Positions 1-42,538 of a DNA stretch of 42,538 nt are shown in pieces. Numbering within the stretch: position 1 is the stretch's first letter; every line of letters starts with the position of its first letter. The stretch covers positions 1-42,538 of the forward strand of contig NZ_JAUXOV010000016.1 of the NCBI RefSeq assembly GCF_030684215.1. Direction: 5' to 3'. Source of the DNA: Pseudotabrizicola sp. Its GTDB lineage: Bacteria; Pseudomonadota; Alphaproteobacteria; Rhodobacterales; Rhodobacteraceae. The notes below the pieces were generated by a model. The model was not told where the DNA came from. It saw only the letters and a program-made list of their open reading frames with translations, and made no database searches. The position numbers were made by a program, and so were the translations under genes.

Positions 1-64
1 GAGACACAAGACTCTCAATACGATACAAATACCCGATCGCAATATAACTTGCCCTCGGGCCGGA

Positions 65-1807
<1,743 letters not shown>

Positions 1808-1819
1808 GACCGATCTCCT

Positions 1820-2020
1820 TCAGCTGGCGGAATCATCATATCTTGCCGCGTCACGCGCGGCCTGTCGCGCCAAAAGCCGAACAAGGGCAAACAGCGCTGG
1901 ATGAGGGGGCAGGCTGGTGACGGCGGCATCTGGACACGCAAGGGGCCCAGACGGCTCAGGAGCCGCGCCTGCCTGCGCGCCCTCCTTATCCCGAACATGC
2001 CTCTTCCGTTCCCGCGCCAT
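1820..2020 (-). CDS. Small protein upstream of recombinase
   Basis: A 66-aa ORF directly upstream of and co-oriented with the recombinase, with a 12-bp gap. Its stop codon sits in TGAAGGAGATCGGTC, which also holds the recombinase ribosome-binding site, so the two are probably translationally coupled. Its own start is preceded by GGAGG about 10 bases upstream. The N-terminus is basic (MARERKRHVRDKEG) and the C-terminal third is a likely helix (ALFALVRLLARQAARDAAR). From memory, similar short ORFs ending in an ARQAAR-type helix often sit before large serine recombinases in alphaproteobacteria. Function is unknown; a recombination-directionality or regulatory role is only a guess. Confidence 0.55.
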   Translation of the reverse strand: MARERKRHVRDKEGAQAGAAPEPSGPLACPDAAVTSLPPHPALFALVRLLARQAARDAARYDDSAS

Positions 2021-2059
2021 GGCGAGGTGCCTCCGGCGCTCCGCCGGGTGCCGGCGGCA

Positions 2060-2122
2060 GCGCTATGATGGTTGATCCGTGGCCGGGCTGCAGTGCCCCT
2101 GCCGATAGGTCCATCATAGCGC
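2060..2122. repeat. 12-bp inverted repeat upstream of the recombinase genes
   Basis: GCGCTATGATGG at 2060-2071 is repeated as its exact reverse complement at 2111-2122, with a 39-bp spacer. It lies just upstream of the small ORF that precedes the recombinase, a position suited to an operator or a recombinase/accessory-factor binding site. The role is inferred from position only. Confidence 0.6.
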
Positions 2123-2607
2123 CTCATTGGCGAACCCTGATCATGTAAAACACGCAAGCTCCTGTCATCATTGTGGAAAACCTTGACCAAAATCCGGAGT
2201 TCTCTCTATAGGAAAATTTGTGCCTGCCGTTACGAGGTCCCCGATCCGCACGGGCCGCCCGCACAGGCCGGATCGGGCGGACGCCATGTTCCGGCTCAGA
2301 TCTGGAAAACTTGGAAAACTTGCCCTCCAGCATGAGTCCTCCTGAACGGCCGCAAGCCCATCCTTGTCCCTGATCCTGAAAAACCAAAGACAGAAAAAAG
2401 CCGGCGGCAGACGGAAGAGACGGGGAAGAGGAAAAAGGCACCAATCCCTACCAGAAGAGAAATACAGAAAAGAGGCGTTTAAGGAGGCCACCGAGGGAGC
2501 CTGAAAGATGAAAAAAGCTGAAAACGGGTCAGATGATAGCAGCAGGCCGCTCAATATTGAGAGATGCGCCTGTGCCCGCCCACGCCCCTCACCAAGCCTG
2601 CCACTTG
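2123..2607. other. Intergenic, no confident gene
   Basis: About 485 bases without a convincing gene. Visible items are a tandem GGAAAACTT doublet near 2306-2325 and a purine-rich stretch at about 2390-2530. A short plus-strand ORF (2510-2632) starts ATGAAAAAAGCTGAAAAC behind GGAGGCC/GGGAGCC, but its 40-residue product is compositionally poor and runs into the neighbouring gene, so I do not call it. TGAAAGATGAAAAA (2503-2516) recurs at 6320-6333. Confidence 0.5.
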
Positions 2608-3006
2608 TCAGATCCGATCGTCCGCCGCACTGAGCCGGGCCAGAAAAGCCTCGACCAGACGCTGAAACCTCGGCCAGGAAATCCGCCCCTTGCTGTGATT
2701 ATCGCCCACCGCGCAGATTTTGTCATCGACTCGGGCAGGGTGGCCCAAGCGATAACAGCCATCCAGACAGCGGATCACAAGCCCCGGCATCGCCTCAATC
2801 CCGATCACTGCGGCGGTCAGAATTGGACGCGGCGCCTGCAGTGGATATGACGCAATGCCATAAATATGGGGGATGTCGTTGTCGGCCACGGCAAACCAGT
2901 CATCAATCACCGGAAACGCGTCGACGATGTCGGGCGGGATCGGTTTGCGAGATTGAAACAGCGCCACCTCGATCTGGCTCTGCGCAAGTTTGGGGTTTTT
3001 GTGCAT
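2608..3006 (-). CDS. Small conserved protein, possibly DUF6634-like
   Basis: A 132-residue soluble protein if it starts at the ATG at 3006, which has AAGGGAG 9 bases upstream. An upstream GTG at 3060 overlaps the end of the protease gene, and an ATG at 3033 is also in frame, but neither has as good a ribosome-binding site. The segment IDDWFAVADNDIPHIYGIAS followed later by YRLGHPA recalls the DUF6634 family often seen in Rhodobacterales accessory regions; this is from memory and only moderately sure. It sits 47 bp downstream of the FtsH-like gene on the same strand and is probably co-transcribed with it, so it may be a substrate, adaptor or partner. No catalytic motif is visible. Confidence 0.65.
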   Translation of the reverse strand: MHKNPKLAQSQIEVALFQSRKPIPPDIVDAFPVIDDWFAVADNDIPHIYGIASYPLQAPRPILTAAVIGIEAMPGLVIRCLDGCYRLGHPARVDDKICAVGDNHSKGRISWPRFQRLVEAFLARLSAADDRI

Positions 3007-3053
3007 TGATGCGTCTCCCTTGAGGTCTTCCATGGCGCGTCTGCCCGGTGCCG

Positions 3054-5261
3054 TCAGCACGCGACCGGATAGTCCTGAGTGTCGCTGGCGCAGGTTGAGG
3101 TACTGCGGGTTGAGGTACTGCAGGCTGGGGTGTCCAGGCTGGCCAACAGCCCGTCGAGGCGCGCGCCGGACAGCTCCCCCTCGGCGACCAAGGCATCGGC
3201 CAAGACCATAAGCCCTGCTTGATGCGCAGCAAGCATCTGCGTCGCCCGCGCTTCCGCCGCCTCGAGGCGCGTGCGAATGCGCTCCACCAGTGCCGGATCC
3301 CGAAACCCGGCCTCCTGTACATAAACCGGGCCATAGGCCCCCAAGCCGAACTGGGTGTCGATCATCGTCGCGAGACGCGTCGCCATGGCGAGATCAGAGT
3401 CTTTGGGTCCGCCGGCCCCGGCGGAGATCGTCCCCAGAACAAGCCGTTCCGCAGCCCGCCCGGCCAGGTGGACGGCAAGATGATCGTTGAATGTCGCCTC
3501 AGTGCTCTCGCTCTCGTTGAGCGTCCGTTCGGTCAGTCCGCCGCCATTGCCGAGGCTGACACGCGTCACCCGACCCTGCTGCAGCAGATGGGCGACGATC
3601 GTATGGCCTGCTTCATGAATTGCCACGCGCCGTGTCACCGCAGCGTTCGGAGCGGGCCCCGGAAGATGAGCGTCCAGATCCGCGAGCCCGACGGGGCGTC
3701 CCGCCACCCGTGCGGCGGATTTGGCGTTGCGGATCAAGGTATCAACCGTGGCCATGCTCTGGCCGATCAGGCGACGGGACAGCCCGGTAATCTCAGCCGT
3801 TGTCAGCGCCGTGCCCAGTCCTTGGGCCAGAACGCACGCGATGGCAGCGCGGTGGGGAAGGAGCACTTCGATTTTGCGGTCGAAACGCCCGGGACGCAGG
3901 ATCGCCGGGTCCAAGGCTTGCACATCATTGCAGGCGCCAACGAGGATGACTCCACCCGCCGCGTTCAACTGATCGATCGCCAGCAACAGTCCGTTGATGA
4001 CCTGACGTCTGTAGGCCAGAGCGTGCCGGTCCCCGTCAGAACGGGAGCTCGCGGAGTCGACCTCGTCGATGAACAAGATGGCGGGCGCTGCGGCCATCGC
4101 TTCCGCAAAACTCGCGTGCATGGCGCGGAGCATGTCCCCGAGATGGCCGGAGCGCTGCCACTCCGCAAACGAGGCGCTGATGAACCGCAAGCCAGGTGCG
4201 CTGGCCATCGCCTTTGCAACATGGCTTTTGCCCGTCCCGGCAGGCCCGTGAAGGAGCAAGGAATGAGGAATATCACCCCAGAGAACCTCGCCGCGCTGCC
4301 ATGCAGCGACGTCTGCCACCAAAGCGCGGGCGGCCGCGACGGCGGGGCTGTCGGGGAGATCAGCAAGGTTTGGAGCAGAGGCCTGCGCGCAGCGGGCCGT
4401 CAACGCGTCCGCCGCGCGGCGCGGGTCGCCCTTGCGCAAGGCAGACAGCAGAACGATGTCCGTCACGCTTGCCAGAAGGTCGTCAGGGGGAAGTCTCGCC
4501 ACGATGGCCCGCGCACTGGTCTTGACGCGCGTCGGATGCGTTGCAGCCCACAGTTGCAGCAGGATTGATTGGGTAAGCGGCGCCAAGGCGATCCGTAGCG
4601 GTGCTGCCGCCAGGATGGACTGCGATGGCATTACGCCCGTCGGCAGCAGGATAACCAGTGGCGCTGTGCCCTCAAGGCCCTCCGCAAAATTGGCATCCAG
4701 CCGTGCCATCTCATTTTGTGAGACAGCACCATCCAAGATGCGCGGCGTCAGCAGAAACGTCTTTGGAACCTCATCGGACTTTTTTGCGCCGGTGCCGCCA
4801 GACAGACGGCGCGCGAGGGAGAGGACCTCGTCGTGCAGGAGCTGATTGACGACATCGAAGCAGCCGATGGGAACTCCTTCAATGAGGGTGATCGTTCCGG
4901 GCCTGGCAATTTGAGTGAGGCGCGTGATGTCGCCGAACCCTGCACAGAGCCGCAGCAGCGCCAGCCGTGTTCTCAGGCCGACCATGCGGGGCCCGGGGAT
5001 GGGATCATCCGATCCGGACGGATCGGTGAAGGCGGGGAGTACCCCCTCGGTGTCGTCCTCGATCCATGACTCAAGCTCCTCTCTCGACATGTCGCGCGGC
5101 TCTGTGGCCGAAAGCAGTCGCGGCATCAGATCGCCCAGTTTGACCGCGGCGGGTTTGGCCGCGCCCGACGGACGCAAGCTGTCGATCCGGCCAAAGACCA
5201 GCGCGGACACGCCAAGCCAGGCGGGGTGGAGGACGTCATTCATGTCATGAGGGTGGGTCAT
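3054..5261 (-). CDS. Soluble FtsH-like AAA+ ATPase / M41 zinc metalloprotease
   Basis: A 735-aa protein. Residues 1-320 form an N-terminal region I do not recognise. The AAA+ module follows: Walker A GPAGTGKS (339-346), Walker B ILFIDE (395-400), and the arginine-finger/second-region motif RPGRFDR (456-462), an arrangement typical of FtsH. The peptidase part has the zinc motif HEAGH (549-553), and GGPKDSDLA (618-626) supplies the expected third zinc ligand Asp. Both ATPase and protease sites therefore look intact. FtsH is normally anchored by two N-terminal membrane helices; none is visible here, so the protein is probably cytosolic with a different substrate-recognition domain. The start at 5261 has CCGGAG upstream. 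The C-terminus carries a low-complexity TSTRSTSTC tail encoded by a tandem repeat. It lies between a zinc-ribbon/GIY-YIG-like gene and a small unknown gene in the tRNA-associated element. Confidence 0.88.
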   Translation of the reverse strand: MTHPHDMNDVLHPAWLGVSALVFGRIDSLRPSGAAKPAAVKLGDLMPRLLSATEPRDMSREELESWIEDDTEGVLPAFTDPSGSDDPIPGPRMVGLRTRLALLRLCAGFGDITRLTQIARPGTITLIEGVPIGCFDVVNQLLHDEVLSLARRLSGGTGAKKSDEVPKTFLLTPRILDGAVSQNEMARLDANFAEGLEGTAPLVILLPTGVMPSQSILAAAPLRIALAPLTQSILLQLWAATHPTRVKTSARAIVARLPPDDLLASVTDIVLLSALRKGDPRRAADALTARCAQASAPNLADLPDSPAVAAARALVADVAAWQRGEVLWGDIPHSLLLHGPAGTGKSHVAKAMASAPGLRFISASFAEWQRSGHLGDMLRAMHASFAEAMAAAPAILFIDEVDSASSRSDGDRHALAYRRQVINGLLLAIDQLNAAGGVILVGACNDVQALDPAILRPGRFDRKIEVLLPHRAAIACVLAQGLGTALTTAEITGLSRRLIGQSMATVDTLIRNAKSAARVAGRPVGLADLDAHLPGPAPNAAVTRRVAIHEAGHTIVAHLLQQGRVTRVSLGNGGGLTERTLNESESTEATFNDHLAVHLAGRAAERLVLGTISAGAGGPKDSDLAMATRLATMIDTQFGLGAYGPVYVQEAGFRDPALVERIRTRLEAAEARATQMLAAHQAGLMVLADALVAEGELSGARLDGLLASLDTPACSTSTRSTSTCASDTQDYPVAC
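3094..3125. repeat. 16-bp tandem repeat at the 3' end of the protease gene
   Basis: Two near-identical adjacent copies of TTGAGGTACTGCGGGT-type sequence encode the STSTRSTSTC tail. It looks like a recent slippage duplication in the non-conserved C-terminus. Confidence 0.55.
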
Positions 5262-5291
5262 GTACAGGTCTCCGGAGTAAAGGATGCGGAT

Positions 5292-5312
5292 CCCGGCGGC
5301 AAAGCCGCCGGG
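5292..5312. other. Strong stem-loop between GIY-YIG-like and FtsH-like genes
   Basis: CCCGGCGGC and GCCGCCGGG form a perfect 9-bp GC stem with a 3-nt AAA loop. It lies in the 81-bp gap between two co-oriented minus-strand genes, about 30 bases before the protease start. No U-tract follows on the minus strand, so it is more likely an attenuator, RNA-processing or stability element than a standard terminator. Confidence 0.6.
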
Positions 5313-5342
5313 CTGAAATGCTCTTGGGGGAAAGGAGGGGGG

Positions 5343-6287
5343 TCAGGCGGCCAGGCGGGCGGCAAGATCGTCCAAAAGGGTGGTGATCAACGCCAGCGCA
5401 TCGGGGGTGTAGATCTCGGACTTCACCTTAATCTGCCCAACATAGCGTTCCTGCGGCACGATTGTGCAAGGGATCGTGGCCTTGATGCGCTGATGCATGC
5501 CCTGTTCCGCGTGCAGCGCCGCCGCCCCCGTCGGCAGATGGACGACCCGCAGCAGCTCGCCGGTGCGCGTCCGGCCGGATTGCAGCTGGTGGTTCAGACG
5601 CGACGCCGGGTTGCGGGAGAAGCCGAGCTTGACGACAGGGCGCCCGTCCACCAGCTGGAACCGCATCAGGTAGATCGCGCTTGGTGCCGCACTCCAGACC
5701 TCACCGCATTGCGCGCAGGCAAATCGACCCGTGGTCATATTGCCCAACGTGACGGACTGTTCTGCCCCACACGCGTCGTGGCAATAGTGGCGGTAGTTGA
5801 CGCGTTTGTCTGGATCACACCCCAGAAGCGTCCAGCCGTGTGCCGCTGCCTTAGCCATGTGCTTTGTCTGAAGGCAGGTGTCGCAGCGCAAGGCCTTGTC
5901 GCCGCGTGAAGCCTGGTCGATCAGAGCAAACTGGCGGCGCAGCTCGTGCCCACAAGAGGCCGCATAGTACCCGTAATGGCGGTTGGACGGATCGCGGCGC
6001 AGCATCGTAAGGCCCGCCGCCGCGGCCGTGGCGATGTGCTTTGCGTGCAGGCACGGGGCACAAGTCGGCTGGTAGTTCATCAGCACTGAGAGCCTCGTCT
6101 TTGTCAGGCCGCCACAGGCGTCGCAGCGCAGGGCAAGATGAAGCCGGTCGACAACCCGGGCCGCGATGGAAAACCCCTTCTGGCTGGCCATCGCAGACCA
6201 GTGCGGCAGGATCGCGCCGGGGAAAACGGGCTCATTACGGTCGTCAATCATCAAAGTGTCAGTTTGGGTAAGCTTGTTTAAAGTCAT
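5343..6287 (-). CDS. Zinc-ribbon repeat protein with C-terminal GIY-YIG/MUG113-like domain
   Basis: A 314-residue protein. The first ~210 residues contain three cysteine-pair repeats (CDACG...CAPC, CGHE...CDTC, CHDACG...CAQC); the first two are followed by similar AKHIATAAAAGLTML / TKHMAKAAAHGWTLL segments. These look like tandem treble-clef or zinc-ribbon modules. After IYLMRF, the segment VVKLGFSRNPASRLNHQL fits the core of the GIY-YIG superfamily (MUG113/T5orf172 type; K-x-G-x-S-x-x-P-x-x-R pattern), with a later Glu in HAEQGMHQRI as candidate metal ligand. A nucleic-acid binding or nicking role is inferred. The start at 6287 has GAGAGG 7-8 bases upstream. It is in a minus-strand run with the protease and separated from it by a stem-loop. 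Confidence 0.8.
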   Translation of the reverse strand: MTLNKLTQTDTLMIDDRNEPVFPGAILPHWSAMASQKGFSIAARVVDRLHLALRCDACGGLTKTRLSVLMNYQPTCAPCLHAKHIATAAAAGLTMLRRDPSNRHYGYYAASCGHELRRQFALIDQASRGDKALRCDTCLQTKHMAKAAAHGWTLLGCDPDKRVNYRHYCHDACGAEQSVTLGNMTTGRFACAQCGEVWSAAPSAIYLMRFQLVDGRPVVKLGFSRNPASRLNHQLQSGRTRTGELLRVVHLPTGAAALHAEQGMHQRIKATIPCTIVPQERYVGQIKVKSEIYTPDALALITTLLDDLAARLAA

Positions 6288-6391
6288 AAGGATACCTCTC
6301 GCCGTGACCAGGGAAAACTTGAAAGATGAAAAAGGGAAACCTGTCCAACATCGGTGTAATGCAAAGACAGGTCAGATTCTCGGGACGTCGA

Positions 6392-6889
6392 CTATGCCGC
6401 CATCGCCATCGCCATCGCCGGTGCGAAGGGAGGCTCGGGCGTGTAATCCGAGAAGCTCAACAGCAGCCCGAAGTAGTGCCGAAATGTTTGCAACAGCGCT
6501 GTCGCCCGCGCAGCGCGCGGCCCGCGGCCTGGCACCGTGTAAAACCAGGCTGTGCTCGACAGGGCTTCAGCTAGGAAGGCGTATTTTGCCGCGTCCTTCG
6601 TCAGCAGCAGGGCTTCGAAGTTCAAAGCAACGATGCGAAACCGGCGGTCCGTCGCCGTCGGAGCCATCACCAAAATGACAGCCTCCGCCGCCGAGACGAC
6701 AGCCGAGCGCGCCACCTCCGCATCCCGGAACCAGTCGTCAAACGCAAAATCACCAGACGAAATGCCCGCAATGTCGCGTTCCGCGGCGCAGAGGGTTTGC
6801 ATGGATCTCACAAGGGTCGTGAAAGCAAACTCCGCCCCTCCGAGGGGTTCCGAAACCGAGGGGGAGGTGTTATTTCCAAAAATAGGCAT
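6392..6889 (-). CDS. Hypothetical protein of the tRNA-linked element
   Basis: A 165-aa protein starting at the ATG at 6889 (MPIFGNN), chosen because AGGAGA lies 5-6 bases upstream; the longer frame to 6952 runs through the operator palindrome. The sequence is alanine-rich and mainly helical, with WFRDAEVARSAV and a conserved-looking core around FRIVALNFEALLLTKD. It has no membrane helix or catalytic motif I can identify. The C-terminus ends in AMAMAMAA, encoded by a hexanucleotide repeat. It is the first gene of the minus-strand run with the GIY-YIG-like and protease genes, and divergent from a ribbon-helix-helix protein that probably controls it. Function unknown. Confidence 0.7.
   Translation of the reverse strand: MPIFGNNTSPSVSEPLGGAEFAFTTLVRSMQTLCAAERDIAGISSGDFAFDDWFRDAEVARSAVVSAAEAVILVMAPTATDRRFRIVALNFEALLLTKDAAKYAFLAEALSSTAWFYTVPGRGPRAARATALLQTFRHYFGLLLSFSDYTPEPPFAPAMAMAMAA
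6399..6416. repeat. (GCCATC)3 microsatellite
   Basis: Three perfect copies of GCCATC plus a partial fourth lie in the 3' end of the hypothetical gene and encode its Ala-Met repeat tail. Length variation here would alter only the C-terminus. Confidence 0.7.
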
Positions 6890-6918
6890 GCCGATCTCCT
6901 TACAGGTTGGCGTGAGTA

Positions 6919-6954
6919 GAGTGAGCGTGAGGGGTGCAACCCTTACGCTCACTC
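6919..6954. promoter_or_regulatory. 36-bp palindrome, likely operator between divergent genes
   Basis: The outer arms GAGTGAGCGT (6919-6928) and ACGCTCACTC (6945-6954) are exact reverse complements; an inner AGGG/CCCT pair continues the dyad around a 6-bp centre. It lies in the 109-bp gap between the hypothetical gene start (6889, minus) and the ribbon-helix-helix gene (6999, plus), directly beside a TATAAT box at 6959-6964. Autoregulation by the small DNA-binding protein is the obvious inference. Confidence 0.72.
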
Positions 6955-6958
6955 AATA

Positions 6959-6964
6959 TATAAT
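6959..6964 (+). promoter_or_regulatory. Candidate -10 box for the ribbon-helix-helix gene
   Basis: A consensus TATAAT in a very AT-rich stretch 35 bases upstream of the start codon. The -35 position falls inside the palindrome, so a bound repressor would block this promoter. No good -35 hexamer is visible. Confidence 0.5.
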
Positions 6965-6998
6965 ATTAAAAAATATAAACAAGTGGGCGTCTCGCCAA

Positions 6999-7211
6999 AT
7001 GTCAGAAAAGCAGAGAAAAAAGCAGGGACGTCCGAGCGTCGATACCGAAGCAGTATTGGTTCGTATGTCTCGTGAGCTGTTGGAGGCGATTGACGAGCAC
7101 AGGCATGCCGATCTAGGGGTGCCTTCACGACCAGAATTGATTCGTCGAATTGTCGCAGAGTGGTTTGCTGCCAAGTCAAAAGACGGCAGTGATCAGGGTG
7201 CGGACAATTGA
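6999..7211 (+). CDS. Ribbon-helix-helix-like DNA-binding protein
   Basis: A 70-aa basic protein. After KKQGRPSVDTEA, the segment VLVRMSRELLEAIDEHR followed by SRPELIRRIVAEWF gives a strand-helix-helix pattern like Arc/CopG/MetJ-type regulators. The start at 6999 has no strong Shine-Dalgarno sequence, but an upstream extension would read through the palindrome. It is divergent from the hypothetical/GIY-YIG-like/protease run with a large palindrome between them, so it is most likely a local repressor of that run and of itself. It could also be the antitoxin-like component of the cassette, but no toxin gene is adjacent. Confidence 0.72.
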   Translation: MSEKQRKKQGRPSVDTEAVLVRMSRELLEAIDEHRHADLGVPSRPELIRRIVAEWFAAKSKDGSDQGADN

Positions 7212-7725
7212 ATCTTCACAGGGCCCATACGCAAAATGTGGCACTTCTGATGCCAACTGGTCAGAGTGCTATTGGCAGAACTGAAGATCCTGTTGAGTCC
7301 GCGGTGCGACCATCGCTCGTCGGACGGCAACCTCGCGGCTTTCCGCCATCAGCGCCCACGGAGCAGTTTAGGATGATCGCGTAGCAATGGGGCTGCGGGT
7401 CATCTTTGCCCAAGTGGGGTTGAAGATGATGAAGAAACCCTTAACGACGAAGACCCCTGCCGAGCAGGTTGTGAAGGACACCCGGCAGGGATGACCACCG
7501 GGCCTTCTGCACTTTCCAAACCTTGGTCATCAAAGCGGCGATTGGTAGCGTTCCGCCTTTGCGATCGCGATGCCAAGACCGATGTGCCCGGCCCTCTCCT
7601 GCCGTTCATCGAAGGTTGAGTGCTGCGCTGCAGCTACACTGAACCAGTCATTCGGTCTTGTCGCAGCAAATCTTGCTAGTCTACGTCGCCGATGGCAGTC
7701 CGATCCAGACGATGACCGCTTGCCT
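7212..7725. other. Intergenic with IS relic
   Basis: No intact gene. The middle holds an IS3 orfA start (7426-7494). The rest has no recognisable coding content on either strand and probably represents decayed insertion-sequence flanks marking the right side of the first accessory cassette. Confidence 0.5.
7426..7494 (+). pseudogene. IS3-family orfA, N-terminal remnant
   Basis: The 22-codon frame MMKKPLTTKTPAEQVVKDTR then stops. It matches, from memory, the beginning of IS3-group orfA proteins of the form ...EQVVKDIRRATRK.... The rest of the transposase is missing. It is a relic, useful mainly as a boundary marker. Confidence 0.6.
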
Positions 7726-7726
7726 G

Positions 7727-8743
7727 TCAGGCCAGATTGATCGGACAGGCGATGCTGATCTCGGTGTCTTCGATTTGAATATGCGGTTCGATCAGTCGGT
7801 AATACTTGCTGAAATGAAGCGATACTTGACGGGCGTCCTGACGGAAACTGTGATGAATTACGAAACTGATCTGGCCGGACTCTAGCAACTCGGTATTGGT
7901 CCGGTCGAGATCGTGCGCCGCGAAAACGTCGATACTCCGATCGACAGCGGCAAAGGCATCGAGGATGGCCCTGTTGCCGCCGCCGATCGAATAGACGCAA
8001 GCGATGTCGGGATAGGCCTCAAGCGCTTGCCCGACCAGCGCGCCGGTGGGCCGGTTCACCCCGAAGCCCTCGGAAACGGTCGCCATCGTCAGATGCGGCG
8101 CATTCTGTTCCAGATACCGGGCAAAGCCGATGCGACGGGCATCCTCCCCCTCGAACTCGCGGCTCGAAAGTGTGACGAGAACGCGCGACGGAGGCCGCGG
8201 GGCCATCCGGCTGAGAAGAAAGGCCGCCGTCGCCCCGGCACGTTCGTTGGGCATCCCGACATAGGCCAGCCGTAGCGGCGCGGCCACATCGGTGACATAG
8301 GTAACCACCGGGATTTTCCGCGCCGCTAGGTCGGCAAGGCAGGCGGCGATCCCGGGCGTTGCGGGGACTTTCAGCACGATGCCTTGCGTCCCCCGCCGCG
8401 CAATTGCCCGCAGAAGGGCGACAATCTCGCGCTCGTCCATCACTTCGGCCAGATGGAACCTTGCGCGAAAGGTCCCAAGGCGGATCAGCGGCAGTTCTGC
8501 CTCGAACGCAGCGCGCACTGCGGTCGAAAACCGCTCTGGCGCCTGCATCACGATGTCGATGGTCACCTTCGTTCCGCGCAACTGACTTACGGCGTGCTGT
8601 CGCTCCAGCTCTGCCGCGGCGGCTTGCACCCGTTCGCGCGTCAAAGCCCGCACATGGTCGCGGCCATGCAGCACTCGGTCCACGGTCGCTAGGCTAAGCC
8701 CCGCCTGATGCGCGATCTCCTTGTTGGTGAACTTTGATGCCAT
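7727..8743 (-). CDS. LacI-family transcriptional regulator
   Basis: A 338-aa regulator. The N-terminal helix-turn-helix (about residues 6-25, NKEIAHQAGLSLATVDRVL) and hinge region VRALTRERVQ are typical of LacI/PurR proteins. Residues ~60-330 form a periplasmic-binding-protein-like sensor domain with AYVGMPNERAGATAA and an ACVYSIGGGNRAILDA segment, the kind seen in regulators that sense sugars or polyols. It is divergent from the dioxygenase gene with a 90-bp gap containing palindromic sites, so it probably represses that operon and itself. The inducer cannot be read from the sequence. Confidence 0.9.
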   Translation of the reverse strand: MASKFTNKEIAHQAGLSLATVDRVLHGRDHVRALTRERVQAAAAELERQHAVSQLRGTKVTIDIVMQAPERFSTAVRAAFEAELPLIRLGTFRARFHLAEVMDEREIVALLRAIARRGTQGIVLKVPATPGIAACLADLAARKIPVVTYVTDVAAPLRLAYVGMPNERAGATAAFLLSRMAPRPPSRVLVTLSSREFEGEDARRIGFARYLEQNAPHLTMATVSEGFGVNRPTGALVGQALEAYPDIACVYSIGGGNRAILDAFAAVDRSIDVFAAHDLDRTNTELLESGQISFVIHHSFRQDARQVSLHFSKYYRLIEPHIQIEDTEISIACPINLA

Positions 8744-8752
8744 CTGGTCAGT

Positions 8753-8794
8753 TGAGGTGTTTTTGAGGTGAAAGACAACTGTTTTGATGCATCA
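8753..8794. promoter_or_regulatory. Operator candidates between LacI regulator and dioxygenase
   Basis: The short divergent region holds the perfect palindrome TGATGCATCA (8785-8794), a direct repeat TGAGGTG at 8753-8759 and 8764-8770 (11-bp period), and CAGTTG/CAACTG arms at 8749-8754 and 8776-8781. A palindrome in this position is the expected place for a LacI operator. Confidence 0.5.
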
Positions 8795-8833
8795 GTTTGC
8801 GCCACCCTTGGGCCAACCCCGGAGGAGGCCAAG

Positions 8834-10006
8834 ATGAACATCCAGACGCCCAAACCCCAGCGCACCCCAGTTTGGCTGAATGCCGACAGCGGCGACTTCG
8901 AAACCTTTCGTGAGATTGTCGGCCAGACGGCAAACCCCGCCGACACGCCGCACGCCGCGCAGGTGATACGCAACATCCCGATCTACGAAGGCGCGTCAGT
9001 TGATGCCGCCTCCGCCGATCCGGCAACCCGTCAGGCGATGATGGAGGAATGGGCAGATGTCTTCGCCCATGGAGCGGGGATCATCGTGATCCGTCAGGGG
9101 CTTGCCGATCACGCCGTGATTGACCGCGCCAGCATCGTGTTCGACCAGATCATCGCGGACGAGAAACAGGCTGCCAAGGGCGGCGGCGACCATTTCGCCA
9201 AACCGGGTGCGAATGACCGGATCTGGAACTCGCTGGAAAAGCATTGCCTTGCCGACCCCGCCAACTTTGCCGCCTATTTCAGTTCGCAGGGCATCGCCAT
9301 GGCGGCCGAAGCCTGGCTCGGGCCAGCCTCGCAGATGACGGCTCAGGTCAACCGGGTGAATCCGGGCGGCGCTGCGCAGACCCCGCACCGCGACTATCAC
9401 CTCGGTTTCATGTCGGCGACGCGGATGGCGCAGTTTCCCGCCCATATCCATGCCGTGTCGCCCACTTTGACGCTGCAGGGCGCTGTGGCGCATTGTGATA
9501 TGCCGGTCGAGACCGGCCCGACGATGCTGTTGCCATTCTCGCAACAGTTCTACGAGGGTTACCTTGCCTTCTCGCGGCCCGAATTTCAGGCCTATTTCGC
9601 GGCGAATTATGTGCAGCTGCCGCTGCACAAGGGCGATCTCGTGTTCTTCAACCCCGCAGTGATGCACGGTGCGGGCACCAACCACACCACGGATCGGTTT
9701 CGCATGGTGAATCTGCTGCAAGTGTCGTCTGCCTTTGGCCGAGCGATGGAGACGGTCAACCGCACCCGCATGCTGCGCGCGCTTTATCCGGCGATACGGA
9801 CAGCGCGGGGGCTGAACATTGCCAACGTCATCGCAGCTTCGGCCGAGGGCTATCCGTTCCCCACCAATCTGGACAGCAACCCGCCCGTGGGTGGGCTTGC
9901 GCCGAAAACTCAGGCCGACTTTCTGCGCGAGGCGCTGGCGCAGGATCAGGGCGAGGACGCGTTCTTTGGCCTGCTCGACGCGCTTGACGCCAAGAACCGG
10001 TCTTAG
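8834..10006 (+). CDS. Phytanoyl-CoA dioxygenase (PhyH)-family Fe(II)/2-oxoglutarate enzyme
   Basis: 390 aa from the ATG at 8834, preceded by GGAGGAGG; the longer frame from 8768 lacks a ribosome-binding site and crosses the operator region. The iron ligands are visible: H185 and D187 in PHRDYH, and distal H278 in MHGAG, with an Arg at 288-290 (RFR) placed to bind 2-oxoglutarate. This is the PhyH double-stranded beta-helix pattern. The substrate is unknown. It is followed after 8 bp by an SDR dehydrogenase and controlled, by position, by the divergent LacI regulator, suggesting hydroxylation then oxidation of a small polar molecule rather than fatty-acid metabolism. Confidence 0.88.
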   Translation: MNIQTPKPQRTPVWLNADSGDFETFREIVGQTANPADTPHAAQVIRNIPIYEGASVDAASADPATRQAMMEEWADVFAHGAGIIVIRQGLADHAVIDRASIVFDQIIADEKQAAKGGGDHFAKPGANDRIWNSLEKHCLADPANFAAYFSSQGIAMAAEAWLGPASQMTAQVNRVNPGGAAQTPHRDYHLGFMSATRMAQFPAHIHAVSPTLTLQGAVAHCDMPVETGPTMLLPFSQQFYEGYLAFSRPEFQAYFAANYVQLPLHKGDLVFFNPAVMHGAGTNHTTDRFRMVNLLQVSSAFGRAMETVNRTRMLRALYPAIRTARGLNIANVIAASAEGYPFPTNLDSNPPVGGLAPKTQADFLREALAQDQGEDAFFGLLDALDAKNRS

Positions 10007-10014
10007 GGCGCACA

Positions 10015-10827
10015 ATGAACCGGATCGACGGAAAGATTGCGCTGGTCACCGGCGGCACCCAGGGTCTGGGGGCCGCCATCGCCCGTCTGTTTGTCACTGC
10101 GGGTGCTGCGGGCGTCGCGATTGTCGGCCGTGATCAGCCCAAGGGCGACGCACTGGCCAGCGAGATCATGTCCAATAGCGGCGTGCCGGTGCAGATGATC
10201 ACAGCCGACCTGGGCGAGATGGCGGATGTCATGCGCGTTGTCGCGACCGCCGAAGCGCGGTTCGGGCGGATCGACATTCTGGTCAATGCGGCGGGCCTTA
10301 CCGATCGTGGCAACTTACTGAACACGTCGCCCGACTTGTTCGACCGGATCTTTGCCGTCAACGTCCGTGCGCCGTTCTTTTTGATGCAGGAAGCGGTGAA
10401 GTGCATGGCGCGGGCGGGGGTTGACGGGCGGATCCTCAACATCGGCTCCGCCTCGGAACGCGCTGGACAGCCGTTCCTTGCGGCCTATTCGGCATCTAAA
10501 GGCGCGCTGGCCACGCTGACCCGCAATTCCGGCTTTGCGCTGATGCGCAACCGCGTTCGGGTCAACCAACTGGATATCGGCTGGATGCTGTCGGAAAATG
10601 AAAAGACGACCCAACTCCAGGAATCGGGCGATCCGGCCTGGCAGGAAAAGGCCGAAGCCGCGTTGCCGTTCGGCCGGCTTCTGGACCCCGAAGAGGTGGC
10701 CAAAGCGGTCTTGTGGATGGTTTCGGATGACAGCGGCATGATGACGGGTGCTGTGGTGCATTTCGACCAATCGGTCTGGGGCGGCTATGACGGCCAAGCC
10801 CCGTCACCCGCCAGACCGCTGGAATAG
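10015..10827 (+). CDS. SDR-family oxidoreductase
   Basis: A 270-aa short-chain dehydrogenase. The cofactor motif TGGTQGLG is near residue 13, NAAG marks the central strand, and the catalytic Ser/YSASK set (IGSAS...AAYSASK) is intact. It starts 8 bp after the dioxygenase stop, so the two are co-transcribed and probably act in one pathway. The C-terminus (YDGQAPSPARPLE) extends slightly beyond the usual end. Specific substrate not determinable. Confidence 0.9.
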   Translation: MNRIDGKIALVTGGTQGLGAAIARLFVTAGAAGVAIVGRDQPKGDALASEIMSNSGVPVQMITADLGEMADVMRVVATAEARFGRIDILVNAAGLTDRGNLLNTSPDLFDRIFAVNVRAPFFLMQEAVKCMARAGVDGRILNIGSASERAGQPFLAAYSASKGALATLTRNSGFALMRNRVRVNQLDIGWMLSENEKTTQLQESGDPAWQEKAEAALPFGRLLDPEEVAKAVLWMVSDDSGMMTGAVVHFDQSVWGGYDGQAPSPARPLE

Positions 10828-10890
10828 GTTTCGGCACGGCACTATACGCAGACAGCACTGAAAGACGTGCTAACGACGGAAGAAAGATTG

Positions 10891-11952
10891 ATGTCACGGC
10901 TATTCGACACCCTCAAAATTGGCAGTCTGGAGCTGCCGAACCGCATCATTATGGCGCCCCTGACGCGCATGCGGGCAGGCAGCGAGCGTGTACCAAATGC
11001 GATGATGGCGGAATATTACCAGCAGCGGGCAAGCGCGGGCCTGATCTTGAGCGAGGCAACGTCTGTTTCGCCGCAAGGTGTTGGCTATCGGGGAACGCCC
11101 GGCTTGTGGAACGATGCGCAGGTCGTCGGCTGGAAACTCGTCACCACGGCCGTGCATGAAGCTGGCGGCCGTATTTTCTCGCAACTTTGGCACGTCGGTC
11201 GCATTTCCGACCCAGAATTGCTCGGCGGCCAACTGCCCGTTGCGCCGAGCGCGATTGCGGCAGCCGGGCATGTTTCAACGCTCCGGCCAAAGCGGCCCCA
11301 TCCGGTGCCGCGCCCTCTTCGGACAGACGAAATTCCCAAAATCGTGGCAGATTTCCGTCACGGGGCAGAAAATGCCATGCGGGCGAGGTTTGATGGCGTC
11401 GAGCTGCATGCGGCAAATGGCTATCTGATCGACCAATTTTTGCAGGACAAAACCAATCACCGCACCGATCACTACGGCGGATCGGTTGAGAACCGCGCCC
11501 GCTTCCTGCTTGAAATCCTAGATGCAGCTATCGAGGTCTGGGGTGCGGATCGGGTGGGGGTCCATCTTCGGCCCCGCGGTGAAGAACACGACATGGGCGA
11601 CAGCAACCCCAAAGCTATTTTCGGCTATGTCGCTGACGAGCTCAAAAAGCGCCAAATCGCCTTTATCTTCGTGCGAGAGACCGAAGGCCATGACAGCCTT
11701 CTAGGGGAAATTAAGCGCCGATTTGGCGGACCTGTCATCGCTAACGAACTGATGACCAAAGAGGACGGCGAACTTTTTATTGAAGCTGGTTCTGCCGATG
11801 CTCTGGCCTTTGGCCGCGACTATATCGCTACTCCCGATCTCGTTGAACGTCTCACGTTGGGTTTGCCCTTCAATCAGCAGAACAAGGAAACATTCTACGG
11901 GGAAGGCCCGGAAGGATACACCGACTATCCCCGCATGGTGCCGGGCGGTTGA
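10891..11952 (+). CDS. nemA: Old yellow enzyme / N-ethylmaleimide reductase-like flavoenzyme
   Basis: 353 aa from the ATG at 10891 (GGAAGAAAG upstream). An FMN-dependent TIM-barrel ene-reductase: IIMAPLTRMRA at the N-terminus, substrate-binding H173 and N176 in ELHAANGYL, and HYGGSVENR for FMN/active-site structure. It would reduce activated C=C bonds (enones, maleimides, nitro compounds) with NAD(P)H. One oddity: the strand usually reading GVRLSP reads GVHLRPRG here, so the conserved Arg is His; this may weaken FMN binding or reflect divergence. It follows the SDR by 63 bp on the same strand but probably has its own promoter. The symbol is a family name, not an orthology claim. Confidence 0.85.
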   Translation: MSRLFDTLKIGSLELPNRIIMAPLTRMRAGSERVPNAMMAEYYQQRASAGLILSEATSVSPQGVGYRGTPGLWNDAQVVGWKLVTTAVHEAGGRIFSQLWHVGRISDPELLGGQLPVAPSAIAAAGHVSTLRPKRPHPVPRPLRTDEIPKIVADFRHGAENAMRARFDGVELHAANGYLIDQFLQDKTNHRTDHYGGSVENRARFLLEILDAAIEVWGADRVGVHLRPRGEEHDMGDSNPKAIFGYVADELKKRQIAFIFVRETEGHDSLLGEIKRRFGGPVIANELMTKEDGELFIEAGSADALAFGRDYIATPDLVERLTLGLPFNQQNKETFYGEGPEGYTDYPRMVPGG

Positions 11953-12014
11953 TCTCACAAAGGGTATTGTTTATGTTGGGCGCTCGAAATGAAGCGTCCG
12001 TGGGCCTTGTGGCG

Positions 12015-12038
12015 CTAGTGTTCCACACCTGACACTAG
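12015..12038. repeat. Short inverted repeat after the nemA-like gene
   Basis: CTAGTGT (12015-12021) and ACACTAG (12032-12038) are exact reverse complements with a 10-bp spacer, 62 bp after the reductase stop. There is no U-run, so it may be an operator-type dyad rather than a terminator. Confidence 0.4.
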
Positions 12039-12157
12039 GTACCCATTGATGGAGCGTATCTTGCACGGTTCCGATATTCCCGAATGATTTTGTCAGATGA
12101 CGGCTGGGGGCCGTCCAGGTCTACCTGTGCCATAACGATCACCCTCGGCTACTGTCG

Positions 12158-12640
12158 CTATTGCGACGCTCTCCCGACACGCTCTTTAATGGCCTCACCG
12201 ATTTTTCCACCGAGTTCTTTCGCTGCACCAGTGGTGGAAGGCTTCGCGGCAAGGCACCGGGCAAGTCTGTAGCGCGCGCAGAACGTTGGGGTCGACCATG
12301 TCAGTCGCCGAGGCACTAACAAGAAGCTCCATCGCTGCCCTCAGAGACGATGGCGACGGCATCTGATCACGCGTTTCAATTGCGGCAATCAGATCGTCTG
12401 CCATGCGCGCCTCGAGCCAGGCAAATAGCTGGTGCGGCAGCGCATCACTTACGCTGCGGAGCCGTTCTAGACGGAGCGTCAGGGCCGTTACCTGACGTTC
12501 AACTGCTTTCAGCAAGGCCTCGTGCAGGTCGCGCGCCGTTTCCAGGACCTCCGCCCGCCACTCACTTCTGATCTCCCGGTCCAGCAAATCATGCGCCCGC
12601 CCCGTGCTTAGTAGTGCCGCAACCCCTGCAACCGGCCCCA
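12158..12640 (-). pseudogene. Frameshifted gene remnant, unknown family
   Basis: A minus-strand frame begins near GALILGPVAGVAALL, continues through DREIRSEWRAEVLETARDLH and a helical region, and reads into MVDPNVLRALQTCPV before losing coding character. In the next frame a plausible C-terminus appears (RLARCLAAKPSTTGAAKELG, then KIGEAIKERVGRASQ) and stops at 12158. The best explanation is one gene with an indel near 12270. The 5' end is also missing: it abuts a fragment of an unrelated gene near 12650 on the other strand. Family not recognised. Confidence 0.5.
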
Positions 12641-12654
12641 GGATCAGCGCCCCG

Positions 12655-12834
12655 GAAGGGATCCTGAACGTGAACCCTGATCGGCTGACCGACTTTGTCG
12701 AGTATGATCCGGCCTATGCCATCAAGTTCACCATTCTGCGCCTGCGTCCTTGGGGCAGTGCTGGCGACGGCGATATTTTCGGAGCACAGCAATATGCGCC
12801 GTTCTTTGATGTGGAGGTGGATATTTGGGCCTGA
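12655..12834 (+). pseudogene. DUF4387 C-terminal fragment
   Basis: The frame RLTDFVEYDPAYAIKFTI, then GDIFGAQQYAPFFDVEV, looks like the C-terminal part of DUF4387 proteins (pattern AIK.T..RP..SG..GD.D.FGAQQ.APL.D.E, from memory). The N-terminal part and start codon are absent, and the frame is cut near 12655 where the neighbouring remnant begins. These proteins normally accompany an AtuA-like gene, which is not present, so this is debris from a rearrangement. Confidence 0.5.
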
Positions 12835-12840
12835 TCCTTG

Positions 12841-12876
12841 CCCGGTCGCGCGGCATGACAGGTCTTGCCGCGCGAC
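12841..12876. terminator. Strong hairpin, possible terminator
   Basis: CGGTCGCGCGGCA and TGCCGCGCGACCG are exact reverse complements (13-bp stem, 10-nt loop). It lies between the DUF4387 remnant and the 3' end of the RpiB-like gene, about 140 bp beyond that gene's stop. No clear U-tract on either strand, so termination is inferred from stem strength and position. Confidence 0.5.
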
Positions 12877-13014
12877 CGGACTGACCGAAAAGCAAAAGCA
12901 AAGACCCTGTTGATGAAAGTCAACCGCTGCCCATCGGCAGTTTGTGCGCAGTCGCAACAGGGGGCGCTTGATCGCGCCTCCCGCTGTCACGCTCTTTCTG
13001 GGCCGCCCACGGCG

Positions 13015-13476
13015 TCAGCGGCGGTTGTATTTCGCGTCAACGTCGTCAATAGCAGTGACATTTCCTGCGGATTTGCCTGCCGCATCAAACTGCATCGTCT
13101 GGGCAAGCCATGCGTCAGCGATGGCCTTGGCAAGCTCGGCCCCGATCACCCGTGCGCCCATGGTTATAATCTGAGCGTTGTTCGACAAGGCCGCTCGTTC
13201 GGCGGAATAGGTGTCATGTGTCAGCGCAGCGCGGATGCCGGGCACCTTGTTGGCCGCAATGCACACGCCGATCCCCGTGCCGCAGCACAGGATCGCACGG
13301 TCATATGTGCCCGAAATCACCGCATTTGCCACGCGCTCTGACAGGGTTGCATAGAACGGGTCCAGCATATCATCCATGCGGCTGATCTCAAAAACCTCGT
13401 GCTTGGCCTTCAGATGGTCGGCCAGCACCTTGGCCAAACCCTCCCCCGCGCTGTCGCCTGCTATTGCCAGTTTCAT
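13015..13476 (-). CDS. RpiB/LacAB-family sugar-phosphate isomerase (DerI-like)
   Basis: 153 aa. [10 protein letters not shown] at the N-terminus, the active-site CGTGIG with C65 and T67, [11 protein letters not shown] and [15 protein letters not shown] are those of the RpiB family. RpiB proper isomerises ribose 5-phosphate, but members with the [10 protein letters not shown] start are, from memory, associated with erythrulose 4-phosphate isomerisation to erythrose 4-phosphate. The neighbourhood (polyol SDR, two DhaK/DhaL kinase sets, ABC importer) supports that reading. It is divergent from the ABC operon across a 182-bp region with repeated TTGACATTTG sites, so it is probably co-regulated with it. 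Confidence 0.88.
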
Positions 13477-13579
13477 CTTTGTTTCCTTTGGGTTTGGCGG
13501 CAGGTGTCGCCAGAATATCCCTTGCTACAGATCAATTCTCTATAGATTCCTCACAACAAAATCAATTGTCAGATTCATG

Positions 13580-13635
13580 TTGACATTTGGAGGGCCCCCG
13601 CTAGCTTACAAAAGACGAAGCAGGTTTGACATTTG
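13580..13635 (+). promoter_or_regulatory. Direct repeats TTGACATTTG in divergent promoter
   Basis: TTGACATTTG occurs at 13580-13589 and again at 13626-13635 (46-bp period); the first copy is preceded by ATTGTCA, giving a TGTCA/TGACA dyad. They lie between the isomerase and ABC ATPase starts. They may be binding sites for the SorC-DhaK regulator encoded at the end of the locus; TTGACA may also serve as a -35 element. Confidence 0.45.
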
Positions 13636-13658
13636 TAACGGGACTGCCGGGGGAGCCG

Positions 13659-15137
13659 ATGACACCAATCTTGGAAGTAGAGGGGCTTGCAAAAAGCTTC
13701 TCTGGCGTGCCGGCGCTGATCGACGGCAGTTTCCGGTTGGAGGCGGGGTCTGTGCATGCCCTTTGCGGTGGCAATGGTGCGGGGAAATCCACGTTTTTAA
13801 AAATAATTATGGGGCTTCACCATCGCGATGCCGGCAGTGTCCGGCTGAACGGGCGCGAGGTCAGCTTTGCCAACCCCTCCGACGCTTTGCACAACGGCAT
13901 CGCAATCGTCGAACAAGAACTGTCGCCGGTGCCCGCAATGTCTGTGGCCGAAAATATCTATATGGGCCGTGAGCCGTTGCGCAGTTTTGGCCGGATCGAT
14001 TTTCAAATGCTGAACCGCCAGACGCAGGACTTGCTTGACGGGTTCAGCTTTGCCATCCGCGCAAATGATCTGATGATGGATCTGACCGTGGCGCAGACCC
14101 AACTGGTCGAAATCGCCAAAGCGCTCAGCTATGACGCCGAGGTGATCATTCTGGACGAGCCCACCTCTGCCTTGGGCGAGGCGGAGGCAGATCACCTTTT
14201 CGAGGCCATCGCGACACTGAAGGCCAAGGGAAAGGGTATTATCTATGTCAGTCACCGCCTGTCCGAAATCTTTGCGATTGCCGATCATTACACGGTGTTT
14301 CGCGACGGCAGGTTTGTTCAGAACGGCGCCATCGATGCGATTGACAAGGAACAGCTGATCCAGCTGATCGTGGGCCGCCCCCTAAGCGAGGAATTCATCA
14401 AGGAAAACACCCCCAGCGACAAGATTGCGCTGCGGGTGCACGGGCTTGCAGCGCGGCGCGGGGTCAGTGATCTGTCCTTTGATCTGCATGAAGGCGAGAT
14501 TCTGGGTCTCTATGGCCTTATGGGGTCTGGCCGTACCGAGGTGCTGGAACGCCTGTTCGGCCTGTCGCACGAGCCGGGTGGCCGGATCGAGATCAACGGC
14601 AGCGAAGCGTGCATCGCCGGACCCAAAGACGCCATCGCCGCAGGCATCGCTTTGGTGACCGAAGATCGCAAACAGACCGGACTGGTGCTGTCTGCCAGCG
14701 TCCGGGATAATCTGTGCCTGTCAAGTCTGGGGGCATTGTCGGTGGCCGGCTACATGCGACGCAACCGCGAAGCGGAGCAGGCAGCAAACATGACCAGTCT
14801 GCTGAAAATCAAGACCGCCAGCGACGCGCTGATGGTCGAGAACCTGTCGGGCGGTAACCAGCAAAAGGTTGTGCTTGGCAAATGGCTGATGACCGCGCCA
14901 AAGGTTTTGCTGCTGGATGAGCCGACTCGCGGGGTCGATGTGGGTGCCAAGCGTGAAATCTACCGCGTGATGTCAGATTTTGCGCGGGCTGGTGGCGCGG
15001 TGATCATGGTGTCATCGGAAACAGAAGAAATTCTGGGAATGGCAGATCGCGTCATCGTGCTGCGCAATGGCCGAAACGTTGGCGAATTGGAGCGCGCGGC
15101 ATTGTCGGCCGAAGTTCTTCTGCACCTCGCCGCCTGA
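13659..15137 (+). CDS. Sugar ABC transporter ATP-binding protein (RbsA/MglA type)
   Basis: 492 aa from the ATG at 13659, preceded by GGGGGAG; the longer frame from 13626 overlaps a regulatory repeat. Two tandem nucleotide-binding domains, as in ribose/galactose importers: Walker A GGNGAGKST and Walker B VIILDEPTSA in the first half, then a second half with LSGGNQQKVVLGKW and LLLDEPTRGVDVGAKRE. It energises uptake by the permease and binding protein that follow. First gene of the plus-strand catabolic operon. Confidence 0.94.
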   Translation: MTPILEVEGLAKSFSGVPALIDGSFRLEAGSVHALCGGNGAGKSTFLKIIMGLHHRDAGSVRLNGREVSFANPSDALHNGIAIVEQELSPVPAMSVAENIYMGREPLRSFGRIDFQMLNRQTQDLLDGFSFAIRANDLMMDLTVAQTQLVEIAKALSYDAEVIILDEPTSALGEAEADHLFEAIATLKAKGKGIIYVSHRLSEIFAIADHYTVFRDGRFVQNGAIDAIDKEQLIQLIVGRPLSEEFIKENTPSDKIALRVHGLAARRGVSDLSFDLHEGEILGLYGLMGSGRTEVLERLFGLSHEPGGRIEINGSEACIAGPKDAIAAGIALVTEDRKQTGLVLSASVRDNLCLSSLGALSVAGYMRRNREAEQAANMTSLLKIKTASDALMVENLSGGNQQKVVLGKWLMTAPKVLLLDEPTRGVDVGAKREIYRVMSDFARAGGAVIMVSSETEEILGMADRVIVLRNGRNVGELERAALSAEVLLHLAA

Positions 15138-15175
15138 TCCTTATCGTTACTTCGACAGACTGGAACTGGACAGCA

Positions 15176-16150
15176 ATGACCACTCAATCTTTGACCATCG
15201 GTAACATTCTCCAACGCTATGGCATCTTCATAGCGCTTGCGGTGGTGTGCATTGTTCTTGCCGTGATCAGCCAAAACTTTCTGTCAACGCGCAACATTCT
15301 GAACGTGCTGCGTCAGACCTCGATCAACGGGATCCTTGCGATTGGCATGACCTTTGTGATCCTGACGCGGGGGATTGATCTGTCTGTCGGGTCGGTTGTG
15401 GCGTTTGCAGGGATCGTGGCGGCCTCGTTCGCGACAACCGCCTCGACGGGAATGGTTGCGGGCGGGCCATACCCAACGCTGCTTGCGATTGCTGTCGGAC
15501 TGGCCGTCGGCATGTCCTGCGGTGCGGTGTCGGGGTTGATCGTGGCGCGGTTTCAGGTTCCGGCCTTTGTCGCGACCTTGGGGATGCTGTCTGCCGCGCG
15601 CGGCATGACGCTGATCTATTCAGGCGGGCGGCCCATTCCGGCGCTGACAGAAGAGTTCCGCTGGATCGGCACTGGCAGCATCTGGGGCATTCCGGTGCCG
15701 ATATTCCTGCTGCTTGGTACGTTTGCAGTTGCCCATTTCGTGCTGACCCAGACCCGGTTCGGTCGCCACATCTATGCCGTGGGTGGTAACCCGCATGCGG
15801 CCAAGGTCTCGGGCCTGCCGGTCAAGCGCATCCGCTTTACGGTCTATGTCATCGCAGGGGCGCTGGCCGGGCTTGCTGGGATGATCTTGTCGGCCCGCAC
15901 CGGATCTGCCTTGCCACAGGCAGGCATTGCTTACGAACTTGACGCCATCGCCGCCGTTGTCATTGGGGGCACGTCGCTTGCGGGGGGGGTGGGCCGGGTC
16001 ACGGGCACGCTGATCGGGGCGCTGCTGATCGGGGTCATGAACAACGGTCTCGATCTGATGGGGGTCGAATCTTATTATCAACAGGTCATCAAGGGCATCC
16101 TTATTGTGGCTGCCGTTATGCTTGACCGATCCAAGAACAAGCAGGACTGA
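15176..16150 (+). CDS. Sugar ABC transporter permease (RbsC type)
   Basis: 324 aa with about 8-10 hydrophobic helices. The segments LRQTSINGILAIGMTFVI, TRGIDLSVGSVVA and AAVVIGGTSLAGGVG are characteristic of the BPD_transp_2/RbsC family. It begins 38 bp after the ATPase gene and precedes the binding-protein gene, so it forms the membrane channel of this importer. Confidence 0.94.
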   Translation: MTTQSLTIGNILQRYGIFIALAVVCIVLAVISQNFLSTRNILNVLRQTSINGILAIGMTFVILTRGIDLSVGSVVAFAGIVAASFATTASTGMVAGGPYPTLLAIAVGLAVGMSCGAVSGLIVARFQVPAFVATLGMLSAARGMTLIYSGGRPIPALTEEFRWIGTGSIWGIPVPIFLLLGTFAVAHFVLTQTRFGRHIYAVGGNPHAAKVSGLPVKRIRFTVYVIAGALAGLAGMILSARTGSALPQAGIAYELDAIAAVVIGGTSLAGGVGRVTGTLIGALLIGVMNNGLDLMGVESYYQQVIKGILIVAAVMLDRSKNKQD

Positions 16151-16223
16151 CGTCCTTGACTTGGCCGATGGCAAGACTGGCCGTCGCAGCTTCTAAGCGC
16201 AATCCATGGGAGGAAAGACGCAG

Positions 16224-17207
16224 ATGACTAAGAAAATTCTGATGCTCGCAACCGCAATGTCGTTGGTGACCGGCGCCGCAATGGCGCAAGACAAGCCAAA
16301 GATCGGCGCGGCCCTGTACGGGCTGAACGCAGAGTTCATGCAACTTTGGGCGGCGGCTGCCGAACAGCACCCCGCCGTAAAACAGGGCCTTGTGGACCTG
16401 ACGGTGTTTGATGGCCGTTACGACGCACTGGTGCAGCAAGAACAGTTCGAGACAATGATCACCCAAGGCTATGACGCGATCATCTTCGCTCCAATCGACG
16501 CCGATGCAGGCGCGGCAGCCGTTGAAGCGGCGGTTGCGGCTGGCATCCCGGTGTTTGGCACCAACACAATGGCCAACACCGACAAGCTGTCATCCTATGT
16601 CGGTTCTGACGATGTGCAGTCGGGCTATATGGAGGCTAAATATCTGCTCGACAAGATCGGCTGCACCGGCAACGTTGTCATCATCGAAGGCCCCATTGGC
16701 CAGTCGGCACAGATCCAGCGGCTTGAAGGTAACCAGAAGGCACTAGCGGAATGCCCCGATGTCAAGGTTCTGGAACAGCAGACCGGCAACTGGAGCCGCG
16801 CCGAAGGTCAGACCCTGATGGAAAACTGGTTGACCAAGCACGGCGACGCAATCAACGGTGTGATCGGCCAGAATGACGAAATGGCACTGGGCGCGATCGA
16901 GGCGATCAAGGCGGCGGGAATGGACCCCAAAAGCCTTGTGATCGTAGGGATTGACGGCGTGACAGACGCGCTGCTGGCGGTCAAAGCCGGCGACATGGCG
17001 TCGATCCTGCAAGATGGCGCGGCACAGGCGCAAGGCTCGGTTGACCTTGCCATCGCCGCTGCGATGGAAGGCTATGAGCCGATGTCGGATATCTGGGCCC
17101 GCTACCCCGATATGCCATGGGCGGGCGGCAAAGCCGCACAATACATGGTGCCATGGACCCCGGTCACGCTTGAAAACGTAGACGCCTTGCTGGCAACCCG
17201 TCAGTAA
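16224..17207 (+). CDS. Sugar ABC transporter substrate-binding protein
   Basis: 327 aa from the ATG at 16224 (MTKKILM), with GGGAGGAAAG upstream; the ATG at 16206 overlaps that site. A Sec signal peptide is clear: lysines, hydrophobic core, cleavage after AMA at about residue 22. The mature part is a type-I periplasmic binding fold (Peripla_BP_4): AIIFAPIDADAGAAAVEAA, GVIGQNDEMALGAIEA and VIVGIDGVTDAL match the ribose/xylose-binding group. The ligand is probably a small polyol or sugar given the downstream enzymes. A hairpin follows the gene. Confidence 0.93.
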   Translation: MTKKILMLATAMSLVTGAAMAQDKPKIGAALYGLNAEFMQLWAAAAEQHPAVKQGLVDLTVFDGRYDALVQQEQFETMITQGYDAIIFAPIDADAGAAAVEAAVAAGIPVFGTNTMANTDKLSSYVGSDDVQSGYMEAKYLLDKIGCTGNVVIIEGPIGQSAQIQRLEGNQKALAECPDVKVLEQQTGNWSRAEGQTLMENWLTKHGDAINGVIGQNDEMALGAIEAIKAAGMDPKSLVIVGIDGVTDALLAVKAGDMASILQDGAAQAQGSVDLAIAAAMEGYEPMSDIWARYPDMPWAGGKAAQYMVPWTPVTLENVDALLATRQ

Positions 17208-17221
17208 ACGCATCAAAATCT

Positions 17222-17249
17222 CCCGGGGCGCGCTGTCTTGCGCCTCGGG
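17222..17249 (+). terminator. Intra-operon hairpin after the binding-protein gene
   Basis: CCCGGGGCGC and GCGCCTCGGG form a 10-bp stem with one G-U pair and an 8-nt loop, 15 bases after the stop. There is no U-run. Such hairpins often stabilise binding-protein mRNA or partly terminate, giving more binding protein than downstream enzymes. Confidence 0.55.
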
Positions 17250-17279
17250 GGTGTTGTCTGGAATAAAAGGAATGAAGGC

Positions 17280-18038
17280 ATGGTCGCCGCGAATTTTCCA
17301 TTCTCGTTGACGGGCAAGGTCGCCATTGTCACCGGTGCTGCATCCGGGATCGGGGCGTCGATTGCCGAGGCCTTTGCTGCGCGCGGGGCGCAGGTTGCGT
17401 TGCTGGATGTGAACCAGAACGCGGCGCAGGCGGTCGCAGACACGCTTTCGGGCGCACGGGCCATCGCATGCAACGTCACAGACGGCGACAGCGTGGCCGC
17501 CGCACTGGCGCAGGTGCTGCGCGATTTTGGCGGGATCGACATTTTGGTGAACAGCGCGGGCATCGTGGATCTTGCCCCCGCCGAAGACATCTCGGCCACC
17601 GCCTGGGACCGCACGATTGCGGTCAACCTGACCGGCAGTTTTCTGATGGCGCAGGCCGTTGGCCGAGCGATGATCGCACGCGGCAAGGGCGGGCGGATTG
17701 TCAATCTGGCAAGTCAGGCGGGCTCGGTTGCGATTGACGGGCATGTGGCCTATTGCGCGTCCAAGTTCGGGATCATTGGCGTGACCAAAACGCTGGCGCT
17801 TGAATGGGGCTGCCACGGGATCACAGTGAATTCGATATCCCCCACCGTCGTGCTGACCGCTCTTGGCAAAGCGGCGTGGGATGGTCCCAAGGGTGAGGCG
17901 ATGAAGGCTTTGATCCCCACCGGGCGTTTTGCCGAACCGCATGAGATTGCCTCTGCTGCAGTCTTTCTTGCGTCAGACGAAGCGGCAATGATCAATGGCG
18001 CTGATCTCTTGGTTGATGGCGGCTATACGGTGAAATGA
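17280..18038 (+). CDS. SDR dehydrogenase, GolD/DthD-like (D-threitol dehydrogenase candidate)
   Basis: 252-253 aa starting at ATG 17280 (MVAANFPFSL), AAAAGG upstream. The cofactor loop TGAASGIG, NSAG, and the catalytic YCASK are present. The run TLALEWGCHGITVNSISPTV, the conserved VLTALGKAAW, IPTGRFAEPHEIASAAVFLA and NGADLLVDGGYT resemble the GolD/DthD group, whose D-threitol dehydrogenase member makes D-erythrulose. It is followed 7 bp later by DhaK and sits in the ABC operon. Oxidation of an imported tetritol to a ketotetrose is the best inference; another polyol is possible. Confidence 0.85.
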   Translation: MVAANFPFSLTGKVAIVTGAASGIGASIAEAFAARGAQVALLDVNQNAAQAVADTLSGARAIACNVTDGDSVAAALAQVLRDFGGIDILVNSAGIVDLAPAEDISATAWDRTIAVNLTGSFLMAQAVGRAMIARGKGGRIVNLASQAGSVAIDGHVAYCASKFGIIGVTKTLALEWGCHGITVNSISPTVVLTALGKAAWDGPKGEAMKALIPTGRFAEPHEIASAAVFLASDEAAMINGADLLVDGGYTVK

Positions 18039-18045
18039 GGACAAG

Positions 18046-19038
18046 ATGCAGCGACTTTTGAACAACCCCGATGATTTGGTCGATGAAACCGTGGCGGGCT
18101 TCGTCAAGGCGCATCGCGACCTTGTGCATCTTTCGCCCGACAACGCGCGTGTCGTGGTGTCGAATTTTGCCCCCAAAGCCGGGCGCGTCGGCATTGTGAC
18201 AGGCGGCGGATCGGGCCACGAGCCGGCCTTTATCGGGTATGCCGGGCGCAACCTTGTCGATGCGGTGGCGGTCGGAGAGATTTTCTCGTCGCCCACGGCG
18301 AAAAGCTTTGCCGATGCGATCCGGGCCGCAGACGGCGGGGCGGGTGTGGCGGTGCTTTACGGCAACTATGCCGGTGACAACATGAACGTGAAAATGGCCG
18401 CGCGCATGGCGACCAAAGAGGGCATCGATGTGGCAACCGTGGTTGCCAATGACGATGTCTGCTCGGCCCCGACCACCGAGCGTGAAAAACGTCGCGGCGT
18501 GGCGGGTGAAATCTTCATGTGGAAAATCGGCGGCGCGAAAGCGGCAACGGGGGCAAGCCTTGCCGAAGTTCAGGCCGCTGCACAAAAGGCGATTGATGCC
18601 TGCCGGTCGGTGGGCGTGGGTCTTGGCCCCTGCACGCTGCCTGCGGTCGGGCATCCCAATTTCGCCATCGCACCCGGCACAATGGAGGTGGGCATTGGCC
18701 ACCACGGAGAACCGGGCACGCGGGTCGAACTCCTTAAACCCGCCAATGACGTGGCCGATGATATGCTGAAAATCGTGATGGACGATCACGCCCTGCCTGC
18801 GGGCAGCGAAGTGGCCGTGCTTGTGTCGGGGCTTGGGGCCACATCGGTGAACGAGCTTTATGTCTTGTATGACCGGATCGAAACCGGCTTGACTGCGCTT
18901 GGCATGAAGGTGCACAGCGCCCTTGTCGGCAATTACTTCACCTCGCTGGAAATGGTCGGGGCCACACTGACAGTGATGGCGCTGGATGATGAACTGAAGG
19001 CGCTGTTTGACACTGACTGCGCCTGTGCCGCGCTGTGA
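18046..19038 (+). CDS. Dihydroxyacetone/erythrulose kinase, DhaK subunit
   Basis: 330 aa. All three catalytic positions known in DhaK are present: H58 in GGGSGHEPAF, D111 in YGNYAGDNMN, and H220 in GIGHHGEPGT (the His that forms a hemiaminal with the ketose). No DhaM phosphotransferase gene is nearby, so with the following DhaL it probably forms an ATP-dependent kinase. In this setting the substrate is likely erythrulose (DerK/LerK-type), made by the preceding SDR, with dihydroxyacetone as alternative. Confidence 0.9.
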   Translation: MQRLLNNPDDLVDETVAGFVKAHRDLVHLSPDNARVVVSNFAPKAGRVGIVTGGGSGHEPAFIGYAGRNLVDAVAVGEIFSSPTAKSFADAIRAADGGAGVAVLYGNYAGDNMNVKMAARMATKEGIDVATVVANDDVCSAPTTEREKRRGVAGEIFMWKIGGAKAATGASLAEVQAAAQKAIDACRSVGVGLGPCTLPAVGHPNFAIAPGTMEVGIGHHGEPGTRVELLKPANDVADDMLKIVMDDHALPAGSEVAVLVSGLGATSVNELYVLYDRIETGLTALGMKVHSALVGNYFTSLEMVGATLTVMALDDELKALFDTDCACAAL

Positions 19039-19050
19039 CATGAGGATTTT

Positions 19051-19686
19051 ATGACATCCATACCCAACGCATCCCAAGCGGCGATCATTCAGGATCTGGC
19101 AGACGTCATTGTTGCCAACAAGGCTTGGCTATCCGAAATTGACGGTAAGATTGGTGACGGCGACCACGGCAGCAATATGGCCAAAGGCTTCAGCCGGGCC
19201 GCAGACCGTATCGCCGGGCAGGATATAACGCTGGATGCGGGACTATTGGTCCTGTCCGATGTGCTGATGAGCGAAATCGGCGGCTCTATGGGGCCGCTCT
19301 ATGGCCTGATGTTCGCAGACATGGCGGGCGCGATGCAAGGCCATGACCGGATTGACGCGGACTTGTTTTCCGCCGCGCTGAACGCCGGGCTGCAAGCGGT
19401 GCAAGGCGTGGGCAACGCAAAGGTTGGCGACAAAACGCTGGTCGATGCGCTTGCCCCGGCGGTTGCGGCCTTTGATGCGGCAATGGCCAACGGCTTTGCG
19501 GCAGCTTTGGACGACATGGCACACGCAGCAGAAGCCGGGCGCGACAGCACCATCGACCTTGTGGCCAAAATCGGCCGGTCAAGCCGACTTGGAGAGCGGT
19601 CACGCGGCGTGCTGGATGCGGGTGCCACATCGTGCTGCCTTATCCTGACGAGTCTTGGTCAATCCGTTCGCACGCGCCTGTCCTAG
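19051..19686 (+). CDS. Dihydroxyacetone-kinase-type DhaL subunit (first copy)
   Basis: 211 aa, all-helical nucleotide-binding subunit. The Mg-ADP/ATP binding motif DGKIGDGDHGSNMAKGF gives D31, D36 and D38. SEIGGSMGPLYGLMFADMAG and VGDKTLVDALAPA are the other family signatures, and GERSRGVLDAGATS closes the fold. It starts 12 bp after DhaK, with which it would form the phosphoryl-transfer complex. Confidence 0.9.
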   Translation: MTSIPNASQAAIIQDLADVIVANKAWLSEIDGKIGDGDHGSNMAKGFSRAADRIAGQDITLDAGLLVLSDVLMSEIGGSMGPLYGLMFADMAGAMQGHDRIDADLFSAALNAGLQAVQGVGNAKVGDKTLVDALAPAVAAFDAAMANGFAAALDDMAHAAEAGRDSTIDLVAKIGRSSRLGERSRGVLDAGATSCCLILTSLGQSVRTRLS

Positions 19687-19751
19687 CGGGGCCAGCGCGC
19701 TGCGCTGTCTGCAAACTTGCATCTTGGGGGCTGATCTGCCCAATTGTGGAT

Positions 19752-20417
19752 ATGGAAGATTTCAGCTCACGCAAATTGATAGACCTGTTTCGCCTTATTG
19801 CGGTGCGCATGTCCGATGCGCGGCGCGAACTTGGCGCGCTTGACGGCGCAATCGGCGACGCCGACCACGGCAATTCGATGGCCGAAGGGTTTGCCGCGAT
19901 CGTGCGCGCCATCGCGGCCGACGATGACCGGCCCCCGGCAGAGGTGATGTTGCTGGCGGGTCAATCCTTTCTGTCTGCGGTTGGTGCGACCACGGGGCCT
20001 TTGTATGCCAGTGCCATGCTTGCTGCGGCGAACGGTCTGGACGGCAAGACCACAGTGTCCGCAGCGGATGTGGCAGGGCTGGTCCCCGCCTTTGCCGACG
20101 GCATCGCCAAGCGCGGCCATGCGCGACCGGGCGACAAGACGATGATGGATGCCTGGGCCCCCGCCGCGCGCGCCGTGCTGGAGGCGGAAAAAGCGGGCCT
20201 TGCCCCGATAGTGCGGCTTTCACGGGCAAGGGCCGCTGCAATCGCAGGGCGCGATGACACGCGCGCCATGATGGCCGCCGTGGGACGCGCCGCCAGCCTT
20301 GGGCCGCGCAGCCTTGGCCACATAGATCCAGGGGCAGCCTCGGCCGTGATCATCATAGCCGCCCTGCATGAATGGCTGCACGCCCAACGCCCACCTGTTC
20401 CTGAAAAGGCGCAATAA
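19752..20417 (+). CDS. DhaL-type kinase subunit (second copy)
   Basis: 221 aa from the ATG at 19752; the frame is open further upstream to 19632 but that part overlaps the first DhaL gene and is not DhaL-like. A GTG at 19746 is an alternative start. It keeps the metal/nucleotide residues (LDGAIGDADHGNSMAEGF: D31, D36, D38), GATTGPLYASAML and RPGDKTMMDAWAPAARA. Sequence identity to the first copy looks low outside these motifs, so it is an old paralogue. Its TAA overlaps the ATG of the next gene by one base (TAATG), coupling it to the SorC-DhaK fusion, its probable DhaK partner. Confidence 0.87.
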   Translation: MEDFSSRKLIDLFRLIAVRMSDARRELGALDGAIGDADHGNSMAEGFAAIVRAIAADDDRPPAEVMLLAGQSFLSAVGATTGPLYASAMLAAANGLDGKTTVSAADVAGLVPAFADGIAKRGHARPGDKTMMDAWAPAARAVLEAEKAGLAPIVRLSRARAAAIAGRDDTRAMMAAVGRAASLGPRSLGHIDPGAASAVIIIAALHEWLHAQRPPVPEKAQ

Positions 20418-22465
20418 TGGCACCAAGGTTAACGAACCGGCAGACCGAGGATAATGACGCGGTTATCCCGCTGCGCTTTGGCGACGATCCGCTGTTGTGG
20501 GCGTCGTGGCTATATTACGAGGAAGGTCTGACACAGGGCGCAATTGCCGAACAGATGGGCGTGTCACGCCCTTCGGTCAACGCCTATCTGGCCGATGCGC
20601 GGTCGCGCGGCATCGTGAACATCGACATCGCGCCCGACATGTTCCGCACGCTGACCATTTCTGTCGCCCTGCGCGATCATTTCAATTTGCAAGATTGTCT
20701 GGTAATTCCGACCCATGGCGATGAGCGGTCCCTGATCGACCGTCTCGGGGGGGCGGGGGCCAAGGTTCTGGCCCGAAACCTGCGGTCAGGCGATACCCTT
20801 GCAGTGACATGGGGGCGCACGGTTTTGTCGATGGCCGATCAGATCAGCCATCCGGGGCTAAAGGATGTGCGCGTGGTGCAAGCCACCGGCGGCACAACTG
20901 CCCAGATCCCCTGGACGCCCGAGGCCTGCGCCTCACATCTGGCAAAGGCGCTTAATGCGCGCGCCATTCCGATTTCAGCCCCGGCCATCGTCTCCTCTGC
21001 CAAAATGCGCGAGATGCTGGTCCGGGAATCGGTGCTTGCCGAACAGCTTGGCATTCTGGCCGAGGCCGACCGGATTGTGATGGGCATCTCATCCTTGCGC
21101 CCCGAAAGCACTATCCACACAAGCGGCTTTCTTGAAGGCGGGATGCAGCACAGCCATTATCAGGACGCGGTCGGCAGTCTGACCGGGCGCTTTATCTCTG
21201 CTCGGGGGGAACCGGTAATCGGCCCGATGCATGAGCGCACCATCGGGCTTGGTCTGGATCAGTTACGCGCCATACCCCAGCGCATCGCCATCGCGGGCGG
21301 TATGGATAAGGTGGCGGCCATTCTGGCGGCCTTGCGGGGGGGGTATGTCAGTATTCTGGTGACCGATATCGCGACGGGCCGGGGTATCCTGAACGCTGAA
21401 GGATACCACGACACGACGCAGAGGCCGACGGCACAGCCTGACCGCGCGCTGCGCCCGCGCACCCATGTGAAAAAGCTGATCAACAACCCCAAAGACGCGG
21501 TGGATGAAACCCTGCGCGGTGCGGTTCTGGCGCATGAACATCTTATTGCCCCGGTGCCCGGCAGCAAGCGCGCAATCCGGGCGATTGACGGGCCAAAGCC
21601 GGGTAAGGTTGCCATCGTGATCGGCGGCGGCGCCGGGCACGAGCCTGCCTTTTGGGGCTATGTCGGCGCCGGGATGGCCGATGCGGCGGTAGTGGGAAAC
21701 ACCTTCGCCTCGCCCCCGCCAGACCCCATTATCGCAGCGACCCGCGCCGTGGACGGCGGGGCGGGTGTCTTGTATATTTACGGCAACTTCTCGGGCGATG
21801 TAATGAACTTTGGCATGGCCGCAGAGATCATGGAGGCCGAAGGCGTCAAGGTCCGCTCTATCATAACAACCGATGACGTCGCATCTTCCCCGCGTGAGAC
21901 GCGCTCTGCCCGCAGAGGGGTTGCAGGCACCGTCTTTACCTTCAAGATTGCGGGGGCTGCGGCCGCCAGAATGCTGCCGCTAGAGACCTGCGAGGCGCTT
22001 GCAAAGCACACCAATGCGCGCACCTACACCATGGGTCTGGCGCTGGAACCCAGCAGCCTGCCGGAAACCCGCCAGCCCAGTTTTGAACTTGGCCCGGATG
22101 ACATGGAAATCGGCGTCGGTGTTCATGGTGAACCCGGAGTAGAGCGGCGCAGCGTGGAGTTGGCCGATACCTGCGCCGATCTGCTCTTGGACCGGGTCCT
22201 TGAAGAAATGCCTGCGACCGAGGGCGATGAGGTGGCCTTGCTTGTAAACTCTTTGGGCAGCATTCCCAATTCAGAACTTTACATCGTGTTGCGCCGGGTG
22301 CGCCAGCGATTGAAGGCGCGCGGGATCGGCGTGCATTGCAGCTATGTCGGCTCTTATTACACATCGCTTGACATGGTCGGCATGTCCTTGTCGGTTCTGC
22401 ATCTTGATAGTGAAATCAAAAGCCTGCTGGAACATCCCTGCCGCTCGGTGGTGTTTTCGTCCTAG
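20417..22465 (+). CDS. SorC-type transcriptional regulator fused to a DhaK kinase subunit
   Basis: A 682-aa fusion. Residues ~35-62 are a helix-turn-helix (EEGLTQGAIAEQMGVSRPSV) and ~75-325 a SorC/DeoR-like sugar-binding effector domain (AVTWGRTVLSMADQ, VMGISSLRPES, GYVSILVTDIATGRGIL). A ~25-residue linker rich in Pro, Arg and Thr leads to a complete DhaK domain from KKLINNPKDAVDE (351-682). The DhaK catalytic residues are intact: H408 (GAGHEP), D461 (FSGDVMNF) and H570 (GVHGEPG). No stop or ribosome-binding site separates the halves, though a GTG at the old DhaK start is in frame. It probably senses and phosphorylates the substrate while regulating the locus. I believe this architecture appears in alphaproteobacterial annotations but know of no functional study. 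Confidence 0.9.
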   Translation: MAPRLTNRQTEDNDAVIPLRFGDDPLLWASWLYYEEGLTQGAIAEQMGVSRPSVNAYLADARSRGIVNIDIAPDMFRTLTISVALRDHFNLQDCLVIPTHGDERSLIDRLGGAGAKVLARNLRSGDTLAVTWGRTVLSMADQISHPGLKDVRVVQATGGTTAQIPWTPEACASHLAKALNARAIPISAPAIVSSAKMREMLVRESVLAEQLGILAEADRIVMGISSLRPESTIHTSGFLEGGMQHSHYQDAVGSLTGRFISARGEPVIGPMHERTIGLGLDQLRAIPQRIAIAGGMDKVAAILAALRGGYVSILVTDIATGRGILNAEGYHDTTQRPTAQPDRALRPRTHVKKLINNPKDAVDETLRGAVLAHEHLIAPVPGSKRAIRAIDGPKPGKVAIVIGGGAGHEPAFWGYVGAGMADAAVVGNTFASPPPDPIIAATRAVDGGAGVLYIYGNFSGDVMNFGMAAEIMEAEGVKVRSIITTDDVASSPRETRSARRGVAGTVFTFKIAGAAAARMLPLETCEALAKHTNARTYTMGLALEPSSLPETRQPSFELGPDDMEIGVGVHGEPGVERRSVELADTCADLLLDRVLEEMPATEGDEVALLVNSLGSIPNSELYIVLRRVRQRLKARGIGVHCSYVGSYYTSLDMVGMSLSVLHLDSEIKSLLEHPCRSVVFSS

Positions 22466-22578
22466 GTGACCAGGAAAGCAATTTGGCTCTGGCTGGCAAG
22501 AGAATTGTGGGCAGACCGTTGCAGGTATCTACGCGCTGGGGCAGTTTGGAGCGGAACGAATGAAAGCCCCCAATTCAT

Positions 22579-24015
22579 ATGGCCAAAAAGACCCTGAACG
22601 CTGAAAACCTTGAAACGTTGGGGGCAGAACGACTTGCAGGCTTGGTCATGGACCTTGTGCGCGGCAACGCGGCCTTGCAGCGCCGGGCGCGGATGGAGCT
22701 GAGCGCGGCGCAGGGGCCGAAGGACATTGCGGCTGATCTGCGCAAGCGATTTGTCTCCCTTCGGCGCTCGACCAGCTATGTCGACTGGCGCAAGCAAAAG
22801 GTGTTCGTCAAGGATCTGGCCAGCCTGCTTGCGATGATAGAAACCGGAGTTGCACCGCAAGATGCGGATGAGGCGTTTGATCTTGCGTGGTCGTTCCTGC
22901 AATTAGCGCCGTCCATCCATGCGCGCACCGATGACAGCAACGGCGCGATCGGTGATATCCTGCGCGACGCCATGCGCCTGATCGCCACACTGGCCTCAAG
23001 GATCAATGTCAGCCGCAACGTGCTGGCCGAGCGTATCCTCGACGCGGTGGCCGAGGCTGGCTACGGCGAATTTGACGGCATCATCCCCGCACTGGCCGCT
23101 GCACTCGGCCCCGATGGGCTCGACCACCTCAAAACAATCACCGAAGCCTGGGCTGCCGCAGGGCCCACAGCGCAAGAGATCGCGCGATACCGGGGCCTGG
23201 GGCTGATGTCATCGCCAGAGGCCAGCGCGCGGCGCAACATGGACAGCACGCGGTCGATCATTCTGGCGGATGTCGCGGACGCGCAAGGAGACGTCGATGC
23301 CTACATGGCGCGCTATTCCGCCGAACAGCTAACCTATGGCACCATCGCACCAGATGTGGCCCGCAGGTTGCTGGATGCTGGGCGCGTGCAGGAGGCGTTC
23401 GACATCCTGACCCGTGCCCGTAACGCCGAGGCGGGTCAAGCCATGCGCCTGTTCCGCTATGATCTGGACGCGGTCTATGAAGAGTGTCTGGAAAAACTGG
23501 GTACGCGCGAGGATCTCAAGCAGCACCTGTGGGAGACGTTTACGCAAACGCTTCAGGGGATTGCTTTGCGCAAATACCTGAAACTTATGCCGGCTTTCGA
23601 TGACATTGAGGCAGAGGACCGTGCGCTCGCCTTGGCCGAAACCCACCCCCATTTGGGCGCCGCGATCCATTTCCTGATCGGCTGGCCCGACCACAGCCGG
23701 GCCGCGCGCATGATTGCCGCACGGGCAGATGAGCTGGATGGCAACGCCTATGAAACCCTGACCACCGCCGCCGACACGCTGGCAGCCGCGCACCCGCTTG
23801 CCGCGACCCTGCTGCGGCGGGCGATGATTCAGGATACGCTGACCGGCGCAAAATCAACCCGCTACCGCCACGCCGCCCGCCACCTTGCCGAATGCCAAGC
23901 CAGCGATGCCGCGATTGATGATTATGGCTCCGCCGCCTCCCACACACAGTTCGCCCGGACATTGCGCCAGACTCATGCGCGAAAGTCCGGGTTCTGGCAG
24001 TTGCTTGAAGGGTGA
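22579..24015 (+). CDS. DUF6880 family protein
   Basis: 478 aa, soluble and almost entirely helical, with repeat-like helix pairs (tetratricopeptide-like). KKTLNAENLETLGAERLAGL at the start, then SYVDWRKQKVFVKDLASLL, and the closing RHLAECQASDAAI match, from memory, the DUF6880 family. No catalytic motif is visible. It begins 113 bp after the SorC-DhaK gene with its own probable ribosome-binding site some way upstream (GGAGCGGAACG), so it need not belong to the sugar operon. Function unknown. Confidence 0.75.
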   Translation: MAKKTLNAENLETLGAERLAGLVMDLVRGNAALQRRARMELSAAQGPKDIAADLRKRFVSLRRSTSYVDWRKQKVFVKDLASLLAMIETGVAPQDADEAFDLAWSFLQLAPSIHARTDDSNGAIGDILRDAMRLIATLASRINVSRNVLAERILDAVAEAGYGEFDGIIPALAAALGPDGLDHLKTITEAWAAAGPTAQEIARYRGLGLMSSPEASARRNMDSTRSIILADVADAQGDVDAYMARYSAEQLTYGTIAPDVARRLLDAGRVQEAFDILTRARNAEAGQAMRLFRYDLDAVYEECLEKLGTREDLKQHLWETFTQTLQGIALRKYLKLMPAFDDIEAEDRALALAETHPHLGAAIHFLIGWPDHSRAARMIAARADELDGNAYETLTTAADTLAAAHPLAATLLRRAMIQDTLTGAKSTRYRHAARHLAECQASDAAIDDYGSAASHTQFARTLRQTHARKSGFWQLLEG

Positions 24016-24189
24016 TAATAGCCCGTAGCGAAGGCGTCGTCCCGCTGGTCGAAGACGGCCCAGACCTGCCTCCAGAGAGCGTGCAGCCGTTGCGACGCGA
24101 CGCTGCCTTATTCGGTCGTCCATCAGGGTACGCCTTATTTTAAGCTGATGCGTGTCTGCCTGAAGACCCCTTTGCTGAACCGGATCTAC

Positions 24190-25095
24190 CTACAAAGCTC
24201 GCTGCCGTTCTGGGTAGTAGGTCCAAGCGATAAACCGGCTGGTCTTCTGGCCCTGTGCCATTTCGACAACCTTGAACTCCACAACCTTCGCCTTCTTCAG
24301 CAGTCTGGAGAGTGGCCTGAGGTTGTCTTTCTTGGACACCAAGCAGGTGAACCATAGGCATTGGTCGGCAAAATTCATGCTCTGCTCGACCATTCTGGCC
24401 ATGAAGCCGATTTCACCACCCGGACACCAGAGTTCGGCATTCTGGCCGCCAAAGTTGAGTTCGGCAGAGTGGCCTTTGCCAAGGTTCCGCCATTTTCGCC
24501 GCGTGCCCTGTTCCGCCTGCGCAGGCGACGCATGAAACGGGGGATTGCACAGCGTGAGGTGAAAACGATCGTCAGAGCCGATAACGCTTTCGAAGATATC
24601 CGCCGAGTTGTTCTGACGTTTGAGCTTTATATAAAGCTTGTTGCGCTCACAGATTTGCCGTGCTGATTTGAGTGAGACCGGATCGATATCAACGCCTGTG
24701 AAGTCCCAGCCATATTCATGCTGACCTGTCAGCGGATACACAAGACTCGCACCCGTCCCAATGTCCAGCGCCCTGATACCTCGGCCATGCGGGATCTTCT
24801 GATCATTACTTTCGGCAAGCAGATCCGCCAGGTAATGAATGTAATCGACACGACCCGGGATCGGGGGGCACAGGTAAGAGGCAGGAATGTCCCAGAAATC
24901 TAGCCCATAGTGGGTCACCAACAGCGCCCGATTGAGCAGACGGACCGCGTCCACGTCTTGAAAATTGATCGTCATCTGACCGCGCGGATTTTTGGTGATG
25001 AATGCCTCCAGTTCAGGAGATTCCACGATCAGGCGTTCAAAGTCATACCCCTCTCGGTGTTGGTTGCGGGGGTGCAACATGAGTTTAATAGCCAT
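24190..25095 (-). CDS. rlmF: 23S rRNA (adenine1618-N6)-methyltransferase RlmF
   Basis: 301 aa from the ATG at 25095 (MAIKLMLHPRN), with AGAAGG 7 bases upstream; E. coli RlmF has 308. N-terminal signatures are HPRNQHREGYDFERL and NPRGQMTINFQDVDAVRLLN. The SAM site follows (ALDIGTGASLVYPLTG, FTGVDID) and then the N6-adenine catalytic motif NPPF in LTLCNPPFHAS. It methylates A1618 of 23S rRNA. It converges on the DUF6880 gene and looks like a stand-alone housekeeping gene. Confidence 0.93.
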   Translation of the reverse strand: MAIKLMLHPRNQHREGYDFERLIVESPELEAFITKNPRGQMTINFQDVDAVRLLNRALLVTHYGLDFWDIPASYLCPPIPGRVDYIHYLADLLAESNDQKIPHGRGIRALDIGTGASLVYPLTGQHEYGWDFTGVDIDPVSLKSARQICERNKLYIKLKRQNNSADIFESVIGSDDRFHLTLCNPPFHASPAQAEQGTRRKWRNLGKGHSAELNFGGQNAELWCPGGEIGFMARMVEQSMNFADQCLWFTCLVSKKDNLRPLSRLLKKAKVVEFKVVEMAQGQKTSRFIAWTYYPERQRAL

Positions 25096-25456
25096 GGAAA
25101 ACCTTCTAGCCTGTTGGTCTAGGCAGCCTGCCCGACAAGGCATCAACCTTAGAGCTTCCTGGCTGCTTAAGAAATAGATGAACGGTCCAAAGGCTCTGGT
25201 CGATGGGCGAGCAGCCCAGCGTTGCGCCGCCCCCAAACCAGCCAACCCTGCGTCTTTCGGCGAACCTGTCCGGTCGGAGGCTGTCAGAATGAGCGGTGGC
25301 TTGGAGCAGCTCTGCCTTTGGCGCTGGTCGGCCGACGATTGATGCGTCAGGCCCCAAGCGGGCCCGACGCTGGTCCTTTGGCTATAACGCGTTTCGCCAT
25401 GCAAGCGCCCTTTTCATTGGATTTCTTCAGCTTACTTAGGAGTTAAAGGAAAGCGG
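25096..25456. other. Intergenic between rlmF and the AttE-like gene
   Basis: 361 bases between divergent genes. A minus-strand frame runs to 25404, but its amino-acid composition is not protein-like and it lacks a ribosome-binding site. I see no clear promoter boxes or repeats. Confidence 0.45.
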
Positions 25457-26107
25457 ATGCTTCTGAGCCTGCGTGATGTAACCAAAACCTATCCCGGGGC
25501 GGAAGCGCCGGTGCTTTCCCGCATCTCGCTGGATTTGCAGGCAGGAGAGATGTTGGCCCTGACCGGAGAGTCCGGGTCGGGCAAAAGCACGCTTTTGCAT
25601 CTGACAGGTGGCCTTGATACGGCCGACACTGGCGTTGTCGCGATTGATGGCATTGACCTGACGCCCTTGGATGAACCCGGGCGCGCGGCCCTGCGGCGGG
25701 GCACGGTGGGTGTAATTTTTCAACAGTTCAACCTGATCCCGTCGCTGACAGTCGCAGCGAATATCGCCTTTCAGGCGCGGCTTGCAGGCCGGCATGACCC
25801 GGGCCTCGCGCAGCGGCTGGCGGCGCGGCTGGGCCTGAACGACCATCTTGCAAAATATCCCGAACAACTGTCCGGCGGCCAGCAACAGCGCGTGGCCATC
25901 GCCCGCACGCTGGCTCCGCAACCAAAGCTGGTACTGGCCGATGAGCCAACGGGCAATCTGGATGAGGCAACGGCAGACACGGTCTTTGCCCTGATGTGCG
26001 AGTTGGTTGCCGAAACCGGGGCGGGTCTGATCCTTGTCACCCATTCGGAACGTCTTGCCGCCCGCCTCGGCCGCCGCCTGCTTCTGCACGCCGGGCAGTT
26101 GACGTGA
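25457..26107 (+). CDS. AttE-like ABC transporter ATPase (LolD/MacB class)
   Basis: 216 aa, single nucleotide-binding domain: Walker [11 protein letters not shown]-loop [13 protein letters not shown], signature [13 protein letters not shown], Walker [13 protein letters not shown] and the H-loop THSERLA. This is the LolD/MacB class that works with FtsX-type permeases. Stop TGA (26105-26107) overlaps the GTG start of the permease gene, so the pair is translationally coupled. The three-gene set with the lipocalin-like protein resembles Agrobacterium attEFGH. Substrate unknown. Confidence 0.9.
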
Positions 26108-28491
26108 CCCGCACCATCTTATCTGCCCTGTTGGGCCATTGGCGGCGCAACCCTTTGCACCTGATCACCCTTCTGGCCGGGCTGGCCTTGGGAACGGCGC
26201 TCTGGTCAGGCGTGCAGGCGATCAATGCCGAAGCGCGCGCCAGTTATGACGCGGCCGCAACCGCGCTGGGCGAAGGCAGCTATGCCCAGATCGTTGCACA
26301 AGACGGCGCGCCCATTCCCCAGCAGAACTATGTCGTGCTGCGACGGGCGGGCTGGACGGTGTCACCTGTGCTTGAGGGCGACCTTGGCGGCGTGCGCATT
26401 GTGGGGATAGACCTGCTGACAGCCCCGCGCGGAATCGGCCCGGTGTCGGTGGATGGCGGGGCTGATCTTGGGGCGTTTCTGACTGGCGGGGGCCAGATTT
26501 TTGCGCGCGCGGACACGGTGGCGAATTTGCCCGATACGGGTGCGGTGGGCATCATCGCCCCCCATGTTGCCCCCAATACCGCCATCATGGACATCGGACT
26601 GGCACAGCGTTTGCTGGGCCGGGCAGGGCAGATTGATCGGCTGATCGTGTCGCCTGAACAGCCGATCACCCGCCGCCCGCTGGCCACCATCGCCCCCGGT
26701 CTAATTGAAACCGCACCTCAGGACAGCAGCGATGTGGCGCGGCTGACGGACAGCTTTCATCTGAACTTGACCGCCTTTGGCCTTTTGTCCTTTGTCGTGG
26801 GCCTATTCATCGTGCACGGGGCCATTGGCCTTGCGTTTGAACAGCGCCGCCAGATGGTGCGCACCTTGCGCGCCCTCGGAGTGCCACTGGGTCGGATGAT
26901 CCTCCTGATCGCCGCGGAACTGGCGATGCTTGGCCTGATTGCGGGGTTGGTGGGGGTGGCGCTTGGCTACGCAGTGGCTGCGGCGCTGTTGCCGGATGTG
27001 GCGGCCACGTTGCGCGGTCTTTACGGGGCTGATGTCTCGGGTCAACTGACCCTGCGACCAGCGTGGTGGCTGTCAGGGCTGGCGATTGCGGTGGGGGGGA
27101 CGGCTGTGGCATCGGCCGGTGCGCTGTGGTCATTGGCGCGGATGCCACTTCTGGCCAGCGCGCAGCCGCGGGCGTGGGTTATGGCGCGGCAGGGGGCAGG
27201 GCTGACGATAGCCTCTGTGGGGTTGCTGCTGCTGGCAGTGGGGCTGGCGGTCTGGGGGCATGGTCTGATTGCCGGGTTTGTCATGCTGGGCGCGCTTTTG
27301 GTGGGTGGGGCGCTGGCCTTGCCGCCACTGCTGACGCTGGCGCTGCGGTGGGGCGAGGCGCGCGCGCGTTCGCCCGTGGCACAGTGGTTCTGGGCTGATG
27401 CGCGCCAACAGGTGCCGGGATTATCGCTTGCACTGATGGCGCTCTTGCTGGCCATGACGGCAAATGTCGGCGTGTCCACCATGGTGTCGTCTTTCCGGCT
27501 GACCTTCATCGGCTTTCTGGACCAGCGGCTTGCCTCCGAGCTGTATGTGTCCGCCACCGATGCCGCGCAGGCCGACAGGATTGTCGCCGTCGCCGAGACG
27601 CAGGGGGTGGCAGTGCTGCCGATCCTGTCGGTCAACGCGCAAGTGGCGGGGCAGAAGGTCGAGATATACGGCGCGCGCGATCACGCCACCTACCGCGACA
27701 ACTGGCACCTTCTGCGGGCTGTTCCTGATGTCTGGGATGCACTGGCGCGGGCCGAGGGCGTGCTGGTGAATGAGCAGCTTTACCGCCGCGCCGGGCGTGA
27801 TCTGGGAACGATGGTTGCCATCGCACCGGGTCTAGAGCTGCCCGTTCTGGGAATCTACGGCGATTACGGCAACCCGGTAGGGCAGGTCATCCTGAACGAC
27901 GCGGTTTTCACCCGCCAGTTTCCGGGCGTCACGGCGCTGCGCTTTGGCCTGCGCATCGATCCATCGCAGATTGATGGAGTGCGCGCCATCTTGCGCGATC
28001 AGGCGGGGCTGACCGACAGCGCAATGGTAGATCAAGCGTCGATCAAGGCACTGTCGCTGTCGGTGTTTGAACGCACCTTCACCGTGACCACGGCGCTGAA
28101 CATCCTGACCCTTGCCGTGGCAGGCTTTGCGATGCTGATGAGCTTGCTGACGCTGGCCGAAATGCGGTTGCCGCAACTGGCCCCGGTCTGGGCCCTGGGG
28201 GTGCCCCGGCGAAATCTGGCAGCGCTGGATCTGCTGCGCGCCGCGTTGCTGGGGGCGCTCACGAGCGCGCTCGCCTTGCCGCTTGGCCTGACATTGGCAT
28301 GGGCGCTTTTGGCGGTGGTGAATGTCGAGGCTTTTGGCTGGCGTTTTCCGATGTATCTGTTTCCGCTGGATTATCTGCGGCTAGGTGCACTGGCCCTTGT
28401 GGCCGCCGCGCTGGCAGCGCTGTGGCCAGCGTGGCGGCTGTCGCGCATGCCGCCTGTCCAACTGCTAGGGGTGTTCCGCCATGAACGCTAG
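26104..28491 (+). CDS. AttF/AttG-like FtsX-family ABC permease
   Basis: 795 aa from the GTG at 26104; the upstream in-frame region belongs to the ATPase gene. About eight membrane helices arranged as two FtsX modules: an N-terminal helix ([18 protein letters not shown]), a ~200-residue extracytoplasmic domain, helices at ~220-350 ([34 protein letters not shown]), a middle hydrophobic region, a second periplasmic domain and C-terminal helices ending [15 protein letters not shown]. It acts in lipoprotein or lipid export/release rather than import. It overlaps the next gene by 11 bp. Confidence 0.9.
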
Positions 28492-29518
28492 GCTTTTTGT
28501 TCTGCTCTTGCTGCTGCCATTTCAGGCCATGGCGCAGGGATTTGCGGGCCTTGGCACGGATGCGGCAGGGTTTTCCCAGCCCCGGTCCGACACCGTGCTG
28601 CAGTTTCCTGCCGATCATGGCGCGCACCCCGACTACCGGATTGAATGGTGGTATCTGACCGCCAACATGACCGGGCCGGATGGCACGCCTTATGGGCTGC
28701 AATGGACGCTGTTCCGCTCTGCCCTTGCTCCGCGCGATGGGCAGGGCTGGGACTCGCCGCAGTTGTGGATGGGCCACGCGGCGGTCACCACGCCCGACGC
28801 GCATCACGTGACAGAACGACTGGCGCGGGGCGGGATCGGGCAGGCAGGTGTCAACGCCGCGCCCTTTTCGGCATGGATCGACGACTGGGTGATGGAAGGT
28901 CCGGACATAAATACCCTGCGCCTGACCGCCTCGGCACCCGATTTCGCCTATGATGTCAGCTTGAATGCCAAGGGGCCCTTGGTGCTGCATGGTCAAAACG
29001 GCTATTCGGTCAAATCCGCTGCAGGGCAAGCAAGCCATTACTATTCGCAGCCATTCTACAAGCTGTACGGCACGCTGACCCTGCCAGAAGGTGACGTGCC
29101 CGTCACCGGCACCGCATGGCTTGACCGGGAATGGTCATCCCAGCCATTGGCGCAGGATCAGACAGGGTGGGATTGGTTTTCCCTGTCCTTTGACAGTGGC
29201 GACAAGTTGATGGGGTTCGTGCTGCGCGGGTCCAAGGATTACACCTCGGCCACATGGATCGGGGCGGACGGCACCACCATAGCCTTACTGGATGGTGCCT
29301 TTGTGGTCGCGCCGCTTTCGCACCACAGGGTGGCAGGTCGCACCTTGCCGGTGGAATGGCAGGTGCTTCTGCCGGAGAAGGGTGTTGATGTCGTGGTCAA
29401 GGCCCTGAACCCCGATGCATGGATGGCAACATCGGTGCCCTATTGGGAGGGGCCGGTGATGATTTCGGGCAGCCATAAAGGTGCGGGATATCTGGAGATG
29501 ACAGGTTACGACGACTGA
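28481..29518 (+). CDS. AttH-like lipocalin-like (carotenoid 1,2-hydratase-related) secreted protein
   Basis: 345 aa with a signal peptide ([18 protein letters not shown], cleavage around residue 18). HPDYRIEWWYLTANMTGPDG, a GMQ-like YGLQWTLFRS segment, GTAWLDREWSSQPL and GWDWFSLSFDSGDKLMGF are signatures of the AttH/CrtC-like lipocalin fold. The strongly conserved WWY and DREW motifs are present. It is periplasmic or lipid-handling and overlaps the permease gene by 11 bp, as expected for an attEFGH-type unit. A hydratase activity is not implied. Confidence 0.9.
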   Translation: MNARLFVLLLLLPFQAMAQGFAGLGTDAAGFSQPRSDTVLQFPADHGAHPDYRIEWWYLTANMTGPDGTPYGLQWTLFRSALAPRDGQGWDSPQLWMGHAAVTTPDAHHVTERLARGGIGQAGVNAAPFSAWIDDWVMEGPDINTLRLTASAPDFAYDVSLNAKGPLVLHGQNGYSVKSAAGQASHYYSQPFYKLYGTLTLPEGDVPVTGTAWLDREWSSQPLAQDQTGWDWFSLSFDSGDKLMGFVLRGSKDYTSATWIGADGTTIALLDGAFVVAPLSHHRVAGRTLPVEWQVLLPEKGVDVVVKALNPDAWMATSVPYWEGPVMISGSHKGAGYLEMTGYDD

Positions 29519-29960
29519 TCCACATGCAAATACGACGGAGCTGCCGTGGAATTGGCGCCGATGACTACAACGGTCTGAAAGCTGTGCGGAAACGCTGTCT
29601 TGGGTAGCCCAGTTGGCCTTGGGGTGGCATGAACGTATGCCTGCTTTAGCCCTGCTGCCTTGATCGCATCGCACCCACTTCAAAGGACCGCTCTACGCCC
29701 TGTGCGAAGGGGTCGACGCGCTCGGCCCCAAGCAGACGATCGGGCTTGACGTCAAGCATAGGTGCAGCTTCCCTGAACCGATCATTCGTGAATGACGCAG
29801 GAATACTTTGCGAGGCAAGGGGGCAAGCGACAGCCTCCTGAGGTCCGCCCATGACATAAATCAGTGCGGTGCAACTGCAGAATCGATTATGAGATCTCCG
29901 TCAGGCCCCTGAAAATGGTCCATAACATTACATCACGTCGTCCCTCAACAAAATGGTGCA
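29519..29960. other. Intergenic, no recognisable gene
   Basis: 442 bases between two ABC transporter operons. Minus-strand short frames exist (for example 29646-29852, containing DVKPDRLLGAERVDPFAQGV) but I recognise no family; they may be relics of a decayed gene. Confidence 0.4.
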
Positions 29961-31139
29961 ATGGTCATACGCAATACCATCAGACAGCAAGACGAAGGAC
30001 TGCCAGTGGTTCAAACACCGGCAGAGGTGTCATCATCTCGTGTCCCCGCACTTCGCAAGTCATCAGAACCGCCATCCAGTGCGGGACGTCGTCGCTGGTT
30101 CCTCTGGCTGACAGGAGGGGTGATGGGTATGATAGCAGGTGGACTTGCTTACCTGCAACCTTGGACACCTGCTGTGATACCCGTCACGGTTGAGCAGGTC
30201 ACCATGGCCCCGGTCACACGTCTGCTTGCCGTCAATGGCCGGATCGCGGCGGTGCATTCGGTCGATGTGCGGCCTCTGGTCGGTGGCCGTCTGACCCAAG
30301 TGGCGGTCAGTGAGGGGCAGTGGGTGGACGTCGGACATGTATTGGCCCGGATCGACCCGGCGGCGCAGGATGCCGTCGTGCGTCAGGCACTCGCAGGGCT
30401 TGATGCTGCGCTGGTTGCACAGGAACAGGCCGAAGCAACCTATGCACGCTCGCTCGCATTGGGGGCGAACATCAGCGCTGTCGTGATGGAGGCTGATCGG
30501 CGCGCTGTGCAATCCGCCATTCAGGACGTCGCCCGCATGACGGCGCTTTTGGAACAGGCGCAAGTGCAACTTGGGCGCCATACGCTGCGTGCGCCGATCA
30601 CTGGAACGATCGTGGCAATGGATGCCGAAGAGGGTGAGATCGCGGATACGGCAACCGTGCTGATGACCCTCGCTGATTTGGACGACCTTATCGTCGAAAC
30701 CGATGTGGACGAGGCATATGCCAATCAGGTTGCCGTTGGCCAACTGGCAGTCCTGCGTTTTTCGGGGGAGACGCAGACGCGGACCGGAACTGTCAGAACG
30801 GTTGCAGGCCGGGTCGACGCGGCCACCGGCGGCCTGTCTGTAAGGATCGGTTTCGACATGGCCGTCACCGCCCCCATCGGTCTGACCGTTACCGCCAATA
30901 TCGTGGTCGATCAGCGTGATGCCGCAATGACCGTTCCACGCACAGCTCTGGTGAGCGAAAGTGGGGGCACAGCGGTCTTTCTTGCGCAGGACGGGTCCGC
31001 CCGGCTCCAGCCGGTCAGCGTGATCGACTGGCCCGCTGCCCGGTTGGTTGTGACCGAAGGGCTATCCCCGGGCGATTGGGTGATCATCGACGCCGCTGGC
31101 CTTAGTGATGGTCTTCGCATCAGATCGGACGCGCCCTGA
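29961..31139 (+). CDS. MacA/HlyD-like periplasmic adaptor (membrane fusion protein)
   Basis: 392 aa. A cytosolic N-terminus of ~45 residues, one membrane helix (~46-66, RWFLWLTGGVMGMIAGGLAYL), then the adaptor layout: a first half-lipoyl segment (VDVRPLVGGRLTQVAVSEGQWVD), an alpha-hairpin, the second half-lipoyl (LRAPITGTIVAMDAEEGE), and a beta-barrel with GLTVTANIVV. It links an inner-membrane ABC exporter to outer components. The start is uncertain: the ribosome-binding site at 29961 is poor. Its TGA overlaps the ATG of the permease (TGATG). Confidence 0.88.
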   Translation: MVIRNTIRQQDEGLPVVQTPAEVSSSRVPALRKSSEPPSSAGRRRWFLWLTGGVMGMIAGGLAYLQPWTPAVIPVTVEQVTMAPVTRLLAVNGRIAAVHSVDVRPLVGGRLTQVAVSEGQWVDVGHVLARIDPAAQDAVVRQALAGLDAALVAQEQAEATYARSLALGANISAVVMEADRRAVQSAIQDVARMTALLEQAQVQLGRHTLRAPITGTIVAMDAEEGEIADTATVLMTLADLDDLIVETDVDEAYANQVAVGQLAVLRFSGETQTRTGTVRTVAGRVDAATGGLSVRIGFDMAVTAPIGLTVTANIVVDQRDAAMTVPRTALVSESGGTAVFLAQDGSARLQPVSVIDWPAARLVVTEGLSPGDWVIIDAAGLSDGLRIRSDAP

Positions 31140-32344
31140 TGCTGTATGGGCTCAAGATTGCGATGCGCTATCTGACTGCCAGCAAGGCCCAGACCGCTCT
31201 TCTGGTTTCCGGCGTGGCTGTGGGCGTGTTCATCTTCATCTTCATGTCGGCGCTGATCGGGGGGTTGGCCGAGTTCATCCTCTCACGCACCGTGGGCGAC
31301 ATCAGCCATGTTACGATCGAGGCGGAAATCGCAGACCCCGCGATCTTGATCGACGCGGACGGGTTTCTTCTGGCCGCGATCGAACAGGGGCGCCAGCGCA
31401 CCGCCACCCTGCGAGATACGGAAACCTGGGTGCCGCTGATCGAGACTGTTCCCGGCATCAGGGCCGTGTCGCCCCAGATTGCCGGCGCGGGTTTTCTGAC
31501 GCGCGGGGCGCAAGTGGCGCAGGTTAGCGTCACGGGTTTGGAAATTGGCCGTGAATCGGCCATCCTCAATCTTGAGGGCTACATCATTGCGGGGTCGGCG
31601 CGACTGGGTTCTGGCGTGGTTGTTCTGGGCCGAAGACTGGCGGAAGACCTTGATCTGTCGGTCGGACAGGTGCTGCGATTGCAGTCGTCCAACGGGGTGA
31701 CAGCGGTTCTGACCCTAGGCGGCATCTTCCAGACCGGAACCGGCATGCTGGACCGCTCCAGCGTCTTTGTCAGCCTGCCCACCGCGCGCACGCTTTTTGC
31801 CCTGCCACAAGGTGTCACGCGGATCGAAATCAAGCTTGACGATCTGAATGCGGCCGATGACACGGCCCTGCGCATCCGCGCGCTCACGGGCCTTGATGCG
31901 GTGCCTTGGACCGACGGGGCCGAGCAGTTGATGGAGGCGCTGAACGCGCAGGCACAGACAGGTTACTTCCTCAAGACCTTCGCATTGATCACCATTGTGA
32001 TTGGTGTCGCGTCGGCGCTGCTTTTGTCCACTTACCGACGTCGCCCCGAGATCGGCATCATGCGGGCGATGGGGGCCGGGCGCGGATTTGTGGTGTTCGT
32101 TTTCGTCACCCAGGGCGCGTTGGTGGGGCTGCTGGGTGGCGTGACCGGCGCGACACTTGGTTATCTGGCGCTGCTGCCGTTTCCGCGCCGCGATGAATTT
32201 GTCTCGGGCACCCTGCCGATGGATATCACACAGGGATCTTACGGGCTGGCGATCATACTGACGGTGATCGGCGCCATCCTGGCTTCAATCCTTCCAGCAA
32301 GGGCCGCGGCGCGGGTCGATCCGGTTCAGGCGATCGGACAATGA
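31139..32344 (+). CDS. FtsX-family ABC permease (MacB/LolE-like)
   Basis: 401 aa, four membrane helices: one at ~15-45 (TALLVSGVAVGVFIFIFMSA), a periplasmic MacB_PCD-like domain (~50-260), then three at the C-terminus (LITIVIGVASALLLSTYRR, FVFVTQGALVGLLGGVTGA, and the last before SILPARAAARVDPVQAIG). IGIMRAMGAGRGFV is the typical coupling segment. It starts within the stop of the adaptor gene and ends in an ATGA overlap with the ATPase gene. Confidence 0.9.
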   Translation: MLYGLKIAMRYLTASKAQTALLVSGVAVGVFIFIFMSALIGGLAEFILSRTVGDISHVTIEAEIADPAILIDADGFLLAAIEQGRQRTATLRDTETWVPLIETVPGIRAVSPQIAGAGFLTRGAQVAQVSVTGLEIGRESAILNLEGYIIAGSARLGSGVVVLGRRLAEDLDLSVGQVLRLQSSNGVTAVLTLGGIFQTGTGMLDRSSVFVSLPTARTLFALPQGVTRIEIKLDDLNAADDTALRIRALTGLDAVPWTDGAEQLMEALNAQAQTGYFLKTFALITIVIGVASALLLSTYRRRPEIGIMRAMGAGRGFVVFVFVTQGALVGLLGGVTGATLGYLALLPFPRRDEFVSGTLPMDITQGSYGLAIILTVIGAILASILPARAAARVDPVQAIGQ

Positions 32345-33018
32345 CCGAACTTCTGGAAGTGTCCGATTTGACCAAGACCTTTGGCGAGGGTGAGGCTGCG
32401 ACCCATGTATTGCGCGGGCTGTCATTGTCGCTGAAGACGGGTGAGATGGCAGCCCTGCTTGGCCCTTCGGGGTCAGGAAAAAGCACGCTTCTGACCATTC
32501 TTGGTACACTGATGAAGCCCACCTCGGGCAGACACTGGATGCTGGGCCAGGATCTGGTGGCCGCCAACGATGTCGCGCTGACAGAGTTCCGCAACCGCCA
32601 CATCGGCTTTGTCTTTCAATTCCACAACTTGCTGCCCGATTTCACTGCGCTGGAAAACGTCATCTTCCCTACGGCTGTGCGTGCGGGGCGCGAAACACCT
32701 GCCGCTCGGGCGCGCGGACGCGAGTTGCTGGTGCGGGTGGGGCTTGAAAGCCGCATAGGGTTTCAGACAACCAAGCTGTCCGGCGGTCAGAAGCAGCGCG
32801 TTGCCGTCGCCCGAGCCTTGATGAACAGCCCCGAACTGGTGCTTGCAGACGAGCCGACAGGCAACCTAGATCGTGCGTCTGCTCAGCAGGTCATGGACCT
32901 GATACATGAAATCAACAGGGATGAGGACACAACTTTTTTGATCTCCACCCATGACGAAAAGATTGCAGCGAGCTGTTGGCGACAAATCGTGGTGGCGGAT
33001 GGACTTGTGACCGGGTAG
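32341..33018 (+). CDS. ABC transporter ATPase (MacB/LolD class)
   Basis: 225 aa: Walker A GPSGSGKST, Q-loop FVFQFHNLLPDFTALENV, signature LSGGQKQRVAVAR, Walker [13 protein letters not shown], and the ISTHDEKIAA H-loop. Third gene of an adaptor-permease-ATPase unit whose members overlap by one and four bases, so they are made together. This differs from MacB, where ATPase and permease are one chain. Substrate unknown. Confidence 0.92.
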   Translation: MTELLEVSDLTKTFGEGEAATHVLRGLSLSLKTGEMAALLGPSGSGKSTLLTILGTLMKPTSGRHWMLGQDLVAANDVALTEFRNRHIGFVFQFHNLLPDFTALENVIFPTAVRAGRETPAARARGRELLVRVGLESRIGFQTTKLSGGQKQRVAVARALMNSPELVLADEPTGNLDRASAQQVMDLIHEINRDEDTTFLISTHDEKIAASCWRQIVVADGLVTG

Positions 33019-33413
33019 GTTTCAAAAGGATCGAACGTCATATTTCTCAAGATTCTGAGAACGCAATGCTAAAGGGTTGTCAGGCGGCTTCCAGCGCATT
33101 GCGCAAGTGCGACGGCAACATCGACGTGCCTGGCCCAAGGCGGCCGGTCGGGTCGCCCAATGCTGCGTGGCCGCATTTTCCGAAGCTGCCGTTCGGCTCG
33201 TGCCGTATCGAACTTGGTCAGCCAATACCGCTAATTCGCGATGAAGCTGACTTCCCAAAATCTCTCTACACCCACCGGGCTCGGGCCAAAGGGCAGCACT
33301 TGCCCCTGTACCTCAGTTGAGGCAAGCTTGGACGTGGACGAATAGCATCTGTCTCACCGAAGGTTCCCCTTACGGAAGGACACGCTCGGTGACATGTTCT
33401 GGGAGGCGTAGGC
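33019..33413. other. Intergenic, possible gene relic
   Basis: 395 bases. A plus frame (up to 33320) contains the protein-like stretch CDGNIDVPGPRRPVGSPNAA but has no start or ribosome-binding site and no family I can name. A GGGAGG site at the right end belongs to the next gene. Confidence 0.4.
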
Positions 33414-34232
33414 ATGGCATCCAAGACGACTGGTCCCACACCGCCGCACGACGTGACGCCGCAACCAATGGTCACGCCCACGGTTAACAGAGTGACGGCG
33501 GATGATATCACCGAGTCACTGAAGGCGGGGTTTTCCGATTTCCTTGCGCGCCCATTGATGAGCGGCTTCTTCGGACTGTTCTATGCGGTGTTTGGAATTC
33601 TGTTCGTCTGGGTCATGTTCTGGCTTGGCAAGATCTGGATGGTACTTCCCGCCGCGATCGCCTTTCCGCTTGTCGCGCCTTTTGCCTGCGCCGGACTCTA
33701 TGAGATGTCCCGACGCCGGGAAAGGGGAGAGAGCTTCGGCTGGTCGGACATCCTCGGCGTCATGGCCGATCAGCGTCGGCGCGAAATGGGCTGGATGGCC
33801 TTTGTCACCCTGTTCGTTCTGTGGATCTGGTTCTACCAGTTTCGGACCCTGCTTGTGATCATCCTGCAGGGTTCATCTTTTTCGGATTTGCAGGGATTCC
33901 TGAACGTCGTGTTCTTCACAACGGAAGGCTGGACTTTCCTTGTGATTGGCACCTGCGTCGGCGCAATTCTTTCGGCTGCCCTGTTCTCGGTGACCGTCAT
34001 CGCCATGCCGATGCTCCTCGACCGGGACATTGACTTCATTACTGCAACGTTGACGTCTATTCGCGTGGTACGGGAGAACCCCTTGGTCATGCTCGGCTGG
34101 GCGGCGATCATCACCGTTACCCTGCTGTTGTCACTGGTCCCGGCATTCCTGGGTCTGGTCTTTACCCTTCCGATCCTGGGCCACACCACGTGGCATCTCT
34201 ACCGGCGCGCGGTGTCCCCGGCAGAGGGGTGA
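33414..34232 (+). CDS. DUF2189 integral membrane protein
   Basis: 272 aa, start at 33414 with GGGAGG 8 bases upstream. After a Pro/Thr-rich cytosolic start, TADDITESLKAGFSDFLARP leads into about six membrane helices. AFPLVAPFACAGLYEMSRRR, GMPMLLDR-like AMPMLLDRDIDFITA and LGWAAIITVTLLL are the pattern of DUF2189 (often annotated beside cytochrome oxidase genes). Function not established. It stands alone here, facing the minus-strand photolyase operon. Confidence 0.85.
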   Translation: MASKTTGPTPPHDVTPQPMVTPTVNRVTADDITESLKAGFSDFLARPLMSGFFGLFYAVFGILFVWVMFWLGKIWMVLPAAIAFPLVAPFACAGLYEMSRRRERGESFGWSDILGVMADQRRREMGWMAFVTLFVLWIWFYQFRTLLVIILQGSSFSDLQGFLNVVFFTTEGWTFLVIGTCVGAILSAALFSVTVIAMPMLLDRDIDFITATLTSIRVVRENPLVMLGWAAIITVTLLLSLVPAFLGLVFTLPILGHTTWHLYRRAVSPAEG

Positions 34233-34615
34233 TCAATAGAGTCATCTCCTTGAGCAGATGAGTGCCTTGTTGTCCGGAGCGGCCAGGTCACGTACTTTGC
34301 TCGCATCGGCCAGAGCATTTCCAGGTCAGCTTCGGGGTCGTTGCAGCCTTGTGGCGGTGCAGAACGGGCCCACTGACCCCCCAGGGTCTGTAGCGCCCAA
34401 GGCCAGGGCACGGTGCCAAGGCTTTCGCTCAGGCCAAAGAACATCGACACGATCATCGCAAGCACGCCCGCGGCGAAAAGCACATGGCAGAGTGCGCCAA
34501 AGCCAAGCGCCAGTGCAATGCGCCCTGCACCTGCAGGTGGGTGCAAAGCGGCGCTGATCAGGGTGATCAGCCGGACAATGCGGGGAGCGCCCAGCACACT
34601 ACGGGCCAGCGTCAT
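34199..34615 (-). pseudogene. Truncated NnrU/isoprenylcysteine-methyltransferase-like membrane protein
   Basis: The first ~75 residues look like the N-terminus of a methyltransferase-type membrane protein: RIALALGFGALCHVLFAAGV, a second helix (AMIVSMFFGLSES) and GTVPWPWAL. After about 34390 the frame continues with non-membrane sequence (QWARSAPPQGCNDPEADLEM) and stops, so the C-terminal catalytic half is gone. The ATG at 34615 overlaps the photolyase-like stop (ATGA), showing it was the last gene of that operon. The novel tail may be expressed as a short hybrid or be inert. Confidence 0.65.
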
Positions 34616-35829
34616 GCGGGCAGCGCCTGATCAAGGATGCGCGGAATGTTCTGCTTGACCTTGAAGAAACCGGCTGTGGCGTAGGGCCAGATCGCCGCAT
34701 CCCAGTCGCGCCGCCATTCGCACAGAGTGATGCCGTGTTTGGCCAAGGATGGGACGGCTTGATCTAGCCAATCGCGCAACGGGCCACGGGTGATGTAGGG
34801 CGTGGCAATCTGTGTGGCTCCGGCGTCTGCAGCCCATTTGGCAATGCGCGCAGGATCGTCTGCGCGCATTGCTGTCGCGGCAAAGCCCGAGCGCCGGGCA
34901 GCATCGGCCAGCGCGCCATCCTCGAACCGCTGCACCAGATCCGATACGGGGAGGGGGGATCGCAGGTGGCTTGCCGCCAGCGCGCCCGCCGTGCGGATAT
35001 CGAGAGACGCAAGATCGAAGTCTTCGACCCGGCAATCCTCATCAGTGATCAGAAGGGCGGTCGGGCGGCACAGTTGTGGCGGGGAGAAGGCCCGCAGCGG
35101 CAAAACAGTTGGCAGGCCCTCCGGTTCGGTCGCCTCTAGCCCCTGAGTGACCTCGGCCAGATCGCTTTGGCGCGGGGTAAAGCGTCCGGCGGTGAAGGTG
35201 GAAATGTTCTGCGCATCGGCGGGATAGGGTTTGCCCCGCGTATGGAGCCCCGCCACCCAACGCCAGCCAAGCGTATTCGATGCGGCATCGCCATCCAGCA
35301 GGTGGCGGAAAAAGAAATCCGCCCCCAGCCGCCACGGCAAGCCCAGCGTGAAGATCCAGATGGACGCGAACCACATCCGCGCGTGGTTGTGCAGATAGCC
35401 GGTATCCACCAATTCCGTGGACCATGCATCGAAACACGCGATCCCCGTCTGTCCGTTCATTGCGCGCTCAACGTCACGGCGCAGGCGGCGGTCGCGGTCC
35501 AGTGCCGTCAGATCGGCGTTCAGCCCGGTGCAGTAACTGGCCCAGACCTGCGGGCGGCGTTCCAGCCAGCCCTTGAAATAGCCGCGCCAAATTACCTCTT
35601 GCACGAACTTCTTGCCATCCTCGGGCCCGTGGATAGCAAAGGCCGCTGCCACGACATCTGACTCCAGCACCAGCCTGCGCCGAATGTATGGTGACAGAAC
35701 TGACACCGCCTTGTGTGCGCCGGGGCCGTGATCGGTGTTGCGGCCATTGGCATAGCGCCGCCCCATCTGGGGTATGAAAGCTGCCAAAAGCTTCTCGCCT
35801 TCGGCGCGGGCAGGGATCCAGTCGGTCAT
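34612..35829 (-). CDS. Photolyase/cryptochrome-family FAD-binding protein, apparently permuted
   Basis: 405 aa. Residues ~20-230 are the FAD-binding helical domain: the Tyr/Arg and VLSPYIRRRLV segment, GWLERRPQVW, STELVDTGYLHNHARMWFAS, FFFRHLLDGDAASNTLGWRW and QNISTF. Standard photolyases carry an alpha/beta antenna domain before this; here only ~20 residues precede it. Instead an alpha/beta-like region follows (~255-400: TALLITDEDCRVEDF, GATQIATPYITRGPLRDWLD, HGITLCEWRRDWDAAIWPY, GFFKVKQNIPRIL), which I read as the antenna domain moved to the C-terminus. A light-driven DNA repair or sensory role is likely but unproved. Start ATG 35829, 51 bp after the UbiB gene. Confidence 0.85.
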   Translation of the reverse strand: MTDWIPARAEGEKLLAAFIPQMGRRYANGRNTDHGPGAHKAVSVLSPYIRRRLVLESDVVAAAFAIHGPEDGKKFVQEVIWRGYFKGWLERRPQVWASYCTGLNADLTALDRDRRLRRDVERAMNGQTGIACFDAWSTELVDTGYLHNHARMWFASIWIFTLGLPWRLGADFFFRHLLDGDAASNTLGWRWVAGLHTRGKPYPADAQNISTFTAGRFTPRQSDLAEVTQGLEATEPEGLPTVLPLRAFSPPQLCRPTALLITDEDCRVEDFDLASLDIRTAGALAASHLRSPLPVSDLVQRFEDGALADAARRSGFAATAMRADDPARIAKWAADAGATQIATPYITRGPLRDWLDQAVPSLAKHGITLCEWRRDWDAAIWPYATAGFFKVKQNIPRILDQALPA

Positions 35830-35880
35830 CGCATCAACCTCAACTATAAGCCGAGCAAGCTGTTGCCCACTTCAAAAGTG

Positions 35881-37230
35881 TCAATTCAGGGTGCTGCGAT
35901 TGCGGCAATAGGTCTCGACCAACGGACGCAATGCAACCCGGGCGCGCAGTTTTCCGGCCATCAGATACATGCCGCCGATCTTGCGGTGCAAGAACAGCGT
36001 GGCCGCTGGCGGCACATGCGCAAGCTTGCGGTCATTGCCGATAGCAATACCCATGTCGCGCAACCGTTCCAGCAGATCACTTGCGCCAAAGTCAAATGGG
36101 GTCTCTTGCCGCAAGGGGGCCATCGCTGCGTTGAACATCGACTGGATTAGGGCCTGATGATGAGGGGCCGTGTTGGCACCGAAATACCCGATACGCAGCA
36201 TGGCATCGCGCGTTTCTGCCTCTCCGCCATCCAGCGCCACATGTGCAAGGGCGCGGAAATCGGCGGCGAGCTTCGGGGCGATGGGCTGCACTGCGCCGAA
36301 ATCCAGCAGGATGATCCGCCCGGTCGCAGGCTCATAGCGATAATTGGCCAAATTGGGGTCTGTTTGCATAGCGCCGAACAGGAATAACTCGCGCAGCACA
36401 AGGTCGATCAGGGCGCCTGCCACCCGGTCGCGCATCGCTTGCGGCGCGTCAACAAGGCTGTCAAGCGGGGCGCTTTCCATGAAATCCATCGCGATCACCT
36501 GCGGCGTGCAAAGCGCTGTATGCAACGCAGGCAGTGCAAACATATCTGATCCCTCCAGCAGTCTGCCGAACCGCGCCAGATGCTGCGCTTCGGCGATATA
36601 GTCTGCCTCGGCGTGCAGCTGGCGCTTGGCCTCGGTCAGTAAAGGCCCGATGTCCATGCTGCGCGGCAACAGGCCGGGCAGGCGCATCAGCGTGGCCATG
36701 TTATCAACATCACTGTCGATGCTGGAGCGCACGCCGGGATACTGCACCTTGATCGCCAGATCCTGACCGTCGCGCGTCACCGCCCGGTGTACCTGCCCAA
36801 TCGAGGCAGCGGCAAATGGGCGCACATCGAACCGCGCAAACCGGCTATACCAGTCGATACCCCATTCCCCATTCAGCACGGTCTGCAACTGTTTCGGCGG
36901 CATGTGGCGCGCGTCATCGCGCATGCGGGCAAGGATCGCCGTCAACTCGTCGGGCAGTACGACGCCGGTATCCATCGACAGCATCTGCCCCAGCTTCAGC
37001 GCGGCCCCCCGCAAATGCGACAAGCCGTCCGTTAGCCGCAAGGTATTTGTCGGCGTCAGAAGCAGTTGCGCCAGATCAGGCCGCTTGCCGCTGGCTAGCG
37101 CCCGCAGGCTCCCCGCAGCAACGCCACCCGCAATCCCCGACGCGATACCGCCGAACTGCAGAAACCGCGCCGCACGCCCTGTCGGCACCGCTGCGCCATC
37201 ATCATCTTGCGGCAAAGCCCGCCTCCCCAT
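35881..37230 (-). CDS. ABC1/UbiB/AarF-family atypical kinase
   Basis: 449 aa from the ATG at 37230, which overlaps the preceding stop by one base (TGATG); a TTG at 37239 is an alternative. Signatures: GAALKLGQMLSMD (KxGQ motif), PFAAASIGQVHRAV (A-rich loop), LAIKVQYPGVR (catalytic Lys), QTDPNLANYRY (catalytic Asp/Asn region) and ILLDFGAVQ (DFG metal site). Family members support ubiquinone or isoprenoid-lipid metabolism as ATPases. One family member has been linked to ubiquinone; this one, set beside a photolyase-like gene, need not be UbiB itself. Confidence 0.9.
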   Translation of the reverse strand: MGRRALPQDDDGAAVPTGRAARFLQFGGIASGIAGGVAAGSLRALASGKRPDLAQLLLTPTNTLRLTDGLSHLRGAALKLGQMLSMDTGVVLPDELTAILARMRDDARHMPPKQLQTVLNGEWGIDWYSRFARFDVRPFAAASIGQVHRAVTRDGQDLAIKVQYPGVRSSIDSDVDNMATLMRLPGLLPRSMDIGPLLTEAKRQLHAEADYIAEAQHLARFGRLLEGSDMFALPALHTALCTPQVIAMDFMESAPLDSLVDAPQAMRDRVAGALIDLVLRELFLFGAMQTDPNLANYRYEPATGRIILLDFGAVQPIAPKLAADFRALAHVALDGGEAETRDAMLRIGYFGANTAPHHQALIQSMFNAAMAPLRQETPFDFGASDLLERLRDMGIAIGNDRKLAHVPPAATLFLHRKIGGMYLMAGKLRARVALRPLVETYCRNRSTLN

Positions 37231-37613
37231 CAGTTGCAAGCACGGTTCGCCTGCCTGTGCTGGTGCAAGCGGTCAATCGCCGGTGCTAGGACGTGGTCAA
37301 AGGCCAGCGATGCGATGTGTCTGATGCCGGGCAATCTCACTATACGACCCAGCAACCGGTACCTTGGCATCTGCGCCCAAAGCACCGGAAAAGCAGCAAT
37401 TCCTGACGCCAGTTTTCCTTCACGCAGCACATAACGGCGCCGGGCTGCCGCGTCAGCATCCATTCCCCATAGATCCCGTGCGTCGGAGTTCAGATCGTCG
37501 AACCGGATCGGAAGACAGTTCTCACCGGCATAGCATGCATAATGCTGTATCTCGAAGGTACAGACCGGGCAGGTGGCGTTGTAAAGAACGGACGTTGTGG
37601 CGCTGTTATCCAT
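37230..37613 (-). CDS. DCC-family (DUF393) thiol-oxidoreductase-like protein
   Basis: 127 aa. The N-terminal LYNATCPVCTFEIQHY has the CPxC thiol motif after a short strand, and the middle has RFDDLNSDARD, followed by SGIAAFPVLWAQMPRYRLLG, all typical of DUF393. A thioredoxin-like fold with possible redox role is known for the family; substrate unknown. It is the first gene of the minus-strand operon leading to UbiB-like, photolyase-like and methyltransferase-like genes. Confidence 0.88.
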   Translation of the reverse strand: MDNSATTSVLYNATCPVCTFEIQHYACYAGENCLPIRFDDLNSDARDLWGMDADAAARRRYVLREGKLASGIAAFPVLWAQMPRYRLLGRIVRLPGIRHIASLAFDHVLAPAIDRLHQHRQANRACN

Positions 37614-37934
37614 GACAGGTAGATAGGTCTGCCCAACGTGAAGTCCAACCGGTAATCAGCTCGCCAGACACATCCCCATACCTTCCGGCCATGCGGCCTG
37701 GTGTACCTGGGGGCTGGCCTGACGTGACAAACCGACCTTGCGCAATTTTCGCGTTCGACCATCGAATGAACATCTGTCTATGCCACCACTAAGGTAATGT
37801 TATTGTTTGTTAATCAGTTGATTACACTCCGGGATGGAGCGATTCTGATTGCACGAGAACGATGCAACTAACCCCGGAGACTACGCCATGCCCCCCGCCG
37901 CGCGACCGACAATGCCAAAGCCCACGACGCCTTC
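37614..37934. other. Intergenic region between DCC operon and DUF3489-type cassette
   Basis: 321 bases without a gene. Near 37811-37824 TAATCA-GT-TGATTA forms a small dyad in an AT-rich stretch (TTATTGTTTGTTAATC). CCGGAGACTACGCCATG (37874-37890) looks like a former start region; the frame opened by that ATG stops after 16 codons, and the next gene's homology begins upstream of its ATG in another frame. Confidence 0.45.
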
Positions 37935-38114
37935 ATGACCACCAAGGCCCAGATCGACGCGATGCTGGATCGCCTGAAAGCCCTGAGTGACGATCATTTC
38001 GAGACCCACCCCGACGAGATCAACTGGGGCGATGTCGGCACCTTGAACCACTACGCCAGCCTCCTGCGCCAGATCACCGACAGCGCATTCAAGGAGGGCG
38101 AACATGCCGCTTGA
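37935..38114 (+). CDS. Small protein of a DUF3489-type cassette
   Basis: 59 aa starting at the ATG at 37935 (MTTKAQIDAMLDRLKALSDD). The sequence HFETHPDEINWGDVGTLNHY followed by ASLLRQITDSAFKEGEHAA is protein-like and, from memory, common just upstream of DUF3489 genes in Rhodobacterales elements. Codons just before the ATG also read in frame as NAKAHDAF, suggesting the original start was upstream and has been lost by a frameshift. Function unknown. Confidence 0.6.
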   Translation: MTTKAQIDAMLDRLKALSDDHFETHPDEINWGDVGTLNHYASLLRQITDSAFKEGEHAA

Positions 38115-38339
38115 TCCCGCCCAGCGCACCAGATCGAACAGGATGCCCTCACCGCCGCATGGGAGGCCGAACGCCTCGCCGCCTGCATTGAGGCCATCGC
38201 CCTCCTGCGCGAGATCGCGGATCTGGAACGCGACGACGATGGCGATGTGATCATCGGCACGGATGCCGGCGGTCACAACGACCTGATGTCGCGCATCGCT
38301 GCCTTCCTTGCCACCAACGACCATTGGGAGGAACCTGCC
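38104..38339 (+). pseudogene. Frameshifted small gene preceding DUF3489
   Basis: An ATG at 38104 (MPLDPAQ) opens in one frame, but the convincing protein sequence (QIEQDALTAAWEAERLAACI, then ALLREIADLERDDDGD and SRIAAFLATNDHWEEP) is in another frame that has no start and runs straight into the DUF3489 start codon. An indel near 38120-38130 broke the gene. In intact relatives this would be a separate ~80-residue protein. Confidence 0.55.
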
Positions 38340-38798
38340 ATGACCAAGCTGAACGAAACCCAGACCATCATCCTGAGCGCCGGGGCCCAGCGCCCCGAAA
38401 ACATCGCCCTGCCGCCGCCCAAGGTGCTGGCTGGTGCGGCGGCGAAGATGGCCGTCAATAGGATGATCGAGCACGGCTGGCTGCAAGATGTCGAGGTCAA
38501 CTTGCGGCGCGGTGAGCCCCTCTGGCGCGAGACGGGCGATGGGCATGGCACCACGCTGGTGTTCACTGAGGCCGGGCTGTTGGCGATTGGGATCCAGCCG
38601 CTGGTGGTTAAAACCGTGGTTGCGATCCGCGAACAGGCGGCCGAGACGCCAATGCCAAAGCCGCCGTTCCCACGCGCCGGGACGAAACAGGCGATGTTGA
38701 ATTCACTGCTGCAGCGCCCCGAGCGGGCTTCCATCGACCAGATCGTCACTGCGACCGGCTGGAATGCTCATAGTGCGAGGGGTTTCATCTCTGGGGTG
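38340..38798 (+). pseudogene. DUF3489 domain protein, cut by an insertion
   Basis: From the ATG at 38340 the frame reads MTKLNETQTIILSAGAQRPE, KVLAGAAAKMAVNRMIEHGW, GTTLVFTEAGLLAIGI and ends its family similarity at SIDQIVTATGWNAHSARGFI-SG. DUF3489 proteins normally continue past SG with a helix-turn-helix-like end (ISGALKK...). Here the sequence switches at about 38798 to insertion-sequence DNA and stays open by chance to 38933. The protein is therefore truncated by some 25 residues. In intact elements DUF3489 usually accompanies DUF2924 and a recombinase gene, neither of which is left here. Confidence 0.7.
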
Positions 38799-38809
38799 GT
38801 AATCACCCC
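38793..38809. repeat. Short inverted repeat at the IS/DUF3489 junction
   Basis: GGGGTG (38793-38798) and CACCCC (38804-38809) flank a 5-bp spacer exactly where DUF3489 similarity ends. It may be part of the insertion-sequence end. Confidence 0.4.
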
Positions 38810-39600
38810 ATTTTTAACAGGGTGCATTCGTAGAACTTACGCGGCCATTTTCAGTTTCTGGGCGGGTGTGATGCCGCCGATGCCCATGTTCGGGCGGTCG
38901 TTGTTGTATGTCCATAGCCATTGCGTGGCGTGATCTTGGGCCTCATCGATCGTTTCGATGATGTATTGGTCGAGCCATTCGTGCCTGACGGTGCGGTTAT
39001 AGCGTTCGATGTAGGCGTTCTGCTGCGGCTGGCCAGGTTGGATGTGTTGGATGGTGATGCCATTTTTTTCGTTTCAGATCAGCAGCTTGCCACTGATGTA
39101 TTCCGGGCCGTTGTCGACCCGTATGGTGCCGGGTTTGCCGCGCCATTCGATGATCCGGTGCAAGCTGCGTATTACCCGTTCGGCAGGCAGAGAGAAGTCG
39201 ATCGCGATCCCCAGCCCTTCGCGGTTGAAGTCGTCCAGCACGTTCAGCAACCGAAATGTTCGCCGGCCGCCGAGGCGATCTGCCATGAAGTCCCCTTACG
39301 GCGTTTGAAGGCCAACGCCTACCGGGCAACGCGTCGACCAGGTCAGGTTGGGTGCCTCCGGCACCGCCAAAGCATCAGGTTTGTCCCGTTTCAACCGCTT
39401 GCGGGGTTTGATGCGCAGGTTCAATTCCAACGCGCGATAGATCCGGTAGACCCGCTTGTGGTTCCATGGATGACCCTTGACGTTGCGTAGTTGCAGGAAA
39501 CAAAGCCCAAACCCCCATGCCTTTTGCATCTCAACCGCGCAAACCACGCCCTCGGAGGCTGGCTCTCCGCTCTGGAAGCACGAACGCACAGCAACAAGGC
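38799..39600 (-). mobile_element. Decayed IS3-family insertion sequence
   Basis: The left junction lies inside the DUF3489 gene. The element contains the orfB remnant in minus orientation; the orfA side is missing, since the transposase similarity fades near 39590 and the hydrolase gene begins at 39667. No target-site duplication can be shown because the right end is lost. Confidence 0.65.
38837..39589 (-). pseudogene. IS3-family transposase orfB, two in-frame stops
   Basis: One continuous reading frame carries the transposase: GFGLCFLQLRNVKGHPWNHK, VYRIYRALELNLRIKPRKRL and EAPNLTWS, then the integrase core [34 protein letters not shown], and after a break IQPGQPQQNAYIERYNRT to ITPAQKLKMAA. 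The DDE residues (Asp of VLDDFN, Asp of VDNGPEY, Glu near NAYIERYN) are visible. It is dead: a TAA at 39296-39298 lies in a roughly 13-codon in-frame insertion between TWS and the core, and a TGA at 39074-39076 replaces what is Trp in relatives. The N-terminus is also missing. Confidence 0.78.
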
Positions 39601-39666
39601 CGTGGTCGCCTTGTCGTGGTGCGGCCTGCGGGCTAGGTCGGGACTAGGTAGATCAGGAGGTGCATC

Positions 39667-41124
39667 GTGACGCGTTGGAGCAACCTTGTGATCGGCGTGT
39701 TGGCGCTTGGGATCATCGCCCTGTCGGCTTTCATGCTAGAGCGGGGTCGGGCTGGGTTGGTGATCACCGATCTTGCTGCGGGGACAACGCCTGCGACGCT
39801 TTACCATCAGCCTGAGTCCGCAGGGCCACTGGTGGTGGTGGCGCATGGCTTTGCCGGATCACGGCAGCTGATGCAGGCCTATTCCTTGACGCTGGCGCAG
39901 TCGGGATATGCGGTTCTGGCCTTTGATTTCGAGGGGCATGGCCGCAATCCGGTGCCGATGTCGGGGGATGTGAACGCCATCGAAGGCACTACTCAGCGGC
40001 TGGTGGATCAGACGCTGAACGTGCTGGCCGCGGGGCGGGACTTGCCCGGCGTGGGGCCGGGGGTGGCTCTTTTGGGGCATTCGATGGCGACGGATATTGT
40101 TGCAAGGGCGGCTATTGCCGATGGCGCGGTTAATGCGGTGGTTGGCATCTCGATGTTTTCGCAGGCGGTGACGGCTGATCAGCCCGCGCGGCTGCTGGTG
40201 ATCTCAGGCCAGTGGGAGGCGATGTTGCGGGCGGCGGCGCTGCAGATGGCGCGGATGGTCGATCCTGCAGCGGTTGAGGGGGCAACCATCACGGCTGGCG
40301 ATGTGACGCGCCGCGTGGTCGTCGCGCCCGGCGTAGAGCATGTGGGGGTGCTGTATAGCGGTTCTGGCTTGCGTGAGGCGCGTGACTGGCTGGATGCGAC
40401 CTTTGAGCGGGAAAGCGCCGGGCCGGTGGTCAAGCCGGGTCTGTGGATCTTGCTGCTGCTGGCGGGGGTCGCGGTGTTGTTTCGACCTTTGGCGGGGCTG
40501 TTGCCAGTGGCTCCGGCCCGCCCGGTCGTGCCGGTACGACGGTTCTGGGCCGCGGTTCTGCTGCCTGCGGCGGTGGTGCCTTTGGTGGCGGTGTTGATCT
40601 ATCGGCCGTTCCTGCCGGTGCTGGTGGCGGACTACTTGATCCTCCATCTGGCGCTCTATGGTGCGGCACAACTGGCGATCCTGCGGGTCTGGCCGTTGCC
40701 ACGGGTGGTCTGGGCAGCGGCGCTGGCGCTGATGCTCTGGGGAGTGGCGGTGTTCGGGTTCGCTATCGACCGCTACGCGGCGTCCTTCGTACCGACGGCT
40801 CAGCGGATGGGGATCATTGCCGCACTCGGCGTGGGAACAGTCCCCTTCATGCTGGCCGACAGCGTGGTGGCGGTGGGCGGCTGGCGGCGGCTGGTCGCGC
40901 GACTGGCGTTCGTGTCGTCGCTGACGGCGGCAACCTTCATCGATTTGGAGCGCTTGCTGTTCGTGCTGATCATCCTGCCGGTGATCGTGCTGTTTTTCCT
41001 TGTTCTTGGGCCAATGGGCCACTGGGTGACGCGCCAAAGTGGGGCGGGTGCTGCGGGTTTGGGGCTTGGGATCATCCTTGCCTGGGCGCTGGGGGTCAGT
41101 TTCCCGCTTTTCGTCGCGGGTTAA
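39667..41124 (+). CDS. Alpha/beta hydrolase with C-terminal multi-helix membrane domain
   Basis: 485 aa from a GTG at 39667 with AGGAGG 8 bases upstream. One N-terminal helix (~5-25) precedes an alpha/beta-hydrolase domain: oxyanion strand VVVAHGFAGSRQ, VLAFDFEGHGRNP, nucleophile elbow LLGHSMAT (Ser ~147) and a late His in APGVEHVGVL. From ~265 on there are about seven hydrophobic helices (LWILLLLAGVAVLF to LGLGIILAWALGVSFPLF). The hydrolase part would face the periplasm if the first helix is a signal anchor. Substrate unknown; an acyl ester or lipid is a reasonable guess. It starts just past the decayed IS. Confidence 0.85.
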   Translation: MTRWSNLVIGVLALGIIALSAFMLERGRAGLVITDLAAGTTPATLYHQPESAGPLVVVAHGFAGSRQLMQAYSLTLAQSGYAVLAFDFEGHGRNPVPMSGDVNAIEGTTQRLVDQTLNVLAAGRDLPGVGPGVALLGHSMATDIVARAAIADGAVNAVVGISMFSQAVTADQPARLLVISGQWEAMLRAAALQMARMVDPAAVEGATITAGDVTRRVVVAPGVEHVGVLYSGSGLREARDWLDATFERESAGPVVKPGLWILLLLAGVAVLFRPLAGLLPVAPARPVVPVRRFWAAVLLPAAVVPLVAVLIYRPFLPVLVADYLILHLALYGAAQLAILRVWPLPRVVWAAALALMLWGVAVFGFAIDRYAASFVPTAQRMGIIAALGVGTVPFMLADSVVAVGGWRRLVARLAFVSSLTAATFIDLERLLFVLIILPVIVLFFLVLGPMGHWVTRQSGAGAAGLGLGIILAWALGVSFPLFVAG

Positions 41125-41172
41125 GAGCGTGACACCAGCCAAGCGGATCCCAATGGTGGCGTCTGGCCGTTG

Positions 41173-41532
41173 TCAGACTTTGCTTTTGCCGCGCCATGCC
41201 AGCGACTGCTGGTTCAGCGCCTTCAGGTCTGCCGCATCTGCGATGATCTGATGGCAAAGCTGCACGGCACGCATCGCCTGCGCTGGGCTGAGGTGCTTGT
41301 ACGCCGGGCGCGCAATGTGGACGTACCACACCCCTCCGCAAATCGTGTCCAGCACAATCCGTTGAAAACAGTGATCGTTGCGCACCGGCCAATGGCGCCT
41401 GCTGGTCTGTGCGAGCGCGGGCATGACCATGCGCGTCAGATGCAGATACTGCGCGACATGTGCGAGGTGGGTCGGTGGCGGCAAATCGAAACTGGGCTGC
41501 ATCGTGTCTTTCGGAGAAAGGTCCGCCCTCAT
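41173..41532 (-). CDS. Conserved hypothetical protein
   Basis: 119 aa from the ATG at 41532 (MRADLSPKDTM), the first ATG with a plausible upstream AGG; a TTG at 41610 would add 26 residues. The core RNDHCFQRIVLDTICGGVWY, then ARPAYKHLSPAQAMRAVQLC and ADLKALNQQSLAWRG look well constrained, with no membrane helix or known motif. I recall similar proteins in Rhodobacterales near TIGR03643 genes, as here (121 bp away, divergent). Function unknown. Confidence 0.65.
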   Translation of the reverse strand: MRADLSPKDTMQPSFDLPPPTHLAHVAQYLHLTRMVMPALAQTSRRHWPVRNDHCFQRIVLDTICGGVWYVHIARPAYKHLSPAQAMRAVQLCHQIIADAADLKALNQQSLAWRGKSKV

Positions 41533-41652
41533 GGCATCGACCTCAAGGAAAGTTACGACCTTTGGCCATACCTGAGATAGGGCCTTCTGGCCGCGAAATC
41601 CAACGGTCAAATTGAAGCGGCCCCCGGGTCAGTCCAGCCCGGGAAGCTTGAC

Positions 41653-41895
41653 TTGTGGCGCGACAAAGTCACCTTGCGGCAGATGAAATTCCAAAGCCCT
41701 GACCCCGCGACCCTTGGTGAAATCATCGAGATGGCGCTCAGCGACCATGCCAGCTTCGACCAGATCCGTGCGCTGCACGGGGTGGGTCCGGATCAGGTAA
41801 AGGCGTTGATGCGGCAAAATCTGAAATCCGGCAGCTACCGCGCCTGGCGCAGACGGGTGCGTGCATTTGCCGACCGGCGCGAGGTTTACAAATGA
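41653..41895 (+). CDS. TIGR03643/DUF2805 family protein
   Basis: 80 aa if it starts at TTG 41653, 70 aa from the ATG at 41683; no good ribosome-binding site decides between them. LGEIIEMALSDHASFDQIRA, VGPDQVKALMRQNLKSGSYR and AWRRRVR make a compact helix-turn-helix-like small protein matching DUF2805, a family I associate with photolyase/cryptochrome neighbourhoods in marine bacteria. A photolyase-family gene lies 6 kb away here. Its TGA overlaps the ATG of the following pseudogene (ATGA), so the two were one operon. Confidence 0.75.
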   Translation: MWRDKVTLRQMKFQSPDPATLGEIIEMALSDHASFDQIRALHGVGPDQVKALMRQNLKSGSYRAWRRRVRAFADRREVYK

Positions 41896-42122
41896 AGGCT
41901 GTCCCCCACCCATAGGCCTGCGATCTGGCACAGTTGTATGCCGAAGCCTGGCTGCGCCTGACCCGCGGCGTCCACGACCGGCACGCTGGATATTCATACT
42001 GATCTGCGGTCAGCCAAGATCGGGGATTTGCGCGTTACACCTTTTGCTGCACTTCATGTTTGGGACGCTTCGGCCTGTCTGCAACTGCGGCTGGACGCCG
42101 CGCAATGCGTGCACCAATGCTG
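41892..42122 (+). pseudogene. Alr4036/pyridoxamine-phosphate-oxidase-like flavin-binding protein, decayed
   Basis: The ATG at 41892 overlaps the previous stop. MKAVPHP is followed by a TAG, then the same frame reads DLAQLYAEAWLRLTRGVHDR and ends. One frame over, DIHTDLRSAKIGDLRVTPFA and ALHVWDASACLQLRL follow. In Alr4036-type FMN proteins these pieces are separated by ~30 residues (the ARHP...TVVLR region), which are missing. So a nonsense mutation, an internal deletion and a frameshift have destroyed the gene. Confidence 0.65.
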
Positions 42123-42141
42123 ATTGAAAAATCGTCTCCGT

Positions 42142-42441
42142 TCATTGATGACTGTCAACGAAGATTGGTTTGTTGAATGGCTCCGAAGGCGGTTTCACCT
42201 TGTCCAGTCGGCCCCGTCGCGGAACAAGGCGCCAACCGGGATCGACAGCACACCGTCGCCCTTCCACAGGTTGATGGGCGCGCAGATCCTCCGGTGTCGC
42301 CGTGTCTGGTGATCGCCCGAGAAAGGCCGCGAAATCCTTGATCGCCCGGATGTGCGACTTCTGTGCCTTGTCGCCCATCCCGCGGATGCGCATGTCTTCG
42401 ATCATTCGCTGGCGAGGCGGGCTTACTCTCTGCTCTGTCAT
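42142..42441 (-). pseudogene. Tyrosine recombinase/integrase, N-terminal fragment
   Basis: The first ~56 residues (MTEQRVSPPRQRMIEDMRIR, GMGDKAQKSHIRAIKDFAAF, LGRSPDTATPEDLRAHQ) are the SAM-like core-binding domain of a phage-type integrase, of the sort found with IS91-like elements. GGAGGCTTCC precedes the ATG at 42441. After about 42273 the frame loses similarity (PVEGRRCAVDPGW...) and stops; the catalytic domain with the Tyr nucleophile is absent. It marks a second mobile-element boundary near the window's right end. Confidence 0.7.
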
Positions 42442-42538
42442 GGAAGCCTCCTGTCTGATGATTGAGAAGGCCCCAATCGTCAGGCAGGTCAGGCAGATCG
42501 CAAAATGAGCGACATTTGGGGGCGTCTCACGCCATCAG

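Follow-up and report, generated by a model that had tools for sequence, protein, structure and literature searches.

The window, that is, the whole stretch of 42,538 nucleotides of Pseudotabrizicola sp. DNA (contig NZ_JAUXOV010000016.1) analysed here, carries a tRNA-Met gene, which we take to be of the initiator type, a large serine recombinase and a cassette of protein-coding genes, together with a hairpin that is located between the gene for the ribbon-helix-helix (RHH) regulator and the small gene (Table 1). The cassette, described in an earlier sequence-only reading as an FtsH-like protease encoded with a zinc-ribbon/GIY-YIG-like protein, two small proteins and a divergent RHH regulator next to an integrase, is present and intact at positions 2608-7211, all of its ORFs being open. 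Two gene starts had to be revised: the small protein starts best at 6889, preceded by GGAGATC, instead of 6952, and the RHH gene is better placed at 6999 than at 6552. A consensus scan for promoters in 6700-7300 gave none.

Table 1. Features of the locus, with positions in the window and the evidence for each
Feature	Position	Strand	Evidence
tRNA-Met, insertion target	65..141	+	ARAGORN
Large serine recombinase	98..1807	-	Pfam Resolvase 2.2e-23, Recombinase 7.5e-21, Zn_ribbon_recom 3.9e-8; PHROG integrase 2.4e-87
DUF6634-like small protein, accessory	2608..3033	-	profile from three DUF6634-type neighbours, 1e-6
FtsH-like AAA+/M41 protease, 735 aa, own N-domain	3054..5261	-	Pfam, alignment, model pLDDT 82.7
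Three zinc ribbons and GIY-YIG-like C-terminal domain, exchangeable slot	5343..6287	-	PHROG endonuclease family 2e-8, alignments, model pLDDT 90
Small fast-evolving protein (helical)	6392..6889	-	family alignment, 15-25% identity to relatives
Covarying hairpin, structure on RHH strand	6919..6954	+	covariation, G-U skew
Divergent RHH regulator, 70 aa	6999..7211	+	Pfam RHH_1 7.5e-5 (above cut-off); position conserved in relatives

The last 44 bases of the recombinase gene lie inside the tRNA-Met gene, an overlap observed in the window and at 13 other loci, in line with the tRNA linkage proposed before. The cassette probably resides on an integrated mobile element with an integrase at a tRNA. When the window was searched for a direct repeat of the tRNA end marking the far end of the island, only chance-level repeats were observed, and an empty-site comparison with the flank 7212-8743 yielded no informative relative. 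Positions 7342-7487 are a repeated sequence. Elsewhere, the module is carried by DUF6538/phage-integrase-type integrases near other tRNAs, by relaxase-bearing elements and by plasmids, on which the same gene order recurs. As these vehicles differ, the module is no part of one recombination machine.

The protease comprises an AAA domain followed by an M41 peptidase domain, both scoring above the Pfam cut-offs (AAA, 1.9e-28; Peptidase_M41, 1.2e-15). The Walker A residues G339, G342, G344 and K345, the Walker B residues D399 and E400, the arginines R456 and R459, the HExxH residues H549, E550 and H553, and D623, an Asp as the third ligand, do not vary among the 25 relatives aligned, corroborating the assignment as an AAA+ ATPase with a complete M41 site. 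In its domain order, its motif residues and its cytosolic fold the protein resembles FtsH, YME1 and AFG3L2 (PF01434 with PF00004). However, it differs from these proteins by the lack of a clear membrane anchor, by an N-domain that spans about 300 residues and has no match to FtsH, and by a sporadic, mobile occurrence with fixed partner genes. With regard to the anchor, the highest 19-residue hydropathy value within the first 330 residues amounts to 1.61 and falls on a predicted strand, whereas the two FtsHs of the genome peak at 2.57 and 1.95. This supports the anchorless protease proposed earlier for the window copy, but because 12 of 48 relatives exceed 1.6 in their N-terminal region (maximum 1.89), the absence of an anchor is considered likely rather than certain.

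Housekeeping FtsH aligns with the protease from about residue 320 onward only, so that the N-terminus finds no counterpart in housekeeping FtsH, and the score against NCBIfam FtsH_fam (150.3 bits) stays below the curated 600 bits. The structural model hints that the N-domain may be an inactive AAA-like domain; phage models named ycf46, at ranks 9-11, share 501-556 aligned columns with the model of the protease, and Ycf46 presumably lacks the M41 domain, unlike the module protease. When the profiles of the N-domain and the AAA domain were compared to see whether the former is a second AAA domain, no signal was obtained. Among phage records the protease matched 45, none spanning 80% of the query, and the best 20 of these 45 are partial matches starting at about residue 327. 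Relatives of about 900 aa (L194-L197), which by eye lie among housekeeping genes, were excluded from the family. In line with the clear FtsH relationship of its AAA and M41 half, the protein could be a diverged copy of housekeeping FtsH with unrelated neighbours. Yet we consider this highly improbable, since a tree of 52 rows sets the protease apart from the two FtsHs of the genome with a support of 100, and since the family is sporadic, with 30 places spread over 24 of the 295 family genomes (matches of 1.3e-51 or better). Likewise, the neighbours are fixed, and the co-occurrence counts given below contradict this explanation.

For the nuclease-like protein, Pfam detects only a sub-threshold zinc ribbon in the window copy. 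All 35 relatives have the same residue at 11 of the 12 zinc-ligand positions, and the twelfth ligand, C173, is kept in at least 90% of the relatives. The same 35 relatives share Y206, K220, G222, R230, E261 and H265 without exception, of which Y206, R230 and E261 presumably correspond to the GIY-YIG Tyr, Arg and Glu with catalytic-type roles. Sub-threshold Pfam matches to T5orf172 and MUG113 were obtained for 17 and 14 of these relatives, respectively. The comparison of the model with the PDB yielded no match at E 0.001; the best fold match (E 0.04) is not a nuclease, and the GIY-YIG protein Slx1 appeared at rank 18 (probability 0.77, E 0.26). Similarly, the GIY-YIG profile retrieved from solved structures four weak matches (E 0.018 and up) and no GIY-YIG nuclease. 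In its C-terminal motif residues, the putative nuclease resembles GIY-YIG nucleases of the MUG113 / T5orf172 type, from which it differs by three preceding tandem zinc ribbons and by being a constant partner of the protease. No nuclease match was found among phage records, and viral contigs contributed one nuclease locus.

To determine how consistently these genes keep company, 42 loci were gathered through a search with the nuclease only. In 38 of these the protease lies directly downstream of the nuclease, the small protein was matched in 39 and the RHH gene in 29, and the complete set of the four genes is present in 26. The genes thus recur together rather than as scattered singletons, as anticipated for a co-inherited accessory set, and by these comparisons the protease and the putative nuclease are a co-inherited mobile module of the Rhodobacter group. 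The DUF6634-like protein, whose window copy has no Pfam match at E 1, is not constant among relatives. Moreover, in four loci (L074, L076, L078, L102) no recognised nuclease was found alongside the protease. Beside the same protease family we observed genes of GIY-YIG, PDDEXK_5-like, CoiA-like, DUF2130 or metallophosphoesterase type. The best tree contains 9 changes among nuclease types; as the starred branches force few of them, a swapping of nucleases beside a constant protease is likely, but not proven.

Seven loci retain the nuclease without a working protease, which is either broken (L075, L087, L142) or absent (L088, L091, L100, L101); the broken copies carry frameshifts, for which sequencing errors are a possible cause. 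These loci bear on the idea that the module serves element maintenance, with the nuclease acting as toxin, the small protein or the RHH protein as unstable antitoxin and the protease governing how the antitoxin turns over, which would punish the loss of the element. Such an addiction function would be consistent with the RHH regulator preceding an operon with a nuclease-like protein, with the occurrence on plasmids and integrated elements, and with the frequency of broken or partial copies. However, the retention of the nuclease in the seven loci indicates that it can be tolerated without a working protease, and therefore the protease itself is probably not an antitoxin; this pattern would rather fit an activating than a restraining protease. 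In addition, the module comprises three to five genes including a large ATPase, whereas usual toxin-antitoxin pairs are smaller. Taken together, we regard addiction as unlikely.

The hairpin was not among the features of the sequence-only reading; 13 of its 14 pairs have changed on both sides. The G-U skew assigns it to the strand reading toward the RHH gene, and an initial placement on the small-gene strand was dropped. When 295 family genomes were searched, 14 of 15 strong matches adjoined an RHH gene, and none of 4227 Rfam models matched in 2000-9000 at E 0.1, the hairpin included. As the arms of the hairpin vary widely between copies, it is unlikely that the RHH protein reads it as an operator through its individual bases. 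On the basis of its covariation, the hairpin is a conserved structured element in the control region, which provides a handle for locating further copies and a candidate control element.

The hairpin and the RHH gene also occur together without a visible nuclease or protease (L240, L242-L245). This pairing, together with relaxase or NikA-like genes near some copies (L066, L067-type, L096, L101), would agree with a role in transfer or life-cycle control, in which the RHH protein and the hairpin, functioning strand-specifically as single-stranded DNA, mark a site of transfer or replication. Complexes of DNA and protein would then be processed by the nuclease and the protease while the element is excised or transferred, or while a second element is excluded. 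In contrast, no relaxase is in view for many copies, the hairpin is retained while the nuclease types change, and the carriers differ in their integrases. We consequently judge this possibility to be about as improbable as addiction.

To our knowledge, no system of such make-up has been described, and a full-text literature search, at the level of search results, returned no description of such a module, in agreement with the sequence-only reading. A comparison is offered by IetAS, a defence system consisting of an AAA ATPase and an S8 protease. The AAA domain of the module matches IetA models (4.8e-23) and the NCBIfam model 'anti-phage ATPase IteA' (5.8e-21), the latter with 75 bits against a curated 510 and hence far below the cut-off, and in both systems an ATPase is linked to a protease. 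However, in the module M41 is fused to the ATPase, whereas the S8 protease of IetAS is a separate protein, in place of which the module has the nuclease-like partner; no S8 protease was matched by Pfam among the seven window proteins scanned. PADLOC recognised the protease through its AAA domain only and left the other cassette genes unmatched. At 1e-15, 134 PADLOC models were found in the flanks of the module and 19 in controls, which were random regions and not other islands. Counted by gene, however, the excess shrinks to about 8/129 versus 3 to 5/130 and is not significant. The proximity to defence genes is therefore only suggestive.

The explanation that we tentatively prefer, and hold to be nearly as probable as not, is that of a self-contained mobile cargo module whose nuclease, gated by the protease, would be directed against invading or competing DNA. 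In such a system, the RHH protein would repress the divergent genes, and the hairpin would add a further layer of control. The protease would assemble into an unfoldase-protease ring, while the small protein may keep the nuclease inactive or sense the trigger. Upon challenge, the protease might destroy its small-protein partner, or a protein of the invader, and finally the nuclease would cut DNA.

Somewhat more cautiously, the module may represent a new class of mobile, immune-type systems of Alphaproteobacteria, comprising a soluble FtsH-like protease as constant core, a swappable nuclease effector, and an RHH repressor with a new RNA or single-stranded DNA hairpin. If so, FtsH-type proteolysis would have been recruited into the conflicts of bacteria with mobile DNA, and one constant protease would serve several types of nuclease.

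All cassette genes of the window, which is contig 77 of 81 of a 4.44 Mb genome, have open reading frames.

Features of the module and the adjacent recombinase in the window
Feature	Position	Strand	Remark
Large serine recombinase	98-1807	minus	first gene outward from tRNA-Met
DUF6634-like gene	2608-3033	minus	
Protease	3054-5261	minus	
Nuclease-like gene	5343-6287	minus	zinc-ribbon/GIY-YIG-like
Small gene	6392-6889	minus	
Hairpin	6919-6954	plus	
Ribbon-helix-helix gene (RHH)	6999-7211	plus	

When the nuclease alone was used as query, 24 places were found in 19 of the 295 family genomes. An alignment built from seven nuclease sequences was used to scan named genomes and yielded 42 loci (L numbers), of which 41 are named as Rhodobacterales and one only as Alphaproteobacteria. 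The sequence-only reading had proposed that the genes around the FtsH-like protease form a cassette, and they do recur together: the protease lies directly downstream of the nuclease at 38 of the 42 loci, the small protein is matched at 39 (weakly at L119, 2e-5, L120, 4e-4, and L144, 2e-4), a divergent RHH gene is present at 29, and all four genes occur together at 26. A serine recombinase was observed at 10 of these loci. At the four loci without protease, the sequence stops inside the nuclease (L139) or 465 bases past it (L141), or the nuclease is fragmented (L140) or partial (L145); several of the 38 carry the protease split in two or truncated. The locus sets overlap, L067/L123, L068/L138 and L071/L125 being the same places. 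Among 72,556 plasmid records, 48 contain the protease at 1e-30, distant relatives counted, and 17 the nuclease. The order RHH, small gene, GIY-YIG, protease is seen at L094 and L095; L100 and L101 have RHH, small gene and nuclease with the protease absent, the small gene being recognised by profile in L101 only. Of all parts of the module, the small protein varies most (15-25% identity to the window copy).

The final 44 bases of the serine recombinase gene (window 98-141) lie within tRNA-Met, and the identical overlap is found at 13 further loci (L060, L063, L068, L077, L079, L081, L088, L090, L108, L109, L117, L132 and L143, of which L108 and L109 seem to be near copies of each other). Each time, the recombinase gene thus takes its end from the target tRNA. 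The copy at L066 (6-12.7 kb) has HTH, NikA-like and relaxase genes next to it, ends near tRNA-Phe and looks like a mobilisable island. Beyond the module, window 7342-7487, perhaps an insertion-sequence remnant, recurs at two further places in the same genome (contigs 50 and 19), in full length in two relatives (G304, G021) and partially in G307. It is followed at 7727-11952, next to the island, by what looks like an ordinary catabolic cluster, with a LacI-type regulator and then dioxygenase, SDR and OYE-type oxidoreductase genes (these three by eye).

The AAA and M41 domains of the protease both exceed the Pfam cut-offs. At 1e-10, matches occur in 290 of 295 family genomes, nearly all being housekeeping FtsH, aligned from residue ~320 on at ~1e-30. 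At 1.3e-51 or better, 30 places in 24 genomes remain, the window counted, and 27 of these alignments start before residue 260. A tree of 50 family members separates them from the genome's two FtsHs at support 100. The structure model (34 sequences; pLDDT 82.7, pTM 0.65) contains an alpha/beta plus helical N-domain at ~95-300; the 50 PDB matches listed for it are FtsH-type proteins and relatives (FtsH, YME1, AFG3L2, chloroplast FtsHi), and giant-virus M41 proteins rank top in the viral-model comparison. Phage proteins named ycf46 align with the model over 501-556 columns, which hints that the N-domain may be an inactive AAA-like domain, a reading to which profile comparison gave no support. A search of 385 genomes sampled from the class found genuine relatives beyond the family in G571, G481 (twice), G631 and G576. 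Seven of the class genomes contain a group of ~900-residue relatives; those at L194-L197 share the AAA-M41 half, have by eye housekeeping genes around them and form a separate group that looks non-mobile.

Where GIY-YIG is absent, another nuclease-type gene often takes the same place. A PDDEXK_5-like gene does so at L060, L061, L063, L080, L096 (annotated as 'group I intron-associated PD-(D/E)XK endonuclease'), L103 and L189. The L189 gene passes Pfam gathering (1.2e-6) and is matched by a profile built from the other six; L080 matches Pfam weakly (0.011) and L060 and L061 not at all, so that the assignment of these three rests on kinship within the group. The slot holds a CoiA-like gene at L073, which scores above Pfam gathering (8.3e-5), and at L069, which stays below it (0.13). 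At L191, DUF2130 (1.7e-68) precedes and a metallophosphoesterase (4.5e-13) follows the protease; the latter arrangement recurs at L097, L098 and, by annotation, L099. The 235-237-residue neighbour at L190 and L192 is PD-(D/E)XK-like by eye only, and no nuclease was recognised beside the protease at L074, L076, L078 and L102. On the best protease tree nine changes of nuclease type are needed, of which well-supported branches require only a few. L073 (G000:C47:11901-13934) is a second protease copy of the window's own genome, 34% identical, interrupted by TGA and situated behind the CoiA-like gene; neither small gene nor RHH nor hairpin was matched at this place.

The strip between RHH and small gene contains an inverted repeat whose arms vary between copies with complementarity kept. 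Folding placed the hairpin as expected at 49 of 57 RHH loci (43 distinct), a later covariance model recovered seven of the eight missed, and at L084 neither method found it; z-scores of 12 unselected folds ranged from -0.56 to -5.89. In 16 equal-length copies, chosen by folding and hence favouring pairing, 94.2% of 224 cells are standard pairs in the RHH direction, 13 of 14 pairs show double-sided changes, and 56 cells are changed on both sides versus 15.3 +/- 3.4 in shuffles. Shifting the partner by 1-3 columns lowers pairing to 40-53%. In a control set of 48 sequences anchored on the downstream motif only, a fixed-length test paired at least 10 of 14 positions in 27, versus a mean of 4.9 sequences (maximum 12) with arms swapped between loci, and fewer than 10 in the other 21.

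In the small-gene direction, 41 of the 224 cells are non-Watson-Crick, comprising 28 A-C or C-A and only 3 G-U; in the RHH direction the A-C cells turn into G-U. Moreover, for 40 of 43 hairpins the RNA fold of the RHH strand is the more stable one, although the set was selected on the opposite strand. Both results indicate that the structure forms on the window plus strand, whether as RNA or as single-stranded DNA. A consensus scan of 6700-7300 recognised no promoter that would point to a transcript carrying the hairpin.

At E 0.01, 59 of 97 sources gave a covariance-model match to the hairpin on the RHH strand, the 16 training rows included. Positive loci carry GIY-YIG, PDDEXK_5-type (L061, L063, L080, L103) or CoiA-type (L069) nucleases; L060, L073, L097-L099 and L189-L192 gave no match and L096 one on the opposite strand only. 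The best match in 18 random regions was at E 0.11, and Rfam contained no match. At 1e-5, the hairpin was found at 15 places in 13 of the 295 family genomes, 14 of them adjoining an RHH gene (exception G142). Of the 14, the protease is intact at six (G254, G026, G086 contig 8, G000, G205, G013), broken at two (G067, G257) and missing at two that have the nuclease (G081, G071); the remaining four (G086 contig 11, G211 twice, G247) show neither gene in view, and three of them sit at contig ends. L245 (G026:C44:172224) has RHH and hairpin without small gene, nuclease and protease among genes that, judged by eye, look phage-derived.

A defence role had been suggested by the sequence-only reading. 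At 1e-15, PADLOC was applied to flank proteins (129 drawn at random from 236) and control proteins (130 of 265). The flanks matched 134 models versus 19 for the controls, many models standing for one gene; by gene this shrinks to about eight, readable by name among the matches listed (25 of 134 families: MzaC, MzaE, type I REase, type I specificity subunit, RT UG13a, PD-T7-1, Cas1, NsnB), versus three to five (type II methyltransferase, SIR2, MkoC, and mad2 and MkoA, maybe a single protein). Matches to mad3 (five members), SspA and DndA look generic. The enrichment of defence genes is suggestive. Around annotated plasmid copies picked by eye, the neighbours include SIR2, S8 plus ATPase and KwaB-like genes, as well as SAVED plus nucleotidyltransferase. 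A full-text search, with preprints and most subscription journals outside its scope, listed no paper recognisable as a description of such a system.

Taken together, the joint inheritance of the genes, their invariant motif residues and the exchange of nucleases next to an unchanging protease speak for a module that would act as one working unit. That the protease restrains a toxic nuclease seems unlikely, since the nuclease persists at seven loci whose protease is broken (L075, L087, L142; some breaks may be sequencing errors) or absent (L088, L091, L100, L101). A better fit than restraint is that the protease would activate the nuclease, or would free it from the small protein.
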